DNA of 64,000 nucleotides from Oscillatoria sp. CS-180 (lineage in GTDB: Bacteria > Cyanobacteriota > Cyanobacteriia > Phormidesmidales > Phormidesmidaceae), in NCBI RefSeq assembly GCF_028330965.1, contig NZ_JAQMUB010000037.1, positions 62,001 through 126,000 of the forward strand, written 5' to 3'. Below, piece after piece: positions 1-64,000 of this stretch (its first letter is position 1; each line of letters opens with the position of its first letter). The notes under the pieces were generated by a model, which was given only the letters and a program-made list of their open reading frames with translations, was not told the DNA's origin and ran no database searches. A program made the position numbers and the translations under genes.

Positions 1-368
1 TATGGAAGGTGCTGTACGACCAATTACCAGCACTCGTGCGACCAATGGCGATCGCGCCTGAAGCCGTAGCACACATTGTCACTCAAGTAGAGGGCGTAAC
101 TCGCTGCGTTCGCATTCGTTCTCGGGGCCTAGTTGGGCGTCAGGTTTGGGTCGAGCTGCATGTGGTTATTCATCCTGATTTTTTAGGCGTTGCCCATATT
201 GTGGGAGAACGGATTGACGCCGCCTTACGGTTGCAGTATGGTCCGCTCCGTACTCAAATTTGGGTTGAAGAAACCTACCCTACAGCTAAGCTCCCTAAAA
301 AAGATGACTCCAACCACGCATGGTCAGAGTCAGAGAATCCTTCAGACAGTTGGACCGAAGGCTTTTGA
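1..368 (+). CDS. Cation diffusion facilitator C-terminal dimerisation domain (5' partial)
   Basis: The reading frame is open to the left edge of the window, so this is probably the end of a longer gene; a GTG at position 9 is the first possible start inside the window. Residues about 15-90 match the cytoplasmic dimerisation domain of CDF transporters: a VEGV turn, an RSRG strand, the WVELHVVI strand, an AHIV helix and a final WVEE strand. In full-length members this domain follows six membrane helices and binds Zn2+ or Mn2+ at the dimer interface. The last 25 or so residues are polar and look unstructured. A stand-alone domain protein cannot be excluded without the upstream sequence. Confidence 0.7.
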   Translation, partial: WKVLYDQLPALVRPMAIAPEAVAHIVTQVEGVTRCVRIRSRGLVGRQVWVELHVVIHPDFLGVAHIVGERIDAALRLQYGPLRTQIWVEETYPTAKLPKKDDSNHAWSESENPSDSWTEGF

Positions 369-399
369 CGGGAGCATGTGAACTGGCGGCTCGCGTAGA

Positions 400-500
400 T
401 ATAGCTTTAGCCATCTAGGCTTATGCACCAAACTATATGAGTGTTAACTCATAGCCAAAGGGCTCGCCGTCTTGTCCTAGCGGAACTAGCAACGGCTATA
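400..500 (-). repeat. Family A TATAGCC repeat, long copy
   Basis: Read on the minus strand it starts TATAGCCGTTGC, continues AGTTCCGCTAGGACAAGAC, and ends in GGCTAAAGCTATA. The same blocks recur at 2347, 4253, 7759, 21769, 34341, 36691 and 51111. The inner core (451-500) has its own CATAGCC end, so the long form looks like a core plus a second module. It fills the gap between the CDF gene and groEL. Confidence 0.75.
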
Positions 501-534
501 CCTGAAGCTACACGAGCCTCAATAGCGGTAAGGA

Positions 535-2279
<1,745 letters not shown>

Positions 2280-2346
2280 CCCGCATACCTTATCTCTTAA
2301 CTAAGGACGACATAAGTCGCAATAACCGACCCTGAACCGCTGCAGT

Positions 2347-2452
2347 TATAGCCGTCGTCCAGTTCCGCTAGAACAAGTCAGCGAGCTATCTAACCATGGA
2401 CTAAGCGCATGAATGCCGTTTGGTGCACCAGTCTCTATGGCTAAAGCTGTAT
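2347..2452 (+). repeat. Family A TATAGCC repeat, long copy
   Basis: Begins TATAGCCGTCGTCCAGTTCC, continues with GAACAAGTCAGCGA, and ends TTTGGTGCA...ATGGCTAAAGCTGTAT. It is collinear with the long copy at 400-500 (opposite strand), including the TTTGGTGCA block, so the two long copies share both modules. Confidence 0.75.
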
Positions 2453-2475
2453 CTCAACAGAGCTAAGTGAACTAT

Positions 2476-2511
2476 AGAGATATTCAATGCTTCAGAGATA
2501 TTCAATGCTTC
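2476..2511. repeat. Perfect 18-bp tandem duplication at a stop codon
   Basis: The block AGAGATATTCAATGCTTC occurs twice in a row without mismatch. The second unit overlaps the stop codon of the M50 protease gene on the minus strand. An in-situ duplication by replication slippage is the simplest explanation. Confidence 0.85.
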
Positions 2512-4051
2512 AACCGATGCCCAAACGACCCGCCAAAGAAGGTGTGAGCGGTAACAACGTTGCCAGCGTCAGGAACAGCGCTAGTAGCCCTAAAGCAGCT
2601 CTGGCATCGTCCGGTTCTATCAACTCATTCATCGCAGGACGCTCCTGTTCCCGCTGCAAAAACAAAATAAGGACTGCCCAGTACAAAGCCAAAGGATTGG
2701 CGAAAGAAGCTACCGTCAAGATGATCAAAGTAATCACAGTGGCACGGCCTGCGATTTTGCGCCCGTAGATGGATTGCACGATACGCCCGCCATCCAGCTG
2801 GCCCGCTGGTAAAAGATTAAGCGCCGTGATAATCAGCCCTAACCACCCCACTAATACCAAAGGGTGAATATCCACCAAGGGTTCTGTCAGCGCTGAGCCC
2901 AGAACGACTCTTGCCAAAGTGCCTACCAAAACAGACCCTTGGAAAAATTCAACCGGCAGTTGGAACGGACTTCCTGGATGAGAAATCACCAAACCTAGTA
3001 CCAACATGCCGAAAGACAGCAGCCCACCAGCAGCAGGTCCTGCCAAAGCAATATCAAACAGGACTGAACGATTGGGCAGTACCGACTGTATTCGAGTGAG
3101 TGCGCCAAACGAACCGATCTCCCAAGTGGGGATAAAAAAGGGCCAGCTAAGTTTCACGTCGTGACGCTGTGCGGCAATCCAGTGACCGACTTCGTGAATA
3201 GCTAGAATCACAAAGATGCCAATTGCAAAGGGCAGGGCTGTCTTCCACTGTTCAGGTGTTGCTAGTAAATCAAATCCCATCAGGATGCCGCTAGCTTCCA
3301 AACAGGTCAACAGAGTCGCTAATGCCAAAACAACTGCTGTTCCTTTCTGAAAGGGTGTGAGTGGTTTAGGATCTGCACTCTTTGGTAACGCGACCACAAC
3401 AGGCTTAGTTTTAGCATCCTCAATTAAAAAGAGCCGATACCGCCCTTCTAGACGCTCTTCAGCCAGTTCCGTCAGTTTTGCTAAGGTCTCTTCAGGTTCA
3501 CCTCGCAGATTGCCCTTAAAGATTGCCCCCTGAGCATATTGAACCGTTTCAGTTCTAAAAAACGTATCAACTCCAAAAATCCCCTCCAACGCAGCTTGAT
3601 CATCTGCCGAGATAGTCAACTCTTTGACGCTGTCATTCGGTTGGGCTGTGTCTTGAGCATCAGGGGCAGCGCTATCTGAAGGCATTGATTCAGCAGCAGC
3701 ATCTGGCGTCTGAGACAGATTATCAGTTGCTGAAACGGTCTCCTGATCTTTCGTTTTATCCCCCGTCAAAAGGGTTTCCAGTCGCTGAGCAGTCACCGTA
3801 TCGGGAGCCATCGCTCGCAAGCGGCGCCCAAGGTAGATGTAGATACCAGCTGATACCAGCACCATAAACAAAACACCGACTAGGTTGAAGTAGATGCCCA
3901 GTGAGAATAAACCGAAAAATAATAGCCAGGGCAACATCAAGACGACTGACTGGAGCCAAGCAAAAATGCCGATCTTGCCATAGGGGCGAGCGCGAACAAA
4001 TCCCCAGACGAGGAGTGCGATCGCAACCAGAAGTAGTAGCAGCGTAACCAT
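2510..4051 (-). CDS. EGY-type site-2 protease (M50 family zinc metallopeptidase)
   Basis: Intramembrane zinc protease, 513 residues. Two N-terminal membrane helices (about 1-75) are followed by a polar, Ser/Asp/Gln-rich linker (95-150), a soluble domain with the KGNLRG motif seen in plant EGY proteins (about 179-184), and then the membrane protease core. The core has HEVGH at 286-290 (zinc ligands and catalytic Glu) and an NLLPAGQLDGG motif near 405 supplying the third zinc ligand. Cyanobacterial and chloroplast relatives cleave membrane-bound regulators or act in thylakoid and pigment homeostasis; the substrate here is unknown. ATG start at 4051, directly before the first helix. Monocistronic by context. 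Confidence 0.9.
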   Translation of the reverse strand: MVTLLLLLVAIALLVWGFVRARPYGKIGIFAWLQSVVLMLPWLLFFGLFSLGIYFNLVGVLFMVLVSAGIYIYLGRRLRAMAPDTVTAQRLETLLTGDKTKDQETVSATDNLSQTPDAAAESMPSDSAAPDAQDTAQPNDSVKELTISADDQAALEGIFGVDTFFRTETVQYAQGAIFKGNLRGEPEETLAKLTELAEERLEGRYRLFLIEDAKTKPVVVALPKSADPKPLTPFQKGTAVVLALATLLTCLEASGILMGFDLLATPEQWKTALPFAIGIFVILAIHEVGHWIAAQRHDVKLSWPFFIPTWEIGSFGALTRIQSVLPNRSVLFDIALAGPAAGGLLSFGMLVLGLVISHPGSPFQLPVEFFQGSVLVGTLARVVLGSALTEPLVDIHPLVLVGWLGLIITALNLLPAGQLDGGRIVQSIYGRKIAGRATVITLIILTVASFANPLALYWAVLILFLQREQERPAMNELIEPDDARAALGLLALFLTLATLLPLTPSLAGRLGIG

Positions 4052-4375
4052 ATAGCGTGTATCCGCTTGGGAGCTTCGAGAGATAATCCGTGAAGGAAAT
4101 TCTGCTGAGAACTGCCTCCGTATCTGATCAATTTAACTGAGCACGGGACAATCTACCGAGTTCGTTCGCAAAACCTAAGACGCGACGAGGTGGGGCAACT
4201 TCAAATTTGAAATCAAACAAGTACAGGACCGACATGAAGCACCGTCATTATGCATAGCCGTTGCCAGTTCTGTAGGACAAAAGGACCAGCCATTTGGCGA
4301 GGTGCTAGTGCATCTGGATGTACTGAGTGCACTAGTCTAGTGGTCTGTCAAGCTTGATTTTGTAGATTGATCAGT
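4052..4375. other. Intergenic region with a partial family A repeat and a hairpin
   Basis: A family A core lies at about 4253-4300 (CATAGCCGTTGCCAGTTC, TAGGACAA). Next to it is a hairpin with 7-bp arms, TAGTGCA at 4306-4312 and TGCACTA at 4328-4334. No gene was recognised. Confidence 0.6.
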
Positions 4376-5125
4376 ATGTATTTTTTGGGCATTGATTTAG
4401 GGTGGCAGTCCGGGAAGAGCGGGGTTTGCTGTTTGCAAGCGCTAGAAAACGGATTGAAGCTACATCAGTTTGATATTTGTGATACCCGAAAGGATGTTAT
4501 CGACTGGATAGAGCATTGGGTGGGTGATGATCAGCCTGCACTGGTTGCTGTAGACGCACCGACGCTTATCCCTAATAAAACTGGGATGAGACTATGCGAT
4601 CGCCTAGCACACCGCTACTTTGGCAAATACGACGCAGGTTGTTATCCCGCCAATCAAGGTCGCCCCTTTGCCAACGACCTAATTCAGTTTGGCTTAGCGT
4701 TGGAGGCTCACGGTTTTAAGCATGCCGCCAATATCACACCCCGACAAGCAGGCAGATATCAAATTGAGCTTTTTCCACATCCCGCAACCATTCATCTCTT
4801 TCGGCTGAACAAAATTTTGAAGTACAAAAAAGGCCGCATTGCCGATCGCCGGCAGGCTCTCGCACAACTCCGCAGCTTACAGCTTTCTACTTTCCCAAAG
4901 CTCACCCCGCCACTTCGGCTGGAAGACACCGACTTGCCTGACATTCCAACGGGTGGCAAAGCCCTCAAAGTGGCTGAAGACCAATTAGATAGCCTGACCT
5001 GCGCCTATGCCGGAGCACATTGGTGGTGGTGGGGATTAGAACGAAATTGGGTATTAGGAGACGCTAGCTTGGGCTATATTGTTGTCCCTGCGCCCTACGC
5101 TGACCAAATTCCTCCGGAGTCCTAG
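4376..5125 (+). CDS. DUF429 family protein, predicted RNase H-fold nuclease
   Basis: 249 residues. The N-terminal MYFLGIDLGWQSGKSG segment looks like the first strand and acidic residue of an RNase H-like fold. A second acidic patch (VAVDAPTLIP), an NQGRPFANDL segment and a C-terminal acidic segment (EDQLDSLTCAYAGAHW) fit the DUF429 family, which has been predicted to be a nuclease. No activity has been shown for this group that I can name with confidence. The ATG at 4376 was chosen over a TTG three codons upstream because it abuts the conserved strand. It stands alone between two minus-strand genes. Confidence 0.75.
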   Translation: MYFLGIDLGWQSGKSGVCCLQALENGLKLHQFDICDTRKDVIDWIEHWVGDDQPALVAVDAPTLIPNKTGMRLCDRLAHRYFGKYDAGCYPANQGRPFANDLIQFGLALEAHGFKHAANITPRQAGRYQIELFPHPATIHLFRLNKILKYKKGRIADRRQALAQLRSLQLSTFPKLTPPLRLEDTDLPDIPTGGKALKVAEDQLDSLTCAYAGAHWWWWGLERNWVLGDASLGYIVVPAPYADQIPPES

Positions 5126-5217
5126 AATAGTCGCTATCCTTCAGTGAGCGGCACCTTTGTTTGGAGAGATATATAGCGGTGTGAAAGTGCAACAGGTATA
5201 CATCGTGCCCTGTCATG

Positions 5218-6423
5218 TCAGACTGGCACAAAATTCAAAGGATCCTGGTCGCGACGATGCTGCACGGGAATTGCTGGGCCTTGAGCATCTCCTGCCAAAG
5301 CAGCCGTTTCTTCGAGTGCTGTCCGCAGTCGCTTAGCCGCATAAATTGACATATCCCGGGGAACATTGATGCGATCGCGCAAATATCTCAACCCTCGATC
5401 CGTTCCATCAGGCGGTGTGCAAGCCTCACCCGTCATCATCTGAGTTAACGCACAGCGCAGAGCCGTATCGAATGCAGCATCGTCTGCTGGATTGACCCGA
5501 ATGATGTTGACACGGTGCTTGAGGACCCGCTGTAGCGCCTCTACACGAGAGGTCTCCGGTTCTGGATAAGTCACATCTGGTAAACCAAACCAGGGACCCT
5601 GATCGACCCGCCTTTGATTCCGCTGGGCCTCAGGCGTACCGTTCTCGTAACAGCCTCCCATCTGAGGCGGCAAATCATGGACGTGGGTATGAAAGTCGCT
5701 CTGAGTTCCTCGATAGGTCAAACGGTTCTCCAATCCGTCAAACCAGTCTGATAGTTGAGGATTTTCCTCCCGCATCGAGTAGCCTTTGTAGTAATAAAGG
5801 CTAGCGTTCATCCGCTCAACATAGGGTGTGAAAACAACATCGGCAGTGCTGAAGGTTTCTAAAAGGTAAGGCCCTGGGGTCAGACTAAGAGCGTTTTCCA
5901 CATCAGCCACAACCCGAGCAAATTGGTCACGATTACGCTGCTCCTCACGTTGCGATCGCGATGGATAACATAGCCAAGCACACCATGCTCTGAACAGCAG
6001 ACGCTCCAGTTTGCGAAGGGGCAGCACCTTACGGTCCTCCATACCAAATGCTAATGGACCGAACGCCTGCTCCAACGCCATCAAAATATCGTCGCTTTCG
6101 GTCATTAAGCGGCCATCTAACTCTAAAGCTGGCAGCATTCCCGAAGGGACTTTGCGCTTATACCACTGCTCCTTCTTGCCATAGCAAAACATCGTTATCT
6201 TTTCGATGCGGTAAGGAATTTGCTTTTCTTCCAGCCACAGCCAAACTTTCTGACAGTAGGGGCACCAAGCATGATTGTCTCGATACAGGGTTACCCGCAC
6301 CTGAGATTCATCCTGCCCAAACAGCCGCAGACGAGACTGAGCGTTTGTGGGACCATTCACCTGATCAGTCTGAAAAGTCGCAAAGGCATCAAGTTCTTCC
6401 CAACTCAAAGGAACGGTGGTCAT
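5218..6423 (-). CDS. Glutathione S-transferase-like protein with CPYC active site
   Basis: 401 residues with an N-terminal thioredoxin/GST-N fold: [18 protein letters not shown] with Cys54 and Cys57, then a [12 protein letters not shown] cis-Pro segment and a [11 protein letters not shown] glutathione-binding segment. An all-helical GST-C region follows, and then a C-terminal extension of about 120 residues rich in charged helices. The CPYC pair points to a glutaredoxin-like or omega-class reductase rather than a conjugating enzyme. A TTG two codons upstream also opens the frame; the ATG at 6423 is preferred. Function beyond thiol chemistry is unknown. Confidence 0.82.
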
Positions 6424-6814
6424 GACCAAGCAGTGTAGGCAAGTACAACGTTTTCACCATAGCTCAATAGGGGAGGGTGAATGAGCCGAGGAGTGATGCA
6501 GAAACGCTTGTTCTAATCCATTGTTTTCTATCACCTACCCTCTACACCTCGAAAATGTAGACGTAAATCCACGGATTGCTTAAAGGGATCTTCAAATCAA
6601 ATCTCTCTATGTTTGCGTGGTTTTTGCGAAGTCAGGATAGAAACTACAGCGCAGAATAGAAACAATTCTGGAGAACGCATGCAGGGCTAGTCGAGCTACT
6701 CTTTGGGGGCAATTTAGGGTAGAACGGCATTCTGCGATTAGCGTCCTTACAGGTGAAAGTCTGACCCTTGGGGGCTTTAGGGTCAGGCTATTTCCTCTTC
6801 TAGTGGCTGGACCG
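6424..6814. other. Intergenic region between dapB and the GST-like gene
   Basis: Apart from the hairpin at 6761-6786 next to the end of dapB, nothing gene-like was seen. Short frames here lack a ribosome binding site and family features. Confidence 0.5.
6761..6786 (-). terminator. Hairpin downstream of dapB
   Basis: Perfect 8-bp arms CTGACCCT and AGGGTCAG around a 10-base loop, 28 bases past the dapB stop on the minus strand. The following tract (ACTTTC) is only weakly T-rich, so termination may be inefficient. Confidence 0.5.
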
Positions 6815-7648
6815 CTACAAAATCTTATCCAGTCCATAAATTAAAGACTTCAGGGGCATGACTCGGCGAATCGCCAGCAGTACACCTGGCATGTAGCAAG
6901 CGCGATCGCTCGTATCGTGGCGCAACGTGTAGATTTGCCCGGATGCGCCAAAGATGACCTCTTGATGGGCAATCAAGCCCGGCAAGCGCACACTGTGGAT
7001 GTGAATGCCGTCTGCCGTAGTCGTTCCACGAGCACCAGCCATTTTCTCAGTTTCCTCAACCTGAGCAGGATTAAAGGATTTATTCGGCTCAGACAGCATC
7101 TGGGCAGTTTGAATAGCTGTACCGCTAGGGGCATCCGCTTTTTGATTGTGATGCAGTTCAATGATCTCGACATGCTCAAAATATTGGGCAGCCTGTTGCG
7201 CAGCTTGCTGCATGAGAACAATGCCAATGGAAAAATTAGGAATGATCAGACAGCCAATGCTGGCTTTGTCCGCAAACTCAGCTAGATCCTTGATTTGTTC
7301 AGGGCTGAGTCCTGTGGTCCCAACAACGGGGCGAACTCCGTAAGCGATCGCCGCTCGCACCGAATTGTAGACCGTATCGGGATGGGTGAAATCCACCATG
7401 ACGGCTGTACCCTCACTCTGGGCCATCACCAGGGCAGCTTCGAGATCTGATGTGATCGGAATTTCGACAGGGCCACAGCCGGCTAATTCACCAATATCTT
7501 GTCCTTGAACAGCAGGATTTTTGTCAATGGCTCCAACTAAGGTGATATCTTCGGTAGCCGCGATCGCCTTAATCACCTCACGCCCCATCTTGCCGCAAGC
7601 TCCATTGACGACCACTGGAATTGTTGATTGCGCTGCCATAAGACTCAT
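6815..7648 (-). CDS. dapB: 4-hydroxy-tetrahydrodipicolinate reductase
   Basis: Second step of the diaminopimelate branch: NAD(P)H reduction of the dihydrodipicolinate precursor on the way to lysine and peptidoglycan. 277 residues. The N-terminal Rossmann motif [13 protein letters not shown] is at about 13-25. Residues near 155-170 contain the family signature [15 protein letters not shown], with the catalytic His pair and Lys. The ATG at 7648 gives the usual length; an internal ATG at 7639 is also possible. It appears monocistronic. Confidence 0.96.
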
Positions 7649-7758
7649 TCTGTAAGGGGTGACAGGATGAGTTTAGTGCAATTCGAGAGCATTCGTAGAG
7701 ATATAGCAAAAGGCGGAAAGCGGCAAGTAGAAGGCAGACTCAATCCTTTATTCAGTAG

Positions 7759-7820
7759 TATCGCCGTCGCTAGTTCCATCAAGACAAGGCAGTGAACCAT
7801 CTCTGGCTAAAGCGATAGCT
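7759..7820 (+). repeat. Family A repeat, diverged copy
   Basis: TATCGCCGTCGCTAGTTCC, then AAGACAAGGCAGTGAACCAT and GGCTAAAGCGATAGC. Same order of blocks as the long copies, with the middle module missing. Confidence 0.65.
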
Positions 7821-7852
7821 TTAAGCCTCTGACTGTTCTATGGCCTTATGCA

Positions 7853-7932
7853 GCAGCCCTATGCAGCTTGGTTAAGCACATTTCAGTGTCTTAAGGAATA
7901 GGGTGTGCTTGCCTCAAGTGCAGGCCGCTATA
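7853..7932 (+). repeat. Family B repeat, copy 1
   Basis: Shares AGCCCTATGCAGCTTG, CAGTGTCTTAAGGAATAGGG, GTGTGCTTG and GCCGCTATA with copies at 52003 and 60515. The left end has GCAGCC in place of TATAGCC. Confidence 0.7.
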
Positions 7933-8021
7933 AGTCACACCACTGTAGCGATATTGTCTGTCATGCCTTTAACTGCGCCAAACCTTTATCCTGAATAAAT
8001 GGCATCAGAATTAGGAGATCA

Positions 8022-8960
8022 ATGAGCGACACTTCGACGCAGACCAGAACGTTGCAGATTGCGGTAATTGGCGATGTTCATGATCAATGGGATGAAGAAG
8101 ATAAGGCCGCGCTTCAGGCTTTGGGAGTTGATCTGGTTCTATTCGTCGGCGATTTTGGGAATGAAGCTGTAGGGGTAGTGCGCTCCATCGCTGAGCTTTC
8201 CTTACCCAAAGCGGCTATTTTTGGCAATCATGACGCTTGGTACAGTGCGACATCTTGGGGACGAAAAAAATGTCCTTACAACCGCGAAATCGAAGACCGA
8301 GTACAACTGCAAATCGATCTTTTAGGCGAGGCTCATGTGGGCTATGGCAAGCTTGATTTTCCTGAACTGCGTTTGACTGTGGTGGGCGGACGCCCTTTTA
8401 GCTGGGGCGGCCATAAGTGGAAACACAAGTCTTTCTATCGCGATCGCTACGGTATCTACAATTTTGAAGATTCCACCGCACGGATCAAGCAAGCCGTTGA
8501 TGAGGCAACTTTCAACACGGTTATTTTCATTGGTCATTGTGGTCCAGCAGGGTTGGGTGCACTGCCAGAATCCCCCTGTGGACGCGACTGGAAACCGACC
8601 GGCGGCGATTTTGGAGATCCTGATTTGGCAGCGGCGATCGCATACGCTCGTGAAATGGGCAAGACTGTCCCGCTTGTCACCTTTGGGCACATGCACCATA
8701 GCCTCCGTCACCGCAAAGACATTCAACGCCAACGGTTGAGTATTGACGCCGCTGAAACGGTTTATTTAAATGCGGCTTGCGTGCCGCGCATTGTTCAAAC
8801 CGAAATGACTTGCCAGCGAAATTTTTCTTTGGTCACCCTGAATCAGGCAGGTGTGCAGCAAGCATCTTTAGTCTGGGTTAACCAGCATCACATCATTACC
8901 GCTAGTGAAGATCTGCTGTCGGGTGTTCCTCAAACTAAGTCATTACAGCCCTTAGCCTAA
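8022..8960 (+). CDS. Calcineurin-like metallophosphatase (TIGR04168-like)
   Basis: 312 residues with a full set of metal-binding motifs in order: GDVHDQW (17-23), GDFGNE (about 43-48), GNHDAW (68-73), GHCG, and GHMHH near 225-230. These coordinate the two metals of calcineurin-type phosphoesterases. The lineage found in cyanobacteria and plants (TIGR04168) has no assigned substrate that I know of. A good Shine-Dalgarno, AGGAG five bases before the ATG at 8022, supports the start. It converges on futA with a shared hairpin between them. Confidence 0.88.
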   Translation: MSDTSTQTRTLQIAVIGDVHDQWDEEDKAALQALGVDLVLFVGDFGNEAVGVVRSIAELSLPKAAIFGNHDAWYSATSWGRKKCPYNREIEDRVQLQIDLLGEAHVGYGKLDFPELRLTVVGGRPFSWGGHKWKHKSFYRDRYGIYNFEDSTARIKQAVDEATFNTVIFIGHCGPAGLGALPESPCGRDWKPTGGDFGDPDLAAAIAYAREMGKTVPLVTFGHMHHSLRHRKDIQRQRLSIDAAETVYLNAACVPRIVQTEMTCQRNFSLVTLNQAGVQQASLVWVNQHHIITASEDLLSGVPQTKSLQPLA

Positions 8961-8968
8961 TAAAGGAA

Positions 8969-8997
8969 TGGAGAGATGCGATAACCGCACCTCTCCA
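8969..8997. terminator. Probable bidirectional terminator hairpin
   Basis: Arms TGGAGAG and CTCTCCA enclose a further TGCG/CGCA pairing. It sits between the convergent metallophosphatase (ends 8960) and futA (ends 9089) genes. On the minus strand it is followed by a moderately T-rich tract. Confidence 0.65.
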
Positions 8998-9088
8998 CAT
9001 ATACGCTGCGCCAGTTCAATGTATTAGGTAAGGCGACAGTGTCTGCCTTACACCACCGTTAAGGTTCAGAAGTTGCTGACGTTCGGGA

Positions 9089-10141
9089 CTACTCCCAACC
9101 AGCACGATCCATCAGCTGAACCGCGTCTTGGGCATATTTGCCATAGGCTTCAACGTCTACATCATCCTCAACGAAGTCGCCCATTTCCTTCAGCATTGGA
9201 TCTAGATCTGTGCCTTCGACAACAGGGTATTCGTTGTTGCCTTCAGCAAAGAACTTCTGAGCCGTAGGGGTCGCCAAATATTCTAAGAAAGCTACTGCAC
9301 CTTCACGGTTGGGGGCAGTACTCAACATCCCTGCACCGCTGATGTTGACGTGGGTGCCCCGACCAGACTGATTGGGGAAGAAAGCACCGACCTTGCTGAA
9401 GACTTCCTGATCAGCAGGATCGTCAGACTTGCCTAGGCGAACAAGATAGTAGCTATTCGCGATCGCCACATCTCCTAACCCAGCAGCAACGGCCTTAATC
9501 TGAGCCGTATCGTTGCCTTCAGGAGGCCGAGCAAAATTAGCAACCAGTCCCTCTGCCCACTCTTGAGTAGCCTCTTCACCCAAAGTCTCGATCATGCCAG
9601 CTATGAGGGATTGGTTGTAGATGTTGCCCGAGGATCGCACCAGAACTCGACCATCCCACTGGGAACTTGCTAAATCCTCGTAAGTCGATAGCTCAGAGGG
9701 GTTGACGCGATCGCGGTTGTACATAATCACCCTGGCTCGTTTAGAAAAGCCAAACCACAATCCGTCCGGGTGACGCAGGTTTTCGGGAATTTTTGCTTCC
9801 AAATCAGGAGAATCGATGGGTGCGAAGACACCTTCTTCGGCTGCTCTCCAGAGACGCCCAGCATCCACTGTCATGAAGATGTCCGCAGGGCTATTGCTAC
9901 CTTCATTGAGGATACGTTCTAGTAATTCATCCGCGCTGCCCTCAATCAGGTTTACACCGATTCCAGTCTGCTCTGTGAAACCTTCGTACAAGGCGTCATC
10001 GGTATTGTAATGGCGCGACGAATATAGATTAATTGAACCCGTTTGGGCATAGCCGAGGCGAGGACGCTTAACTTGGGCAGCGGCAAGAGCCATTGCGGCT
10101 CCACCTGTGACCAAGAATGAACGGCGCGTTATTTTGTACAT
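9089..10141 (-). CDS. futA: Iron(III) ABC transporter periplasmic binding protein (FutA/IdiA type)
   Basis: Periplasmic ferric iron receptor, 350 residues. A twin-arginine type signal (TRRSFLVTGGAAMALAAAQ) precedes INLYSSRHYNTDD, the typical FutA/IdiA start of the mature protein; later tyrosines (NIYNQS, IANSYYLVR) match the iron-coordinating cluster of the family. FutA proteins serve in Fe uptake with FutB/FutC, or bind iron internally and protect photosystem II; the window has no futB or futC beside it. The ATG at 10141 follows AAGGA; a GTG one codon earlier is an alternative. No clear Fur box was found upstream. Confidence 0.92.
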   Translation of the reverse strand: MYKITRRSFLVTGGAAMALAAAQVKRPRLGYAQTGSINLYSSRHYNTDDALYEGFTEQTGIGVNLIEGSADELLERILNEGSNSPADIFMTVDAGRLWRAAEEGVFAPIDSPDLEAKIPENLRHPDGLWFGFSKRARVIMYNRDRVNPSELSTYEDLASSQWDGRVLVRSSGNIYNQSLIAGMIETLGEEATQEWAEGLVANFARPPEGNDTAQIKAVAAGLGDVAIANSYYLVRLGKSDDPADQEVFSKVGAFFPNQSGRGTHVNISGAGMLSTAPNREGAVAFLEYLATPTAQKFFAEGNNEYPVVEGTDLDPMLKEMGDFVEDDVDVEAYGKYAQDAVQLMDRAGWE

Positions 10142-10754
10142 CACCAGTTTTCCTTAATGAGAATAGCTTCGGTTAAAAACACCGTCTGTTATCGTATCAC
10201 TGTTGATATCCACTCCCAAATATTGCTGAAGAATATGACAGCACAAGCTCTACTTTGAACGCTTTTTCAGGTTTATCCCATTGATGTGGAGACTTTGAAT
10301 TCAAGAGTCTTTTTCATCAAAATAGGATCGAGAGGCACCTAACAGAGAGTGGGTCGCGTCTGATATCACCGTTTGAAGAGAAGCTTTATCAACAGAACGG
10401 TCTTAATGCCTGACATGAAAATCTGGGTCAGACATTAATCAATTTGGCTTCACCCGTAATTTGCTGCCCGTCGATGGAGGTCAGCAAAATTACGGATATG
10501 TTAAGACCTTCACCAAATCTTCAGAAAGTTTTCAGATGGCCTCAATCTATTGGAGTACGTACGGTTATTGAGTCGAGAGGGCAAAGTTGAGTTATGCCGC
10601 GATCGCAGTAGATTCCTTTTACATCAAGAGTTTTGGGCATCTGAGTCAGCGATTTTTCATTTTCCATAGCATAAAAAATAGTGTTCTTAAACTTTTTGAG
10701 ACAGTTATATTAGATAAAGAAAAGTAGAAGGAAAGGTGGTTAAGAAGAAAGATC
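10142..10754. other. Long intergenic region with one strong hairpin
   Basis: Divergent region of 613 bases between futA and the PHP gene. It holds the hairpin at 10454-10495 and a weaker imperfect inverted repeat around 10405-10435. No protein-coding frame with a plausible start was seen. A small RNA is possible but unproven. Confidence 0.5.
10454..10495. other. Stable stem-loop in non-coding DNA
   Basis: Left arm CCGTAATTTGCTG and right arm CAGCAAAATTACGG pair over 13 bases with a single bulged base and a loop of about 15 bases. It is not followed by a T tract on either strand, so it does not look like an intrinsic terminator. A structured RNA element or a binding site is possible. Confidence 0.6.
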
Positions 10755-11495
10755 ATGGTACAGGTCCCCGCCACAGCAGGCGTTCCAACTGGAGCATCGG
10801 CGAGAGATGCGCTGGAACTTCGGGGAGTCTTCAAAACAGTTGATGAGTCGAGTTGTCCTGGAAGATTAAACTTCCACATGCACACTTTTCACTCTGACGG
10901 ACAGTTATCCCCAGAGACCCTAATCGAACAGGCTATTCAGCTAGGACTTCAGGAGTTCGCAATTACTGACCATCACACCGTCAATGGCTATCGCCTTGCG
11001 AAGCAATATCTAGAAGACTGGCAATGGAAAAACCCTGCTTCTATCCGCTCCAAGGGGGGTGGAAAAAAGGTCAATAAGCTACCTAGATTGTGGACCGGCG
11101 TTGAGATTACATCTCTGTTGAACGGCGTCGAAGTTCATATTTTGGGTTACGCCTTTAGGCCTCACCACAAAGCAATTCGTCCTTACATTAAGGGTCATTC
11201 ACCTAGAGGTCCTGAACAGAAAGCTGAAGCCGTTATCAGAGCCATTCAACGATCTGGGGGAATTGCAGTGTTAGCTCATCCTTGCCGCTATCGACGATCG
11301 CCTGAGGAATTAGTGGTCGAAGCTGCGCGTCATGGAATTGATGGGATCGAGGTCTACTACGCTTACGATAACCCTAAAACTTGGCGACCTTGTCCTAAAA
11401 AGACACCCTCTATGCAGCAGCTTGCCCATAAGCTCAATCTCCTGCAAACTTGCGGGACTGATACGCACGGTAAGTCCATTACCCGCCGTATTTAG
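10755..11495 (+). CDS. PHP-domain phosphoesterase
   Basis: 246 residues. After about 36 non-conserved residues comes the PHP core: FHMHTFHSDG (40-49, three His ligands), TDHHTVNG, an LWTGVEIT strand, EVHILGYAF, LAHPCRYRR and a terminal GTDTHG. These are the metal ligands of polymerase-and-histidinol-phosphatase domains, which hydrolyse phosphoesters such as nucleoside 3',5'-bisphosphates (RNase AM/TrpH type). The protein ends soon after the last His motif, as in the family. The gene ends 36 bases before ureF on the same strand, so it may be co-transcribed with the urease accessory genes without being functionally linked. Confidence 0.85.
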   Translation: MVQVPATAGVPTGASARDALELRGVFKTVDESSCPGRLNFHMHTFHSDGQLSPETLIEQAIQLGLQEFAITDHHTVNGYRLAKQYLEDWQWKNPASIRSKGGGKKVNKLPRLWTGVEITSLLNGVEVHILGYAFRPHHKAIRPYIKGHSPRGPEQKAEAVIRAIQRSGGIAVLAHPCRYRRSPEELVVEAARHGIDGIEVYYAYDNPKTWRPCPKKTPSMQQLAHKLNLLQTCGTDTHGKSITRRI

Positions 11496-11531
11496 GTACG
11501 GGTAAATAGAAGGCCACAGCTGTCTATTTTA

Positions 11532-12227
11532 ATGACCAATATCCCAGCGACTGATCACAATCTCTTGACCCTGCTGCAACTGGCCAGTCCAGCGTTACCG
11601 ATTGGGGCCTACAGCTACTCTGAGGGGATTGAATCACTTACCTCACAGGGAACTGTCTCTGCCGGAGAAGATCTGTTGCAATGGCTTTCTCAAGAGTTGA
11701 TGTGGGGCAGTATTCGGATAGAGACCGCTGTGATGCGTCGAGTCTACGAACTTGCGGATCAATCGCAGGTTGAACCCATCGATTATTGGAATCAATGGAT
11801 ATCTGCTTTTCGAGATGCGGAGGAATTGCGATCGCAGAGTTGGCAGATGGGGCGATCGCTGCTGCGACTGTTTGCTGATCTGGAACCTGAAAGAGCTAGC
11901 GCATTTCCAGCATCAGTTCATGAAGGGAACTGCAATTTTGCGATCGCCTATGGCTTAGTCGCCGAGGCTTGGAAAATTCCTTTGGCTGAGGTGAGCTTGG
12001 CTTATCTTCACAGTTGGGCAGCTAATTTAGTTAGCGCTGCAGTGCGTGCAGTTCCATTGGGACAGACGGAAGGACAGCGGCGGCTGCGACAGTTAGCGAT
12101 CCCCATTAGTCAAGCCCACACCGATATTGAAAAGATGACTGAGGATGATTTCATGGCTTGCAGCTGGGGGGTTTCTCTTGCCTGTATGCAACACGAGACC
12201 CTATATAGCCGGTTGTTTCGAAGCTAG
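11532..12227 (+). CDS. ureF: Urease accessory protein UreF
   Basis: Nickel-insertion accessory factor that joins UreD/UreH and UreG to form the urease activation complex. 231 residues, mostly helical. It begins with the family segment LLQLASPALPIGAYSYSEGIE and contains a C-terminal QAHTDIEKMTEDDF stretch. ATG start at 11532. The urease structural genes ureABC and ureD/ureE are not in the window, so this is a split cluster. ureG follows only after a 450-base gap containing a large hairpin. Confidence 0.95.
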   Translation: MTNIPATDHNLLTLLQLASPALPIGAYSYSEGIESLTSQGTVSAGEDLLQWLSQELMWGSIRIETAVMRRVYELADQSQVEPIDYWNQWISAFRDAEELRSQSWQMGRSLLRLFADLEPERASAFPASVHEGNCNFAIAYGLVAEAWKIPLAEVSLAYLHSWAANLVSAAVRAVPLGQTEGQRRLRQLAIPISQAHTDIEKMTEDDFMACSWGVSLACMQHETLYSRLFRS

Positions 12228-12677
12228 AGACTAGGGGGCGGCCAATTTTGCAATTGTGAGTGGGTTATCCCTGCACGTGTTGCGACAGACATACGTTGCT
12301 CTGATCTCTTGGTTCAGCCAATAGCGTGATCCGCCCTCTCAATCCCCATCCTGGGGGACTTCCGAGGATTGGCTCCCCCAGAATGGGAGATGGGGGCCAA
12401 AACAGTCAGTCTCAACTCAACTGCAAAATCTGGATTGACTCACAATTTCGAGCTTGACGGTGCACTAGGGGCTTCGCTAACCCCTTTCCACGCTAGACAC
12501 ACCTAAACTGAATCGGCTGCCTCTCTAGGTCAACGGTTTCCATATTGAATGATCCCCGTGTAGGTTATTGACCGTATTAGGTCTCGTGGCTGTTGATGAA
12601 TCTTGACTCCAGTCCTTGATGGGGATCGCTATAATGCCCTTCAAATCAGGACGACTTATTAACCTTGAGGTGATCTT
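12228..12677. other. Gap between ureF and ureG with a large inverted repeat
   Basis: Unusually long for a ureF-ureG junction. It holds the nested hairpin at 12344-12395. No gene was recognised. Confidence 0.5.
12344..12395. repeat. G/C-block inverted repeat (long hairpin)
   Basis: Nested arms: CCCCATC (12344-12350) pairs with GATGGGG (12389-12395), and CTGGGGGA (12351-12358) pairs with TCCCCCAG (12374-12381), leaving an AATGGGA bulge. CCCCCAG/GGGGGACTT blocks of this kind recur in intergenic DNA of many cyanobacteria. It could terminate or attenuate transcription between ureF and ureG. Confidence 0.7.
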
Positions 12678-13346
12678 GTGGTGAAACCCTTTCGAGTTGG
12701 TGTTGCAGGCCCCGTAGGTTCTGGTAAGACTGCGCTGATTGATGCCCTCTGCAAAGTCATGCGCGAGGACTATAGTCTTGCTGTCGTTACTAACGACATC
12801 TATACACAAGAAGACGCGCAGTTTTTGGTTCGAAGTGAGGCTCTAGAACGCGATCGCATCATTGGTGTCGAAACGGGAGGCTGTCCCCACTCAGCGATCC
12901 GAGACGATGCCTCGATTAATTTGGAGGCGATCGCGAGCTTGGTTAACCAATTCTCTCCTGACTTGGTATTTGTGGAGAGCGGTGGCGACAATCTGGCGGC
13001 AACTTTCAGCCCTGAGTTGGTAGAGATGACTATTTATGTTATCGATGTCGCCGCCGGTGATAAGATTCCGCGCAAAGGTGGACCGGGGATCATGAAGTCT
13101 GACGTGTTGATTATCAATAAGATCGACTTAGCCCCTTACGTGGGAGCGGACCTGAATGTGATGCGACGGGATGCGCAAAAAATGCGAGGCGATCGCCCCT
13201 TCATCTTCACAAATCTCAAAACTCAAGAGGGGCTACATACCCTCATTGATCTAATCAATCATCAATATAAGCTGGGACCTAGTCCTGCGGTCGCGATCGC
13301 AGACAAAGAATTTGCGCACGCCCATACTCATCCCCACAACCATTGA
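12678..13346 (+). CDS. ureG: Urease accessory GTPase UreG
   Basis: SIMIBI-class GTPase that powers nickel insertion into urease. 222 residues. It has the P-loop GPVGSGKT (11-18), the [10 protein letters not shown] and ESGGDNLAA segments, the CPH metal motif ([13 protein letters not shown]), and NKIDLA for guanine recognition. The C-terminus ends in a His-rich tail (HAHTHPHNH) that could bind nickel; in many bacteria the His run is N-terminal or lies in UreE. Start is GTG at 12678 or the next GTG at 12681, after GAGG. It is followed by the NtcA-dependent promoter of urtA. Confidence 0.96.
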
Positions 13347-13405
13347 ACATTCAACAGGCTTTCCCTTGATAAATGTAGAAAAGTTTACCCTAAAAAAACA
13401 ATTTT

Positions 13406-13419
13406 GTATCACTTGATAC
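13406..13419 (+). promoter_or_regulatory. NtcA binding site upstream of urtA
   Basis: GTATCACTTGATAC is an exact GTA-N8-TAC NtcA box inside the longer palindrome TTGTATCACTTGATACAA. A TAGTAT -10 box lies 23 bases downstream, the spacing of class II NtcA-activated promoters. This predicts induction of urtABCDE under nitrogen limitation. Confidence 0.9.
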
Positions 13420-13442
13420 AAATCCCTTCCCTGCCCTAACTT

Positions 13443-13448
13443 TAGTAT
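13443..13448 (+). promoter_or_regulatory. -10 box of the urtA promoter
   Basis: TAGTAT matches the TAnnnT form found in NtcA-activated promoters, 23 bases after the NtcA box. It implies a 5' leader of about 150 bases before urtA. Confidence 0.75.
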
Positions 13449-13608
13449 CACGTACGATTGCAGTAGACGAAAGTGGAATCGTGTCATCTGCCCGAAGTCT
13501 GAGACGGATGTGGATGTACGATCGGCTAGTGTACCTAGCTGCACCTTGAAGGGTTGCTTCACACCTGTATCGCTGCAAACGAACCTTTAGGTCAGGAGCA
13601 ACGCACGA

Positions 13609-14934
13609 ATGACAAATCGATTTGGAAGACGGAAGTTTTTGCTGTATGGATCAGCAACAATGGGCACAGCAATGCTGCTTAAGGCTTGCGGTTCTCCTTC
13701 CGATGAAGCAGCGACTACCGAACCCGCTGAGGACGGGGGGGAAGAGGTTGCAGCGGCCGATAGTGGCGACACTATCAAAGTGGGTATTCTCCACTCCCTC
13801 AGCGGAACAATGGCGATTAGTGAGACTACCGTCGTTGACGCTGAAAAGCTAGCAATCAAGGAAATTAATGAGGCTGGCGGCGTTTTAGGTAGGCAGATTG
13901 AAGCGGTTGAGGAAGACGGCGCTTCTGACTGGCCGACGTTTGCAGAGAAAGCTGAGAAGCTGATCGATCAAGACCAAGTGGCAACCGTCTTCGGCTGCTG
14001 GACATCGGCAAGCCGTAAGGCTGTACTGCCGGTATTCGAGTCCAAAGATCACATGCTTTGGTACCCCGTACAGTACGAAGGGCAAGAGTGCTCGAAGAAC
14101 ATTTTCTACACAGGAGCCGCTCCTAACCAGCAAATTGAGCCTGCTGTAGATTGGCTGCTTGAGAACCGAGGAACTCAGTTCTTCCTAGTGGGTTCAGACT
14201 ACGTTTTCCCTCGTACGGCAAACACCATCATCAAAGAGCAGCTGGCTGCTAAAGGCGGAGAAACAGTTGGCGAAGACTATCTGCCCCTAGGTAACACTGA
14301 GGTCACCCCAATCATCACGAAGATTAGGGCTGCTTTGCCCGATGGTGGCGTTATCTTCAACAGCTTGAACGGTGATAGCAACGTTGCCTTCTTCAAGCAG
14401 CTACAGGGTGCTGGGATGACTCCAGACAAATACCCCGTGATGTCGGTCAGTATTGCGGAAGAGGAAGTGCGCCAGATTGGTGAAGAATTCCTCATTGATC
14501 ACTTGGCAGCTTGGAATTACTTCCAGACTGTTGAGTCCCCCGAGAACGAAAAGTGGGTCGCTGACTTTAAGGCTGAATACGGTGAAGATCGCGTGACGAA
14601 TGATCCCATGGAGGCGGCCTACATCATGGTCTACCTCTGGAAGCAAGCGGTTGAGCAAGCTGGTAGCACTGATATTGCGGCTGTTCGAGAGGCTGCTTAT
14701 GGTCAGACCTTCGCAGCCCCTGAGGGGACAGTCACCATGAATCCGAATCACCATATCTCCAAGACAGTTCGGATTGGTCAGGTTCGGGATGACGGCCTGT
14801 TCAACATCCTTTCTGAGACGGATGGTCCCGTTGATCCCGTTCCTTGGAACCAATATGTCCCCGATACAAAGGGTTTCGCCTGCGACTGGTCTGACCCCGA
14901 GAAGGGCGGTAAGTACGAAGTTGAAGGAGCTTAG
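13609..14934 (+). CDS. urtA: Urea ABC transporter substrate-binding lipoprotein UrtA
   Basis: High-affinity urea receptor, 441 residues. An N-terminal GRRKFLLYG segment and hydrophobic stretch lead to LLKAC, a plausible lipobox with Cys27. A Ser/Glu/Ala-rich tether follows, then the type I periplasmic-binding fold beginning [17 protein letters not shown]. The [15 protein letters not shown] and [12 protein letters not shown] segments are typical of the UrtA/amide-binding family. It is the first gene of urtABCDE, behind the NtcA promoter. It is separated from urtB by 302 bases with a stem-loop, so urtA mRNA may accumulate above the rest, as suits a binding protein. Confidence 0.95.
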
Positions 14935-15236
14935 AACGTAATCGGTTAGCTGGCTTGAGCGATTCAATCACGGCTCAAATATGGATGAGTTTGACCGAGA
15001 CGCAACCTGACGAAGGGGAGAGCGGAACTGCGCCAACAATAGGCAGGTTTCTGTTCTCCTTTTTTCTTGGGTGGCAAATCCGATCTTTTTCAGTAGCCGA
15101 TATGACAGTGTTTTGTACCTATACGGAAGACTGTAGAACAAACGCTGGCGGCGGTATGGTACGACCTCTTTGGTAAGACAAAGGGACCTCGCTGATATAG
15201 ACCAGTGAATCATTTGGATTCATAAGCTATGGGCTG
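14935..15236. other. urtA-urtB intercistronic region
   Basis: Holds a stem-loop at 14955-14978 (outer arms TTGAGC and GCTCAA, inner GATT/AATC) shortly after the urtA stop, and a pyrimidine-rich stretch near 15050-15085. No gene was recognised. It probably attenuates or processes the polycistronic mRNA. Confidence 0.5.
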
Positions 15237-16472
15237 TTGGATACACCGTTGGGGCAAGCGATCGCTCAGAGCACATTTCAAAAAAACACAGGTAATGGCG
15301 TGATTGAAGGACTGATTAACGGCTTATTTAATGGGATCAGCATTGGAGCCGTGCTACTGATCGTAGCGCTGGGGTTGGCAATCGTATTTGGCCTGATGGG
15401 AGTCATCAACTTGGCTCACGGAGAGCTGATGATGCTAGGGGCTTATACAACCTATGTGGTCCAAAACGGAGCCAAGGCAATAGGTAGCGGAGCCTTGGAG
15501 TTCTATATTTTTGCGGCGCTACCGCTATCGTTTCTGGTAGCTGCTTTAGTGGGGCTGGCGCTAGAACGCGGCGTTATTCGCCATCTCTATGGTCGTCCCC
15601 TGGAAACACTCCTGGCGACGTGGGGCGTTAGTTTAATCCTGCGGCAGTTTGTGCGCAGCGTGAACTGGGCCATGATCGCTGGACTAATCGTTTTTTGCGT
15701 TCTGTTCTTTGGGGGACGCTGGGTTTTACAACAGCAGTCCAATTGGGAACGAATGCGTCGGGTGGCTAACCCAGTCATTCTCATGCTGTCGAGCGCGATC
15801 GCGCTTATCACGGGACTGCTGCTGAATCAAAATGGCGGTGCAGCATTGAGTAAAGCTTGGTTTAGTGCTCGCAATGTGGATGTCACCGCTCCGAGCTGGC
15901 TGCGAGGAGGGCTTTCCATTGGCACCACTCTTCAGTTTCCCTACGCTCGACTTTTCATCATTGCCTTGACAGTAATTTGTCTCATTGGGGTCTATTGGTT
16001 TCTGAACGGTACGGCTTGGGGGCTTCGCATTCGATCCGTCACCCAAAACCGGACAATGAGTGCTTGCCTCGGAATTCCAACTGATCGAGTCGATGCCCTG
16101 ACCTTTGCCCTAGGGTCTGGATTGGCTGGTATCGCTGGCTGCGCAGTTACGCTGTTGGGATCCGTTGGCCCTAATCTAGGCGGCAACTATATTGTGGACG
16201 CCTTCATGGTGGTGGTGGTTGGCGGTGTCGGAAAACTCGTTGGCAGCATTGTGGCAGCGCTGGTTATTGGCATCATCACTTATTTGCTGGGGTCTGGAAC
16301 CCTAGCGCTCTTACTGCCTCCTACCGAAGGACTTCAGCCCGTTGTAGACTTCTTTACATTTTTCGCGACCACCAGCATGGCAAAAGTCATGGTCTTTGCC
16401 TTAATCATCGCCTTTTTGCAATGGAAACCTGCCGGGATGTTTCCGCAAAAAGGTCGGACGGTGGAGGCGTAA
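15237..16472 (+). CDS. urtB: Urea ABC transporter permease UrtB
   Basis: Inner-membrane permease of the LivH/UrtB class, 411 residues as given. The conserved core begins LINGLFNGISIGAVLLIVALGLAIVFGLMGVINLAHGELMMLGAY, which is diagnostic. A second family block is GTAWGLRIRSVTQNRTMSACLG, the cytoplasmic loop contacting the ATPases. The first start in frame is TTG at 15237; a GTG at 15300, close to the conserved core, is an equally good candidate. A stretch of about 50 residues around 145-200 is longer than in LivH. It works with UrtC, UrtD and UrtE. Confidence 0.93.
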   Translation: MDTPLGQAIAQSTFQKNTGNGVIEGLINGLFNGISIGAVLLIVALGLAIVFGLMGVINLAHGELMMLGAYTTYVVQNGAKAIGSGALEFYIFAALPLSFLVAALVGLALERGVIRHLYGRPLETLLATWGVSLILRQFVRSVNWAMIAGLIVFCVLFFGGRWVLQQQSNWERMRRVANPVILMLSSAIALITGLLLNQNGGAALSKAWFSARNVDVTAPSWLRGGLSIGTTLQFPYARLFIIALTVICLIGVYWFLNGTAWGLRIRSVTQNRTMSACLGIPTDRVDALTFALGSGLAGIAGCAVTLLGSVGPNLGGNYIVDAFMVVVVGGVGKLVGSIVAALVIGIITYLLGSGTLALLLPPTEGLQPVVDFFTFFATTSMAKVMVFALIIAFLQWKPAGMFPQKGRTVEA

Positions 16473-16481
16473 ACAACAGCT

Positions 16482-17645
16482 ATGGTTATAGAAGCACCCG
16501 TTCAACCTCGTAAAGAAGCACAGGCGCAGAAATCTCGTCGGCGCACTTTGGAAATTGCTGCTATTGTCGCCTTTGTGGTGTTGCTCGTCGTTGTCATGCC
16601 GCTGCTTTTGAGTGGTTTTCGACTAGGTCTTTTAGGGCGGTTTTTATCGCTTGCGATCGTAGCTTTGGGGATCGACTTAATCTGGGGCTTTACAGGTCTC
16701 TTGAGTTTGGGTCACGGCATTTTCTTTGCCTTGGGGGGCTATGCCTTTGCCATGTTCCTTCAGCTCAACAGCTTAAGCGAAGGTCAGATTCCCGAATTCT
16801 TTGGTCTCTACGGCGTATCGGAACTTCCATGGTTCTGGAAACCGTTTTACTCATTGCCGTTTACCCTCATTGCCATTTTTACAATCCCAGCCCTCATTGC
16901 TGGCCTGTTGGGCTATCTAGTCTTTCGAAATCGAATTCGAGGAGTTTACTTTTCCATCCTGACTCAAGCTGCGCTGGTTGTGTTTTTCAACCTGTTTAAC
17001 GGTCAGCAGAAGTGGATTAATGGCACTAACGGATTGAAGACAGACACCAGTATTTTTCTAGGGCAACAAGTGGGCAGTGGGTCCATGCAAATGGTGTTTT
17101 ATCTGACTACCGTGGCCATGCTGGTGCTCATGTATTTGCTGTGCCGCTGGTTAACAAGTGGGCGCTTTGGTCGCCTGCTGGTTGCCATTCGAGACGACGA
17201 AAACCGAGTTCGTTTCTCGGGGTATGATCCCACGGGTTTTAAGGTATTGGTGTTCGCCGTATCAGGCGCGATCGCAGGTATTGCTGGCGCTCTGTATACG
17301 GTGCAATCCGGCATTGTGTCTCCCCAGTTTATGGACATCGCTTTCTCTATTGAGATGGTGATTTGGGTGGCGGTGGGAGGACGAGCCACACTGGTCGGTG
17401 CCATCCTCGGTGCCCTACTTGTTAACTGGGCACGGGCGCTTCTCAGTGAAAGCTTTCCAGAGGTTTGGCTCTTCTTCCAAGGAGCTTTGTTTCTGCTGGT
17501 CGTCACTGCTCTGCCAGACGGCATTGTGGGTTGGCTCCGTAAACAGAGCCTTGGGCGATCGCGGTTGGGTAAACCAGAATCTTTGCTCACCTATCCCCAA
17601 GTTGAACTCGATCCCGACATTCAAAAGGAAAGGGACACCCTTTAG
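16482..17645 (+). CDS. urtC: Urea ABC transporter permease UrtC
   Basis: Second permease, LivM/UrtC class, 387 residues. Residues 1-20 are polar and basic. The membrane domain then shows the family block GIDLIWGFTGLLSLGHGIFFALGGYAFAMF and the cytoplasmic RLLVAIRDDENRVRFSGYD loop. ATG at 16482, 9 bases after the urtB stop. The gap to urtD is 189 bases. Confidence 0.95.
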   Translation: MVIEAPVQPRKEAQAQKSRRRTLEIAAIVAFVVLLVVVMPLLLSGFRLGLLGRFLSLAIVALGIDLIWGFTGLLSLGHGIFFALGGYAFAMFLQLNSLSEGQIPEFFGLYGVSELPWFWKPFYSLPFTLIAIFTIPALIAGLLGYLVFRNRIRGVYFSILTQAALVVFFNLFNGQQKWINGTNGLKTDTSIFLGQQVGSGSMQMVFYLTTVAMLVLMYLLCRWLTSGRFGRLLVAIRDDENRVRFSGYDPTGFKVLVFAVSGAIAGIAGALYTVQSGIVSPQFMDIAFSIEMVIWVAVGGRATLVGAILGALLVNWARALLSESFPEVWLFFQGALFLLVVTALPDGIVGWLRKQSLGRSRLGKPESLLTYPQVELDPDIQKERDTL

Positions 17646-17834
17646 CGCGATCCCTCGGCCTTGTCTATCAGCGAGATGCCGCAGGAAGGATGATGCGACC
17701 CAAATAGTGAAATTTTTCTCCTCTACTTTTAGCGAGCACAATTGAAAACGCTAAGCCTCCATCAAACTAGGAACTGACTCAACTTTTGCCTTCTGTTTTC
17801 TGCTATAAACACTCACCTATCTGACCCAATCTCC

Positions 17835-18950
17835 ATGACGGCTCTTCTTGAAATCGAAAACGTCACCGTTAGTTTTGACGGATTCAAAGCCCTTAATGAC
17901 CTCAACTTCTCGATGAATGCGGGTGAACTGCGCGTCATCATCGGCCCTAACGGTGCTGGCAAAACCACCTTCTTAGATGTCATTACGGGCAAAGTTCAGC
18001 CGACAAGCGGCCAAGCCCGCTTCAAAGGCAAAAACTTGAAAAAACACGCCGAACATACGATTGCTCGTTTCGGCATTGGTCGTAAGTTTCAAACCCCGCG
18101 TGTTTATCTCAATCTCACTCCCCGAGAAAATCTGGAACTGTCCTGTAATCGCAACAAGAATGTCTTCGCGACTCTTTTTAAGAAGACTCCCACAGCTGAG
18201 AAACGAACGGTCGGGGGACTATTAGAGACCATCGGTCTAGACCACAAAGCTGATATGCCTGCCGAGCTACTTTCTCACGGAGAGAAGCAATGGCTCGAAA
18301 TCGGCATGTTAGTCGCTCAGTCCCCCGACTTACTTCTGGTTGATGAACCCGTTGCCGGACTAACCGACGAAGAAACCGAACAAACGGGTAATCTGCTGAT
18401 GTCTCTAGCTGAGAGCCATTCCATCATCGTGATTGAGCACGACATGGAGTTTGTGAGACAGATTGCTCGGCAGGTCACCGTACTGCATGAAGGTTCGGTG
18501 CTCTGCGAAGGCACGATGGATGAGGTACAAAACGATCCGCGCGTAATTGAGGTTTATCTCGGCCAAGAAACCAGTATTACTCCAGAGCAACTACTGCTGC
18601 TGAGAATCACCGCTACGATGGCCTGGGCAGACGGTTCGTTTGATTCGGCCGAGCAAAGCCTGATTTTAGATCAGCTGAGCCGGAAGTTTGCCCACACACC
18701 GGAAGAACAAGCTCCGTTGAAAGAAGAACTCAGTAATTTGTTGGCCAAAAAGATTCCTCTGGAGGAGCTCGTCCCTCAATTGACATCGGATGCTCAGAGG
18801 GAGCAGACACTCCTATTGAGCTATGAAGTCATTCGCTCTAATGGCATCAACAAAGCAGAAGCGGCCTCATATCAACAGCTTGTCTCTTTGCTGAATCTGC
18901 CACCTGACATCGTGAATCGACTAGAAGCCACTACTGTGGAGACCTTTTAA
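17835..18950 (+). CDS. urtD: Urea ABC transporter ATPase UrtD with C-terminal TerB-like domain
   Basis: Residues 1-248 are a complete LivG/UrtD ATPase: Walker A GPNGAGKTT (37-45), a signature written LSHGE (146-150) as is usual for UrtD, Walker B LLLVDEP (166-172) and H-loop EHD (201-203). Residues about 250-365 form a separate helical domain. It opens LLLLRITATMAWADGSFDSAEQ, which resembles the TerB/DUF533 family (AxADGxxxxxE). Ordinary UrtD ends near 250 residues, so this is a fusion. The frame is continuous and urtE starts two bases after the stop, so the extension is genuine. The role of the added domain is unknown; regulation or assembly is an inference. Confidence 0.92.
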   Translation: MTALLEIENVTVSFDGFKALNDLNFSMNAGELRVIIGPNGAGKTTFLDVITGKVQPTSGQARFKGKNLKKHAEHTIARFGIGRKFQTPRVYLNLTPRENLELSCNRNKNVFATLFKKTPTAEKRTVGGLLETIGLDHKADMPAELLSHGEKQWLEIGMLVAQSPDLLLVDEPVAGLTDEETEQTGNLLMSLAESHSIIVIEHDMEFVRQIARQVTVLHEGSVLCEGTMDEVQNDPRVIEVYLGQETSITPEQLLLLRITATMAWADGSFDSAEQSLILDQLSRKFAHTPEEQAPLKEELSNLLAKKIPLEELVPQLTSDAQREQTLLLSYEVIRSNGINKAEAASYQQLVSLLNLPPDIVNRLEATTVETF

Positions 18951-18952
18951 GC

Positions 18953-19705
18953 ATGACTCAAGCGATCGCCTCCCCCGTTGATTCCACCGCCGCTACGGTG
19001 CCGATGCTCAAAATTTCTGGACTCAATTTCTTTTATGGAGAAAGTCATATCCTGCGTGATGTAGATATGACAGTACCCAAAGGAAAAATGGTTTGTCTGA
19101 TTGGCCGTAACGGCGTCGGTAAGACGACCCTTTTAAACAATGTCATGGGCTTACTGTCTCCTCGTACGGGGAATATCCACTATGAAGGGCAGCCTATTCT
19201 CAAATTCTCTGCCGACAAGCGAGCTCGAATGGGCATTGGCTACGTTCCCCAAGGCCGTGAGATTATTCCTCGTCTAACCGTTAAAGAGAACTTGATTATT
19301 GGACAAGAGGCACTTGGCGATCGCGGCAAAAAGTCAACGACGATTCCCGACGAAATCTTCGAGCTTTTCCCCGTCCTCAAAACTATGCTGAGCCGGATGG
19401 GAGGCGACCTTAGTGGAGGACAACAACAGCAGCTAGCGATCGCCCGTGCCCTGATGAGTCGACCAAAACTCCTCGTCCTGGATGAACCGACCGAAGGCAT
19501 TCAGCCATCCATCATTTTGGATATTGAGTCTGCCGTTCGCCGCATCATTCAAACAACTGGCATTTCTGTACTGCTAGTTGAACAACACCTACACTTCGTT
19601 CGCCAAGCTGATTTCTATTACGCCATGCAAAAAGGCGGAATTGTTGCCTCTGGAGCAACATCTGAACTCAGCAATGCCGTTATTCAGGAATTTCTGGCAG
19701 TGTAA
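18953..19705 (+). CDS. urtE: Urea ABC transporter ATPase UrtE
   Basis: LivF/UrtE ATPase, 250 residues. It carries Walker A GRNGVGKTT, the UrtE-type YVPQGREIIPRLTVKENL Q-loop region, signature LSGGQQQQLAIARAL, Walker B LLVLDEP and the EGIQPSII segment. The start lies two bases after the urtD stop, so translation is probably coupled. It pairs with UrtD to drive urea import and is the last gene of the operon; the next gene is convergent. Confidence 0.96.
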   Translation: MTQAIASPVDSTAATVPMLKISGLNFFYGESHILRDVDMTVPKGKMVCLIGRNGVGKTTLLNNVMGLLSPRTGNIHYEGQPILKFSADKRARMGIGYVPQGREIIPRLTVKENLIIGQEALGDRGKKSTTIPDEIFELFPVLKTMLSRMGGDLSGGQQQQLAIARALMSRPKLLVLDEPTEGIQPSIILDIESAVRRIIQTTGISVLLVEQHLHFVRQADFYYAMQKGGIVASGATSELSNAVIQEFLAV

Positions 19706-19763
19706 TTCCTGTGATCTTTAGTGTCTTATCCAGGCCTTTTGTTGCAGAATCCTTTCCAGCCAT

Positions 19764-21395
19764 CTAACCGGCCTCGCTCTCAAGCAGATGCAGTTCAACA
19801 GCTTCAAAGTCGTGTTTGGTGAGGGCATCGAAGCGCTGAAAAGACGTTTCCTGGAAATTCTCACCCAGAACCGCCTCGGTAATTCGATCATAATCTTCGC
19901 TTTCGCGACAGCCGACATAGCACACCAACCACAAACGATCAGCTTCAGGTAAATCCACTACGGACTCCTGCACCAGATCGCCTCGGTCTTGTAGACAAGC
20001 GGTAATCGCTTCGCTTGTTTCCGTTGCCGAAGGTTCCGCAATAACGCACCGTGATAAGGTTCGGGGCAAGTGAATAGACGATACCGTTAAGTCCCCTTTG
20101 TAGTAACGAGGGAAGTTGTAATCGGCCATCATCGTGAAGTTGATGATCGCGTCTCCAGACTGTTCCTGAGCTTCAATAACCTCAGCGGCCCCTTGCCAAT
20201 CGTTTCTGTAAATTTGGGTGTAATACTGAGCGAGGCCACCGCCTACCGCAACCAAGTAAAGCGCAGCTACTAACCCTGCGATTAAAGGCTTCCAAGCTCG
20301 AATTTGGTCAAAACCATAGGCTAAGAGCATCATTAGATAAGGAACGGTATACAAGAAATACCGGGCTCTAAAAAGAGTGCCTGACAGGAACAGCTCAGAC
20401 CCAAAAAATTGGGCCAGGGTCGGCAACAAAGCCCAAGCTCCAATCCAAAGCACCTTGTTGTCTAGGGATGGCCTAATTTTGATAATCGCAAAGATCAAAA
20501 GGCCCACCAGCAGCAGTGTAAAAGCTTTGTAGAACAGCTGAGGGACAGGATTCGGTATATTCTCCAGCCCGACTAAAGGCCAATAAACCGTAAAGGTCGT
20601 TAATTTGGCAAAAATCTGCGTGATAGGGACGCTGAAGCTTTCGTACTCAGAATGTTCAGCAACATAGTTCTCCGTAGCTGAAAAAACTTCCCTAAGGACG
20701 AGCGGTGCCCAGCCAACTCCCACAAATAACAGACCATAAAAAAACAGTCTGAGCTGAGGCCACCTGCGCCAGTACTTCAAACCGTACAGCACGCAATCTG
20801 GCAAGAACATAATGATCATGAGTGGACTGGTGAACATCGCCGCCAGTCGCAGTACAGCCCAGAGGGCTATGAGACCCTTGGTAGGTCGCTCTAGCGCGTA
20901 GGCTAGCATCAGTGTGCCACTCACCGTCAGCAGCGTGATGAGTGGATACATACGGATCTCTTGGGCATGATTGATCAAAAGTGGTGACAACGCCATCATC
21001 AAAGCCGTTAGACAGGCTGCCCGACGACTGATTGCATACTGACAGAGCAGGTAGGCAACTGCGATCGCTCCCAAATCGAGCAGCACTGAAAACCCTCTCA
21101 GCCAAGCATCGCTCTTGCCACCCAACATCCAGACCCTAAGAAGCAGGTAATACAAGGGACGGATCCCTAGATTGCCAGACTCCATCAAAATGGCATCTTC
21201 ATAGCTATTGAGCTCATCAATCCACACGCTTTCTGCAGAAATTTGGTAAAGACGCAGGATAAAGGCGATCGCGATCGGAACAATCAGCGGCATCCACTTC
21301 CAGGGAGCAGCTTCCGAAGTAAACGCTTTATTCAGCTGGTGAGACTGAAAGCTTGCGAAAAGAGATTTGCTAAACACTCCATCTACGCGGGACAT
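19764..21395 (-). CDS. Polytopic membrane glycosyltransferase (GT39/PMT_2-like)
   Basis: 543 residues with about ten membrane helices after a 30-residue polar start. The first loop has SAESVWIDELNSYED, the acidic loop typical of GT-C enzymes using a lipid-phosphate-linked sugar, and the RPLYYLLLRVWMLGGKSDAWLR segment that follows in the ArnT/PMT_2 superfamily. The C-terminal 110 residues are soluble and probably periplasmic. Acceptor and sugar cannot be told from the sequence. It is monocistronic and convergent with urtE. Confidence 0.82.
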   Translation of the reverse strand: MSRVDGVFSKSLFASFQSHQLNKAFTSEAAPWKWMPLIVPIAIAFILRLYQISAESVWIDELNSYEDAILMESGNLGIRPLYYLLLRVWMLGGKSDAWLRGFSVLLDLGAIAVAYLLCQYAISRRAACLTALMMALSPLLINHAQEIRMYPLITLLTVSGTLMLAYALERPTKGLIALWAVLRLAAMFTSPLMIIMFLPDCVLYGLKYWRRWPQLRLFFYGLLFVGVGWAPLVLREVFSATENYVAEHSEYESFSVPITQIFAKLTTFTVYWPLVGLENIPNPVPQLFYKAFTLLLVGLLIFAIIKIRPSLDNKVLWIGAWALLPTLAQFFGSELFLSGTLFRARYFLYTVPYLMMLLAYGFDQIRAWKPLIAGLVAALYLVAVGGGLAQYYTQIYRNDWQGAAEVIEAQEQSGDAIINFTMMADYNFPRYYKGDLTVSSIHLPRTLSRCVIAEPSATETSEAITACLQDRGDLVQESVVDLPEADRLWLVCYVGCRESEDYDRITEAVLGENFQETSFQRFDALTKHDFEAVELHLLESEAG

Positions 21396-22031
21396 GAGCT
21401 TTTCCTAGATGTAATAAAATTAAGGCTGGGACTTATGCAAACGGAATCAAAGCAGGTGATTTAACCGATAGCAATAGTGTGAGGCAGACTATTGCTGCCC
21501 TATCTGTAGATGCTTTACGTAATTATTAAGTAAATGGGACTACGGGATCCTAAACTATGCAGTTGCTTTAAATGATTCCCATTATAGAGACTGTACTTTA
21601 GGAGAAATTTGAAAAACGTATGAAGGCTAGTAGTAATGGAATCGCTTAAAATTGATGGTCTTTTATGTGCGATCGCCTAAACGCTCGGTATGCTCTAGTA
21701 TCTAGAGTGTTAGCAAATTATTGTCTATAAGCTGCCTTTATAAAAACAATTTGTTTTCTATTCCTCGGCATAGCCACCATCAGTTCCGTAGGACAAGACA
21801 GCTATACGTGTAAAGCAGGTGATCCACTAAGTGCATTCGCTTAAATGGCTAAACTTGTAGACTCTCACAGGGTTAGTTTTTTGGAGGACCTAAACCCTAC
21901 CTCATTCATCCTTCATAGAGAGGAAAGTAATAGGGTTTTCCTTAACCCAAACTGACTTTGAAAGGCGTATAGGTCTGTTCTGATAGCTTTTAGACTGAGA
22001 TAGAAACGGCGTAAGAGCAAAATGAATCATT
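21396..22031. other. Intergenic region of 636 bases with a family A repeat
   Basis: AT-rich region between divergent genes. It contains a family A copy whose core is 21769-21806 and whose second module runs on to about 21860 (AAGTGCATTCGC, ATGGCTAAACTTGTAG). No coding frame was accepted. Confidence 0.5.
21769..21806 (+). repeat. Family A repeat core
   Basis: CATAGCCACCATCAGTTCC, then GTAGGACAAGACAGCTATA. Both ends carry the TATAGC-type terminus, giving a short self-complementary unit. Confidence 0.7.
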
Positions 22032-22790
22032 ATGGAGGAGAGACTGCAAAAGCTGTTGTCAAGATGGGGAATAGCCTCTCGACGCCGCGCTGAGGAGCTG
22101 ATCCATGCAGGGCGAGTTTCAGTCAATGGCAAGGTTGCCGAGCTAGGGCAAAAAGCGAACCCAGCCATTGACAGCATTCAACTGGATGGACAAAAACTTT
22201 CTGTTCAAAAACAACCTGAATACTACTACTTCCTGTTGAATAAACCACTACGCGTGATCTCAACTTGTCAAGACCCCCAAGGTCGGCGAACGGTACTGGA
22301 TCTTCTCCCTCGACACGTCCGTCGAGGTGTAGGAATACACCCAGTCGGACGCCTCGACTACAATTCAACAGGAGCACTTCTATTAACCAACGACGGAGCA
22401 TTGACCTATCGATTGACACACCCTCGGCATCACATCCCAAAAACCTATCGAGTTGTTGTAGCAGGCAGACCGAGTCCTGCTAGTATCGGTCTGTGGAAGC
22501 AAGGTTTAACCATCGGAAATTATCAAACTCTACCTGCCAAGGTGGACGTCATTTCTACTGGTGCCAAGCAAACTGAATTGGCCATTACTCTGTGGGAGGG
22601 ACGGAATCGGCAAATACGCCGTACTGCCGATTATTTGGGGTATCCGGTCAAAAGTCTCCACCGAGTTTCCATCGGTCCTATTTGCCTGGACAATCTGGAG
22701 TTAGGTCAAGCGCGCCCAGTGACAGAGCAAGAACTCACCGAGCTAAGACGGGCAACCGACGGACAGGGATGGACAAATGATGATAAATAA
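22032..22790 (+). CDS. RsuA/RluB/RluE/RluF-family pseudouridine synthase
   Basis: 252 residues. The N-terminal S4 RNA-binding domain (MEERLQKLLSRWGIASRRRAEELI) occupies about 1-60. The catalytic core follows with LLNKPLRVIST and GRLDYNSTGALLLTNDG, which includes the catalytic Asp of the family. The EGRNRQIRR motif is near 194-203. Members isomerise single uridines in 16S or 23S rRNA; RluB-like 23S activity is the more common assignment but cannot be fixed here. ATG at 22032. Confidence 0.9.
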   Translation: MEERLQKLLSRWGIASRRRAEELIHAGRVSVNGKVAELGQKANPAIDSIQLDGQKLSVQKQPEYYYFLLNKPLRVISTCQDPQGRRTVLDLLPRHVRRGVGIHPVGRLDYNSTGALLLTNDGALTYRLTHPRHHIPKTYRVVVAGRPSPASIGLWKQGLTIGNYQTLPAKVDVISTGAKQTELAITLWEGRNRQIRRTADYLGYPVKSLHRVSIGPICLDNLELGQARPVTEQELTELRRATDGQGWTNDDK

Positions 22791-22871
22791 TAGAAGGCTC
22801 AATCGAAAACTGCCTTAGTCTTTGCTCAACTATTCCTGAACTCTACTGACTTTGCATCTTCGAAAGGATTG

Positions 22872-23687
22872 ATGAAGAAAAAGTTATCAGACATCAACCG
22901 ACTCCACCAAGAACAGTTGGTTCACATAGGGCGGATTCTGCAAGAAACTCGTGAGGCACAGGGCCTGTCTCACAAAGATCTAGCTGCCAAAACGTTAATT
23001 CGTTCTAGCCTTCTGCAAGCCATCGAAACGGCCAACATTGATCAGCTTCCAGAACCGGTCTATACGCGCGGGCTGATTCTTCGCTACGGCGACAGTTTAG
23101 GACTAGATGGCGAAGCACTTGCCATCCAATACTTTACGCCCGCTGATAGGCGTCCCTCTCGCTCTTTCTGGCGCATTCCTGTTACACCTCAGCTACGTCC
23201 GGTTCACCTCTATTTGACCTACGTCGTGTTGATTGGGGTTGCCATTAGCGCCCTGTCTTACACACTGCAGCGGATGTCCTATCAAACCAGTACGCTACCC
23301 GTCTTGGAAGGGGAAATTGCTGAAGATGCCACTATGCCGGAAGCGGGGCCTGGTACTGACAGCGAGAACCCGCCAAACAACTCTCAGCAGTCAGGCACGG
23401 AGTTGCCTCCTGAGGTAGCAGGGTCACCTGTACGGGTTGCTGTGGAATTGCAGGGGCAATCTTGGTTGCGTGTCACTGCGGACGGGGAAGTTGCTTTTGA
23501 AGGAATCTTAAAGGAAGGGGATTCTAAAATCTGGACAGCTGAGGAGCAGCTGAGGATCCGAGCAGGCAATGCAGGCGGTGTCATAGTGTCCTTTAATGAA
23601 GGAACGTCTAAGCAATTAGGACAGCCGGGCATGGTAGCCGAAGCCGTCTATCCTCCTCCTAATACGGCTCGTCTCAACCAACCCTAA
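22872..23687 (+). CDS. RodZ-like membrane protein (HTH_25 and DUF4115)
   Basis: 271 residues in RodZ layout. A cytoplasmic helix-turn-helix (about 15-90, GRILQETREAQGLSHKDLA and PEPVYTRGLILRYG) is followed by one membrane helix (about 115-135). A polar linker leads to a periplasmic beta domain (about 185-265, VELQGQSWLRVTADGEVAFEG). RodZ connects MreB to the elongasome in rod-shaped bacteria. AAGGA sits just before the ATG at 22872; a TTG one codon earlier is ignored. It lies 81 bases after the pseudouridine synthase gene and may share its transcript. Confidence 0.85.
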   Translation: MKKKLSDINRLHQEQLVHIGRILQETREAQGLSHKDLAAKTLIRSSLLQAIETANIDQLPEPVYTRGLILRYGDSLGLDGEALAIQYFTPADRRPSRSFWRIPVTPQLRPVHLYLTYVVLIGVAISALSYTLQRMSYQTSTLPVLEGEIAEDATMPEAGPGTDSENPPNNSQQSGTELPPEVAGSPVRVAVELQGQSWLRVTADGEVAFEGILKEGDSKIWTAEEQLRIRAGNAGGVIVSFNEGTSKQLGQPGMVAEAVYPPPNTARLNQP

Positions 23688-23709
23688 GCTTGCTTCACCC
23701 TTAATTTGA

Positions 23710-24813
23710 TTAATTCGATCGCTGCCACAGGCGAATGACCTCAGTCACCACCTCGCGATCTGGAGGCTGAGTCGTCTCTACTGATGGCTGGAGTTCAACG
23801 CCTGGAATACCTTGCTGCCAAGGACTGTTTGAATTGGCTTGCAGATCGACGTCAGCGTTGGCTGGTCGAAATCCATGCTCTACAAAAACGGCTTGTTGCT
23901 CTGGAGCAAGTAGGAAGTCAATAAACTGACGCCCATTCCTGGCCTCTGCTGCGCTGACATCACGGCGAGCGATCGCAGCTGTTGAAATCGTTTCAATGGT
24001 CGGATCCAAATAGTAGATCTGATACGGCTTCCCCTGCCTTTGGGCAGCTTGGTCCCAACGCAATAGGGCAACACTCTCATAAACCATGGCGATATCGGCG
24101 TCATTGGGTCCCCGCGCAATAAATTCTTGCAGCAGAATATCGGTTGAGCGAGGGGGTTGATAAACTGACTGCTTGACCAAGCCAAACAAATTTTCAATAG
24201 GCGAGGTATTCAAATTAGCCAAGGTAAGGGATTGAGAACCCAGTTTTGCTTGAGACCAAAGCGTCAGTGTGAGCTGACCACTATTAGAGCGCTCCGGATC
24301 CGTCGTCACAAAGTCAAAACTCCCCCACTCGGCATTGCCGCCCAGATCGGACCAGTTACCTTGGCTCACCGCTTCCTCCAGACGAGACCAGCGAAACTGA
24401 TTGTCAGGAAATAATGCCTGTCCCCGCTCAGGCCAGACAACTGCAACCAGCATCGTTTTAGCAACGGGCTGAGGAGCATCATAAAACGGATCCTCACCCG
24501 ACTGAGCTGTCCACCGCTGTGCTAGCTCATCCAGCAATTGCCCGTTCGCAGGAATCAGAACGGTCGGTGTGAAATCGTTTTGGTCATCCACATAGTTATT
24601 CACCATGTCTTGTGATCCCTGAATCTCAATTTTGAGATCGATGTTGGGATTTGCCGCCTCAAACCGCTCTTCTAAGACCGCTAGTGGCTCCTGCAATTCT
24701 GAACCACTAACCACTGTTAGCGTTTGACTAACGCCGGGCAGCGGGGCATAAGCTAGCCCGAGAGAACCGATCGCGATCGCGGTTGAGACGACCATGCGAG
24801 ATGTCTTTTTCAT
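23710..24813 (-). CDS. Extracellular substrate-binding-like protein of the VWA operon
   Basis: 367 residues. A signal peptide (about 1-32, KKTSRM then a hydrophobic stretch and a cleavage-like GVSQT) precedes a type 2 periplasmic-binding fold (LTVVSGSELQEPLAVLEERFEAANP). It shares the rare ERSNSGQL block, an APEQQAVFVEHGFRPAN block and a terminal VVTEVIRLW helix with the binding domain of the VWA lipoprotein encoded upstream. The two are therefore probably paralogues. No ABC permease or ATPase is adjacent. The ATG at 24813 was chosen over an upstream TTG at 24828. Ligand unknown. Confidence 0.8.
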   Translation of the reverse strand: MKKTSRMVVSTAIAIGSLGLAYAPLPGVSQTLTVVSGSELQEPLAVLEERFEAANPNIDLKIEIQGSQDMVNNYVDDQNDFTPTVLIPANGQLLDELAQRWTAQSGEDPFYDAPQPVAKTMLVAVVWPERGQALFPDNQFRWSRLEEAVSQGNWSDLGGNAEWGSFDFVTTDPERSNSGQLTLTLWSQAKLGSQSLTLANLNTSPIENLFGLVKQSVYQPPRSTDILLQEFIARGPNDADIAMVYESVALLRWDQAAQRQGKPYQIYYLDPTIETISTAAIARRDVSAAEARNGRQFIDFLLAPEQQAVFVEHGFRPANADVDLQANSNSPWQQGIPGVELQPSVETTQPPDREVVTEVIRLWQRSN

Positions 24814-24880
24814 CGGCGGTATCTTCAATCCTCTAATACGCTAACTTGTCTCTATTCCAATCCTTTAAGCACTTGTGCCT

Positions 24881-25606
24881 TCAGCTTCCCGTCATCAGCA
24901 CATCCATACTTTCCTGCATGTTGTTCAGCTCTAGTCCCAGTGCTCTCAGTTCATCTGTTTGGTCCGTACTGCCAAGATCAGCAGAGCGCAGCTTGTTCTG
25001 CAACTGTTGCAGGACGCCGCCAGCATCCACAATCAACGTGGACAGGCTGACCACCTGCGCTTCACGGGCATCTTGCCCTTGTTTTGCTAATTCAATGTTG
25101 CGCTCCAGGCTATCGGCCAGTCGCTGCCACTGAGCTTGGGCCACCCCGGAACTTGTCCGCTGCTTGTGTTGGGCTTCCTTAAGTTGCTTTTCTAAATCAT
25201 CAACCGCCAAGAGAGAGCCGCGCCGATGTAGACGCTGAGCTAAGTCATCCAGCTTGTCGGGAAGTTCGCGAGTGCGATCGCAGGCGTATTGAACAATACC
25301 TAATAGTTCAACCTGGCTGGTCTCCGTCAGCAGCTTAATAGACTCAGCCTGCAAGTCGTTGGCTTGAACAGCAAGCTGTGCTGCCCGCTGCTTTGCCTGA
25401 AGCAGTTCCTGTTCAAGATTGGGGTTGTCTAAACCCAACGTCTCTGGTTCTTTTTCTTTGAGAAAAGCTGAACCCGCGATCGCGATCGCGACTGCTCCTG
25501 GTAAGGCAATCATATTAGGTAGCCGTATTAGTCGCACTCCAACAACTAGAAAAAGGCCACCAGCTAGCACTGCAAGGGGATAAGCAAGTGGGTTAGCGAG
25601 TTTCAC
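24881..25606 (-). CDS. Membrane-anchored coiled-coil protein of the VWA operon
   Basis: 241 residues, family not recognised. Two N-terminal hydrophobic segments (about 6-28 and 32-50) are followed by long charged helices with heptad character (NLEQELLQAKQRAAQL, then about 125-235). The layout recalls XpaC-type proteins that accompany TelA in other bacteria, but I see no motif that proves this. The GTG start at 25606 follows a strong GGGAG site. It starts 11 bases after the stop of the VWA lipoprotein gene, so the two are co-transcribed. Confidence 0.75.
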   Translation of the reverse strand: MKLANPLAYPLAVLAGGLFLVVGVRLIRLPNMIALPGAVAIAIAGSAFLKEKEPETLGLDNPNLEQELLQAKQRAAQLAVQANDLQAESIKLLTETSQVELLGIVQYACDRTRELPDKLDDLAQRLHRRGSLLAVDDLEKQLKEAQHKQRTSSGVAQAQWQRLADSLERNIELAKQGQDAREAQVVSLSTLIVDAGGVLQQLQNKLRSADLGSTDQTDELRALGLELNNMQESMDVLMTGS

Positions 25607-25617
25607 AAGTCTCCCTC

Positions 25618-27339
25618 TTAAAACTCCAGTTGAATATCTTGCATGAGGCGGGCGATCGTATCCGGGTCGCCTTTAGCGTAGTAGCCGCCGGTGGATTCAG
25701 CAATTTGGTTCAGAATGTCTGGGTTGAAGTCACCCTCATTACCGTATCCAATCGTGAAAAAAGCAATTCGCTCATCGGTTGAAAAATCGGACTCTTTCAG
25801 CCCAGTCAGGAGATTATTAAGCTGTACATTGGAGCCAGAGTCCTCACCATCCGTAAGGACTAAGACCGCATTGATAGCCCCCTCCCGCAAATTGTTGCGT
25901 AACCAATCTCGCGCATCTAAAGAAGCATCATAGAGACGAGTTCCCCCTCTAGGACGCAAGCTGTTGATAAACTCGTACCCCCGCTGCAATCCCTCTGGGG
26001 AGCCATCAACCATGACTGGAGGCCGAATCTGATCATCAAAGTCGACCAAAGCAATCTGATCTTGGGGACCCAACGTGTCGATGTAAGTCTGGAGCGTGTT
26101 CTGTACAGACGGTAGTTTATTGCCTGACATTGATCCAGAGGAATCTACCACAATGACCACCAGCGAAGGCTTCTTAGCAAACTCAGTCCAAGCCTTAATC
26201 ATCGTCTCCACAACGGCAGCCTCTGGAGGACGATAAGAGTCATAGCTGGCGTTAGGGTCAACTCCAAATTCAGGACTAAATTTACTGCTGAGAGCCACTC
26301 CGGGACTTCCAGGCCGCAATCCTAGCTCGGTCGCTATTGCCTGGGCTTCTGGTTCTTGCAGATAATCCAAAAATTCGGTAGCAGCAGCACGCTCTTGATC
26401 GTTGACCCAAGGTATATCAAGCAAAATCCCTCTCATATTTGAAGTGAATGTTGCTTGAGGATAAACAGCCACGTATTTCGGCTGCCCCGGCTGTAGTTGG
26501 GTGTTCGCAGCAATGACAGAAGACTCATAGACGGATCCGATCGACGCCCAGAATGGACCATTTTGCACCATCGCCTCAGCTAGGGAACTAGTCGAAGTTC
26601 CATACCGAGTAATTTTTTCTTGAATCTTTTGAATATCGGCTTGATGATCAGCAACATCTTGAGCAGTTAGCTCTCCAGGACGTTTGCCTGTAACAGACGC
26701 AAATTGTGCCACCAGCGTCTGTAAGCCTGAGTTTGATCGAGTTGGAGCGGTATGGACGTAGTAGATATTTTGAGGGGGACTGGCAGCATTTAAGTCCTGA
26801 TGAGTTTCAGCCTCTGTCAAGGCAATAAACAAATCGTCAACCGATTCCAAGCTGGAAGCCAAATCCTCTCTGGTCATAAAAACCATCGGGCTGTAGGCCA
26901 CCAGTGGGGCGTCTGTGATTTGAGGAATATAGTTTTGTCCGGGAGCAATTTGCTGCATTTGATAGATCAGCTGGCTATGGTAGATTTCGCCATCGACAGA
27001 GATCAAGGACGGCAGCCCAGCATCATTCTCTGAAATTGCACCAGATTGTAGTAGCTGAGTTTGATTGAGAACTTGGTTGACGACATCACCGCTGCCTGCG
27101 GCGTCACAAACGATATAGAACTGTTCGCCAGACTCTAACGAAGGGGATTGATTGTTGAACCTTTCAGCAGTTTGATCACAAAAATCATGGAGCGCACTGC
27201 CAACCAGTACGTTCACTTCAAATCCTGGGAAATTAGGTGAATCCGCCTCTGAGCTCGTGCCAGAACTATTGCAAGCGGACAGTCCTAGCACGGCCAGAGC
27301 CGCAACAGATAGATTGAATAGGCGATCGCTCATAGTCAT
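25618..27339 (-). CDS. Lipoprotein with substrate-binding and von Willebrand factor A domains
   Basis: 573 residues. The signal peptide ends in the lipobox LSAC (20-23), so the protein is probably lipid-anchored outside the cytoplasmic membrane. A binding-protein-like domain spans about 40-385, with a TRSNSGLQ block and an EAQAIATELGLRPG block. A VWA domain follows (393-570) with an intact MIDAS: DSSGS (Asp399, Ser401, Ser403), Thr467 and Asp497. Fusing a ligand-binding domain to a metal-dependent adhesion domain suggests a surface receptor or scaffold rather than an importer. It is the first gene of the three-gene operon. Start is the ATG at 27339 after GAAGG, or the ATG at 27333. Confidence 0.88.
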   Translation of the reverse strand: MTMSDRLFNLSVAALAVLGLSACNSSGTSSEADSPNFPGFEVNVLVGSALHDFCDQTAERFNNQSPSLESGEQFYIVCDAAGSGDVVNQVLNQTQLLQSGAISENDAGLPSLISVDGEIYHSQLIYQMQQIAPGQNYIPQITDAPLVAYSPMVFMTREDLASSLESVDDLFIALTEAETHQDLNAASPPQNIYYVHTAPTRSNSGLQTLVAQFASVTGKRPGELTAQDVADHQADIQKIQEKITRYGTSTSSLAEAMVQNGPFWASIGSVYESSVIAANTQLQPGQPKYVAVYPQATFTSNMRGILLDIPWVNDQERAAATEFLDYLQEPEAQAIATELGLRPGSPGVALSSKFSPEFGVDPNASYDSYRPPEAAVVETMIKAWTEFAKKPSLVVIVVDSSGSMSGNKLPSVQNTLQTYIDTLGPQDQIALVDFDDQIRPPVMVDGSPEGLQRGYEFINSLRPRGGTRLYDASLDARDWLRNNLREGAINAVLVLTDGEDSGSNVQLNNLLTGLKESDFSTDERIAFFTIGYGNEGDFNPDILNQIAESTGGYYAKGDPDTIARLMQDIQLEF

Positions 27340-27964
27340 AAGCCTTCAGTGACATAAGGAAACACAAACCCATCGCTTAGGTAAATACCTCTGCTGTAGT
27401 CAACAAGCTGAATGGCGTAATTTACTTAAACGCATACAAACTTTTGAAAAAGAATCCATCGCGAGGGTCAGTAGCCTTTCTGCTCACTCATATTTGAACT
27501 CAGCAGTCATAACAACAGCCCTCGTAGCCGAGGCAATTGAAAACGTGGAAACCCAAACTGGACAAGGACATGTTTCATCCTTCCGTCTTTGACTTTGACG
27601 TTCTGCCTTTGGCGATAACTTCAATTCTTGTTTTTGTAGTCAGGATGCCCAAAAGATCAGGCTGAAACTCTGGTCGCAACCCGTCTATGAGAACATCTCA
27701 GCCTATATCTAATGTGTCAAACGCTGCGATCGCCGTGACAGTCTCCTCGATGCTTGGAGCGATAGCCCCTGCTGCAAAGGCAGTTCAAGTACCCTTTAGA
27801 CCCTGAGCTAAATCCATATTGCAGAGCAGACTGTGACGATGAACACCAGGCCCTTAGAAAATTACCAAAAGATTTAAGGTGCTTTATTTGAATGCCTGAA
27901 GTGACCGGCTACTCGGTATGAAGCCTACCCGACATAATCTGTGCTCGGCAGATTAACGGCAGTT
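27340..27964. other. Intergenic region of 625 bases upstream of the VWA operon
   Basis: Holds the short signal-peptide-like frame at 27687-27806 but no recognised full gene. Part of it should contain the promoter of the VWA operon; no convincing -35/-10 pair was found. Confidence 0.45.
27687..27806 (+). pseudogene. 39-residue frame encoding a signal-peptide-like sequence
   Basis: ATG to TGA, 39 residues. It begins MRTSQPISNVSNAAIAV and has a hydrophobic core ending SSMLGAIAPAAKA, an ideal AxA cleavage site, but only seven residues follow. It looks like the start of an exported protein whose body has been lost, or a tiny secreted peptide. There is no strong ribosome binding site. Low certainty. 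Confidence 0.3.
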
Positions 27965-28723
27965 TTACGGGTCTATCAAACTTGAAAGCTTCGTTTCTCC
28001 AACTTCAAACCATCCATGCTGTTGTAGCGTCTCCTGAGGCAATAAAGTTGCCTGTGGGCGGCGAAAGAGTGCATGCAGCGTCTGCCACAGTAGGGGTAGT
28101 GCACTCACAGCGATCGCCACTGCGACAATCGCTCCAATGACCGTATCGGCCCAGGCCCACTGCAAGAACGTCACTGCGATCGCGGCTAACATCGCCCCTA
28201 CCGACCCTAATAAATCAGCCAGGATGTGCAGGAAAATCCCTCGCAAATTTAAGTCCTGCCGAATGTCACCATGCAACCAGTAAAGATTGAGGGCATTGAC
28301 CAATAAGCCAAGGAGGGCCGTAATTAGCATCGGCGTACTAAGAATTTCAGTCGTTTCTCCGTGCCAGTGGGACAACGCTTCACGGCTGATCCAAGCTGCC
28401 ATTGCGAGTAAAGCCAAGCTGTTGATTAGGGCAGCCAGCAGTTCAATACGGTGATTCCCCTGGGTAGGAGCGGGCGATCGTCGGGCAATCCAAGTTGCTG
28501 TCAGGGCGAGTCCAATAGCCGCTCCATCGGTGAGCATGTGGCCAGAATCTGCTCGCAAAGTCAGGCTGTGACTCATCAACCCAACCCATAGCTCAACGCC
28601 AGCAAACACAGTGACGCTCATCATTATCCAAAATAGCCATCGCCCTTTCAAGGTAGGCGACAAGCAGAAAGAACAATGGGATGTTGAAATGTTCAATCCT
28701 GTATATCCGTTTGCTTGTGACAT
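27965..28723 (-). CDS. Cation diffusion facilitator (Zn-type), lacking the C-terminal domain
   Basis: 252 residues with six predicted membrane helices. The two metal-site motifs are present: LRADSGHMLTDG in helix 2 and FLHILADLLGS in helix 5 (HxxxD), which together form the Zn2+ site of CDF exporters. The N-terminal region has HCSFC, a possible extra metal site. The protein stops about 28 residues after the last helix, so the usual cytoplasmic dimerisation domain is missing. ATG at 28723. It probably exports Zn2+ or a similar ion from the cytosol. Confidence 0.88.
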   Translation of the reverse strand: MSQANGYTGLNISTSHCSFCLSPTLKGRWLFWIMMSVTVFAGVELWVGLMSHSLTLRADSGHMLTDGAAIGLALTATWIARRSPAPTQGNHRIELLAALINSLALLAMAAWISREALSHWHGETTEILSTPMLITALLGLLVNALNLYWLHGDIRQDLNLRGIFLHILADLLGSVGAMLAAIAVTFLQWAWADTVIGAIVAVAIAVSALPLLWQTLHALFRRPQATLLPQETLQQHGWFEVGETKLSSLIDP

Positions 28724-29207
28724 TTGCAGAAACTTTATAGCAGTTATCAGGCCATTGACGGCAAGATTGTGAGTTTTTTCGACATTGGGTTCAATTCCCG
28801 GTGATCGTCAGTGTGGGAACACAAGAGTCAATCCTGGAAATCTGCTCAAGAATATCTTTAAAAGGCTTTACTCGTCCTTATACAGTCTTCTCTAGGCTTC
28901 GTCAGACTTAAAATTCATGAAGACTTCATTCAATTAGGACTCTGAAGTTCGGCAAAAGATCTGATCGGTTCAATTACCCCTCTAGAACAATGCAACCTAT
29001 ACCAAGCAGAGCGATCGCCTCCCTGTCAATACAGCAGTCACCAATTCAATGCCAGCAAGACTATAATCTGTTTCGATGCTGCATCCAGCATCAGAGCAAG
29101 AGCGACACTCAGCATCCTGCCAAAACGACCAGCGCCATATTTCATTAAATGTGGCTTAAGTGGGATGTTAAACTGGCATCTGCGCTTTAGTTGGACTGCT
29201 GGCACCC
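28724..29207. other. Intergenic region of 484 bases between divergent genes
   Basis: No gene, repeat copy or clear promoter was recognised. A tRNA T-arm-like sequence near 28785-28801 has no matching tRNA body. Confidence 0.4.
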
Positions 29208-30455
29208 ATGCCTAAGCGGGTCTTATTTATCAGTAATGGTCACGGGGAAGATAATCACTCTGCTTACGTTATTCGTACGTTGAGAGAACTTGCCCCCGAT
29301 GTCGAGATTGCAGCGATCCCAATTGTGGGTGAGGGCAACGCCTATCGTCGCTTAGGTGTCCCCATCTTGGGACCGACAAAAGTCTTGCCGTCTGGTGGTT
29401 TTACCTACGTCAACCGCTGGTTGTTGGTCAGAGATATTCGAGCCGGGCTTTTGGGGCTAACTTGGCGACAATTCAGAGCCATTCGGCACTACGGGCCTCA
29501 GTACGATTTGGTTCACGCCACTGGAGACTCCGTCGGCCAGACCTGTGCTTACCTTACTGGACGTCCCTTCATCTCTTTCATCTCCTGTCTATCAGCGCTG
29601 TATGAAGGGCGTTTGCAGACCGATTTTGTCATGCGCTTTGTGGTCAGATCGTCTCGCTGTCAAGCCATTGTCACCCGCGATCCTTATACCGCAGAGGATT
29701 TGGCAAAGCAGGGGTTTGACAAGGTTCACTATGGCGGCATTCCTTCTTTGGACTGGCTGTTACCGCATGGTAAAGACCTGTCCCTCAAGCCTGAAGTTCC
29801 GATGGTGGCTTTGCTGCCAGGCTCACGAATGCCAGAAGCCGTCCGCAACTTCAAGCTCCAGATCCAGTTTGTCGAAGAATCTGTTCGGCTCATCGGTCAC
29901 GATGTTCAGTTCAGAGCAGCTCTTGTTCCTGCCCTGATGGCTGAAATTGGAGCCTTAGCGGCAGAAGTCAACTGGAACTATAAGACAGGACGGCTGTGGC
30001 GGCAGTTGGAAGATGGGACGATCGCTGAAATTTTGTGTTACGACGATGCCTTCAACGACATCGTTTACCACACAACTTTGGTGATTGGCATGGCAGGTTT
30101 GGCGGTGGATCAGGCGGTGGCGATCGGTAAACCCGTCATTCAAATACCCGGTGAAGGTCCCCAATTCAACTATGCTTTTGCGGAAGCTCAGGATCGACTG
30201 TTAGGGCTTTCAGCACAGACAATTGGCACCGGTCCCGCAAATCATGAGACCTTGAAGGAGGCTGCCCAATGTTTGCAAAAAACGCTTTACGACAAAGCCT
30301 ACCTCTCCGCCTGTGTCGATAATGGGCGGGCACGATTAGGCATTCCAGGTGCTTCCAAGCGGATTGCTCAGCTTATTTTGGACCATTTGCAGGTTGAGCC
30401 TATGCGGGTATCTGCTAATGCTATGAAACAGAAGAGAGGAACGATAACGCCGTGA
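29208..30455 (+). CDS. Lipid-A-disaccharide synthase-related protein (TIGR03492-like)
   Basis: 415 residues. It starts KRVLFISNGHGEDNHSAYV, the typical opening of the cyanobacterial/plant family annotated as lipid-A-disaccharide-synthase related. A nucleotide-sugar-binding GT-B half follows (VALLPGSRMPEAVRN, VIGMAGLAVDQAVAIGKPVIQIPGEGPQFNYAFAE). It is probably a glycosyltransferase acting on a lipid or envelope acceptor, but the reaction is not known. Its last four bases overlap the start of the ABC exporter gene, so they form an operon and the exporter may move its product. Confidence 0.85.
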   Translation: MPKRVLFISNGHGEDNHSAYVIRTLRELAPDVEIAAIPIVGEGNAYRRLGVPILGPTKVLPSGGFTYVNRWLLVRDIRAGLLGLTWRQFRAIRHYGPQYDLVHATGDSVGQTCAYLTGRPFISFISCLSALYEGRLQTDFVMRFVVRSSRCQAIVTRDPYTAEDLAKQGFDKVHYGGIPSLDWLLPHGKDLSLKPEVPMVALLPGSRMPEAVRNFKLQIQFVEESVRLIGHDVQFRAALVPALMAEIGALAAEVNWNYKTGRLWRQLEDGTIAEILCYDDAFNDIVYHTTLVIGMAGLAVDQAVAIGKPVIQIPGEGPQFNYAFAEAQDRLLGLSAQTIGTGPANHETLKEAAQCLQKTLYDKAYLSACVDNGRARLGIPGASKRIAQLILDHLQVEPMRVSANAMKQKRGTITP

Positions 30456-32194
30456 CCCTAGCTGCCCCTCAGAAGCGATCCAGTTATCGGCAACTCATTC
30501 CGTTTGTCCGACCCCATCTCAGCCGATTCATCCTAGGATTTGCCTGCATTTTAGGCTACGTACTTTCAACGCTTGTGCTGCCCTACATGGCTGGACAGGT
30601 CGCGCTTTACATCGGTCAGGGTAATGTTCGACTAATCGGATACTGGCTAGGACTGGGAGCAGTCGTTTTTCTGGTTCGCAGCGTTTTCCAATATTGGGAA
30701 AACATCATCATGATCCGCGCATCCCTGGACGTAGCGCTGGATCTACGCAAGGCTGTCTATGCGCATCTTCATAGACTGGGATTGGATTACTACGAGCAGG
30801 CTAAAACAGGAGATTTGAGCTATCGCCTGACAGAGGATATTGATCGCATCAGCGAAGTTATGCACAAAATGACGCAGCAGTTTGTCTCATGCGTGCTTCA
30901 GCTTATTGCAATTCCCCTCTACATGCTGTATCTCAATTGGCAGCTAACACTGGCGGGATTTGTTTTGGCTCCGCTGATGGCCTGGCTAATCGGAGAATTT
31001 GGAAATCGCCTGCTCAAGCTGTCGCGTCAAAGCCAAAGCCAAATATCCAGCCTATCTGCTCTATTGACAGAGGTGTTTGGCAACATGCGGCTTGTCCAAG
31101 CATTTGCCGCTCAAGCTTTCGAGAAACAGCGCTTCAATCAACAGGCCGTCCACAACCGCAATGCCCGCTATCGAGCTGAACAGCTCAAAGCTATTCAGTA
31201 TCCAGCAGTGGGGTTTTTAGAAGCCATCAGCATCATGCTGTTGTTCTTTTTGGGAGGCTGGCAGATTTCTCAAGGCAACCTTACGCCCCAGGCTTTTGTG
31301 AGCTTTTTAGCAGCGATCGCGCTCTTGCTTCATCCCATTGACCTGGTGACCCAACACTACAACGAGTTCAAGCAAACGGAGGCATCCGTTGAGCGGATAT
31401 TTGAGCTGACAGGTGTCATTCCAACGCTAGTGGACCAGCCGAACGCCTGCCCGCTTCCTGCCGTGACAGGCCGAGTAGAATACAGCAATGTTTCTTTTGC
31501 CTACGAACCCAGCAAGCCCGTTCTGCAACATCTGGATCTGAGGGTTCATCCAGGCGAAGTCATTGCACTTGTGGGATCTTCAGGAGCTGGAAAAACGACT
31601 CTTGTCAATCTGCTGATGCGGTTTTTCGACCCGACAGACGGACAGGTTCTAATCGACGGTATCAATATCCGAGAAGTGACGTTAGATAGTCTAAGACGAC
31701 AGATCGGCCTTGTTCCTCAAGACATTACCCTGTTCTCCGGCAATATTGCTCAGAACATCGCCTACGGTGAAATCAACCCTAGTCTTGAGCGGATTGAAGA
31801 GGCTGCAAAAATCGCCAATGCTCATGGATTCATCAGCCAGTTCTCTCAGGGCTATCACACTTGGGTAGGTGAACGCGGCGTCAATCTGTCCGGTGGACAG
31901 CGGCAGCGAGTTGCGATCGCCCGAGCGCTCTATTTTGACCCCCGCATCCTCATTCTAGATGAAGCGACGTCAGCCCTGGATTCTGAGTCAGAAGCGCTCG
32001 TCCAGGACGCATTGGACAGAGCTATGAAAAACCGCACCGTGTTTGTGATCGCTCATCGCCTCAGCACAGTTCGTGAAGCAGATAGGATCCTCTTTTTAGA
32101 AAAAGGAACTATTGTCGAATCTGGTACTCATGATGAACTTCTGAGCTATGGTCAGCGCTACGCCCAGTTTTATACCCAGCAGTTCAAAACTTGA
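30452..32194 (+). CDS. MsbA-type ABC exporter (fused permease-ATPase)
   Basis: 580 residues. An exporter membrane domain with six helices (about 15-310; ALDLRKAVYAHLHRLGLDYYE coupling region) is fused to a nucleotide-binding domain. The latter has Walker A GSSGAGKTT, Q-loop LVPQDITLFSGNI, signature LSGGQRQRVAIARAL, Walker B ILILDEATSALD and H-loop AHRLST. It functions as a homodimer. The GTG start overlaps the upstream stop (GTGA), indicating translational coupling. A lipid or glycolipid substrate is likely from context but unproven. Confidence 0.92.
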   Translation: MTLAAPQKRSSYRQLIPFVRPHLSRFILGFACILGYVLSTLVLPYMAGQVALYIGQGNVRLIGYWLGLGAVVFLVRSVFQYWENIIMIRASLDVALDLRKAVYAHLHRLGLDYYEQAKTGDLSYRLTEDIDRISEVMHKMTQQFVSCVLQLIAIPLYMLYLNWQLTLAGFVLAPLMAWLIGEFGNRLLKLSRQSQSQISSLSALLTEVFGNMRLVQAFAAQAFEKQRFNQQAVHNRNARYRAEQLKAIQYPAVGFLEAISIMLLFFLGGWQISQGNLTPQAFVSFLAAIALLLHPIDLVTQHYNEFKQTEASVERIFELTGVIPTLVDQPNACPLPAVTGRVEYSNVSFAYEPSKPVLQHLDLRVHPGEVIALVGSSGAGKTTLVNLLMRFFDPTDGQVLIDGINIREVTLDSLRRQIGLVPQDITLFSGNIAQNIAYGEINPSLERIEEAAKIANAHGFISQFSQGYHTWVGERGVNLSGGQRQRVAIARALYFDPRILILDEATSALDSESEALVQDALDRAMKNRTVFVIAHRLSTVREADRILFLEKGTIVESGTHDELLSYGQRYAQFYTQQFKT

Positions 32195-32676
32195 GCAGGA
32201 CACAGTGGTTTTACCGCAATCTTTCCGATGCCGTATCCGGATGTTTAGCTTACCTTTACTTTAAATCAGCTAATACTTAAATATCTTGCGAGCTATGTGA
32301 ACTTTTAACAGTTCAACACTCCCCTTTTCTACAATTTAATTGCCTATTGGTTAGGATAAATTGCCAGGTTTTAATAATACACAGCGGTTGCTTTAAAGCA
32401 GTTCATTTTCTTGGAGAAAATACACTTTAGGGTTACTGCGATCGCCCGCTAAAGCTATGTTCATAGGGCTTAAGAAAGCGAGGATTACTCAAAATACTGC
32501 GGTCGACAAACTGATCGTCTACCGTACTTCATCTTTTGCCGTTTAGCTACAGTTTTCAGAGTATCTACTCTTGGAACATCTACCTAAGAATACTGTCTTT
32601 ATATTGGCTGGCATTTGATGGACTTGCCAATCGTTACGACAGCCACTGATTCAAGAAAACACAACAGATAATAGCG
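32195..32676. other. Intergenic region of 482 bases with a small palindrome
   Basis: AT-rich. The only structure noted is AGAGTATCTACTCT at 32558-32571 (6-bp arms, 2-base spacer), an operator-like site about 105 bases before the CAP protein start. No gene seen. Confidence 0.45.
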
Positions 32677-33801
32677 ATGGTTGATATTTACTCAAACCTC
32701 CCTGGAGACGGCTTTAGTAGTGAGGAAATCGAGCTATATGACCTAATTAACGAATACAGAAATCAAAATGGATTGCCCTCTATTCCAGCTTCGAAAGCCT
32801 TAAGTATTGTCGCAAATCGGCATGTTTGGGATTTAGCTGAAAACATTGGCACGCTGACTCATGGTTGGAGTGACGCTCCCTACAACTCTGGTGATCCATC
32901 GACCTACTCTTCCATGTGGAATGCCCCTCAGAGATTCAATACGGGGTATCCCGGAATAGGATTTGAAAATGCGTTTTTCTCTAGTGCGGGTGCCACGGCA
33001 GAAGGTGCATTTAACGGTTGGAGAAACAGCGCCCCTCACAATGCCGTTATCCTGAATTTGAATAATTGGAACGATAACGACTGGAATGCCTTGGGCGTTG
33101 GCATATACGACGATTACGCGGTGATCTGGTTTGGTGAAGAAGCTGACCCAACGGGCACACCTGCTGGCTTCGGAACACCCTCAAACTTTGATCCTCTTCA
33201 ATATGGAGCGTCTTATTCGGACTTGATTGTGGGGCTAGGAGACAACGTAGCCGCCCTCACCGATCATTACAACAACCATGGCAGCCAAGAGGGAAGAGAG
33301 GTAGATCGGTTTGACGAATGGGCTTATCTAGCCTCTAACCCCGATTTGATCCAAGCTTTCGGCAGCAATATTGAGGCAGCTACCCGACACTACATTCTTC
33401 ATGGCTACGCTGAAGGTCGAAGCCTGAATGCTTTCTCTGCATCCCAATATCTAGCCTCCCATAGGGATCTCCTGACGGCCTTTGGCAATAATCCCGACGC
33501 TGCTCGAAAGCACTACGTTGAGTCAGGGTATTGGGAAAATAGAGCCATAGATACTTTCGCCGAAGATATCTATATCGCCTCTCACGGCGACCTGATCAAC
33601 GCCTTCAAATATGACTTGGAAGGGGCAACCCAGCACTACCTAAATCATGGTATCGGTGAAAATCGAGACGTCAATCTGTTCGATCCGGCTGCCTACTTGA
33701 ATAGTCACAGTGATGTCCGTGCTGCTTTCGGCAACGATTTTATCGCAGCAACACGGCACTACATCAATGATGGTTATTCTGAAGGTCGAACCTGGAGTTA
33801 A
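32677..33801 (+). CDS. CAP/SCP-domain protein with five 41-residue C-terminal repeats
   Basis: 374 residues. The N-terminal CAP domain (about 18-155) has [34 protein letters not shown], a [13 protein letters not shown] helix and [19 protein letters not shown]. Five tandem repeats fill 171-374, starting at 171, 212, 253, 294 and 335, with the pattern F...YLAS..DL..AFG....A..HY..HG..EGR. Repeats of this kind occur in large exported cyanobacterial proteins. There is no N-terminal signal peptide; if secreted it would need type I or another non-Sec route. The biochemical role of bacterial CAP proteins is not settled. Confidence 0.88.
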
Positions 33802-33833
33802 TGACTCCACCTCAAGGACTAGGGACAAATAAG

Positions 33834-34292
33834 ATGCAAATTTGGGTCGATGCCGATGCCTGCCCCAAGGTCATCAAGGAGATCATTTTTCGAGCCGCTC
33901 GACGGGTCGAAGTGAAAACCACGCTGGTTGCCAATCAGGAAATGCAAATTCCAGCATCGTCCTATATCGACGCCGTTCAGGTGAGGGCAGGTTTAGATGT
34001 TGCCGACAACTACATCGTGCAGCATCTAAATGCCGACGACCTCATCATCACGGCTGACATTCCGCTAGCGGCAGCCGCGATCGCCCAAGGTGGATATGTT
34101 CTTAGTCCTCGTGGTGAGTTTTATGACGCAGTCAACATTCGTCAGCGCCTTTCTCTACGAAACTTTATGGATGAACTACGCACCAGTGGCGTTGAGACGG
34201 GCGGACCACCGCCCCTCAGCCAGCGCGATCGCGAAGCCTTTGCCAATCAGCTTGATCGCTTTTTAGTCAAGCACGTCGATTCTCGATTTTAG
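33834..34292 (+). CDS. YaiI/YqxD family protein (DUF188)
   Basis: 152 residues. It opens [18 protein letters not shown], the characteristic start of the family, and contains [13 protein letters not shown], the acidic site of a PIN/NYN-like fold, then [25 protein letters not shown] nuclease role has been suggested for the fold; none is proven. The ATG at 33834 matches the family start; an earlier in-frame ATG at 33801 overlaps the preceding stop and would add 11 unconserved residues. It is possibly coupled to the CAP gene. Confidence 0.9.
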
Positions 34293-34340
34293 AGCGCGGA
34301 TTTTAGAAAGCTTGGATAACATACCTTCTTGCTTAATAGA

Positions 34341-34428
34341 GATCGCCAGTTCCGTCAGAACAAGACAGCGAACCATTAAGCTATAGGCTAAGCACCCGAA
34401 TGCTATTGGGTGATGGCTGAAGCTATAT
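34341..34428 (+). repeat. Family A repeat, long copy
   Basis: GATCGCCAGTTCC, then CAGAACAAGACAGCGAACCAT, and an end ATGGCTGAAGCTATAT. Both modules are present, and the first lacks the usual TATAGCCG end. Confidence 0.7.
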
Positions 34429-34454
34429 TATGTCGTTCCAGAAGAAAAACGAGG

Positions 34455-34922
34455 TTACTGATCTTCAGAGTCAATGAGCTGAATTTCGTTGGTCAGAACT
34501 GCTAGCTGCACGCGATCACCATACTGAAGTCCCTCAATTTTAGGCATCAGCACTTCGACTAAATCAGGTTTCTGAAAGTGCAAAGGTTTGGTTTCAGGAT
34601 GCGGATAGTAGATCCATCCCTCAAACGTTCGACTTTTCCAGGTAAGCTGGCAGCGGGAAAACGAGAAGGTTTCTGGTCCATGAGCTGGTGTCCACGATAC
34701 CAATTCCAGCGTGATTTCAGGATTGACCATCTGGAAGTGCTTGGGAGCGATCGCAACGTTGAGCGTGCCCAGAAAATAAGGGCGTAAATCAAATCCTCGC
34801 GATAAGAAATGCGGCAGCTGCATTGCTAAAGTTCCCTGTGGGTAAGGACTATTGGCCGTTAGTCCCGATGCCACCCGGTAACCCTGCGAGATTGTTCCCA
34901 CCACCACACACCATTTCGCCAC
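34455..34922 (-). CDS. Small beta-rich protein resembling DUF120 (archaeal CTP-dependent riboflavin kinase fold)
   Basis: 155 residues, GTG start after AGGG. The order of motifs resembles DUF120: a G-rich first hairpin (VGTISQGYRVASG), FDLRPYFLGTLNVAIA (compare PYPGTLN in archaeal riboflavin kinases), a central FEGWIYYPHPET strand, then VEVLMPKIEGLQYGDRVQLAVL, close to the GDRV end of that family. The likeness is by eye and partial. Bacteria normally use RibF for this reaction, so an unrelated activity on the same fold is likely. Unknown function otherwise; it stands alone. Confidence 0.55.
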   Translation of the reverse strand: MAKWCVVVGTISQGYRVASGLTANSPYPQGTLAMQLPHFLSRGFDLRPYFLGTLNVAIAPKHFQMVNPEITLELVSWTPAHGPETFSFSRCQLTWKSRTFEGWIYYPHPETKPLHFQKPDLVEVLMPKIEGLQYGDRVQLAVLTNEIQLIDSEDQ

Positions 34923-35074
34923 AATCCCTGTCCTGTCTGAAGAGCAAGCACCTTATTATCCCAATCTTTAGACCAGCATCGTCCACCGTCTTGAGCCAAA
35001 TCCACAGCAATAAAGTGTTACGGTCAAAAAGGTCAGACATTAGTTGGCCTCTAGACATTCGTAGCGGCAAGTGA

Positions 35075-36073
35075 ATGGTTGAAATACAGTCACAGACTCC
35101 AGCAGATGCGATCGCCCTACCTGAGATGGGTTGCGGTACCTGGGCCTGGGGTAACCGACTGCTATGGGGCTACACGCCAGACATGGATGTGCAGCTACAG
35201 GCTGTGTTCAACCACTGCGTCGATCAAGGCGTGACGCTGTTTGATACAGGCGATTCCTATGGGACCGGGCGGCTCAACGGGCGTAGCGAGAGCCTATTAG
35301 GAGAATTTGCCAACGCTTACAAGGGGACGAACGAGCATAAGATTTGTCTGGCGACGAAGCTAGCAGCTTATCCATGGCGATTGACTCGCAACTCAATGGT
35401 CAAAGCGTGTCAGGCGTCTGCGGCACGATTGAGTCGCAATGTCGATATCGCCCAACTGCACTGGTCCACGGCAAACTACGCTCCTTGGCAAGAGGGAGCG
35501 CTGTTGGATGGCCTAGCAGATCTCTATGAGCGCAGGCTGGTTAAAGGAATTGGACTGTCGAACTTTGGGCCGCGACGGTTGCAAAAAATCTATCCCAAAT
35601 TTCGCGATCGCGGCATCCCCATTACGCTCCTGCAAGTGCAATATTCCCTACTCTCAACCTATCCCGTGACTGAGTTGGGCATTAAAGACGTTTGCGACGA
35701 ATTCGGCATTCGTTTGATTGCCTACAGTCCCCTAGCGCTGGGCATTCTCACAGGCAAATATCAGGTGGGAAAGAAGTTACCTTCTGGCTTACGTGGATTT
35801 CTGTTTCGACAGCTATTGCCAGGGGTACAGCCGATTCTGAATACCTTGATGGCGATCGCCCGTTACCGTGAAAAAACACTGGCTCAGGTCGCTCTCAACT
35901 GGTGCATTTGCAAGGGATTCATCCCGATCCCCGGGGCTAAAACCGTTGCGCAGGCTCAACAAAACACCGGTGCTTTGGGCTGGCGGCTCGATGGCGGGGA
36001 GATTTTGGAACTCGATAATGCAGTTTCTCAAAGCGATAAGCAGATGGTTCAGAACATCTTCCAAACGCGATAG
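35075..36073 (+). CDS. Aldo/keto reductase
   Basis: 332 residues in the (beta/alpha)8 NADPH-dependent oxidoreductase family. Catalytic elements: FDTGDSYGTGRLNGRSE (Asp and Tyr), LATKLAAYPWR (Lys) and IAQLHW (His). Cofactor binding: GIGLSNFG, and IPIPGAKTVAQAQQNTGAL near the C-terminus. The closest style is that of cyanobacterial and chloroplast aldo/keto reductases that reduce aldehydes or keto compounds; the substrate is unknown. ATG at 35075. Confidence 0.9.
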   Translation: MVEIQSQTPADAIALPEMGCGTWAWGNRLLWGYTPDMDVQLQAVFNHCVDQGVTLFDTGDSYGTGRLNGRSESLLGEFANAYKGTNEHKICLATKLAAYPWRLTRNSMVKACQASAARLSRNVDIAQLHWSTANYAPWQEGALLDGLADLYERRLVKGIGLSNFGPRRLQKIYPKFRDRGIPITLLQVQYSLLSTYPVTELGIKDVCDEFGIRLIAYSPLALGILTGKYQVGKKLPSGLRGFLFRQLLPGVQPILNTLMAIARYREKTLAQVALNWCICKGFIPIPGAKTVAQAQQNTGALGWRLDGGEILELDNAVSQSDKQMVQNIFQTR

Positions 36074-36480
36074 AAACCCTCTTTCCTATCTCGATTTGTC
36101 AATAAATTGAAATAGATCAGCAGGGATGCTTATCTCGACTTCACGTAGTCGCGGGTATTCAGTGAAGTATTTTTAAAGGTTTTTAGGAGCGATCGCACTC
36201 TCAAAATCGACATTCATACTTAAAAAAGCAGGATTATCAACTCTTAAAAGCGAAATCCGCTATCAGGCCCTAATTTTGGTGCGACATTCTCTGCCATCTA
36301 CCGACAGTGAATAGAGCAAATCGCAGCTTGGGTTAAGACAACTTCGATCTTCTGAAACCCATGTGTAACAGGGATTTAGTTTTCCTTGCTGCCTTTTGCT
36401 ATCAAGCCCCTGTCTAGTCGCCCGTATTTTGTCAAATAACTCATTTATCCATTGCTTAAAGCAGATGGAGGGATTTTGAA
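36074..36480. other. Intergenic region upstream of a small membrane peptide
   Basis: 407 bases, no gene recognised. It should hold the promoter of the 55-residue peptide; no clear element was seen. Confidence 0.4.
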
Positions 36481-36648
36481 ATGCGTGTCTACACTGGTTC
36501 TACCGTTCGAACTTTGGTTAACTACAGCAAGCTACTGCTAGGTCTAGCTATCCTATGTGGCTCTTTATATATGGGAGCTAGGGTTTGGAGCAATGACACT
36601 TCTGTACAAGAACTCAAAAACTTGTTGCAGTTTGAACAAACAGAATAA
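36481..36648 (+). CDS. Small single-pass membrane protein (55 residues)
   Basis: A short frame from ATG to TAA preceded by a strong GGAGGG ribosome binding site with 9-base spacing. The first 16 residues are polar with two Arg. A membrane helix follows (about 17-37, KLLLGLAILCGSLYMGARVW), then an acidic amphipathic tail (DTSVQELKNLLQFEQTE). No family recognised. The good start site and clean topology argue for a real gene. It lies upstream of, and on the same strand as, ggtCDA. Confidence 0.6.
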   Translation: MRVYTGSTVRTLVNYSKLLLGLAILCGSLYMGARVWSNDTSVQELKNLLQFEQTE

Positions 36649-36969
36649 TTGCTGATATGGTCGCAGGCAAAGGACGAATCGAACCTTTCGTATAGCCATT
36701 CGCTGTCTTGTTCTAATGGGACCGGCAACGGCTATACCTGTCATGTCGGATCCAGAATTGGCGCTGCCGAAAGCAGTGTCTTTGAGATGAGCGAATCCTG
36801 TAGAGTCATGTAAAGTACAGTCAGAACAACTCAGCAAACGCACTTATGCCTACAAAGGGGTGTGCTATGAGAGTACACCTTACAAGAGTGCCTGTTGAGT
36901 AAGCTCAATTCTCGATTTCCATCTAGGGAAATATTGAAGCTGTTCTGTGTGCAGGGCTAGTGTGTCTCT
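36649..36969. other. Intergenic region before ggtC with a family A core
   Basis: 321 bases between the small membrane protein and ggtC. The family A core at 36691-36736 lies in its 5' part. The remainder presumably contains the ggtCDA promoter, not identified. Confidence 0.45.
36691..36736 (-). repeat. Family A repeat core with matched inverted ends
   Basis: 46 bp. On the minus strand it starts TATAGCCGTTGCCGGTCCC, contains AGAACAAGACAGCGA, and ends ATGGCTATA. The ends are inverted copies (TATAGCC/GGCTATA, extending imperfectly to 13 bases), making this the most compact full unit of the family. Confidence 0.8.
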
Positions 36970-37953
36970 ATGGATACTTCTAACGCAGTAAGACTTTTGA
37001 GCGCGATCGCCGCAATCATTCTTGGTTCTGGTGGTGTGATAGCGCTGTTTTATTTAGCAAATATCCTTGTCAATCGATTGCCCTTCAAAGCGCGGTCACG
37101 TGTCTTGCCTTGGGTCTACATCACTCCAGCCCTGTTAGTGCTGACCGCTTTTCTAATTTTGCCCACAATTCGCACCCTCATTCTTAGCTTTATGGGGCAG
37201 CGGTCAGAGACCTTTGTAGGACTGGATAACTACATCTTCGCGTTCACCAATTCCGATATGCTGGTGGCCTTCCGCAACAATATTTTGTGGCTAGTGCTGG
37301 TGACTGGTATTAGTGTCGGCCTAGGTCTAATCATTGCCGTGCTGGTAGACCGAGTACCTTACGAACCACTGGCAAAAGGGCTGATCTTTCTGCCGATGGC
37401 AATTTCCTTTGTGGGGGCCAGCGTTATCTGGCGGTTCATGTATGCCTATCAGCCGCCCGGCGTAGAGCAGATTGGATTGTTGAATGCGATCGCGGTTGCC
37501 TTAGGATTTGAGCCCGTAGGGTGGCTGGTCAATAAAGCCGTCAATAATTTTGCGCTGATCGCCATTATGATTTGGCTGCAAACTGGATTTGCGATGGTGC
37601 TGCTATCTTCAGCGGTAAAAGGCATTCCCAAAGATGTCATTGAAGCCGCTCGCATCGATGGGGCGAACGAAATTCAGATCTTTTGGCGGATTACAATCCC
37701 TATGATCAGCTCTACGATTGTGGTCGTTTCAACCACGATCATCGTATTGGTGCTCAAGGTATTCGATATTGTATTTGTCATGACTGGCGGCAACCTAGAT
37801 ACCGATGTAATTGCTAGCCGCATGATCAAAGAGATGTTCAACTTTCGCAACTTTGGACGCGGTAGCGCGATCGCCGTTATTCTTCTACTTGCAGTCATCC
37901 CGGTGATGGTAGCTAACATTCAACGTTTTCGTCAGCAGGAACTCACCCGATGA
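36970..37953 (+). CDS. ggtC: Sugar ABC transporter permease, GgtC-like (MalF class)
   Basis: 327 residues, binding-protein-dependent permease with about seven membrane helices. The EAA loop is ARIDGANEIQIFWRITIP. The layout resembles GgtC of the glucosylglycerol/sucrose/trehalose transporter of Synechocystis. It overlaps ggtD by four bases (ATGA). It would form the channel with GgtD and be driven by GgtA. The exact sugar is inferred from operon order and similarity, not proven. Confidence 0.78.
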   Translation: MDTSNAVRLLSAIAAIILGSGGVIALFYLANILVNRLPFKARSRVLPWVYITPALLVLTAFLILPTIRTLILSFMGQRSETFVGLDNYIFAFTNSDMLVAFRNNILWLVLVTGISVGLGLIIAVLVDRVPYEPLAKGLIFLPMAISFVGASVIWRFMYAYQPPGVEQIGLLNAIAVALGFEPVGWLVNKAVNNFALIAIMIWLQTGFAMVLLSSAVKGIPKDVIEAARIDGANEIQIFWRITIPMISSTIVVVSTTIIVLVLKVFDIVFVMTGGNLDTDVIASRMIKEMFNFRNFGRGSAIAVILLLAVIPVMVANIQRFRQQELTR

Positions 37954-38852
37954 CAGCACTTCCCAAAAAGCGATCGCCTCAATCCCGCAGCTTTTTAGAT
38001 CGTATGGAAAGCTGGCTCACGGCTGCTCCAGTACACGCTGCGGTAATTGCTATTGCGGTTCTCTGGACCATCCCAACAGCAGGACTTCTGATTAGCTCCT
38101 TTCGCGACCGCGATGCCTTGTCTCAGACGGGATGGTGGACTGTATTTGCCCCACCTCTGAACCTCAGTCAATTCCATCTGGGTAACTATGCTGATGTCCT
38201 GCTGGGACAGGGAATGGGACAGGCGTTTCTCAACAGTTTAATTATCACCATTCCTGCTACAGTCATGCCTATTGCGATCGCGACGTTTGCAGCCTATGCC
38301 CTTGCTTGGATGGAGTTTCCTGGACGGCAGTTGCTTTTCGTCACGATTGTGGGGCTGCTGGTGGTGCCGCTGCAGATGACCTTGATTCCTGTGCTGCGGG
38401 TGTACAACGTCTTAGGACTGGCGGGCACATTTTTGGGAGTCTGGTTGGCTCATACGGGATATGGTCTTCCTTTGGGCATTTACCTATTGCGAAACTACAT
38501 CGGAACACTGCCTCGCGATCTCATCGAAGCAGCGGCAGTCGATGGTGCTTCCCATCTGAAGATTTTTACCCAGGTTGTTGTCCCACTTTCCACGCCAGCG
38601 ATCGCGTCCTTTGCCGTATTTCAGTTTCTTTGGGTGTGGAATGATTTGCTGGTGGCGTTGGTGTATTTGGGTGGAAACCAGGATGTCGCTCCTGTAACCC
38701 TGGTCTTAAGAAATTTGGTGGGCGATCGGGGTCAAGACTGGCATTTGCTCACCGCTGGAGCATTTATCTCAATGATTGTGCCACTATTAGTCTTCTTTGC
38801 CTTGCAGCGGTACTTTGTCCGGGGATTGTTGGCAGGTTCGGTGAAGGGATAA
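37950..38852 (+). CDS. ggtD: Sugar ABC transporter permease, GgtD-like (MalG class)
   Basis: 300 residues, six membrane helices, with the EAA loop AAAVDGASHLKIFTQVVVP and the usual MalG C-terminal segment RYFVRGLLAGSVKG. ATGA overlap with ggtC and TAATG overlap with the ATPase gene show tight translational coupling. Partner of GgtC. Confidence 0.8.
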   Translation: MTALPKKRSPQSRSFLDRMESWLTAAPVHAAVIAIAVLWTIPTAGLLISSFRDRDALSQTGWWTVFAPPLNLSQFHLGNYADVLLGQGMGQAFLNSLIITIPATVMPIAIATFAAYALAWMEFPGRQLLFVTIVGLLVVPLQMTLIPVLRVYNVLGLAGTFLGVWLAHTGYGLPLGIYLLRNYIGTLPRDLIEAAAVDGASHLKIFTQVVVPLSTPAIASFAVFQFLWVWNDLLVALVYLGGNQDVAPVTLVLRNLVGDRGQDWHLLTAGAFISMIVPLLVFFALQRYFVRGLLAGSVKG

Positions 38853-39958
38853 TGGCACACATCGTATTTGAACAAGTAACGAAACAGTACGACAACGGCT
38901 TCGTCGCAGTCAAAGACCTCAATCTTGATATCGGCGAGGACGAGTTTTTGGTATTGGTAGGTCCCTCGGGCTGTGGCAAAACGACCTCTTTGCGAATGCT
39001 GGCAGGCTTGGAGAGCATCAGCCAGGGCAGCATTTATATCAACGGCAAGCGGGTCAACGAGATGTCTCCTCGGGAGCGGGACATTGCTATGGTTTTCCAG
39101 TCCTATGCGCTGTATCCCCACATGAGCGTGTTTGACAATATGGCCTTTAGCCTAAACCTTCAGGGCACCCCCAAAGAGGAGATTCAACAGCGGGTACAGG
39201 CAGCGGCAGCTCAGTTAGGGATTGAAGAGTTGCTGGACCGCAAACCCAAACAGCTTTCAGGGGGACAGCGACAAAGGGTAGCTGTGGGACGAGCGATTGT
39301 CCGCAATCCGGCTGCTTTTCTGATGGATGAACCGCTGTCAAACTTAGATGCCAAGCTGCGAGTGCAGGCCCGAGCCGAACTGAGTCGCCTGCACAAAAAA
39401 TTGGGCACCACTTTCATCTATGTCACCCATGACCAAGTTGAAGCGATGACGATGGGTAGCCGCATCGCTGTTATGAACAAGGGCATCCTGCAGCAGGTTG
39501 ATACGCCGCAAAATCTCTACGAGCACCCTAACAACGTTTTTGTTGCCGGGTTCATGGGAAGTCCTGCCATGAACTTCTTTGACGCCACCCTGAAACCCGA
39601 GGGCGAGGATGTGTTTGTGATGGCGGGTGCTTTACGAGTTCCTGTTCCTCGTGAGGAGCGATCGCGGTATGAACCACACATCGGTCAGCCTCTTATCTTC
39701 GGTATCCGCCCTGAGAAAATCTACAATCCTGAGTTTTCGCCCCCTGGCATCAACCCCTACGAAATCGACGCTACCATCTCCGTCATAGAAATGATGGGCC
39801 ATGAGATCATCGTCTACCTATCTCTAGCAGATGGTCAAGAGTTTCTTGCCCGAGTTGATCCGCGATCGCGCTACACTCCTGGCGAAGTCGTGCGCTTAAG
39901 TTTAGACTGCGATAGATTTCACTTGTTCGATAAAGACTCCGGACACGTCTTGGCTTAA
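38852..39958 (+). CDS. ggtA: Sugar ABC transporter ATPase, GgtA/MalK-like
   Basis: 368 residues. The ATPase domain has Walker A GPSGCGKTT, Q-loop MVFQSYALYPHMSV, signature LSGGQRQRVAVGRAI, Walker B FLMDEPLSNLD and H-loop THDQ. A C-terminal MalK-type regulatory domain (about 240-368) includes VFVAGFMGSPAMNFF and FGIRPEKI. The binding-protein gene (ggtB) expected with this set is not in the window. In Synechocystis ggtA is encoded apart from ggtBCD, whereas here it is joined to the permeases. Confidence 0.85.
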   Translation: MAHIVFEQVTKQYDNGFVAVKDLNLDIGEDEFLVLVGPSGCGKTTSLRMLAGLESISQGSIYINGKRVNEMSPRERDIAMVFQSYALYPHMSVFDNMAFSLNLQGTPKEEIQQRVQAAAAQLGIEELLDRKPKQLSGGQRQRVAVGRAIVRNPAAFLMDEPLSNLDAKLRVQARAELSRLHKKLGTTFIYVTHDQVEAMTMGSRIAVMNKGILQQVDTPQNLYEHPNNVFVAGFMGSPAMNFFDATLKPEGEDVFVMAGALRVPVPREERSRYEPHIGQPLIFGIRPEKIYNPEFSPPGINPYEIDATISVIEMMGHEIIVYLSLADGQEFLARVDPRSRYTPGEVVRLSLDCDRFHLFDKDSGHVLA

Positions 39959-40090
39959 TAGGCGATCTCCGATCACTATTCATTCTCTTCATAGCTTAAA
40001 CCTTGTTTGAGCAGCCCAGTTGTCCAAACTCTACAACCTCCTCATTCAGTACACTAAAACTTCAGCAAAAGCGTTCAGAGGACAGTCATC

Positions 40091-40327
40091 ATGCACTTAG
40101 AAGAACTCAAACAAAAGCTTGAGCATCTTGATGATACTCAACTACAGCTAGTCGCTAGATTTGTCCATTCGTTAGAGGGAGATATGGAGCAACCTTGGAA
40201 TAACTACTATTCTGAACAAACACCCCAAGAAAAAGCTGAGACATTCTTAACGTGGATCTCAAACTTGCCTAAAGTCGGCCACAGCTTACCCGATGAAGCC
40301 TTTGACCGAGCCGCCTTATATGATTGA
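40091..40327 (+). CDS. Antitoxin-like protein paired with a PIN toxin
   Basis: 78 residues, acidic and helical (LEELKQKLEHLDDTQLQLVARFVHSL). It has no DNA-binding motif I can name with confidence. Its stop codon overlaps the start of the PIN gene by one base (TGATG), the usual arrangement of type II antitoxin-toxin pairs. The C-terminal half (LPDEAFDRAALYD) would be expected to block the PIN active site. Confidence 0.65.
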   Translation: MHLEELKQKLEHLDDTQLQLVARFVHSLEGDMEQPWNNYYSEQTPQEKAETFLTWISNLPKVGHSLPDEAFDRAALYD

Positions 40328-40782
40328 TGTCAATTTACTTTCTTGATACGAACATTGTCTTGCGATTTTGCAACACTCTGGATGATCGCCACTTGCTGAC
40401 GACTACAGCAGTTGCTCAGCTACTACGCTCGGGACATGATTGCGTTTTCACAGCACAGATTTTGGCTGAGTTCTGGGTTGTGGCAACTCGTTCGCCGCAA
40501 GTAAACGGATTAGGATTTCCTCCCTCACAGACTCGTGAATTCGTGAATGCTCTATGCGAAACTTTCCATTTGCTGGAAGAGACTCCACAAACATTTCAAA
40601 TTTGGCTTGAACTTGTTACGGGTCAAAACGTTAGAGGAAAGCGAGCCCATGATGTTCGGATTGCAGCTGCTATGTTGACCCATGGAATAACCAATCTATT
40701 GACCTTCAATACACAGGATTTTGTGAGGATTTCAGGCATCACGGCCATAGCGCCCCAAAGAATAACCACAAAACAAAATTGA
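40327..40782 (+). CDS. PIN-domain ribonuclease toxin (VapC-like)
   Basis: 151 residues. PIN active-site acids in order: FLDTNIVLRF (Asp near 6), AEFWVV (Glu), HDVRIAAAML (Asp) and FNTQDF (Asp). Such toxins cleave RNA, often tRNA, when freed from the antitoxin. The ATG at 40327 overlaps the antitoxin stop; a TTG one codon earlier is ignored. The pair is flanked downstream by a strong terminator hairpin. Confidence 0.83.
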   Translation: MSIYFLDTNIVLRFCNTLDDRHLLTTTAVAQLLRSGHDCVFTAQILAEFWVVATRSPQVNGLGFPPSQTREFVNALCETFHLLEETPQTFQIWLELVTGQNVRGKRAHDVRIAAAMLTHGITNLLTFNTQDFVRISGITAIAPQRITTKQN

Positions 40783-40813
40783 GCCAAAGATGCTCCTATC
40801 CATAATTGAAAGC

Positions 40814-40845
40814 ACCACCCCTGGTCCGAGAAAGTCAGGGGTGGT
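40814..40845. terminator. Strong hairpin between convergent genes
   Basis: Perfect 10-bp arms ACCACCCCTG and CAGGGGTGGT with a 12-base loop. It sits between the PIN toxin (ends 40782, plus) and nrdJ (ends 40870, minus), and probably terminates both. Confidence 0.75.
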
Positions 40846-40869
40846 TGCGATGCCAGAGTTTGCTTAGAT

Positions 40870-43800
40870 CTAGTCAGGCTTCTTTTCCGGCAGTAAGCAT
40901 TTATCAGAGTCACATCCTGCGGGGCCTGCTTCGATGAGATCGCCGCGATCGCTTCTCGACAACGCAGTATGAAAATCGTCAATGGTACGGCGTTCGCTCA
41001 CCTGCTGGACTAAGTCGTCATAGGCAACTTTGTCGATGGGTTCAAAGGGCAGGCGAGGGAAGGTTTGTAGGTTATCAAAGCGAGCGAGGAGGGCAGCGGA
41101 GATGTAGCCTTCGTCGTTTTGAATGGCATCAGAAATACGCTGACTCAGGCCGTCGATCTCGTTTTCTCGCAGCTCGATCGTGGCAGACGTGTTGTGGGCT
41201 GTGTAGTGCGTCTGCACCTGCATGTAGAAATCGAACTGAGCTAGAGCTGTGAACTGCTCGATCGCGATCTCATCGGCGCCCGGCAAGTTGGCCCAAGATA
41301 CCTCCACGGGCATCTCCACCAGCCACTCGGTACAGCGCGGGTCAAATGGATCGGTGAGTAGATTGCCATTTTCGTCCTTGTCAGATTGAGAAGGAACGAC
41401 GGAATAGCCATAATCAATGCAGGCTAAGGCAACCGGATCGTTCTTGCGAAACGTGATGCGGCGGATGTAGCGCTGCGCTTTGGGAGGATGCCAGCCCGGA
41501 CTTGCTCCCGTGAGGAGGGATTTGGTACCCGCTGGCTGAACAGTGGTGCAGCGGTTAGGTCGCTGGAGATTGTGGCGATCGCAGTAATCCCATACGGTCT
41601 CGTGGACGATCGCTTTCCAACGGCTCAAGTAAGCTTGTTCCTGAGCCTTGAATTCTAGTCCCTGCATCGTATTGGGACGACCTGCTTCCCACCATTTCAG
41701 CCACTCCACGCCAAAAGCTTTGACAAAGAAGTCGAACAGACCGGTAAAGGAAACGCCCACAATGGGATCATCTTCGCGAGACTGGCGATAGCGGGGTTCG
41801 ATAAATTCATGGTTGAGCAGACTCGCAACGGCCAGTGCTCCAGCGGTGAAGGCATCTTTCTGATCGCGATCGTTGTTGGGATCAAGCTGGTTTAGATGAA
41901 TTTCGGCTAAATTACAGTGGAAATCTTGTCCGATAATTTCACCGCAATTATGAGCCACTAATCCGTTAGCATCAAAACAAGCTGGTCCTGGCACCGTGCA
42001 ATCATAGACGGCTTCAATACCGTTAGGGGTAATAGACTCAACCGTCACGGCAAACCGCTCTCGATTCATCTGGCGACGATAGCCGCTTAAAGCCGTTTCG
42101 AGTTTTGCTGCTTTAGCAGGCTCCTGAAAACCGATTATCTGCTCGAAGTAGCTGAGATTGTCATTACTAATGATCAGTTCGTGTTGAGCTTGACAGTAGT
42201 AAGGCGCTGGTTCGCGATCACTGTTTGGTAGCATCCGATAGCCAGATGGTCGGCGTTCCTGATATATCGTCGAAAGAACACCCAATCGAGCTAACATGCG
42301 CTGAACAGCTTTCAAGGTTTCTAAATTACTTTGAGCCAACCGTACACTGACTCCCTTCCTTTGACCCCCTTGAACACTACCATCCGCATCAAAGAGGCCT
42401 CGTAGGAAGCCTTGATAGAATCCATAGCTACCTTGCTCTATCGTATCAGTGATGTCTTTATGCCTTGGACGAACACCAAACTGAGCAGCCAATTTTGCTA
42501 AACCACTGGAAGTGACAACTCGATGCTTGTGTTGTTCGTGGTAGCAAGCTTCTGGTCGAGTAGGTTCATACCCAACTGTAGTCTGCAAGAGCTGAACCGC
42601 ATACTGGCTCATTTCCACTTGAGAATCTTCCCAATAGCGAAGGACAGCAGTATCACTCCATTGGGTTTTCGCTAAGCTACCATCACCGAGTAAATTTCCT
42701 AGCAACCAGCCTTCCTCAAACGTTCCTTCCCCATCCCATGGAGTCAGATCACGATGATTGTGCACTAAAACGTGATCGCCTGGCTTCAACTCACCCGCTT
42801 CAACCCACTCGGTGTATTGAGCCTTTTGGGTCTGGGAAGTAACTTTCAGTAGCTTGTGGTTTTTCGTCAGCCGTAACTCGTAGCCCTCCTTAGTGGTTAA
42901 CTTCACTACAGGCTTGTCACCACTGTGGAAGAAACCAGCTTCTGTAGTGCTGAACAGCTCTCCATTGACATATGTGCCATGCTGCAATCCAATCAAGCTC
43001 TTCACTTTGCGCGCCCCATGTTCGGTATGCACCCACGTATCGGCGGTAACACAGGGATTTAGACCGTAGCGTCCTTCACCTCCGGCCCGACGCTCAGCTT
43101 CTCTGGCCCATTGAATTGCGCCCTCGCCAGAGTAAAACTGTTTGCGAACGGCAGCCGTTGTTTCCTCTAAAGTTGGCCGATGATGAAAAACTCGGGTGTG
43201 ATTAGCCATACGAAGCGCATCGCGTTCAGGATCAATGCGCCAGTTACCTGCTTCATCCTGCTGCCAAAGATTCTCTTTAGCTCCAGCAGCTAGGGTATCG
43301 TCGCTAGCGAACTGTCTCATTCCCGCGCTGCGCCTAATGTTTCCGGCAACCACGCAGGCTGCTGCTTCATCAATGAGCAGACAGCATTCAACAGAAGTGA
43401 GCTGACGCCCGATCGCTTTATTGAGAATCTTGGCACAGCGCTCATAAAGCGTTGGCAATTTGACCGGGTTGGCCACACCACCAAATCCTTTAAGCTTTTC
43501 CCCTGCTGGACGAACATCACTGAGATCAACCGTAATCTCGACGTCATCCGTAAAGCGATCGTTGCTTGCAAGTTCCAGAATGGTCTGATATGACTTTACC
43601 CAGCCTTGGCGACTGTCACCCACCCGAATGCAGACCTGATTATGGTTAATTTCAACGGCAGTTTCTTCTCGGCGTTGGTCGATAGGGGTTGTGCCAATTG
43701 TGCCTTCCTGCTTCACAGCAAGGCGATTACGAATCATCGGCAACTGGTTGATGTACTTTGGCTCTAGCACAGCTCCCGTACCGCATCCCATCATGGCTAA

Positions 43801-44160
43801 ATCCATCATTAAGCCAAAGGCACGCCAATCAACCACATTGGTACTGGTACAGTTATAGGCTCCTGAAAAATTCTCAGGGCGTTTGCTCCAGTCGGTGCCG
43901 CCAACCCAGAGCCAGCGCCCCGATGGTAATGCTTTAATTTCTCGCATGCAGCGAGAAATCAGTCGCTGCTCCTCTTCGGTTAGCTTTCCAAGTTCAGTCA
44001 AACCGGCAAGTGTGCGATCGCAGACTTGCTGCCAGGTTTCTCGCTCACCGTTTGCCGTCTCATCTTTCCGACTGTACGTGCGATAAAACACTGGATAGGC
44101 AGTAGGAGCCGTTTCAGGAAATGTACCTTGAAACCGAATACGAGGAATTTCTTGAACCAT
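40870..44160 (-). CDS. nrdJ: Adenosylcobalamin-dependent ribonucleotide reductase (class II) with an intein
   Basis: Makes deoxyribonucleotides with coenzyme B12 as radical source. 1096 residues, of which 369 are an intein, leaving a 727-residue enzyme. Extein blocks include the SGAYNCTSTNVVDWRAFG active-site segment, MGCGTGAV, VAGNIRRSAG, the NPCGEI motif interrupted by the intein, and QPAGTKSLLTGASPG. The C-terminus ends with CDSDKC, the redox-active cysteine pair that re-reduces the active site. ATG at 44160. It is monocistronic. The class II enzyme needs no oxygen, which suits a cell with variable oxygen tension. No cobalamin riboswitch was recognised upstream. Confidence 0.94.
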   Translation of the reverse strand: MVQEIPRIRFQGTFPETAPTAYPVFYRTYSRKDETANGERETWQQVCDRTLAGLTELGKLTEEEQRLISRCMREIKALPSGRWLWVGGTDWSKRPENFSGAYNCTSTNVVDWRAFGLMMDLAMMGCGTGAVLEPKYINQLPMIRNRLAVKQEGTIGTTPIDQRREETAVEINHNQVCIRVGDSRQGWVKSYQTILELASNDRFTDDVEITVDLSDVRPAGEKLKGFGGVANPVKLPTLYERCAKILNKAIGRQLTSVECCLLIDEAAACVVAGNIRRSAGMRQFASDDTLAAGAKENLWQQDEAGNWRIDPERDALRMANHTRVFHHRPTLEETTAAVRKQFYSGEGAIQWAREAERRAGGEGRYGLNPCVTADTWVHTEHGARKVKSLIGLQHGTYVNGELFSTTEAGFFHSGDKPVVKLTTKEGYELRLTKNHKLLKVTSQTQKAQYTEWVEAGELKPGDHVLVHNHRDLTPWDGEGTFEEGWLLGNLLGDGSLAKTQWSDTAVLRYWEDSQVEMSQYAVQLLQTTVGYEPTRPEACYHEQHKHRVVTSSGLAKLAAQFGVRPRHKDITDTIEQGSYGFYQGFLRGLFDADGSVQGGQRKGVSVRLAQSNLETLKAVQRMLARLGVLSTIYQERRPSGYRMLPNSDREPAPYYCQAQHELIISNDNLSYFEQIIGFQEPAKAAKLETALSGYRRQMNRERFAVTVESITPNGIEAVYDCTVPGPACFDANGLVAHNCGEIIGQDFHCNLAEIHLNQLDPNNDRDQKDAFTAGALAVASLLNHEFIEPRYRQSREDDPIVGVSFTGLFDFFVKAFGVEWLKWWEAGRPNTMQGLEFKAQEQAYLSRWKAIVHETVWDYCDRHNLQRPNRCTTVQPAGTKSLLTGASPGWHPPKAQRYIRRITFRKNDPVALACIDYGYSVVPSQSDKDENGNLLTDPFDPRCTEWLVEMPVEVSWANLPGADEIAIEQFTALAQFDFYMQVQTHYTAHNTSATIELRENEIDGLSQRISDAIQNDEGYISAALLARFDNLQTFPRLPFEPIDKVAYDDLVQQVSERRTIDDFHTALSRSDRGDLIEAGPAGCDSDKCLLPEKKPD
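41947..43053 (-). mobile_element. Intein with LAGLIDADG homing endonuclease in NrdJ
   Basis: Residues 370-738. The N-terminal splice block starts CVTADTWVHT, block B is RLTKNHKLL, block F is VYDCTVPGPACFDANG and block G is LVAHN followed by extein Cys739. Between them lie two dodecapeptides, LLGNLLGDGSLA (about 486-497) and GFLRGLFDADGSV (about 584-596), marking a LAGLIDADG endonuclease. Insertion is inside the invariant NPCGEI motif of the reductase, with the extein Cys retained after excision. All splice residues are present, so protein splicing is expected. In block F the usual His is replaced (ACF). Confidence 0.92.
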
Positions 44161-44476
44161 GAGACCAACCTTGTAAGAGCGAGTGCAAACAACAGAAATA
44201 TGAGCGCTAGACGAGTGAGGCTAACTTACTTACACCCCAAGTGAGCAACAATCATAAGTCACATCTAGGGCTTTGATAAAAAGATAGAACAAAGTTTACG
44301 CTATCTGTGGAGGTACAAACAGTGTCCTGAGGGAAAACGTTTATAAGGTAGCACAACGTTTACAAAAGTGTACGTGCGCTAGAGTAAGGGAGCAAGCTGG
44401 TTGAACCCTTGTGAATACCTATAGCGATCACCCTGATTCAGCCTGCTAACAAAAATGCGATTCACAGTACTTCGGA
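44161..44476. other. Divergent promoter region of nrdJ and the MerR-like gene
   Basis: Contains AGATAG/CTATCT arms at 44282-44306 and two exact AACGTTTA octamers at 44336-44343 and 44355-44362, 19 bases apart. No standard NrdR box or B12 riboswitch was recognised. The octamers may be an operator. Confidence 0.45.
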
Positions 44477-44971
44477 ATGGACGGTTTCACTCGTCAAGAA
44501 ACATTAGCTCTAACGCAGATCACGTCAAGTCGGTTGGCTTACCTCGACCGCACCAGCGTTGTAGTGCCGAAAAAATATGGCAACTCTAAGAAACCCACTG
44601 TTATCTACACCTGGGAACAACTCCTTGAAATTCGCACCATCGCTAATTTACGCAAGCAAATTTCTTTGCAAATGGTCCGTAAATTAGTGAGTTTTCTAGA
44701 TGAGCATGGGCTGGATATCACCTTGCACGACAAGCATTTGGTTGCGACTCCCAATGAAGTCTTTTTAGTGATGCCAGATTGGTCTGATATGCCTCAGGTC
44801 ATGAAAGTCGCTGATCGCGACGGCGAAGGACTTGGACAACTCGTGCTGCTGGTTCTCCCTCCCCTCAAAACGGTGATTCAAGAAATCTGGAATGCGGCAG
44901 CGAACTCTACCCTCGTCGATTTCGAAAGCTTTAAGCAGCGGGCGAAGTCTGCTCCGGCTCAGGCGGGATGA
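44477..44971 (+). CDS. MerR-like helix-turn-helix protein
   Basis: 164 residues. The N-terminal third has MerR-type spacing: FTRQETLALTQITSSRLAYLDRT, then VIYTWEQLLEIRTIANLRKQ, the second helical element and wing. The C-terminal part (EVFLVMPDWSDMPQ, LVLLVLPPLKTVIQEI) is not a known effector domain. It is divergent from nrdJ and could regulate it; this is inference. Its last 41 bases overlap the end of the convergent SemiSWEET gene. Confidence 0.65.
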   Translation: MDGFTRQETLALTQITSSRLAYLDRTSVVVPKKYGNSKKPTVIYTWEQLLEIRTIANLRKQISLQMVRKLVSFLDEHGLDITLHDKHLVATPNEVFLVMPDWSDMPQVMKVADRDGEGLGQLVLLVLPPLKTVIQEIWNAAANSTLVDFESFKQRAKSAPAQAG

Positions 44972-45341
44972 ACGCAATGTCGGTTTCCAAGCACCATTCT
45001 TGCATGGGAGCTTCCGGCATTATCAATGTTTCCGAGGATGCTGAATTGAGCGTCACTACCTGCGCTTTGACGTTCCAATGAGGCACGACCTCATACCAGA
45101 CCTTCATCACAAGAATAGTCGAAGAGAATATCAGCGTGAAGAGGTTCGCCAAAATGACAGGAGCATCGTGGGCATACAAACCATAAATTAGCCAGAGGGC
45201 AATGCCCGCACAGAGGACAATCAGCATACTCCATGACATCCCCTCCGCTGAGCGCGATCGCCACGTCTTCAAGACCTGCGGAAAATAAGCGATTGTTGTC
45301 AGCGAACCAGCAACTAACCCCAAAACTGTCGTGAGATCCAT
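44931..45341 (-). CDS. SemiSWEET sugar transporter with C-terminal extension
   Basis: 136 residues. Residues 1-90 are the three-helix SemiSWEET unit with the PQ motif (TIAYFPQVLKTWRSRSAEGMS) and the ALWLIYGLYAHDAP and VILANLFTLIFSS helices. It functions as a dimer for passive sugar movement. SemiSWEETs usually stop near 90 residues; here about 45 more, polar and Glu/Pro-rich, follow. The ATG at 45341 was chosen over a TTG three codons upstream. The 3' end overlaps the MerR-like gene tail to tail. Confidence 0.85.
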   Translation of the reverse strand: MDLTTVLGLVAGSLTTIAYFPQVLKTWRSRSAEGMSWSMLIVLCAGIALWLIYGLYAHDAPVILANLFTLIFSSTILVMKVWYEVVPHWNVKAQVVTLNSASSETLIMPEAPMQEWCLETDIAFIPPEPEQTSPAA

Positions 45342-46220
45342 CGCAGGCAACCCCTATCCCCTTGTTGACATATCCAGACCTTGAGCGAGATCACCAGCAA
45401 AGCTTCAATGTCTCAGTTTCGTAATTTAACACAACAAAACGGTAGCCACCGCAACATAAGCTGAAGTAATTCTTAATGTTTTATGAAACCTTTTTTTTAG
45501 AGGCTAATCATGTCATTTCTGGGATCAGGTAAGCCAGTAGACCTGGCTTACGGTGGAAACGGCTGTATCAATTCATAAGAACCGATGCTGTCCCTCAACG
45601 AATCGTTTTTGTCGCTAGGTTTCAAGAAGAACTAATTTGTATAGCTGAGTCATCTGCTTCGAAGTGCTTAGGTTAACTGTTATCTGTTGTGGAAGGAACT
45701 GTCGAATCTTGATGGTGTAGACATTATTGGTGCCCTCAGTACCCTCGTCACTAACGAAAACCTCGTATAAATTTATCAGTTTCGCATAGCTAATAATCTT
45801 TCAAATAAAAGCGCTACCTTTGGATGACGCTGAATTCTACAGTAAGTGACTATAATTAAGGGATGAATATCTGCTCTCTTGGTTGTTCGCTATATTGATT
45901 CATTATTTGAACTATTTCTTTGGTTATGTTCGTACCCCTATAGATTTTGTTTAAACTATCTGGATTCACCCGTTAGAAGCTTATCTTTTTAGCTTCATCA
46001 CTGCGGGATAGCTATCCCTCTTAACCGTTAGATTGTCTTGTGGTTGCAGTAGAGTTCTGTTAAGTGGGCTGTAGCTTACTCAGTGCTACACTGCTCTATT
46101 CAGCTATTTCCAGAGTGGAGGCTGTTCCTTGGGTGTCTTTATTTTGAGCTGCCCAAGCTGTCTCCAATTTAAAGATCGAAGACGTGTGAAACTTCCCTGT
46201 TAATTGAAATTTGAAACGTT
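45342..46220. other. Long AT-rich intergenic region with several palindromes
   Basis: About 880 bases. Structures seen: a hairpin GTAAGCCAG/CTGGCTTAC with a 5-base loop near 45530-45552, a GAAGCT/AGCTTC hairpin near 45975-45996, and the perfect palindrome GGGATAGCTATCCC at 46005-46018. TATAAT at 45851 is a candidate -10 box. No recognised gene; a non-coding RNA is possible. Confidence 0.45.
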
Positions 46221-46754
46221 ATGCCTATATCCGTCGCAACGCAACGTCTTTCTATATTTGTTGATGGCAATAATATGTTTTATGCCCAACAAAAGAACGG
46301 CTGGTTTTTTGATCCCAGGCGAGTAATTGAGCACTTCACCTCTGAAGACGGTGGACTGAGTTTAGTCAATGCGTTTTGGTATACGGGGCTAAAAGATCCC
46401 CAAGATCAGCGAGGTTTTCGGGACGCGCTTATCAGCTTAGGGTACACCGTACGCACCAAAATTCTCAAAGAGTATTACGACGATAACTCAGGTCGCTATT
46501 CTCAGAAAGCCAATCTAGATATTGAGATTGTCGTGGACATGTTCAACACGGTTGAGCAGTACGATCGCGTCGTCTTGTTCAGCGGCGATGGAGATTTTGA
46601 AAGAGCGATCGAGCTATTGCGATCAAAAAATACTCATATCACCGTTGTGTCCACTGATGGGATGATTGCCCGTGAGCTGAGGAATGCAACTGATCGTTAT
46701 ATCGACCTCAATACCATCAGAAAGCAAATTGAAAAGCGCGACAGCTATCACTGA
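46221..46754 (+). CDS. NYN-domain protein (LabA/DUF88-like)
   Basis: 177 residues. PIN-like NYN nuclease fold with acidic sites LSIFVDGNNMFYA, KANLDIEIVVDMFN and VVLFSGDGDFERAIELL, followed by VVSTDGMIARELRNATDRYIDL. In Synechococcus, LabA with this domain takes part in negative feedback of the circadian clock; other members are RNases. Which role applies is not visible. ATG at 46221. Confidence 0.88.
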   Translation: MPISVATQRLSIFVDGNNMFYAQQKNGWFFDPRRVIEHFTSEDGGLSLVNAFWYTGLKDPQDQRGFRDALISLGYTVRTKILKEYYDDNSGRYSQKANLDIEIVVDMFNTVEQYDRVVLFSGDGDFERAIELLRSKNTHITVVSTDGMIARELRNATDRYIDLNTIRKQIEKRDSYH

Positions 46755-46930
46755 TGACTAGAGGTGAAGGTCTTCTTTGCCTGTCTTTGAAAGGTTGAGG
46801 CCGCCAACTCCCCGACGTAGGGTTCGACTGTTGGGATGGCAGGTGCTGTCGATCAATTGGCTACACCGCCTTAGTGGTTCATCTGAATTTCCAAATTTCG
46901 CGGAAATTTCTCCGGGCAGTGGTCACAGTG

Positions 46931-46939
46931 TGTTACTAT
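46931..46939 (+). promoter_or_regulatory. Extended -10 promoter of the tRNA pair
   Basis: TGTTACTAT gives a TGn extended -10 with TACTAT hexamer, 17 bases before the 5' end of tRNA-Tyr. No good -35 was seen, which an extended -10 can tolerate. Confidence 0.55.
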
Positions 46940-46956
46940 AAGTGCCCGTGGATGGC

Positions 46957-47041
46957 GGGTCGATGCCCGAGTGGTTAATGGGGGCGGACTGTAAATCCGC
47001 TGGCTATGCCTACGCTGGTTCGAATCCAGCTCGGCCCACCA
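46957..47041 (+). tRNA. tRNA-Tyr (GTA)
   Basis: Acceptor arms GGGTCGA and TCGGCCC pair fully (one G-T). The anticodon stem GCGGA/TCCGC encloses loop CTGTAAA with anticodon GTA. A long variable arm follows, as in type II tRNA-Tyr, then a TTCGAAT T-loop. CCA is encoded (47039-47041). Confidence 0.96.
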
Positions 47042-47047
47042 CGCTTC

Positions 47048-47119
47048 GCCCATGTAGCTCAGCGGTAGAGCACACCCTTGGTAAGGGTGAGGTCACGAGT
47101 TCAATTCTCGTCATGGGCT
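47048..47119 (+). tRNA. tRNA-Thr (GGT)
   Basis: Acceptor GCCCATG pairs with CATGGGC. The D-arm is AGCTC...GAGC and the anticodon stem CACCC/GGGTG encloses loop TTGGTAA (anticodon GGT). The T-loop is TTCAATT. CCA is not encoded. It follows tRNA-Tyr by six bases and shares its transcript. Confidence 0.96.
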
Positions 47120-47263
47120 TGCTGAAAGATTGTGCCTACCGCCGGCAGAGCTATGGGTGATCGCACAATTCACCAGCTGTCAAGATTTTTCAATCCCATT
47201 ACAAGGTCTACTTGCGTTATTAGTTAAGGCGCTAGCAGTCACAGCTCACCCTTCTCTCTTTGC

Positions 47264-48178
47264 ATGAGCCGTTCCTATAAAGACACTGGAATTAATCTCA
47301 AAAGCATGCCGATGGGCGAAACGGACCGCCTGTTAACGATATTGACCGTTGAACATGGTCTTATCCGAGTGATTGTCCCAGGAGCGCGAAAGCATAAGTC
47401 TCGCTTGGGGGGACGCAGTAGTCAGTTTGTCGTCAACGAAGTCTTTATTATCCGAGGCAAGCGGTTAGACAAGCTGGTGCAGGCAGAGACCATCACCTCC
47501 TTTCCAGGATTGTCAGCAGACTTGGCTCGATTAACTGCCAGCCAATATTTAGCCGAACTAGTGCTTTGTCAGGCCTTAAGCGAACAGCCTCAAGAAAAAC
47601 TGTTTACTCTCTTGGTGGAACAGCTACAGCAGTTAGAGAAAGCGCCTCAAGAGGCTATTTTGCCTTGCCTAAGCCACGGCATTTTTCACCTTCTGACACT
47701 AGCTGGAGTTGCTCCGGAGTTGGCACGGTGTAATGTCAGTGAAGTTGAGATTGAGCCTGACTCAGCTAACCCAGACTGGAAAACTGGATTTAGTATTACT
47801 TCGGGTGGCATTGTCAGTTTGGCGCACTTAGAGCCCGCTGCAACAGCTTCACTAAGAGCAAAAACGCCGGAAGGACGCTACGCTGTGAAAGGCGGTTACG
47901 ATACCACGAGGGAGAGAGGGCGATCGCCCCAAAAGCCTCCCAAGCCAATTCTGCTTAGTGCAAAAGAGCTGGTATTGTTGAGATATTTAGAAGACTCAGA
48001 GCTGATTACTCAACGGTCTGCCTTTAGACCAGTTGATGATGCTGAATCTATGCAGTTTGTGTGGCAGCGTATCGAACGTATTTTGCGTCGATATGCTGAG
48101 TATCATTTTGACCGTCCCATCCGTTCAGCAGCTCTGATAGATACGTGTTTTCCAGCAGCGGCACCTTCTAAGGACTAG
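47264..48178 (+). CDS. recO: DNA repair protein RecO
   Basis: RecF-pathway mediator that binds SSB and helps load RecA at gaps. 304 residues. The N-terminal OB fold starts YKDTGINLKSMPMGETDRLLTILTVEHGLIRVIVPGARK, matching the family. The helical domain (about 85-180) includes ASQYLAELVL. A region near 205-225 (YAVKGGYDTTRERGRSPQKP) is an insertion without obvious zinc cysteines. ATG at 47264. Probably monocistronic. Confidence 0.93.
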   Translation: MSRSYKDTGINLKSMPMGETDRLLTILTVEHGLIRVIVPGARKHKSRLGGRSSQFVVNEVFIIRGKRLDKLVQAETITSFPGLSADLARLTASQYLAELVLCQALSEQPQEKLFTLLVEQLQQLEKAPQEAILPCLSHGIFHLLTLAGVAPELARCNVSEVEIEPDSANPDWKTGFSITSGGIVSLAHLEPAATASLRAKTPEGRYAVKGGYDTTRERGRSPQKPPKPILLSAKELVLLRYLEDSELITQRSAFRPVDDAESMQFVWQRIERILRRYAEYHFDRPIRSAALIDTCFPAAAPSKD

Positions 48179-48332
48179 CGTTTGGAACACGCTGTCTAGC
48201 AGTCTGTACACCAAGATGAAACAACAGCACGAGGCTGACAGCGCTTTTTGTTTTGTTACCTATTCTGTTTCATTAGCTTATATCGGCTTTTTTACCGTTA
48301 ACTTTGCACTGTATATAAGTGGCCTTTAGACA

Positions 48333-49772
48333 ATGTTACGCGAGCCTGAGACTGACTCATTGGCAGAGGACCTAAACGGGGAGGATACCCCACATCAAAA
48401 GGCAAAAACCGTTTCACAAGAGGGAACGGCAGCAGCGACCCCTGCTCCAACTGGATTTTTGCCAGTTTTGAAGAACCGCAATTTTTTGGTGCTGTGGAGT
48501 GGTCAGGTTTTCTCACAGCTGGCCGATAAGGTCTACCTCGTCTTGATGATTGCGATCATCGGGAGTCAGTTCGACACGCCTGACCGCTCTATTAGCGGCT
48601 GGGTGTCGGCAGTGATGGTGGCATTTACCATTCCTGCTGTTTTGTTCGGCTCATTAGCAGGCGTATATGTTGACCGCTGGAGCAAACAAGCTGTTTTAGT
48701 GCTCACCAATCTGCTCCGGGGTGTCCTTGTCATCGCATTGCCCTTTCTTCTCTGGGCTTCTCAAGATTGGGGAACAATTGGCAACATTCCGGTCGGCTTT
48801 GGCTTGCTGCTAGCGGTGACTTTTGCAGTGTCTACCCTGACGCAGTTTTTTGCACCTGCAGAGCAGGCCATGATTCCGCTCATCGTCAAAATGTCGCGCT
48901 TGCTATCAGCCAATTCTCTCTATACCACCACAATGATGGCGTCTGTCATCATCGGTTTCGCGATCGGAGAGCCGCTGCTGGCATTGGCAGATTCCTTACT
49001 GGCGACAGTCGATGGCGGGTCTGGTTGGGGCAAATCGTTCTTGGTAGGAGGTGGTTATCTGGTGGCGGGCTTGTTGCTCATGGTAGTCCGGGTTGGCAAC
49101 GACATTGTGCCAGAACATGAGCCTCCGCACCCTTGGGAAGACATTAAAGAAGGGGTACGATATCTCAATCAAAAACCTGCTGTCCGCAACGCTATTGTGC
49201 AGCTTGTCGTTCTGTTCTCAGTATTTGCGGCTTTAGCAGTACTGGCAGTCCGATTAGCTGAAGTCATGCCATCGCTCAAGTCATCCCAGTTTGGCTTTTT
49301 ACTCGCAGCTGGCGGTGTCGGCATGGCAGTCGGAGCTGCCTTTATCGGACAGTTTGGTCAGCGGATAAACCGTCGTCGTTTGAGTCTTCTGGGATCCACC
49401 GGTATGGCAGGAGTGCTGATAGCTATGGCATTTGTGACTCAACAGCTCTGGCCTACACTCGGACTAATAGCTTTGTTGGGGTTCTTTGCAGCCGCAATTG
49501 GCATTCCTATGCAGACTACTATTCAAGAAGAAACGCCCGCAGAAATGCGCGGTAAGGTCTTTGGGCTACAGAACAATGTGGTCAATATTGCCCTGAGCTT
49601 GCCGCTGGCGCTTGCTAGCGTGGCAGAAAGTTGGTTGGGGCTATCTGTCGTTTTAAGTATTCTCGGCGGAGTTGTCGTCACGGGAGGTCTACTGACCTGG
49701 TATAGTTCCGATACGGGTGATGACAGTACGATAAACGCTTCTCTCGCTAAGCAAGAGGGCGATCGCGCCTAA
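48333..49772 (+). CDS. Major facilitator superfamily transporter
   Basis: 479 residues. An N-terminal polar tail of about 45 residues precedes NRNFLVLWSGQVFSQLADKVY, the first helix of the MFS_3/EntS-like group (the loop usually written GxxxSxxGD). About 12 helices follow. AEQAMIPLIVKMSRLLSANSL and IQEETPAEMRGKVFGLQNNVV are typical of this exporter group. The substrate is unknown; small-molecule efflux is likely. It is followed 62 bases later by the glycosyltransferase gene. Confidence 0.87.
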   Translation: MLREPETDSLAEDLNGEDTPHQKAKTVSQEGTAAATPAPTGFLPVLKNRNFLVLWSGQVFSQLADKVYLVLMIAIIGSQFDTPDRSISGWVSAVMVAFTIPAVLFGSLAGVYVDRWSKQAVLVLTNLLRGVLVIALPFLLWASQDWGTIGNIPVGFGLLLAVTFAVSTLTQFFAPAEQAMIPLIVKMSRLLSANSLYTTTMMASVIIGFAIGEPLLALADSLLATVDGGSGWGKSFLVGGGYLVAGLLLMVVRVGNDIVPEHEPPHPWEDIKEGVRYLNQKPAVRNAIVQLVVLFSVFAALAVLAVRLAEVMPSLKSSQFGFLLAAGGVGMAVGAAFIGQFGQRINRRRLSLLGSTGMAGVLIAMAFVTQQLWPTLGLIALLGFFAAAIGIPMQTTIQEETPAEMRGKVFGLQNNVVNIALSLPLALASVAESWLGLSVVLSILGGVVVTGGLLTWYSSDTGDDSTINASLAKQEGDRA

Positions 49773-49833
49773 TTTCTAGGTGAATATGGTCAGTCGCCCT
49801 TAATCTGCGGATAAAGAGGCTTCTTCCCAGTAG

Positions 49834-51021
49834 ATGCATGTAGCATGGCTTGGCAAAAAATCTCCCTTTTGTGGAAATGTTACCTACGGTCAAGAAATCA
49901 CTCAGGCACTGATAGAGCGTGGTCATCAAGTTACGTTTGTCCACTTTGACCGAGGCCAATCAAGTCAGAACGTTCCTTCGACACTAGGCAAGGTTCGGGG
50001 TTTTTCTTGGCATCACTGTCATGAAGTAACACTCCCTTTTCTGTTCAAGTCTCAGATTCTTACAATTCCTTCCTTTAAATCTGGCAAGCGGTTAGTCGAC
50101 GCTCTGGCACAGTTGAAACCTGATATTGTTCATGCATCATTAACCCTATCCCCCTTGGATTTCCGGTTACCTAGCCTGTGTGCACAGCTCAAATTACCGT
50201 TGGTCGTGACCTTTCATCCAGCCTTTGATCGCAAACTGAGAACGTTGAGTTCAGGCACTCAGCACGTTACCTATCAGATGTATGCGCCTATGCTGGCTCA
50301 GTGCGATCGCGTCATCGTTTTTTCAAAGCTACAGCGCGATTTGCTGATTCGCCTAGGTGTCCCCCCTAAAACGCTTGCTGTCATCCCTAATGGTGTAGAC
50401 GTCAACAAGTATTCTCCCGGTCCCTCGGCAATCAAATCCACATTGCAAGCCCGACAGCTCTTTGTCTATCAGGGACGGCTATCACCAGAAAAAAACGTGG
50501 AAGCACTGCTTAAAGCGTGGCGCCACGCAAAGATGGGGTCAGACTGCAAATTGGCGATCGTGGGCAATGGTCCTTTGGAGTCGGCACTGCGGCTTTTTTA
50601 TGGCGGCGACAGTTCCATTCACTGGCTGGGCTTTGTGAAAGACGAAGCCCGCCGAATCGATATTTTGCGGGGGGCAGATGCGTTCCTACTCCCATCTCTG
50701 GTCGAAGGTCTTTCGCTGTCCTTGTTAGAAGCGATGTCCTGTGGCACTGCCTGCATCGCCACTGATGCTGGAGCAGACGGTGAAGTGCTGGAAGATGGTG
50801 CCGGTATTGTGATTGATACTCAGCGCGTAAGCCACCAGCTACAAACGATCCTGCCTATCTTGCGAGATCACCCTGAAATGGCCCGAGTTTTAGGACAAAA
50901 AGCTCGCCAACGGGCTTTAGAACGCTATACCTTAACAACCAACGTGTCTCAGGTTGAGAACATTTACGCAGAACTAACCCCACCATCCTTTTCTACAAAG
51001 TCCTCGTACATCATGCTTTAG
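49834..51021 (+). CDS. dgdA: GT4 glycosyltransferase, probable cyanobacterial DGDG synthase
   Basis: 395 residues, GT-B fold. It starts MHVAWLGKKSPFCGNVTYGQE and contains DIVHASLTLSPLDF, VVTFHPAFDRKLR, IPNGVDVNKYSPGP, FVYQGRLSPEKNVEALLKAW and the donor-binding LPSLVEGLSLSLLEAMSCG with the EX7E pattern. This series matches what I recall of cyanobacterial DgdA, which adds a second galactose to MGDG to make digalactosyldiacylglycerol in thylakoids. The family (GT4) is certain; the DgdA assignment is from memory of the conserved blocks. ATG at 49834. Confidence 0.75.
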   Translation: MHVAWLGKKSPFCGNVTYGQEITQALIERGHQVTFVHFDRGQSSQNVPSTLGKVRGFSWHHCHEVTLPFLFKSQILTIPSFKSGKRLVDALAQLKPDIVHASLTLSPLDFRLPSLCAQLKLPLVVTFHPAFDRKLRTLSSGTQHVTYQMYAPMLAQCDRVIVFSKLQRDLLIRLGVPPKTLAVIPNGVDVNKYSPGPSAIKSTLQARQLFVYQGRLSPEKNVEALLKAWRHAKMGSDCKLAIVGNGPLESALRLFYGGDSSIHWLGFVKDEARRIDILRGADAFLLPSLVEGLSLSLLEAMSCGTACIATDAGADGEVLEDGAGIVIDTQRVSHQLQTILPILRDHPEMARVLGQKARQRALERYTLTTNVSQVENIYAELTPPSFSTKSSYIML

Positions 51022-51425
51022 GGTAACTTCTTGAAGTGGCTATCCTGTTGCAGTGATGTATAGCGTAGTGTTTTGAATGGTGAGCTTATTTCTGCCGTAG
51101 TCTGCTAGCACATAGCCACGTCTTGTCCGGATAGAGAAGGCTATAGCACCCTTCTTGCGGTAGCTCAAAATCTCCCTAACTGTCTAGCCACTCTACTGCT
51201 TTGGATAGGTATGAGTTTGAGGCTGGCTAAATAGACTAAGCCGTAGTGCAAACAAGCGTTCTTGAGTTGACGCCCTTGTCTTCTGATCTTGAAATGGCGC
51301 AGCTATCCTGAGTCGAGTCAAGTTAGCGCTTGTCTGGCGTCAGTAGAGTCTTTAAGGACACACCTCTCATGACGCGCTACTGGTTCTGAACACAGAAAGG
51401 GCCAACTCAATCCCCAAGAGGCATT
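51022..51425. other. Intergenic region of 404 bases with a short family A core
   Basis: The family A core at 51111-51145 is the only recognised structure. The remainder gave no coding frame. Confidence 0.45.
51111..51145 (-). repeat. Family A repeat core, shortest copy
   Basis: On the minus strand TATAGCC, then TATCCGGACAAGACGTGGCTATG. The inverted ends TATAGCC/GGCTATG and the GGACAAGAC centre identify it. Confidence 0.6.
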
Positions 51426-51986
51426 ATGGAAACGCAAGAATCTCAACAAAACCGACAAGGCGCCGATGTTCCTCATCCCAACATCCCGTTCGTCATTGAT
51501 AGTCGCTCAACGGAATACCACGGGACAGGTATTACTAGCTCTGTCGCTATCTTGGGTCATCCCATTCATCCAGTCATTGTCATTTTCCCGATCGCTTTTT
51601 TAAGTGGGGCAGCAGGGACCGATCTTGGGTATTGGCTGACTAAAGGAGAATTCTGGGCGCAGGCATCTATTTGGTTACTTGGAGTCGGTTTGTTATCTGG
51701 GGCCGGGGCTGCCATCACAGGCATGTTTGATTTTGTTCGGATTCCCCGGTCTCGCAGTCGTCAAGCAGGATGGGCACACATGATTTTAAACGTCATAGTG
51801 CTGGTCTTGAGCATCGGTAACTTCTTCTTGCGACTAGCCAGCCCTGAAGCCAATATCTTACCGATAGGCTTAACACTGTCCTGGGTCGTCGCGGGATTAC
51901 TGATGGCTAGTGGTTGGTACGGTGGTGAACTTATGTTTCGTCATAAAGTCGGCATTGTTGGCCCAGGCGAATCTCACGTTCCCTAA
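51426..51986 (+). CDS. DUF2231 membrane protein
   Basis: 186 residues with four membrane helices after a 35-residue polar tail. The family motif ILGHPIHPVIVIFPIAF opens the first helix; its two His and those of the next helices suggest a metal or haem site. Further blocks are GAGAAITGMFDFVRIP and GWYGGELMFRHKVG. Function unknown. ATG at 51426 after CCCCAAGAGGCATT. Confidence 0.85.
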   Translation: METQESQQNRQGADVPHPNIPFVIDSRSTEYHGTGITSSVAILGHPIHPVIVIFPIAFLSGAAGTDLGYWLTKGEFWAQASIWLLGVGLLSGAGAAITGMFDFVRIPRSRSRQAGWAHMILNVIVLVLSIGNFFLRLASPEANILPIGLTLSWVVAGLLMASGWYGGELMFRHKVGIVGPGESHVP

Positions 51987-52002
51987 GTCGCCTCCATTGA
52001 TT

Positions 52003-52097
52003 CCAGCCCTGTGCAGCTTGATCAAGTCCATCTCAGTGTCTTAAGGAAGTAGGGAATAGGGAATGGGGTGTGCTTGACTCAAATGCATGTCGCTATA
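52003..52097 (+). repeat. Family B repeat, longest copy
   Basis: AGCCCTGTGCAGCTTGATCA, CAGTGTCTTAAGGAAGTAGG, then TGTGCTTGACTC and ATGCATGTCGCTATA. It contains a GGGAATAGGGAATGGGG internal slippage run absent from copy 3. It lies in the 280-base gap after the DUF2231 gene. Confidence 0.75.
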
Positions 52098-52266
52098 GTT
52101 CTAGAAGCCTTGAAATATGAGCATTGCTACGCCCATTCTTAATTGATCAGCTAAGGGCTGAAACCCATTCTAATAAAGCATTTGAGCGTTAATGGTGATA
52201 GACCACTAGTTATTTCCTAAGCGCTATGGGACAGACCTGTAGCCTCACCAGATTTTAGATTTGGAT

Positions 52267-54324
52267 TTACGAATGGGGTTCTCCAAACAGAACAACAGAT
52301 CCGGTTAAACCGTCTATCACTTGATGGGTGACATCGCTGACAGCAAGACCACCCGCAGTTCGACGGCGCATGGACCGCAAGATCGTCAAATCTACATGGC
52401 GGGCTGCTTTGAGAATGACGGCACCTGGATCGTCATGACGCACGCATTTGATAGCGTGCTCCACGGCTGGTCCCTCTTTAACGATCGCCCTAAGCGCGCT
52501 TTTGAACTGTTTAAGCTCCTCGGGCTGACTACGGCGATCGCTCACGTGCAGCAAGGTAATTGAAGCTGCGTGGGTATCGGCAAACAATTGTCCAAAGCGA
52601 ATCGTCCGAATGGTTTGCGGGGTCAGTACCTTCACCGGAATCAGGATTCGCCGCATATCAACCGGCGCTTTTCGTAAGCGAGTGACAGCTACCGGACAGT
52701 GAGTCGACCAAAAAACACTGTCGATCAACGTTCCAAACAGTCTTGCCCGTAAACCCTCGGTCGAACTCCAGCCCATGACAATTAATTGAGCATTCTGTTC
52801 TCGTGCGGTGCGGCTAATACCCTCAGCAATATCATCGTCGATGCGGGTCTGGGTTACGACTTTGACGCCACAGTGGAGGCTAATCTCCTCAGCCGTCTGT
52901 AAGAGCCTTTGACTATTGGCAAGGGTGACTGAGAGCGTAGGATCGTCCATGTGTACGCGAGCAGGAGCGATCGTCAACGGCACGATATACCCATTCTCGC
53001 GATGGGCAATCAACGCTGCCATCTCGATGAGATAACGCTGAGTTAGCGGATTTGAGACTGGTACTACTACAGCAAACGGACTTTCTGCAGAGGACAGCGG
53101 CTGTAACCATGCTTCCCAGTCACTGCTAGAACCCGAGATCCGCTGAGGAAGCGGCAAGCGACTAGCGAACTGGCTAGTGCTTATCGATCCTAATAACGAA
53201 GTTACCAACATCAAAACAATGACAGCGTTAAAGACTTGAGCTGTGATCAAGCCCACCTGAAGGCCAACTAAGGCAGCTGCCAGCGTTGCGGCAACCTGTG
53301 GCAGCGACAGGGACCACATGGTTAATACCCGCATGAGGCTATAGCGAAAAAGGGCGCCTGCGATCGCCGCAGCCATAAACTTCGTAGCTAGCAAAACTAC
53401 CACGATTCCTAAAGTCAAACCCAAGCGGTCTGTCAGAGCCTCTAGGAAGACCGGGACATCCAGGAGTAGTCCCATACAGACAAAAAAGAAGGGAATGAAC
53501 AGCACACTGCCAAAGAATTCCACTTTCTCCTTCACCGGACCATCTCCCACAACGCCATTCACGGCCAGCCCAGCCAGAAAAGCTCCGATGACCTTGTCAA
53601 CATTAATGAGTTGTGCCCCTACTGCTGATAAGAAAACGGCTAATAGGATGAACAAAAATTTGTTTCCCTGTTCATCACCGGTGCGGCGAAAATAAAGCCT
53701 GCCAGCCCAATCCAGACCCAGTAAGACCGCTGCTGCATAAAGCGCTAACCCCACAAGCTGAAGTGTGAGTGACAGGGACGAAAAATCACCCGCTTGAACT
53801 GAGACACATATCGCCAGCACTAGCAGAGCCGCAATATCCGTAAAAATAGTTGCGCCGACCGTCACCGTGACCGCTTCATCGCGCGAAACGCCTAACCGCA
53901 TCACAATGGGATATGCCAGCAGAGTATGGGAAGCCAGCAGTGAGCCAATGAGAACTGCACTAGGCCAACTGCTACCGCTTACTCGCCCCAAAATCAGGCC
54001 GCCCATAAGCGGAATTGCAAAGGTTAGCGCTCCGAAGATAATAGAGCGATCGCGGTTGCGGCTGAATTCTTTGAGGTCGATTTCCAACGCCGCTACAAAC
54101 ATGAGGTACACCTTCCCGATGTCTGAGAAGAGTTTCTCAATATCTCCAGTGGGATCAAGCAATCCGACACCGCTAGGTCCTAAGACCACACCTGCCAATA
54201 GCAACCCTACTAACCCCGGTAGTCGTATCCGTTCAAACAAAGGTGGCAGAGTTAGACTTACAAGCAACAAAACCGTGAAGGCCACCAAAGGATTATCGAC
54301 AGCCAACTGCCTAATTGATTCCAT
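52267..54324 (-). CDS. CPA2-type cation/proton antiporter with Usp-like C-terminal region
   Basis: 685 residues. Residues about 1-385 are the Na+/H+ exchanger domain (LPPLFERIRLPGLVGLLLAGVVLGPSGVGLL; VGATIFTDIAALLVLA with the ion-binding Asp; LINVDKVIGAFLAGLAVNG). Residues about 410-685 are cytosolic and form two universal-stress-protein-like halves (AVVVPVSNP, LIVMGWSS; RRILIPVKVLTPQ, SVVLFG). The design resembles NhaS-type cyanobacterial antiporters with a regulatory Usp tail. It is separated from the NDH-1MS operon by a terminator. Confidence 0.88.
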   Translation of the reverse strand: MESIRQLAVDNPLVAFTVLLLVSLTLPPLFERIRLPGLVGLLLAGVVLGPSGVGLLDPTGDIEKLFSDIGKVYLMFVAALEIDLKEFSRNRDRSIIFGALTFAIPLMGGLILGRVSGSSWPSAVLIGSLLASHTLLAYPIVMRLGVSRDEAVTVTVGATIFTDIAALLVLAICVSVQAGDFSSLSLTLQLVGLALYAAAVLLGLDWAGRLYFRRTGDEQGNKFLFILLAVFLSAVGAQLINVDKVIGAFLAGLAVNGVVGDGPVKEKVEFFGSVLFIPFFFVCMGLLLDVPVFLEALTDRLGLTLGIVVVLLATKFMAAAIAGALFRYSLMRVLTMWSLSLPQVAATLAAALVGLQVGLITAQVFNAVIVLMLVTSLLGSISTSQFASRLPLPQRISGSSSDWEAWLQPLSSAESPFAVVVPVSNPLTQRYLIEMAALIAHRENGYIVPLTIAPARVHMDDPTLSVTLANSQRLLQTAEEISLHCGVKVVTQTRIDDDIAEGISRTAREQNAQLIVMGWSSTEGLRARLFGTLIDSVFWSTHCPVAVTRLRKAPVDMRRILIPVKVLTPQTIRTIRFGQLFADTHAASITLLHVSDRRSQPEELKQFKSALRAIVKEGPAVEHAIKCVRHDDPGAVILKAARHVDLTILRSMRRRTAGGLAVSDVTHQVIDGLTGSVVLFGEPHS

Positions 54325-54673
54325 CCTGTCACTTTCGCCAAACAGCGTTCAAGAAATACCTTGCCTTTACAGTGTCCATGCAGGTTGCCAACATCCAATC
54401 GGACACGTCGATGATCAAACTTGAACAAAAAAGTAGGCAAGGAAACCCTCACCTACTTTGACACAGGAGTTATAAGGAGATAACGACCCCAGCCAAATTT
54501 CAGTTGGAAACAATTTATTCAGCAGCACTTCGTAGAAGAAGTATTTACCCGAATCTATATTGATTCCCTTGGAAATATAGCCTGGTCTATCGTTATTTCA
54601 ACAAAATTTTAAAGCTTTGACAACCCTTTAGCTTGAGGATTACTTATAGGCTATATGTGGACAAACGCAAACT
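54325..54673. other. Region between cupS and the antiporter gene
   Basis: 349 bases containing the terminator at 54424-54459 for the upstream operon, and presumably the antiporter promoter in the last 100 bases. No gene seen. Confidence 0.5.
54424..54459 (-). terminator. Intrinsic terminator of the NDH-1MS operon
   Basis: On the minus strand AAAGTAGG, a 14-base loop, CCTACTTT and a run of T. This is a canonical Rho-independent shape about 215 bases past the cupS stop. Confidence 0.8.
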
Positions 54674-55075
54674 TTATCCCATCAAAATGACATTATCCAA
54701 AACATGGATAATGCCGTTGTCTGCCTCGATATCCGCAGCCAACACCGTGGCATTCTTAACTTCAAAAGCTTCTGTCCCGTCAATCGGAATCGGAGCACCT
54801 TCAATAGACGTAATCTGCCCTTTTTCAACTAAGTCAGCCTGGGTATGCTTACCCATCGCAACGTGGTAAGTCAGTATGCGAGCCAGCTGAGGTGGATTTT
54901 GGACTAGGGTTTGCACAGTGCCCGGCGGCAATTTTGCAAAAGCGTCGTCGTTGGGGGCAAAAACAGTAAAAGGCCCGTCTCCTTGCAAGGTCTCAACTAG
55001 TCCTGCCGCCTGTACAGCAGCAACAAGCGTTGAAAACCCCTCGGTATTGACAGCAATATCGACGATGGTAGGCAT
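54674..55075 (-). CDS. cupS: CupS, fasciclin-domain subunit of the NDH-1MS complex
   Basis: 133 residues, a single fasciclin domain: [24 protein letters not shown], the first conserved block [17 protein letters not shown], the YHVAMG block and [14 protein letters not shown]. No signal peptide. Size, fold and position after ndhF3-ndhD3-cupA match CupS (sll1735 in Synechocystis), a small subunit of the low-CO2-induced CO2-hydrating NDH-1 complex on thylakoids. ATG at 55075. The gap to cupA is occupied by a 48-residue frame. Confidence 0.92.
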
Positions 55076-55109
55076 AGGTTTTGAAGTAGGTTGACAATGG
55101 GCACGAGAA

Positions 55110-55256
55110 CTACTGCGTTGAAGACGATGGCATCTTGATCGCAGGTAGCTCTAAAAGAATGATGGGGTGGGGATTTTGTGAAATTAACGTCATGCCTGCG
55201 ATCGCAATCGCAGCCGCCGCAAAGAAGGGATCCAATCGGTCTAAAAGCCGTCTCAT
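55110..55256 (-). CDS. 48-residue membrane peptide inside the NDH-1MS operon
   Basis: Frame from ATG at 55256 to TAG, preceded by GAGGA eight bases upstream. It starts [11 protein letters not shown], continues with a hydrophobic segment (about 11-26, [16 protein letters not shown]), has a second short hydrophobic stretch ([10 protein letters not shown]), and ends in a polar tail. It fills most of the cupA-cupS gap on the same strand. No family recognised. It may be a single-helix subunit, as NDH-1 complexes contain several tiny membrane subunits (such as NdhL, NdhP and NdhQ), but this is inference. Confidence 0.55.
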
Positions 55257-55327
55257 AATGTCATTCCTCGCAAACATAAGACATGCATTGAATGTTTAAG
55301 TGTTGAATGAACTTAAGCCGATATCAT

Positions 55328-56629
55328 CTATCGGTAGTCTTGACTCTGAATATCCCGTAAGCGGGCTTCAGGACGCAGAAATCGGTCCATTTGAGCTTCA
55401 AAGAACTTGCGATTTGCCATGCGATGTCTGGGGTTGGGATCATCAAGCGGATAAAGTAAGGCCGCTCTCAGAGCTTGAATAACCGCCGAAGTGACGTTGT
55501 ACATGGACCGCTGAAACGTAATTCCTAACTGAATCAGAATGTCATCCTCGCCCCGGCAATGTTGGTCGTAATAGTCCAGGAGATATTGAGGCAGAAAATG
55601 CAGCATATCCTGCATCAAGAGAGTGGGTGGAATGCCAGCGCTGCCTACCGGAAAGACATCGGCATAGAGAATGCCGTAGTGAAAATCATTCTGATCTTCG
55701 GGAACCTGCCCAGCTTGAGCGTTGTAAGACTTAGTGCCTCTAAACGGAGCCGTGCGATAGAAAACAGCCTCAACATAGGGCAATGCCGCTTCATACAGCC
55801 AGGTGAAGCCCTTTGACTTAGGAATCAGTTCGTAGCATTCGTCGCCTATATAAACATGGTGATAGATGGGACGTCCTGCCACGGCAAAGATACCGTTGAC
55901 CAAAAAGTCCATCGCCGCAGGAACCCCCTCAAAACCGCCTTCATCATAGATGTCACTCATTTCGAAGAAGACAGGGGCCATGACCTCCCAGAACAATCCC
56001 AAATTTGAGTAGTAGGACAATTCCCGGCATTTCTCATAGAACATCTCGGGAAAAAGTTTGTACAGTCCCAACATGAGCGGGTTGCGCTTGAAGTAAGCTT
56101 TGATGGCGCGATCGCAGTTCGCCTTGTATTCATCGGTATAGAGATAGTCGTTGTAGCGTCCACCCATATCCTGATGCCACAGCATGGCCTTCATACAGGC
56201 TTCAGCAAACTCCATGTTGACGCGATCGTGCCATAGGTGATGGAAGAGCTTGGGTAGATTTCGATCTAGTTCACCTTCGGCCATAAATTCCAACAGTTCT
56301 GGATGCGCCGTTGCCACGCCGCGCCAGATTCTCAAGTCTGCTGTATCGCCGGCATAGTGATTGTGTAAGTCCAGGTATTCTTTGGGCAAAAAGTATTTGA
56401 AGGCGGGTAGCGGATCCAGAAAAACCCGCTCTGCGATGTAGAGCAAATCCCGCCAGTAGAAATCCATCGGTACGGCATAAGCCTTGTAGATACCGATGAT
56501 TTGCATCAAGTTTTCTGGTGTATCGGGCAGCATAGAACCACCCGCTTCAAGGCGGTGAATCACATCCGCATGAGGATGCGTAGACGGGGGAATAATATCA
56601 GTCTTTTCGGAGGTGAGCGTAGTAGTCAT
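55328..56629 (-). CDS. cupA: CO2 hydration protein CupA (ChpY)
   Basis: 433 residues, the CO2-to-bicarbonate converting subunit on the NDH-1MS complex. Family blocks include MQIIGIYKAYAVPMDFYWRDLLYIAERVFLDPLPAFKYFLP, HNHYAGDTADLRIWRGVA, LPKLFHHLWHDRVNMEFAEACMKAMLWH and a C-terminal FHYGILYADVFPVGSAGIPP. No membrane helices are expected. It follows ndhD3 by 87 bases. ATG at 56629. Assignment to CupA rather than CupB rests on ndhF3/ndhD3-cupS context. Confidence 0.93.
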   Translation of the reverse strand: MTTTLTSEKTDIIPPSTHPHADVIHRLEAGGSMLPDTPENLMQIIGIYKAYAVPMDFYWRDLLYIAERVFLDPLPAFKYFLPKEYLDLHNHYAGDTADLRIWRGVATAHPELLEFMAEGELDRNLPKLFHHLWHDRVNMEFAEACMKAMLWHQDMGGRYNDYLYTDEYKANCDRAIKAYFKRNPLMLGLYKLFPEMFYEKCRELSYYSNLGLFWEVMAPVFFEMSDIYDEGGFEGVPAAMDFLVNGIFAVAGRPIYHHVYIGDECYELIPKSKGFTWLYEAALPYVEAVFYRTAPFRGTKSYNAQAGQVPEDQNDFHYGILYADVFPVGSAGIPPTLLMQDMLHFLPQYLLDYYDQHCRGEDDILIQLGITFQRSMYNVTSAVIQALRAALLYPLDDPNPRHRMANRKFFEAQMDRFLRPEARLRDIQSQDYR

Positions 56630-56716
56630 CGGTTTGGAGATTCTTCAGATATCAAGCTGTTTATCAGAGGGAGGGCTAAGCCACGAAACGAGATCCATTT
56701 ATCCTTCGTTAGCTAC

Positions 56717-58243
56717 TCACTCATGAGGCGATAGCAGCACCGTTGCGATTTTGTCTGCTGGGGCACTTTTTCGTTCTGGGACAGATACAGGGGTGAGCGC
56801 CACTAAATTAGATGCGGTCGGTTCACTCCAACGAACTAGCCAATTCGGCTGCAATCCTAGAAACAAGATGAGTGTCGCGAGGACCAAAGCTGGAAATCGC
56901 TCGATGAAATCAACCTTAGGGAAGTAGGCGATCTCATTGTCAAGCTTGCCAAAACAGGTACGGTTTAGGAGAATCACGAAATAGACCGCAGTTAGTCCAG
57001 TACCGGTAACGCATAGGAGCGTTTGAAGTGGATAAACAGCATAGGTTCCCTGAAAGACGAGAAACTCGGTCACAAAGCCTACCAGTCCAGGAATTCCGGC
57101 ACTAGCCATGCCGCCTAAAACTAACAACGCGCTAGTCATCGGCAATCCTCGAACCGGATTCATGAGTCCATTCAGAACATCTAGTTCGCGGGTCCCCACC
57201 TTGGCTTCAACAACGCCGACCAAGTGAAATAAGATAGCCAGAATGATGCCGTGAGACACCATCTGACTGACGGCTCCAGTTAAGGCTAGGTCGGTCATGG
57301 CTGCCCCTCCCAACAAGACGTAGCCCATATGCCCAATCGAGCTGTAGGCCACCATGCGCTTAATATCCTTTTGGGCGATCGCTGTGATGGCGCCATACAA
57401 AACGCTGATAGCGGCCCACACTGCCAAGTAAGGTGCTAACACAGACCAAGCGTCAGGAAACATGCCTAAACCGAAGCGGAACAAACCATAGGTGCCTAAC
57501 TTTGCCAGTACCCCCCCTAGCATCATGGCAACCGGGGTGTATGCAGCGACGTAGGTATCCGGTAACCAAGTGTGGAAGGGAACTAGAGGAATTTTGATGC
57601 CGAAGGCAACTAGCATGACACCCAGCAAAATAAGCTGCCCTGTCAAAGGTAAGGTTTGCCCCATTGCTGCCACATAGGCAAAATCGCTGTGTTCGGTCAG
57701 CCAGACCGTTGCTAAGAAACTCGCTAGCATCAACGCCCCGGAGACCGCTGTATAGAGCAAAAACTTGGTTGCGGCATAGTTGCGTTTTTGTCCACCCCAA
57801 ATAGCGACCAAGAGATAGAGAGGAACTAGCTCAATCTCATAAAGCAAAAAGAACAGCAGCAGGTTTTGAGCCAAGAAAGCACCTGCCACACCACCACTAA
57901 CCAGTAGCATGAGCGCATAGAACAACTTAGGACGCTCAATATCAGGACGACTGCTCCACAAAGCAACCCAAGTAATTAAGCTGTTCAGAGCCACCATCAG
58001 CAGAGAGAGACCGTCTAGACCCAGACTGTAGTTCAGCCCGAGTATCGGAATCCAAGCGAAAAACTCACTAAATTGAACGCTCGAATTACTCAAATCGAAT
58101 TGAGTGAACAGCCAGATAGTCCAAAGTAGGGTGGTACCTGATGCAGCTAGAGAAAGCGATCGCGCTTGCTTTGCTGTAACTTGAGGCAAAAACGCGATTG
58201 GTATGGCACTAAGGATGGGGAGCCAGATGAGAACACTCAGCAT
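56717..58243 (-). CDS. ndhD3: NDH-1 subunit NdhD3
   Basis: 508 residues, about 14 membrane helices, the antiporter-like proton channel subunit of the CO2-uptake NDH-1 complex. Features include NYSLGLDGLSLLMVALNSLITWVALWS, the FLLYEIELVPLYLLVAIWGG helix with the key Glu, VPFHTWLPDTYVAAYTPVAMML, and KRMVAYSSIGHMGYVLLG with the channel Lys. It lies 67 bases after ndhF3 in the operon. ATG at 58243. Confidence 0.94.
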   Translation of the reverse strand: MLSVLIWLPILSAIPIAFLPQVTAKQARSLSLAASGTTLLWTIWLFTQFDLSNSSVQFSEFFAWIPILGLNYSLGLDGLSLLMVALNSLITWVALWSSRPDIERPKLFYALMLLVSGGVAGAFLAQNLLLFFLLYEIELVPLYLLVAIWGGQKRNYAATKFLLYTAVSGALMLASFLATVWLTEHSDFAYVAAMGQTLPLTGQLILLGVMLVAFGIKIPLVPFHTWLPDTYVAAYTPVAMMLGGVLAKLGTYGLFRFGLGMFPDAWSVLAPYLAVWAAISVLYGAITAIAQKDIKRMVAYSSIGHMGYVLLGGAAMTDLALTGAVSQMVSHGIILAILFHLVGVVEAKVGTRELDVLNGLMNPVRGLPMTSALLVLGGMASAGIPGLVGFVTEFLVFQGTYAVYPLQTLLCVTGTGLTAVYFVILLNRTCFGKLDNEIAYFPKVDFIERFPALVLATLILFLGLQPNWLVRWSEPTASNLVALTPVSVPERKSAPADKIATVLLSPHE

Positions 58244-58310
58244 GGTTTTAGGTTGGTTTAGATAGAGGGGCAGCGGTAGAAAGACGGTATGAAGCCAGAC
58301 AGCTTGTCAG

Positions 58311-60176
58311 CTAGAAACCCGAAAGAGCAGCAGTAACGACTCTAGGAATGTACTGCCAACTCATAATGATGCTGATGACCGCTACACAGAAAGAAATGGT
58401 CAGCACATAGAACTGCAGGCGTCCAGTGTTGTTGTATTTCAGCGCTTCACCGCTAAAGATTGAAGCCATGCCAACGAAATTGACTAAGCCATCAACCAAG
58501 TATCGGTCCAGCCAGTCTGTAAGCCGAGAAAGCAAGTCAACCCCCAGAACGACGCTGGAGCGATAGAGACGAGGTGTGTAGAAATCGAAGGCCAGCAGGC
58601 TTTGGATACTTTCAGGAACAAGCTTGCCAGGAACAGAGATTTGGCGACCAATGTAGAGGACTGCACCAACACCAAAACCTAGGATACTCGCCCAAATTAA
58701 CGCTAAGGCCATATCTTTATTGAGGTCGCTCCAGACAGGCAAGAGTCCCAACGCCTTGAGAATCAAAGGCAAATGCAGCGTAAAGCCTGCCGTAATCATC
58801 ATCGGCATGACAAGCAGCCAGAGCGGTTCTGGAGCACGGATAGTCATCTGATCAGCTTCACCAGCAAAGATGAGGCCGAATGCACGAGCCAAGCTGAATG
58901 CAACAATCCAATTCACGGCTAGGGTGATCGCCACTAAAGCAACTTGGTGATTAACCCACAATCCTGTCACCAGCTTCAACATGGCCCAAAAGCCGCCCAG
59001 CGGAGGCATCGCAATTAGTCCAAAAATGCCAATCAGAAACGCTGATCCGGTGACAGGTCGTCGCTGCCACAAACCACCCATCTGCGTTACGTCTTGGGTA
59101 ATGACATTGAGAATAATGGAACCGACCCCCATGACGAGAAGCGCCATCGCCATCGCATAGGTCAACACCAAGAGCAATGCCGCTTCGGGCTGTTGAGCAC
59201 CGACAGCAATAAAAATCAGTCCCATGTAAGCGCTGGAAAGATAGGACAGGATACGCTTTGAGTCTATTTGGGCAACTGAAATGAGAGCGCCTCCCAAAGC
59301 TGTGATGGTACCCACTACCTGCATGGCGGTCAGCACTGTTGGTGATAGCGCCAATACTGGCTGCAACTTAACAAGCACCCAAGCTCCCGTTGCGACAATA
59401 ACAGCGTTTCGCAGAATGGTGCTGGGAATGGGGCCCTCCATGGCCTCATCCAACCAAAGATGGAGAGGAAACTGAGCACACTTACTCATGGGGCCTGCAA
59501 TCAGCCCGATACCAATTAGCGCTATCAGACGCGGTTCAACTTGAGCAGTCTGTGCCCAAGCCGCTAGTTCTCGAAAATCCCAGGTGTGTGCTAGCGGGTA
59601 AATTGCCAAAACTCCCATCAGTAGGACCAGATCGCCTACTCGCTTGGTCAGGAAGGCATCCCGCGCTCCGGTCACAACCAGTGACTGGTTATACCAAAAG
59701 CCCACCAGCAGATAAGTGCCTAGCGTCAGGAGTTCCAACAGGAAATAGGAGAAGAAGAGAGAATTGCAAAGGACGAGGGCGCATAATCCCGCTTCAAAAA
59801 ATGCCATAAAGGCATAAAACCGGCCCCAACCCCAATCCATCTCTAGATAAGCAATGGCATACACCTGAGCCGTCAGATTAAGACCTGTGATCAGAATGCA
59901 AGCACCAACCGTGATGGCTGAAACTTCGATGGGAATATTCAAGTTCAAATCGGCCACTTGCAGCCAAGGAACGAAGAAAAATTGCTCTGAAGACTTTCCC
60001 CATAAGGCTTGAAAAGCGCCCAAGCTATGGATAAAGGCTAACAGGGTTGTCGCAATGTTGACATAGCCTGCAGGACGAGGACCTGTTCGGCGGATAAAAG
60101 CGGGTGACCAGGGAATCGTAAGGAGTGCCCCAAGCAGGGGATATAACGGAATCAGCCAACTGGTTTCGGTAAGCAT
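58311..60176 (-). CDS. ndhF3: NDH-1 subunit NdhF3
   Basis: 621 residues, about 16 membrane helices, the distal proton channel subunit and first gene of the NDH-1MS operon. Blocks: AYLEMDWGWGRFYAFMAFFEAGLCALVL, ELLTLGTYLLVGFWYN, FPLHLWLDEAMEGPIPSTIL and DSKRILSYLSSAYMGLIF. The C-terminal third, with the lateral helix region, is shorter than in respiratory NdhF1, as usual for NdhF3. ATG at 60176. Expected to be induced by low inorganic carbon under the LysR regulator NdhR/CcmR. Confidence 0.94.
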   Translation of the reverse strand: MLTETSWLIPLYPLLGALLTIPWSPAFIRRTGPRPAGYVNIATTLLAFIHSLGAFQALWGKSSEQFFFVPWLQVADLNLNIPIEVSAITVGACILITGLNLTAQVYAIAYLEMDWGWGRFYAFMAFFEAGLCALVLCNSLFFSYFLLELLTLGTYLLVGFWYNQSLVVTGARDAFLTKRVGDLVLLMGVLAIYPLAHTWDFRELAAWAQTAQVEPRLIALIGIGLIAGPMSKCAQFPLHLWLDEAMEGPIPSTILRNAVIVATGAWVLVKLQPVLALSPTVLTAMQVVGTITALGGALISVAQIDSKRILSYLSSAYMGLIFIAVGAQQPEAALLLVLTYAMAMALLVMGVGSIILNVITQDVTQMGGLWQRRPVTGSAFLIGIFGLIAMPPLGGFWAMLKLVTGLWVNHQVALVAITLAVNWIVAFSLARAFGLIFAGEADQMTIRAPEPLWLLVMPMMITAGFTLHLPLILKALGLLPVWSDLNKDMALALIWASILGFGVGAVLYIGRQISVPGKLVPESIQSLLAFDFYTPRLYRSSVVLGVDLLSRLTDWLDRYLVDGLVNFVGMASIFSGEALKYNNTGRLQFYVLTISFCVAVISIIMSWQYIPRVVTAALSGF

Positions 60177-60401
60177 GGGTGGATTTGAGCGTTAGCTTTA
60201 GACAGTGCAGATTTTTAGTACCTGACTCAGTCGTAGCTAGCTCCGTCCTCAGTCCCAAGAATTCTGGTCTGGAACGTTAGTTAGGCTCAGGTTGAAGAAA
60301 CGCTTCCCCTAAGTCTAAATCTATGGAACTTAGCTCTCGATTGAATTAAGTCTATGCATAGTTTCAGTCTAATATTTTGCTCTCAACTTCGTCTAGGGGT
60401 G

Positions 60402-60419
60402 AATTGATTGAAGTCAATT
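60402..60419 (-). promoter_or_regulatory. Candidate LysR-type operator upstream of ndhF3
   Basis: AATTGA-N6-TCAATT, an 18-bp inverted repeat containing the T-N11-A pattern bound by LysR regulators. NdhR/CcmR, a LysR protein, controls this operon in other cyanobacteria. The site lies about 226 bases before the ndhF3 start, so it is plausible but not certain. Confidence 0.45.
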
Positions 60420-60514
60420 TGAAATTCGATTGTCATTAATAAATACCGATAATAGGACCCCTCTCCTTGAGGGCTATTTTCCTTATCGTCTTCGGACACA
60501 GTAGGATCCAAGCT

Positions 60515-60586
60515 TATAGCCCTGTGCAACTTGATCAAGTCCATCTCAGTGTCTTAAGGGAGCAGGGAATAGTGCATGCCGCTATC
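60515..60586 (+). repeat. Family B repeat, copy 3 with both ends
   Basis: TATAGCCCTGTGCA at the left and TGCATGCCGCTATC at the right are imperfect inverted ends (TATAGC and TGCA parts match). The middle has CATCTCAGTGTCTTAAGG. 72 bp, ending 11 bases from the ABC ATPase stop. Confidence 0.75.
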
Positions 60587-60596
60587 AGATCAGCCC

Positions 60597-61898
60597 TTAA
60601 ACTTGAACACGGTTTAGAGCGGCTTCTGAACGGGAATCGAAAAGGTGAACTTTGTCGGGAGCGATCGCTAGCCACAATTCCTCGCCAATGCTAAATGGAC
60701 GATCAGGTTCGACTCTAACCTGTAGCAAGTCATCGCCAAACTGAACAGCAAGATAAGTTTCACTGCCTAGTGCTTCTATGCGCCGAACAGTCACCTGCAA
60801 ATTTTTAGGTGCTGGAGAACTTAAAGAAAAATGCTCAGGCCGAATACCTAAAGTAACCGTCTCTCCATCATAGGCAGCTAGCGTTGTTTCCCAGTCACCC
60901 GAAAGTGTTAGGCGAAAGTGATGATGGTGAACCAAAAGAGGCGCACTCACCTGAACCGGTAAAAAATTCATGGGAGGAGAACCAATGAAAGACGCCACAA
61001 AGCGGTTCGCGGGCTGTCGGTAGAGTTCCAAGGGAGTTGCAACCTGTTGAATTTGCCCCTGATTCATAACAGCAATGCGATCGCCCATTGTCATCGCTTC
61101 CACCTGATCATGGGTCACATAAATGGTCGTAATACCTAACTGACGCTGGAGATTGACAATCTGGGCGCGAGTTTCTGTCCTCAGCTTGGCATCCAGGTTA
61201 GAGAGCGGCTCATCCATGAGAAAAACTTGAGGATTGCGAGCGATCGCTCGCCCCAACGCCACCCGCTGTTTCTGTCCGCCCGAAAGTTGACGCGGTAAGC
61301 GATCGAGCAATTCATCGATTTGCAGCATGTGAGCTACGGATCGGACCCGCTGATCAATCAGCTTGTCAGCTGCGGACAGATAGCACAGCTTTTTAGGAAA
61401 ACGACGAGTTGCTCCAGCCAGGAGTGTCTGCCAGCGAGTTCGTTTTAAGAGGGCCTGCTGGAGCTCCTGGTTGGCATCCATCATGACCGACGGACTAGTC
61501 TTACCGTCGGTCCGCCTTGGCAAAACCTGAGAACTGGCCCCCATGCGGCGCAAGCCAAATGACAAATTGTCGTAAACCGTCAGATGCGGATACAGGGCAT
61601 AGCTTTGAAACACCATCGCAATGTCACGCTGCTTGGGCGGCAGTTCATTCACGCGCTGCTCACCGACCCGAATGGTGCCTGCCGTAATCTCTTCCAGCCC
61701 AGAAATGAGTCGCAAGAGTGTACTCTTGCCACACCCAGAGGGTCCTACTAGCACCATAAACTCACCATCTTGTACCGTTAGGCAAATACGCCGTAGAACG
61801 GCGCTGTCTACCTGAGGCGAATTTGCGACATCGACGGGTTGACTGTTCCCCTGCTTGACAAAGGTCTTGTACAAATTTTCTAAAACAACCTGTGCCAC
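60597..61898 (-). CDS. MalK/UgpC-like ABC ATPase with internal insertions
   Basis: 433 residues. Walker A GPSGCGKST (52-60), Q-loop MVFQSYALYPHLTV, signature LSGGQ (205-209), FLMDEPLSNLD and THDQVEAMTMGDR, then a MalK-type C-terminal domain (FVASFIGSPPMNF, LGIRPEHF). Unlike the family, it has about 20 extra residues after residue 16 and about 60 between the Q-loop helix and the signature (about 120-182, basic and Ser/Leu-rich). GTG start. No permease genes are nearby, so it probably serves importers encoded elsewhere. Confidence 0.85.
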   Translation of the reverse strand: MAQVVLENLYKTFVKQGNSQPVDVANSPQVDSAVLRRICLTVQDGEFMVLVGPSGCGKSTLLRLISGLEEITAGTIRVGEQRVNELPPKQRDIAMVFQSYALYPHLTVYDNLSFGLRRMGASSQVLPRRTDGKTSPSVMMDANQELQQALLKRTRWQTLLAGATRRFPKKLCYLSAADKLIDQRVRSVAHMLQIDELLDRLPRQLSGGQKQRVALGRAIARNPQVFLMDEPLSNLDAKLRTETRAQIVNLQRQLGITTIYVTHDQVEAMTMGDRIAVMNQGQIQQVATPLELYRQPANRFVASFIGSPPMNFLPVQVSAPLLVHHHHFRLTLSGDWETTLAAYDGETVTLGIRPEHFSLSSPAPKNLQVTVRRIEALGSETYLAVQFGDDLLQVRVEPDRPFSIGEELWLAIAPDKVHLFDSRSEAALNRVQV

Positions 61899-62117
61899 AG
61901 CCCATTTCCCTTCTAAATGGCAATTTGAGTTTACAGAAAACCTACCTCTGGGATTAATGCCCCTGTCAGGAAGCAGTTGCCTTACGCAATACAGAATTTT
62001 CGCAGTCAGTTAGTCCGCTGCCATTAGATAACGCAGATCGCGCCCCAATCCGGGATTTTTGCAATCAATCAGCGCTCTTCCTTGCCCTCTTCTGTTTTGG
62101 TTCAAACAACCTGACCG

Positions 62118-64000
62118 CTATTCCTCAGAATCATCTCCACTATTTCTGCTAACTGACTCATTATCAACCAACGACGTCAGCATGACGGTTTCAATTTTTT
62201 CGCCCTTGGCAAACTTACCCAGACGATAAGCGGTGGTAGCATCTCGCCCTTGACGAGGAATAGAGGCAACAGGAATTTGAGCACTACGGCTTTGAGTCGT
62301 GATGAAAATGATGTCACCGTTAGCAGGGCTTGGCAATACAGCCGCTAGGTTATCTGTCTTCAGTTTGAATAGAAAGGCTTGAGTACCAATACCACCCCTT
62401 GACCCGAGATGAACAGCAGAAATCGGCAACCGTTTTGCGAAGCCTGCTGCCGATATCATTAATACACAATCGCTATCGTCCTGAATGCGAACACAGCCGA
62501 CGACGCTTTCCTGTTTGCGAAGGCGTAGAGCTTGCGGTCCCTGCGCTGTCCGTCCCATGACCGCAAGATTTTCGTCATCGATCGCAAAGCGAATGAGCCG
62601 TCCTCCTGAGGTTGAAATCGCCAGTTCCTCACCCGCTTTAGCCAATGTCACAAAGGCCAACTCATCTCCCTTCTTGAGCTTCAGAGCCATCAGTCCCCGA
62701 CCAGTAAGATTCTGAAATTCTGACAGCAGCGCTCGTTTGATGCGTCCTTGCCGAGTGAGCATTACCAATTCGTGGGCAAGCACATCTTCAGTCAGCACCA
62801 ATTGAGCGGCGATCGCTTCTGGACTCGACTCAACAGAATTCGGCAGTAGATTGACCAACGGCACCCCTTTAGACTGGCGCTGTGCCTGAGGAATATCCCC
62901 AATCGTGAGCGTGAATGCCTTACCATCCCGCGTCAGCACCAACAGTTCTTGAACCGTGTTGGCCGTTGCGACCTGCAAGGTGGTGTCCTCAACTTCTTGC
63001 AGAACTTCCGTAACGGTGTCTGGTTGTCGAGCCTGTCGTCGCTGATAGGCTCGAACTGATGATCGCCGCACATATCCCTTATGGGTGAACTCTAGAACAA
63101 CCTCCTCTTCCTGATGCTCAGCTAGGATCTCGGCCAGCTGTTCCGTTTCTTCTCGCCGCTCTGCCTCAGTTTGAATCCGAGTCCGGCGCTCGTCGCCAAA
63201 CTTTCTCTTGAGTGATCGCAGTTCCTTTTTCAGGGCTTTGAGGAGTTCACGGCGATCGCCCAATAGTCCCTGCAGCTCATCGCGACGAGCCATTAGTTCT
63301 TGGTATTCATCCTGTAGATTTTGTCTCTCCAGCCCTGTCAGACGTCGTAGCGGCATTGCCAGAATCGCATCAGCCTGCCGTTCACTGAGGTCAAAGGCAT
63401 CCCGCAGAGACACTTTCGCGGTGGTGCCATCCGGTGCATTCCGCAAAATATCAATGAGCTGATCCAGGTTATCCAGCGCTCGAATTAGCCCTTCGACGAC
63501 GTGAAGCCGCGCCTCAGTTTTCTCCAGCTCATACTGATATTGACGAGTCAGCGTCGTTTCCCGAAAATCGAGAAAGGCTTGCAGCATCTCTCGCAGGGAC
63601 AGCTGCCGGGGTTGCCCATTGTTGAGCGCCAGCATGATCGCCCCGAAATTGCTCTGGAGTGGCGTTTGGCGATAGAGCGCATTGAGGACAACTTCAGGCT
63701 GCGACTCTCGCTTCAGCTCAATCACCACCCGCATCCCGTCGCGATCACTCTCATCCCGAATATCAGCAATACCATCAATGCGGTTGTTATTCACCAAGTC
63801 GGCGATTTTCTCAATCCACCCGGCCTTGTTGACTTGGTAAGGCAGCTCAGTAACCACGATCGCCGTGCGTCGCTGTCGTCCTTTTCCAGGGCGGACCTCC
63901 TCTAGCTGAGTGATGCCCCGCATGGGAATACTGCCCCGCCCAGTGCGGTAGGCATCATGGATACCTTTAGTGTCAATGATCTCTCCGCCCGTTGGAAAAT
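62118..64000 (-). CDS. DNA gyrase/topoisomerase IV subunit A (5' partial)
   Basis: The frame runs off the right edge (the codons before 63923 continue [13 protein letters not shown]), so only the last 627 or so residues are present. Seen: the [14 protein letters not shown] part of the breakage-rejoining domain, the coiled-coil with [14 protein letters not shown], then six-bladed C-terminal repeats. The GyrA box, normally QRRGGKG, reads QRQSKG here, so wrapping activity may be reduced and a ParC-like role is possible. The C-terminus is acidic (SGDDSEE). The active-site Tyr lies outside the window. Confidence 0.88.

Follow-up and report, generated by a model that had tools for sequence, protein, structure and literature searches.

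What might three adjacent genes do together when two of them encode binding proteins, the third encodes a membrane protein, and none encodes transport machinery? We analysed a 64,000-nucleotide stretch of the Oscillatoria sp. CS-180 genome (hereafter the window), in which these genes, here called A, B and C, were found on the reverse strand at the coordinates given by the initial annotation. According to the list of open reading frames and Pfam, A (25618-27339) encodes a 573-aa lipoprotein that fuses a substrate-binding protein (SBP) domain to a VWA domain, and C (23710-24828; TTG start) encodes a 372-aa paralogue of the clamshell of A. Between them, B (24881-25606; GTG start) encodes a 241-aa membrane helical protein that matches no Pfam family. 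A and B are separated by 11 bp, and B and C by 52 bp. As first described, the trio contains no permease or ATPase. About 4 kb beyond C, on the forward strand, lies a complete ABC operon (13609-19705), of the urea/branched-chain type by its look, which encodes two permeases, two ATPases and a binding protein of its own.

The distribution of the three genes was determined in 244 sampled genomes of the phylum. At thresholds that were unequal among the searches, and below which the distant A and C of genome G034 fall, A was found in 19 genomes (E ≤ 1e-20), C in 19 (E ≤ 1e-30) and B in 21 (E ≤ 1e-5). A, C and full-length B occupy the identical 19 genomes, and G170, the sampled genome from the same genus as the window, is without all three. 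The two extra B matches (G147 and G183) are partial and carry several stop codons. G183 also retains part of C, placed as in the operon, and no A was found in the 14 kb examined there, which suggests decay of a whole operon. Because A, B and C co-occur across genomes, the trio is not a chance juxtaposition.

Gene order tells a similar story. Not counting the window, A-B-C forms one block on one strand at 18 of 24 related loci, and A and B are adjacent at 20. Gaps within the 18 blocks are mostly shorter than 150 bp and extend up to 641 bp (L036); at L008 and L048 the genes are broken into two frames. One locus has A-B with no C alongside (L010), another has A-B with C divergent next door (L047), and A stands alone at four (L011, L012, L044 and L046). 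Two of these solitary copies belong to genomes of one genus (L044 in G241 and L046 in G085) in which A, B and C are all present and unlinked, B and C lying elsewhere in the genome. The genome of L011, a metagenome assembly, has no B, and its only match to the C profile is the clamshell of its own A. The initial annotation had allowed that the trio might not be conserved as a unit; the shared set of genomes and the prevailing single block speak for conservation. We conclude that A-B-C is a real trio, which looks like a single functional unit.

Beyond the trio itself, no gene cluster recurs at more than 9 of the 25 loci, some of which have short flanks (L010 and L048), and no cognate permease or ATPase is conserved beside the trio among these 25. 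All three genes are under purifying selection, with dN/dS values of 0.057-0.104 across 5 pairs for A, 0.054-0.224 across 4 pairs for B and 0.068-0.203 across 4 pairs for C; one more pair per gene was saturated. Pairwise distances correlate in 18 loci (A-C 0.94, B-C 0.88, A-B 0.84). For these gene pairs in turn, the trees have only 11, 7 and 8 of 15 splits in common, and some of the conflicts are well supported.

The features initially ascribed to A, namely a lipobox, a binding-like domain and a VWA with intact MIDAS, were all recovered. Pfam recognises SBP_bac_8 (3.2e-26) and VWA (9.3e-14) and no other domain, with the clamshell at about residues 38-390 and the VWA at about 390-573. The lipobox cysteine, Cys23, is invariant in all 23 aligned A proteins, an alignment made without L008, whose open reading frame matches only to residue 547, and L048, whose A lies in two frames; one further alignment used 11 of the 25 A proteins. 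The MIDAS (DxSxS ... T ... D) is complete, with D399, S401, S403, T467 and D497, and is kept in 21 of the 23 aligned proteins, that of the window included, and in all seven distant A proteins described below. In the predicted structure (mean pLDDT 87.7), the closest match of the clamshell is 5um2, a sulfate-binding protein (Z 26.6, rmsd 3.8, 299 aligned), and that of the VWA is heavy chain H4 of inter-alpha-inhibitor (9c4f_I; Z 22.4, rmsd 2.2, 176 aligned). A is an SBP-VWA protein, with the SBP preceding the VWA in one exported polypeptide, and its clamshell has the SBP fold of the binding proteins of ABC importers.

C is also a binding protein by Pfam (SBP_bac_11, 2.9e-20). Profile comparison of C, aligned without L008, L010, L011, L012, L044, L046 and L048, with the clamshell of A (hhalign 98.8%, E 1e-16, 319 columns) shows that the two are paralogues end to end. 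The alignment runs through a common proline and tryptophan tail, which in A leads directly into the VWA, and C ends at the point where the VWA of A starts. Four motifs recur in both proteins: G(S/T)xL at the start (GSxL in A) and the loops GS(G/Q)D, SNSG and YES. The shared binding domain, RSNSG and C-terminal blocks reported at the outset are in keeping with this. These motifs may line the ligand pocket. Mapping of the pocket onto the sulfate-binding protein was set aside, as there was no match to the Sbp family in the organism's own genome and profile alignments to solved Sbp are confined to a part towards the C-terminus; SNSG is thus a putative ligand loop. The C profile is weakly nearest to molybdate/tungstate-binding proteins (ModA/WtpA; best E 7.6e-8, no single stretch passing alone), and a sugar-binding protein is among the listed matches too. 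C had also been described as secreted. Paralogy to A stands; because C has a single N-terminal hydrophobic segment (anchor or signal) and no lipobox cysteine, it is at least as likely to be membrane-anchored as secreted.

For B, predicted helices at residues 10-26 and 31-52 would form a membrane hairpin, followed by seven helices from 62 to 238, and the predicted structure (mean pLDDT 84.4) consists of two N-terminal helices and a helical bundle. The two-helix membrane part of the original description thus holds, whereas the plain coiled coil is better replaced by a hairpin with a seven-helix bundle, as modelled. No Pfam family scored above the cut-off for B, none was matched by more than one of 21 aligned B proteins, and XpaC (PF10112) was matched by none of the 21 at E ≤ 0.1; this alignment comprises every locus with an adjacent B, including L008, whose first ~60 residues are out of frame. 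The best PDB match, IncA (Z 14.6, rmsd 2.5, 136 aligned), is about typical of the best Z of helical models with no clear match. As such models reach this Z with no known kinship, IncA was set aside as a relative of B. Profile comparisons also gave no similarity of B to XpaC (hhalign 0.5%, against a thin profile of 4 sequences) or to three 2TM partners, from Variovorax, Deinococcus and Sphaerotilus (0.1%). A B profile run on 12 entries (five distant partners plus members of two further alignments, two of them doubled) reached a best E of 0.029.

The initial annotation had suggested an envelope-stress module of the XpaC/TelA kind. Relatives of A in other operons bear on this proposal. We examined seven distant SBP-VWA loci that were picked rather than sampled: five of 19 plasmid hits, G034 (L063; same phylum, another class) through TelA/XpaC hits, and Sphaerotilus through a TelA hit. 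A matches the distant SBP-VWA proteins with an E of 1.9e-61. Such proteins, annotated by NCBI as "substrate-binding and VWA domain-containing protein" (in Streptomyces and Variovorax), resemble A in their SBP-VWA fusion and intact MIDAS; the five plasmid hits chosen are 22-31% identical to it. At 6 of the 7 loci, the gene immediately downstream of A encodes a small protein with a hydrophobic N-terminus, which shows no similarity to B. By a hydropathy threshold, this protein has two segments in Miltoncostaea, Variovorax and Deinococcus and one in Streptomyces, Sphaerotilus and G034; the third protein of Thiodictyon has none. A second SBP is present at 5 of the 7 loci, recognised by Pfam in Thiodictyon only and by a profile match to C in the other four. 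TelA is encoded at three of the seven, and at one of the five top hits taken regardless of TelA.

G034 has the gene order A-XpaC-C-TelA: compared with the A-B-C of the window, XpaC takes the place of B and TelA is added. The order in Variovorax and Sphaerotilus is SBP-TelA-A-2TM. Like B, XpaC is hydrophobic near its N-terminus, with one or two such segments in 3 of the 4 sequences compared. By profile, however, the 19 carriers of the trio differ from XpaC/TelA (YaaN) operons in having neither TelA (PF05816) nor XpaC (PF10112), with 0/19 for each at E ≤ 1e-3. Since both are absent from carriers and B matches none of the small partners compared, the trio resembles the TelA/XpaC layout in position and topology, and the suggested kinship is supported for the layout and not for membership.

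XpaC and TelA genes elsewhere have been linked to envelope stress (PMC12791056, PMC3139573). Disruption of lmo1967 (TelA) in Listeria, as cited in PMC12791056, increases sensitivity to nisin and tellurite, and a table in a paper on the Lactococcus CesSR envelope-stress system (PMC3139573) gives 10.3 for an XpaC-like gene and 3.44 for telA1. The IncP kla (tellurium resistance) operon of plasmid pG527 also has a TelA protein, KlaB. It was rejected as the same kit because KlaA is TelA-like and KlaC TrbC-like, neither being an SBP or a VWA. Ter systems are reportedly covered in a 2012 review by Anantharaman, Iyer and Aravind.

Our favoured reading, which carries about half of our confidence, is of a single complex in the envelope, made up of A, B and C, that would sense a small solute without importing it. 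On the outer side of the inner membrane, A, lipid-anchored, and C, anchored at its N-terminus, would bind a ligand that is small and perhaps anionic. In VWA proteins, among them alpha2-delta of calcium channels, the MIDAS metal binds to an acidic side chain on a partner protein; by analogy, the metal of A could do so on C, B or another target. Alpha2-delta and inter-alpha-inhibitor, whose extracellular VWA domains are among the closest solved relatives of that of A, are animal proteins and serve as an analogy for this docking step only. B, which holds the operon position that XpaC has in the TelA operon of G034, might then relay the state onward. The joint presence and absence of the three genes, the paralogous clamshells of A and C, the intact MIDAS of A and the predicted hairpin and bundle of B argue for an envelope complex. 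A role in the envelope or in sensing is further suggested by two neighbourhoods: in G085 and G241 (one genus) the unlinked C sits between FtsW/RodA and a CHASE2-kinase, 25 bp after the former and 4 bp before the latter, and a PspA/IM30 gene lies just before A-B at L010 (a single case). The likely role would then be envelope stress or solute surveillance. The lack of TelA and XpaC in carriers, the lack of detectable homology between B and the XpaC or 2TM partners, the tree conflicts and the nearby ABC operon all weigh against this reading. Our best reading of the layout is a TelA-less variant of SBP-VWA / 2TM / SBP / (TelA), an envelope-sensing complex. A bolder version, which we put forward tentatively, is a new receptor class with two paralogous clamshells outside the membrane, one of them bearing a VWA, in which closure induced by the ligand would switch metal-dependent docking of the MIDAS onto its partner. 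B would carry the signal inward, to the machinery of the cell wall or to kinases, and neither a transporter nor TelA would take part.

Could A and C instead serve an ABC importer as its binding proteins, with the permease and ATPase encoded elsewhere and B and the VWA as accessories? Both have ABC-type binding folds, of the same class as ModA/WtpA and sulfate-binding proteins (structure places A nearest to Sbp, and the C profile is weakly nearest to ModA), the unlinked B of G241 adjoins a CbiQ transporter gene, and the window offers an ABC operon in the vicinity of the trio. Unlike ModA, WtpA and Sbp, however, the trio has no permease or ATPase, and a VWA is joined to one of its clamshells and accompanies the other. 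Neither a transporter gene nor any other recurs near it beyond the 9 of 25 loci given above, the presence of B is as strict as that of A and C, and in one genus C lies between FtsW and a CHASE2-kinase rather than beside a permease. We regard an importer as unlikely.

Somewhat less probable in our judgement is that the trio genuinely belongs to the TelA/XpaC family of tellurite/envelope-stress systems, with TelA lost and XpaC diverged beyond recognition into B. G034 has the same kinds of parts in the same order, A is homologous to the distant SBP-VWA proteins, and C is homologous to SBPs from four related operons, TelA being encoded in three of these (98.2%, E 5e-14, for a profile of four of the five second SBPs, omitting that of Thiodictyon). 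The match of C is unspecific, however, because the clamshell of A is at least equally close to it, and C does not decide the question for the same reason; the comparison of B with XpaC and the absence of TelA from all carriers also count against membership. A surface adhesin or matrix-binding complex, which would act through the MIDAS of the VWA and keep a fixed cofactor in the clamshells, seems improbable. A lipoprotein bearing a VWA with intact MIDAS would suit such a role, as would the many nearest solved VWA relatives that are extracellular proteins of animals and parasites; against it, the conservation of both clamshells and of their loop motifs points to solute binding, and Pfam found no further domain in A. 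Under the favoured sensing complex, a co-inherited trio lacking TelA narrows the minimal unit to two clamshells, one MIDAS and one membrane helical protein, and supplies a functional context for B despite its having no Pfam family.

The two exceptions to MIDAS conservation are both solitary Moorena copies of A, with changes of D to N and T to N. They have a C remnant nearby and are under weaker constraint, with a dN/dS of 0.25 compared with 0.06-0.10 in five other pairs. As they come from one genus, the two changes are probably one event. In the Moorena bouillonii genome that contains L012, all three genes recur at another locus, where a single in-frame stop interrupts A and another interrupts B, while C has none. 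Since this other locus is also broken, the altered MIDAS is compatible both with loss of the system and with a special role for the metal site, and the changes may be plain decay.

None of the three proteins matches an anti-phage defence family of PADLOC-DB 2.0.0 at E ≤ 0.01. A viral origin of the trio was rejected, as the 19 pattern matches in viral contigs included no contig encoding a relative. Among the matches listed in the open-licence literature, no paper treats the A-B-C trio or an SBP-VWA/TelA operon. A promoter and terminator scan returned 2 promoter-like sites (4.0 expected) and 7 terminator-like sites (4.8 expected). Phage records gave one match, spanning residues 288-552 at 27%.

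Besides its lipobox cysteine (C23), the SBP-VWA lipoprotein A (25618-27339, minus strand) carries two invariant cysteines, C54 and C78, and a disulfide in this protein is possible. The membrane helical protein B (24881-25606, minus strand) has a single invariant cysteine, C109.

In the window, the end of the A-B-C operon faces the convergent gene of a RodZ-like protein (HTH_25 and RodZ_C; 22869-23687). An ABC transporter operon (13609-19705), encoding one binding protein, two permeases and two ATPases, lies behind a set of apparent urease accessory genes, and appears to be of the urea/branched-chain type. Elsewhere, A-B of Cyanothece sp. SIO2G6 is directly preceded upstream by a PspA/IM30 gene (L010, 507-1169). 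Where C, the paralogue of the clamshell of A, is unlinked from the other two genes (two genomes of one genus), it is flanked by an FtsW/RodA gene on one side and the gene of a CHASE2-Ser/Thr kinase on the other, all on the same strand and with gaps of 25 and 4 bp around C (L077, 4540-8930; L079, 4515-8923).

The solitary A copy of Moorena (7974-9689 in both L011 and L012) is changed at two residues of the metal site (MIDAS) of its VWA domain, with both D to N and T to N replacements, and a remnant of C is found close to it. At a second locus of M. bouillonii (L075, 3423-7278), A and B each contain one in-frame stop. The operon is decayed or frame-broken at three loci of one family, f6 (L073, L074 and L048); among genomes of this family, B is partial and contains stops in G147 and G183, and A is split over two frames in G237, as is C.

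On the Vibrio plasmid pSEA2 (L083, 1-7713), several SBP genes stand in one row with genes for a VWA protein, an SBP/OmpA protein, TelA and an ABC permease.
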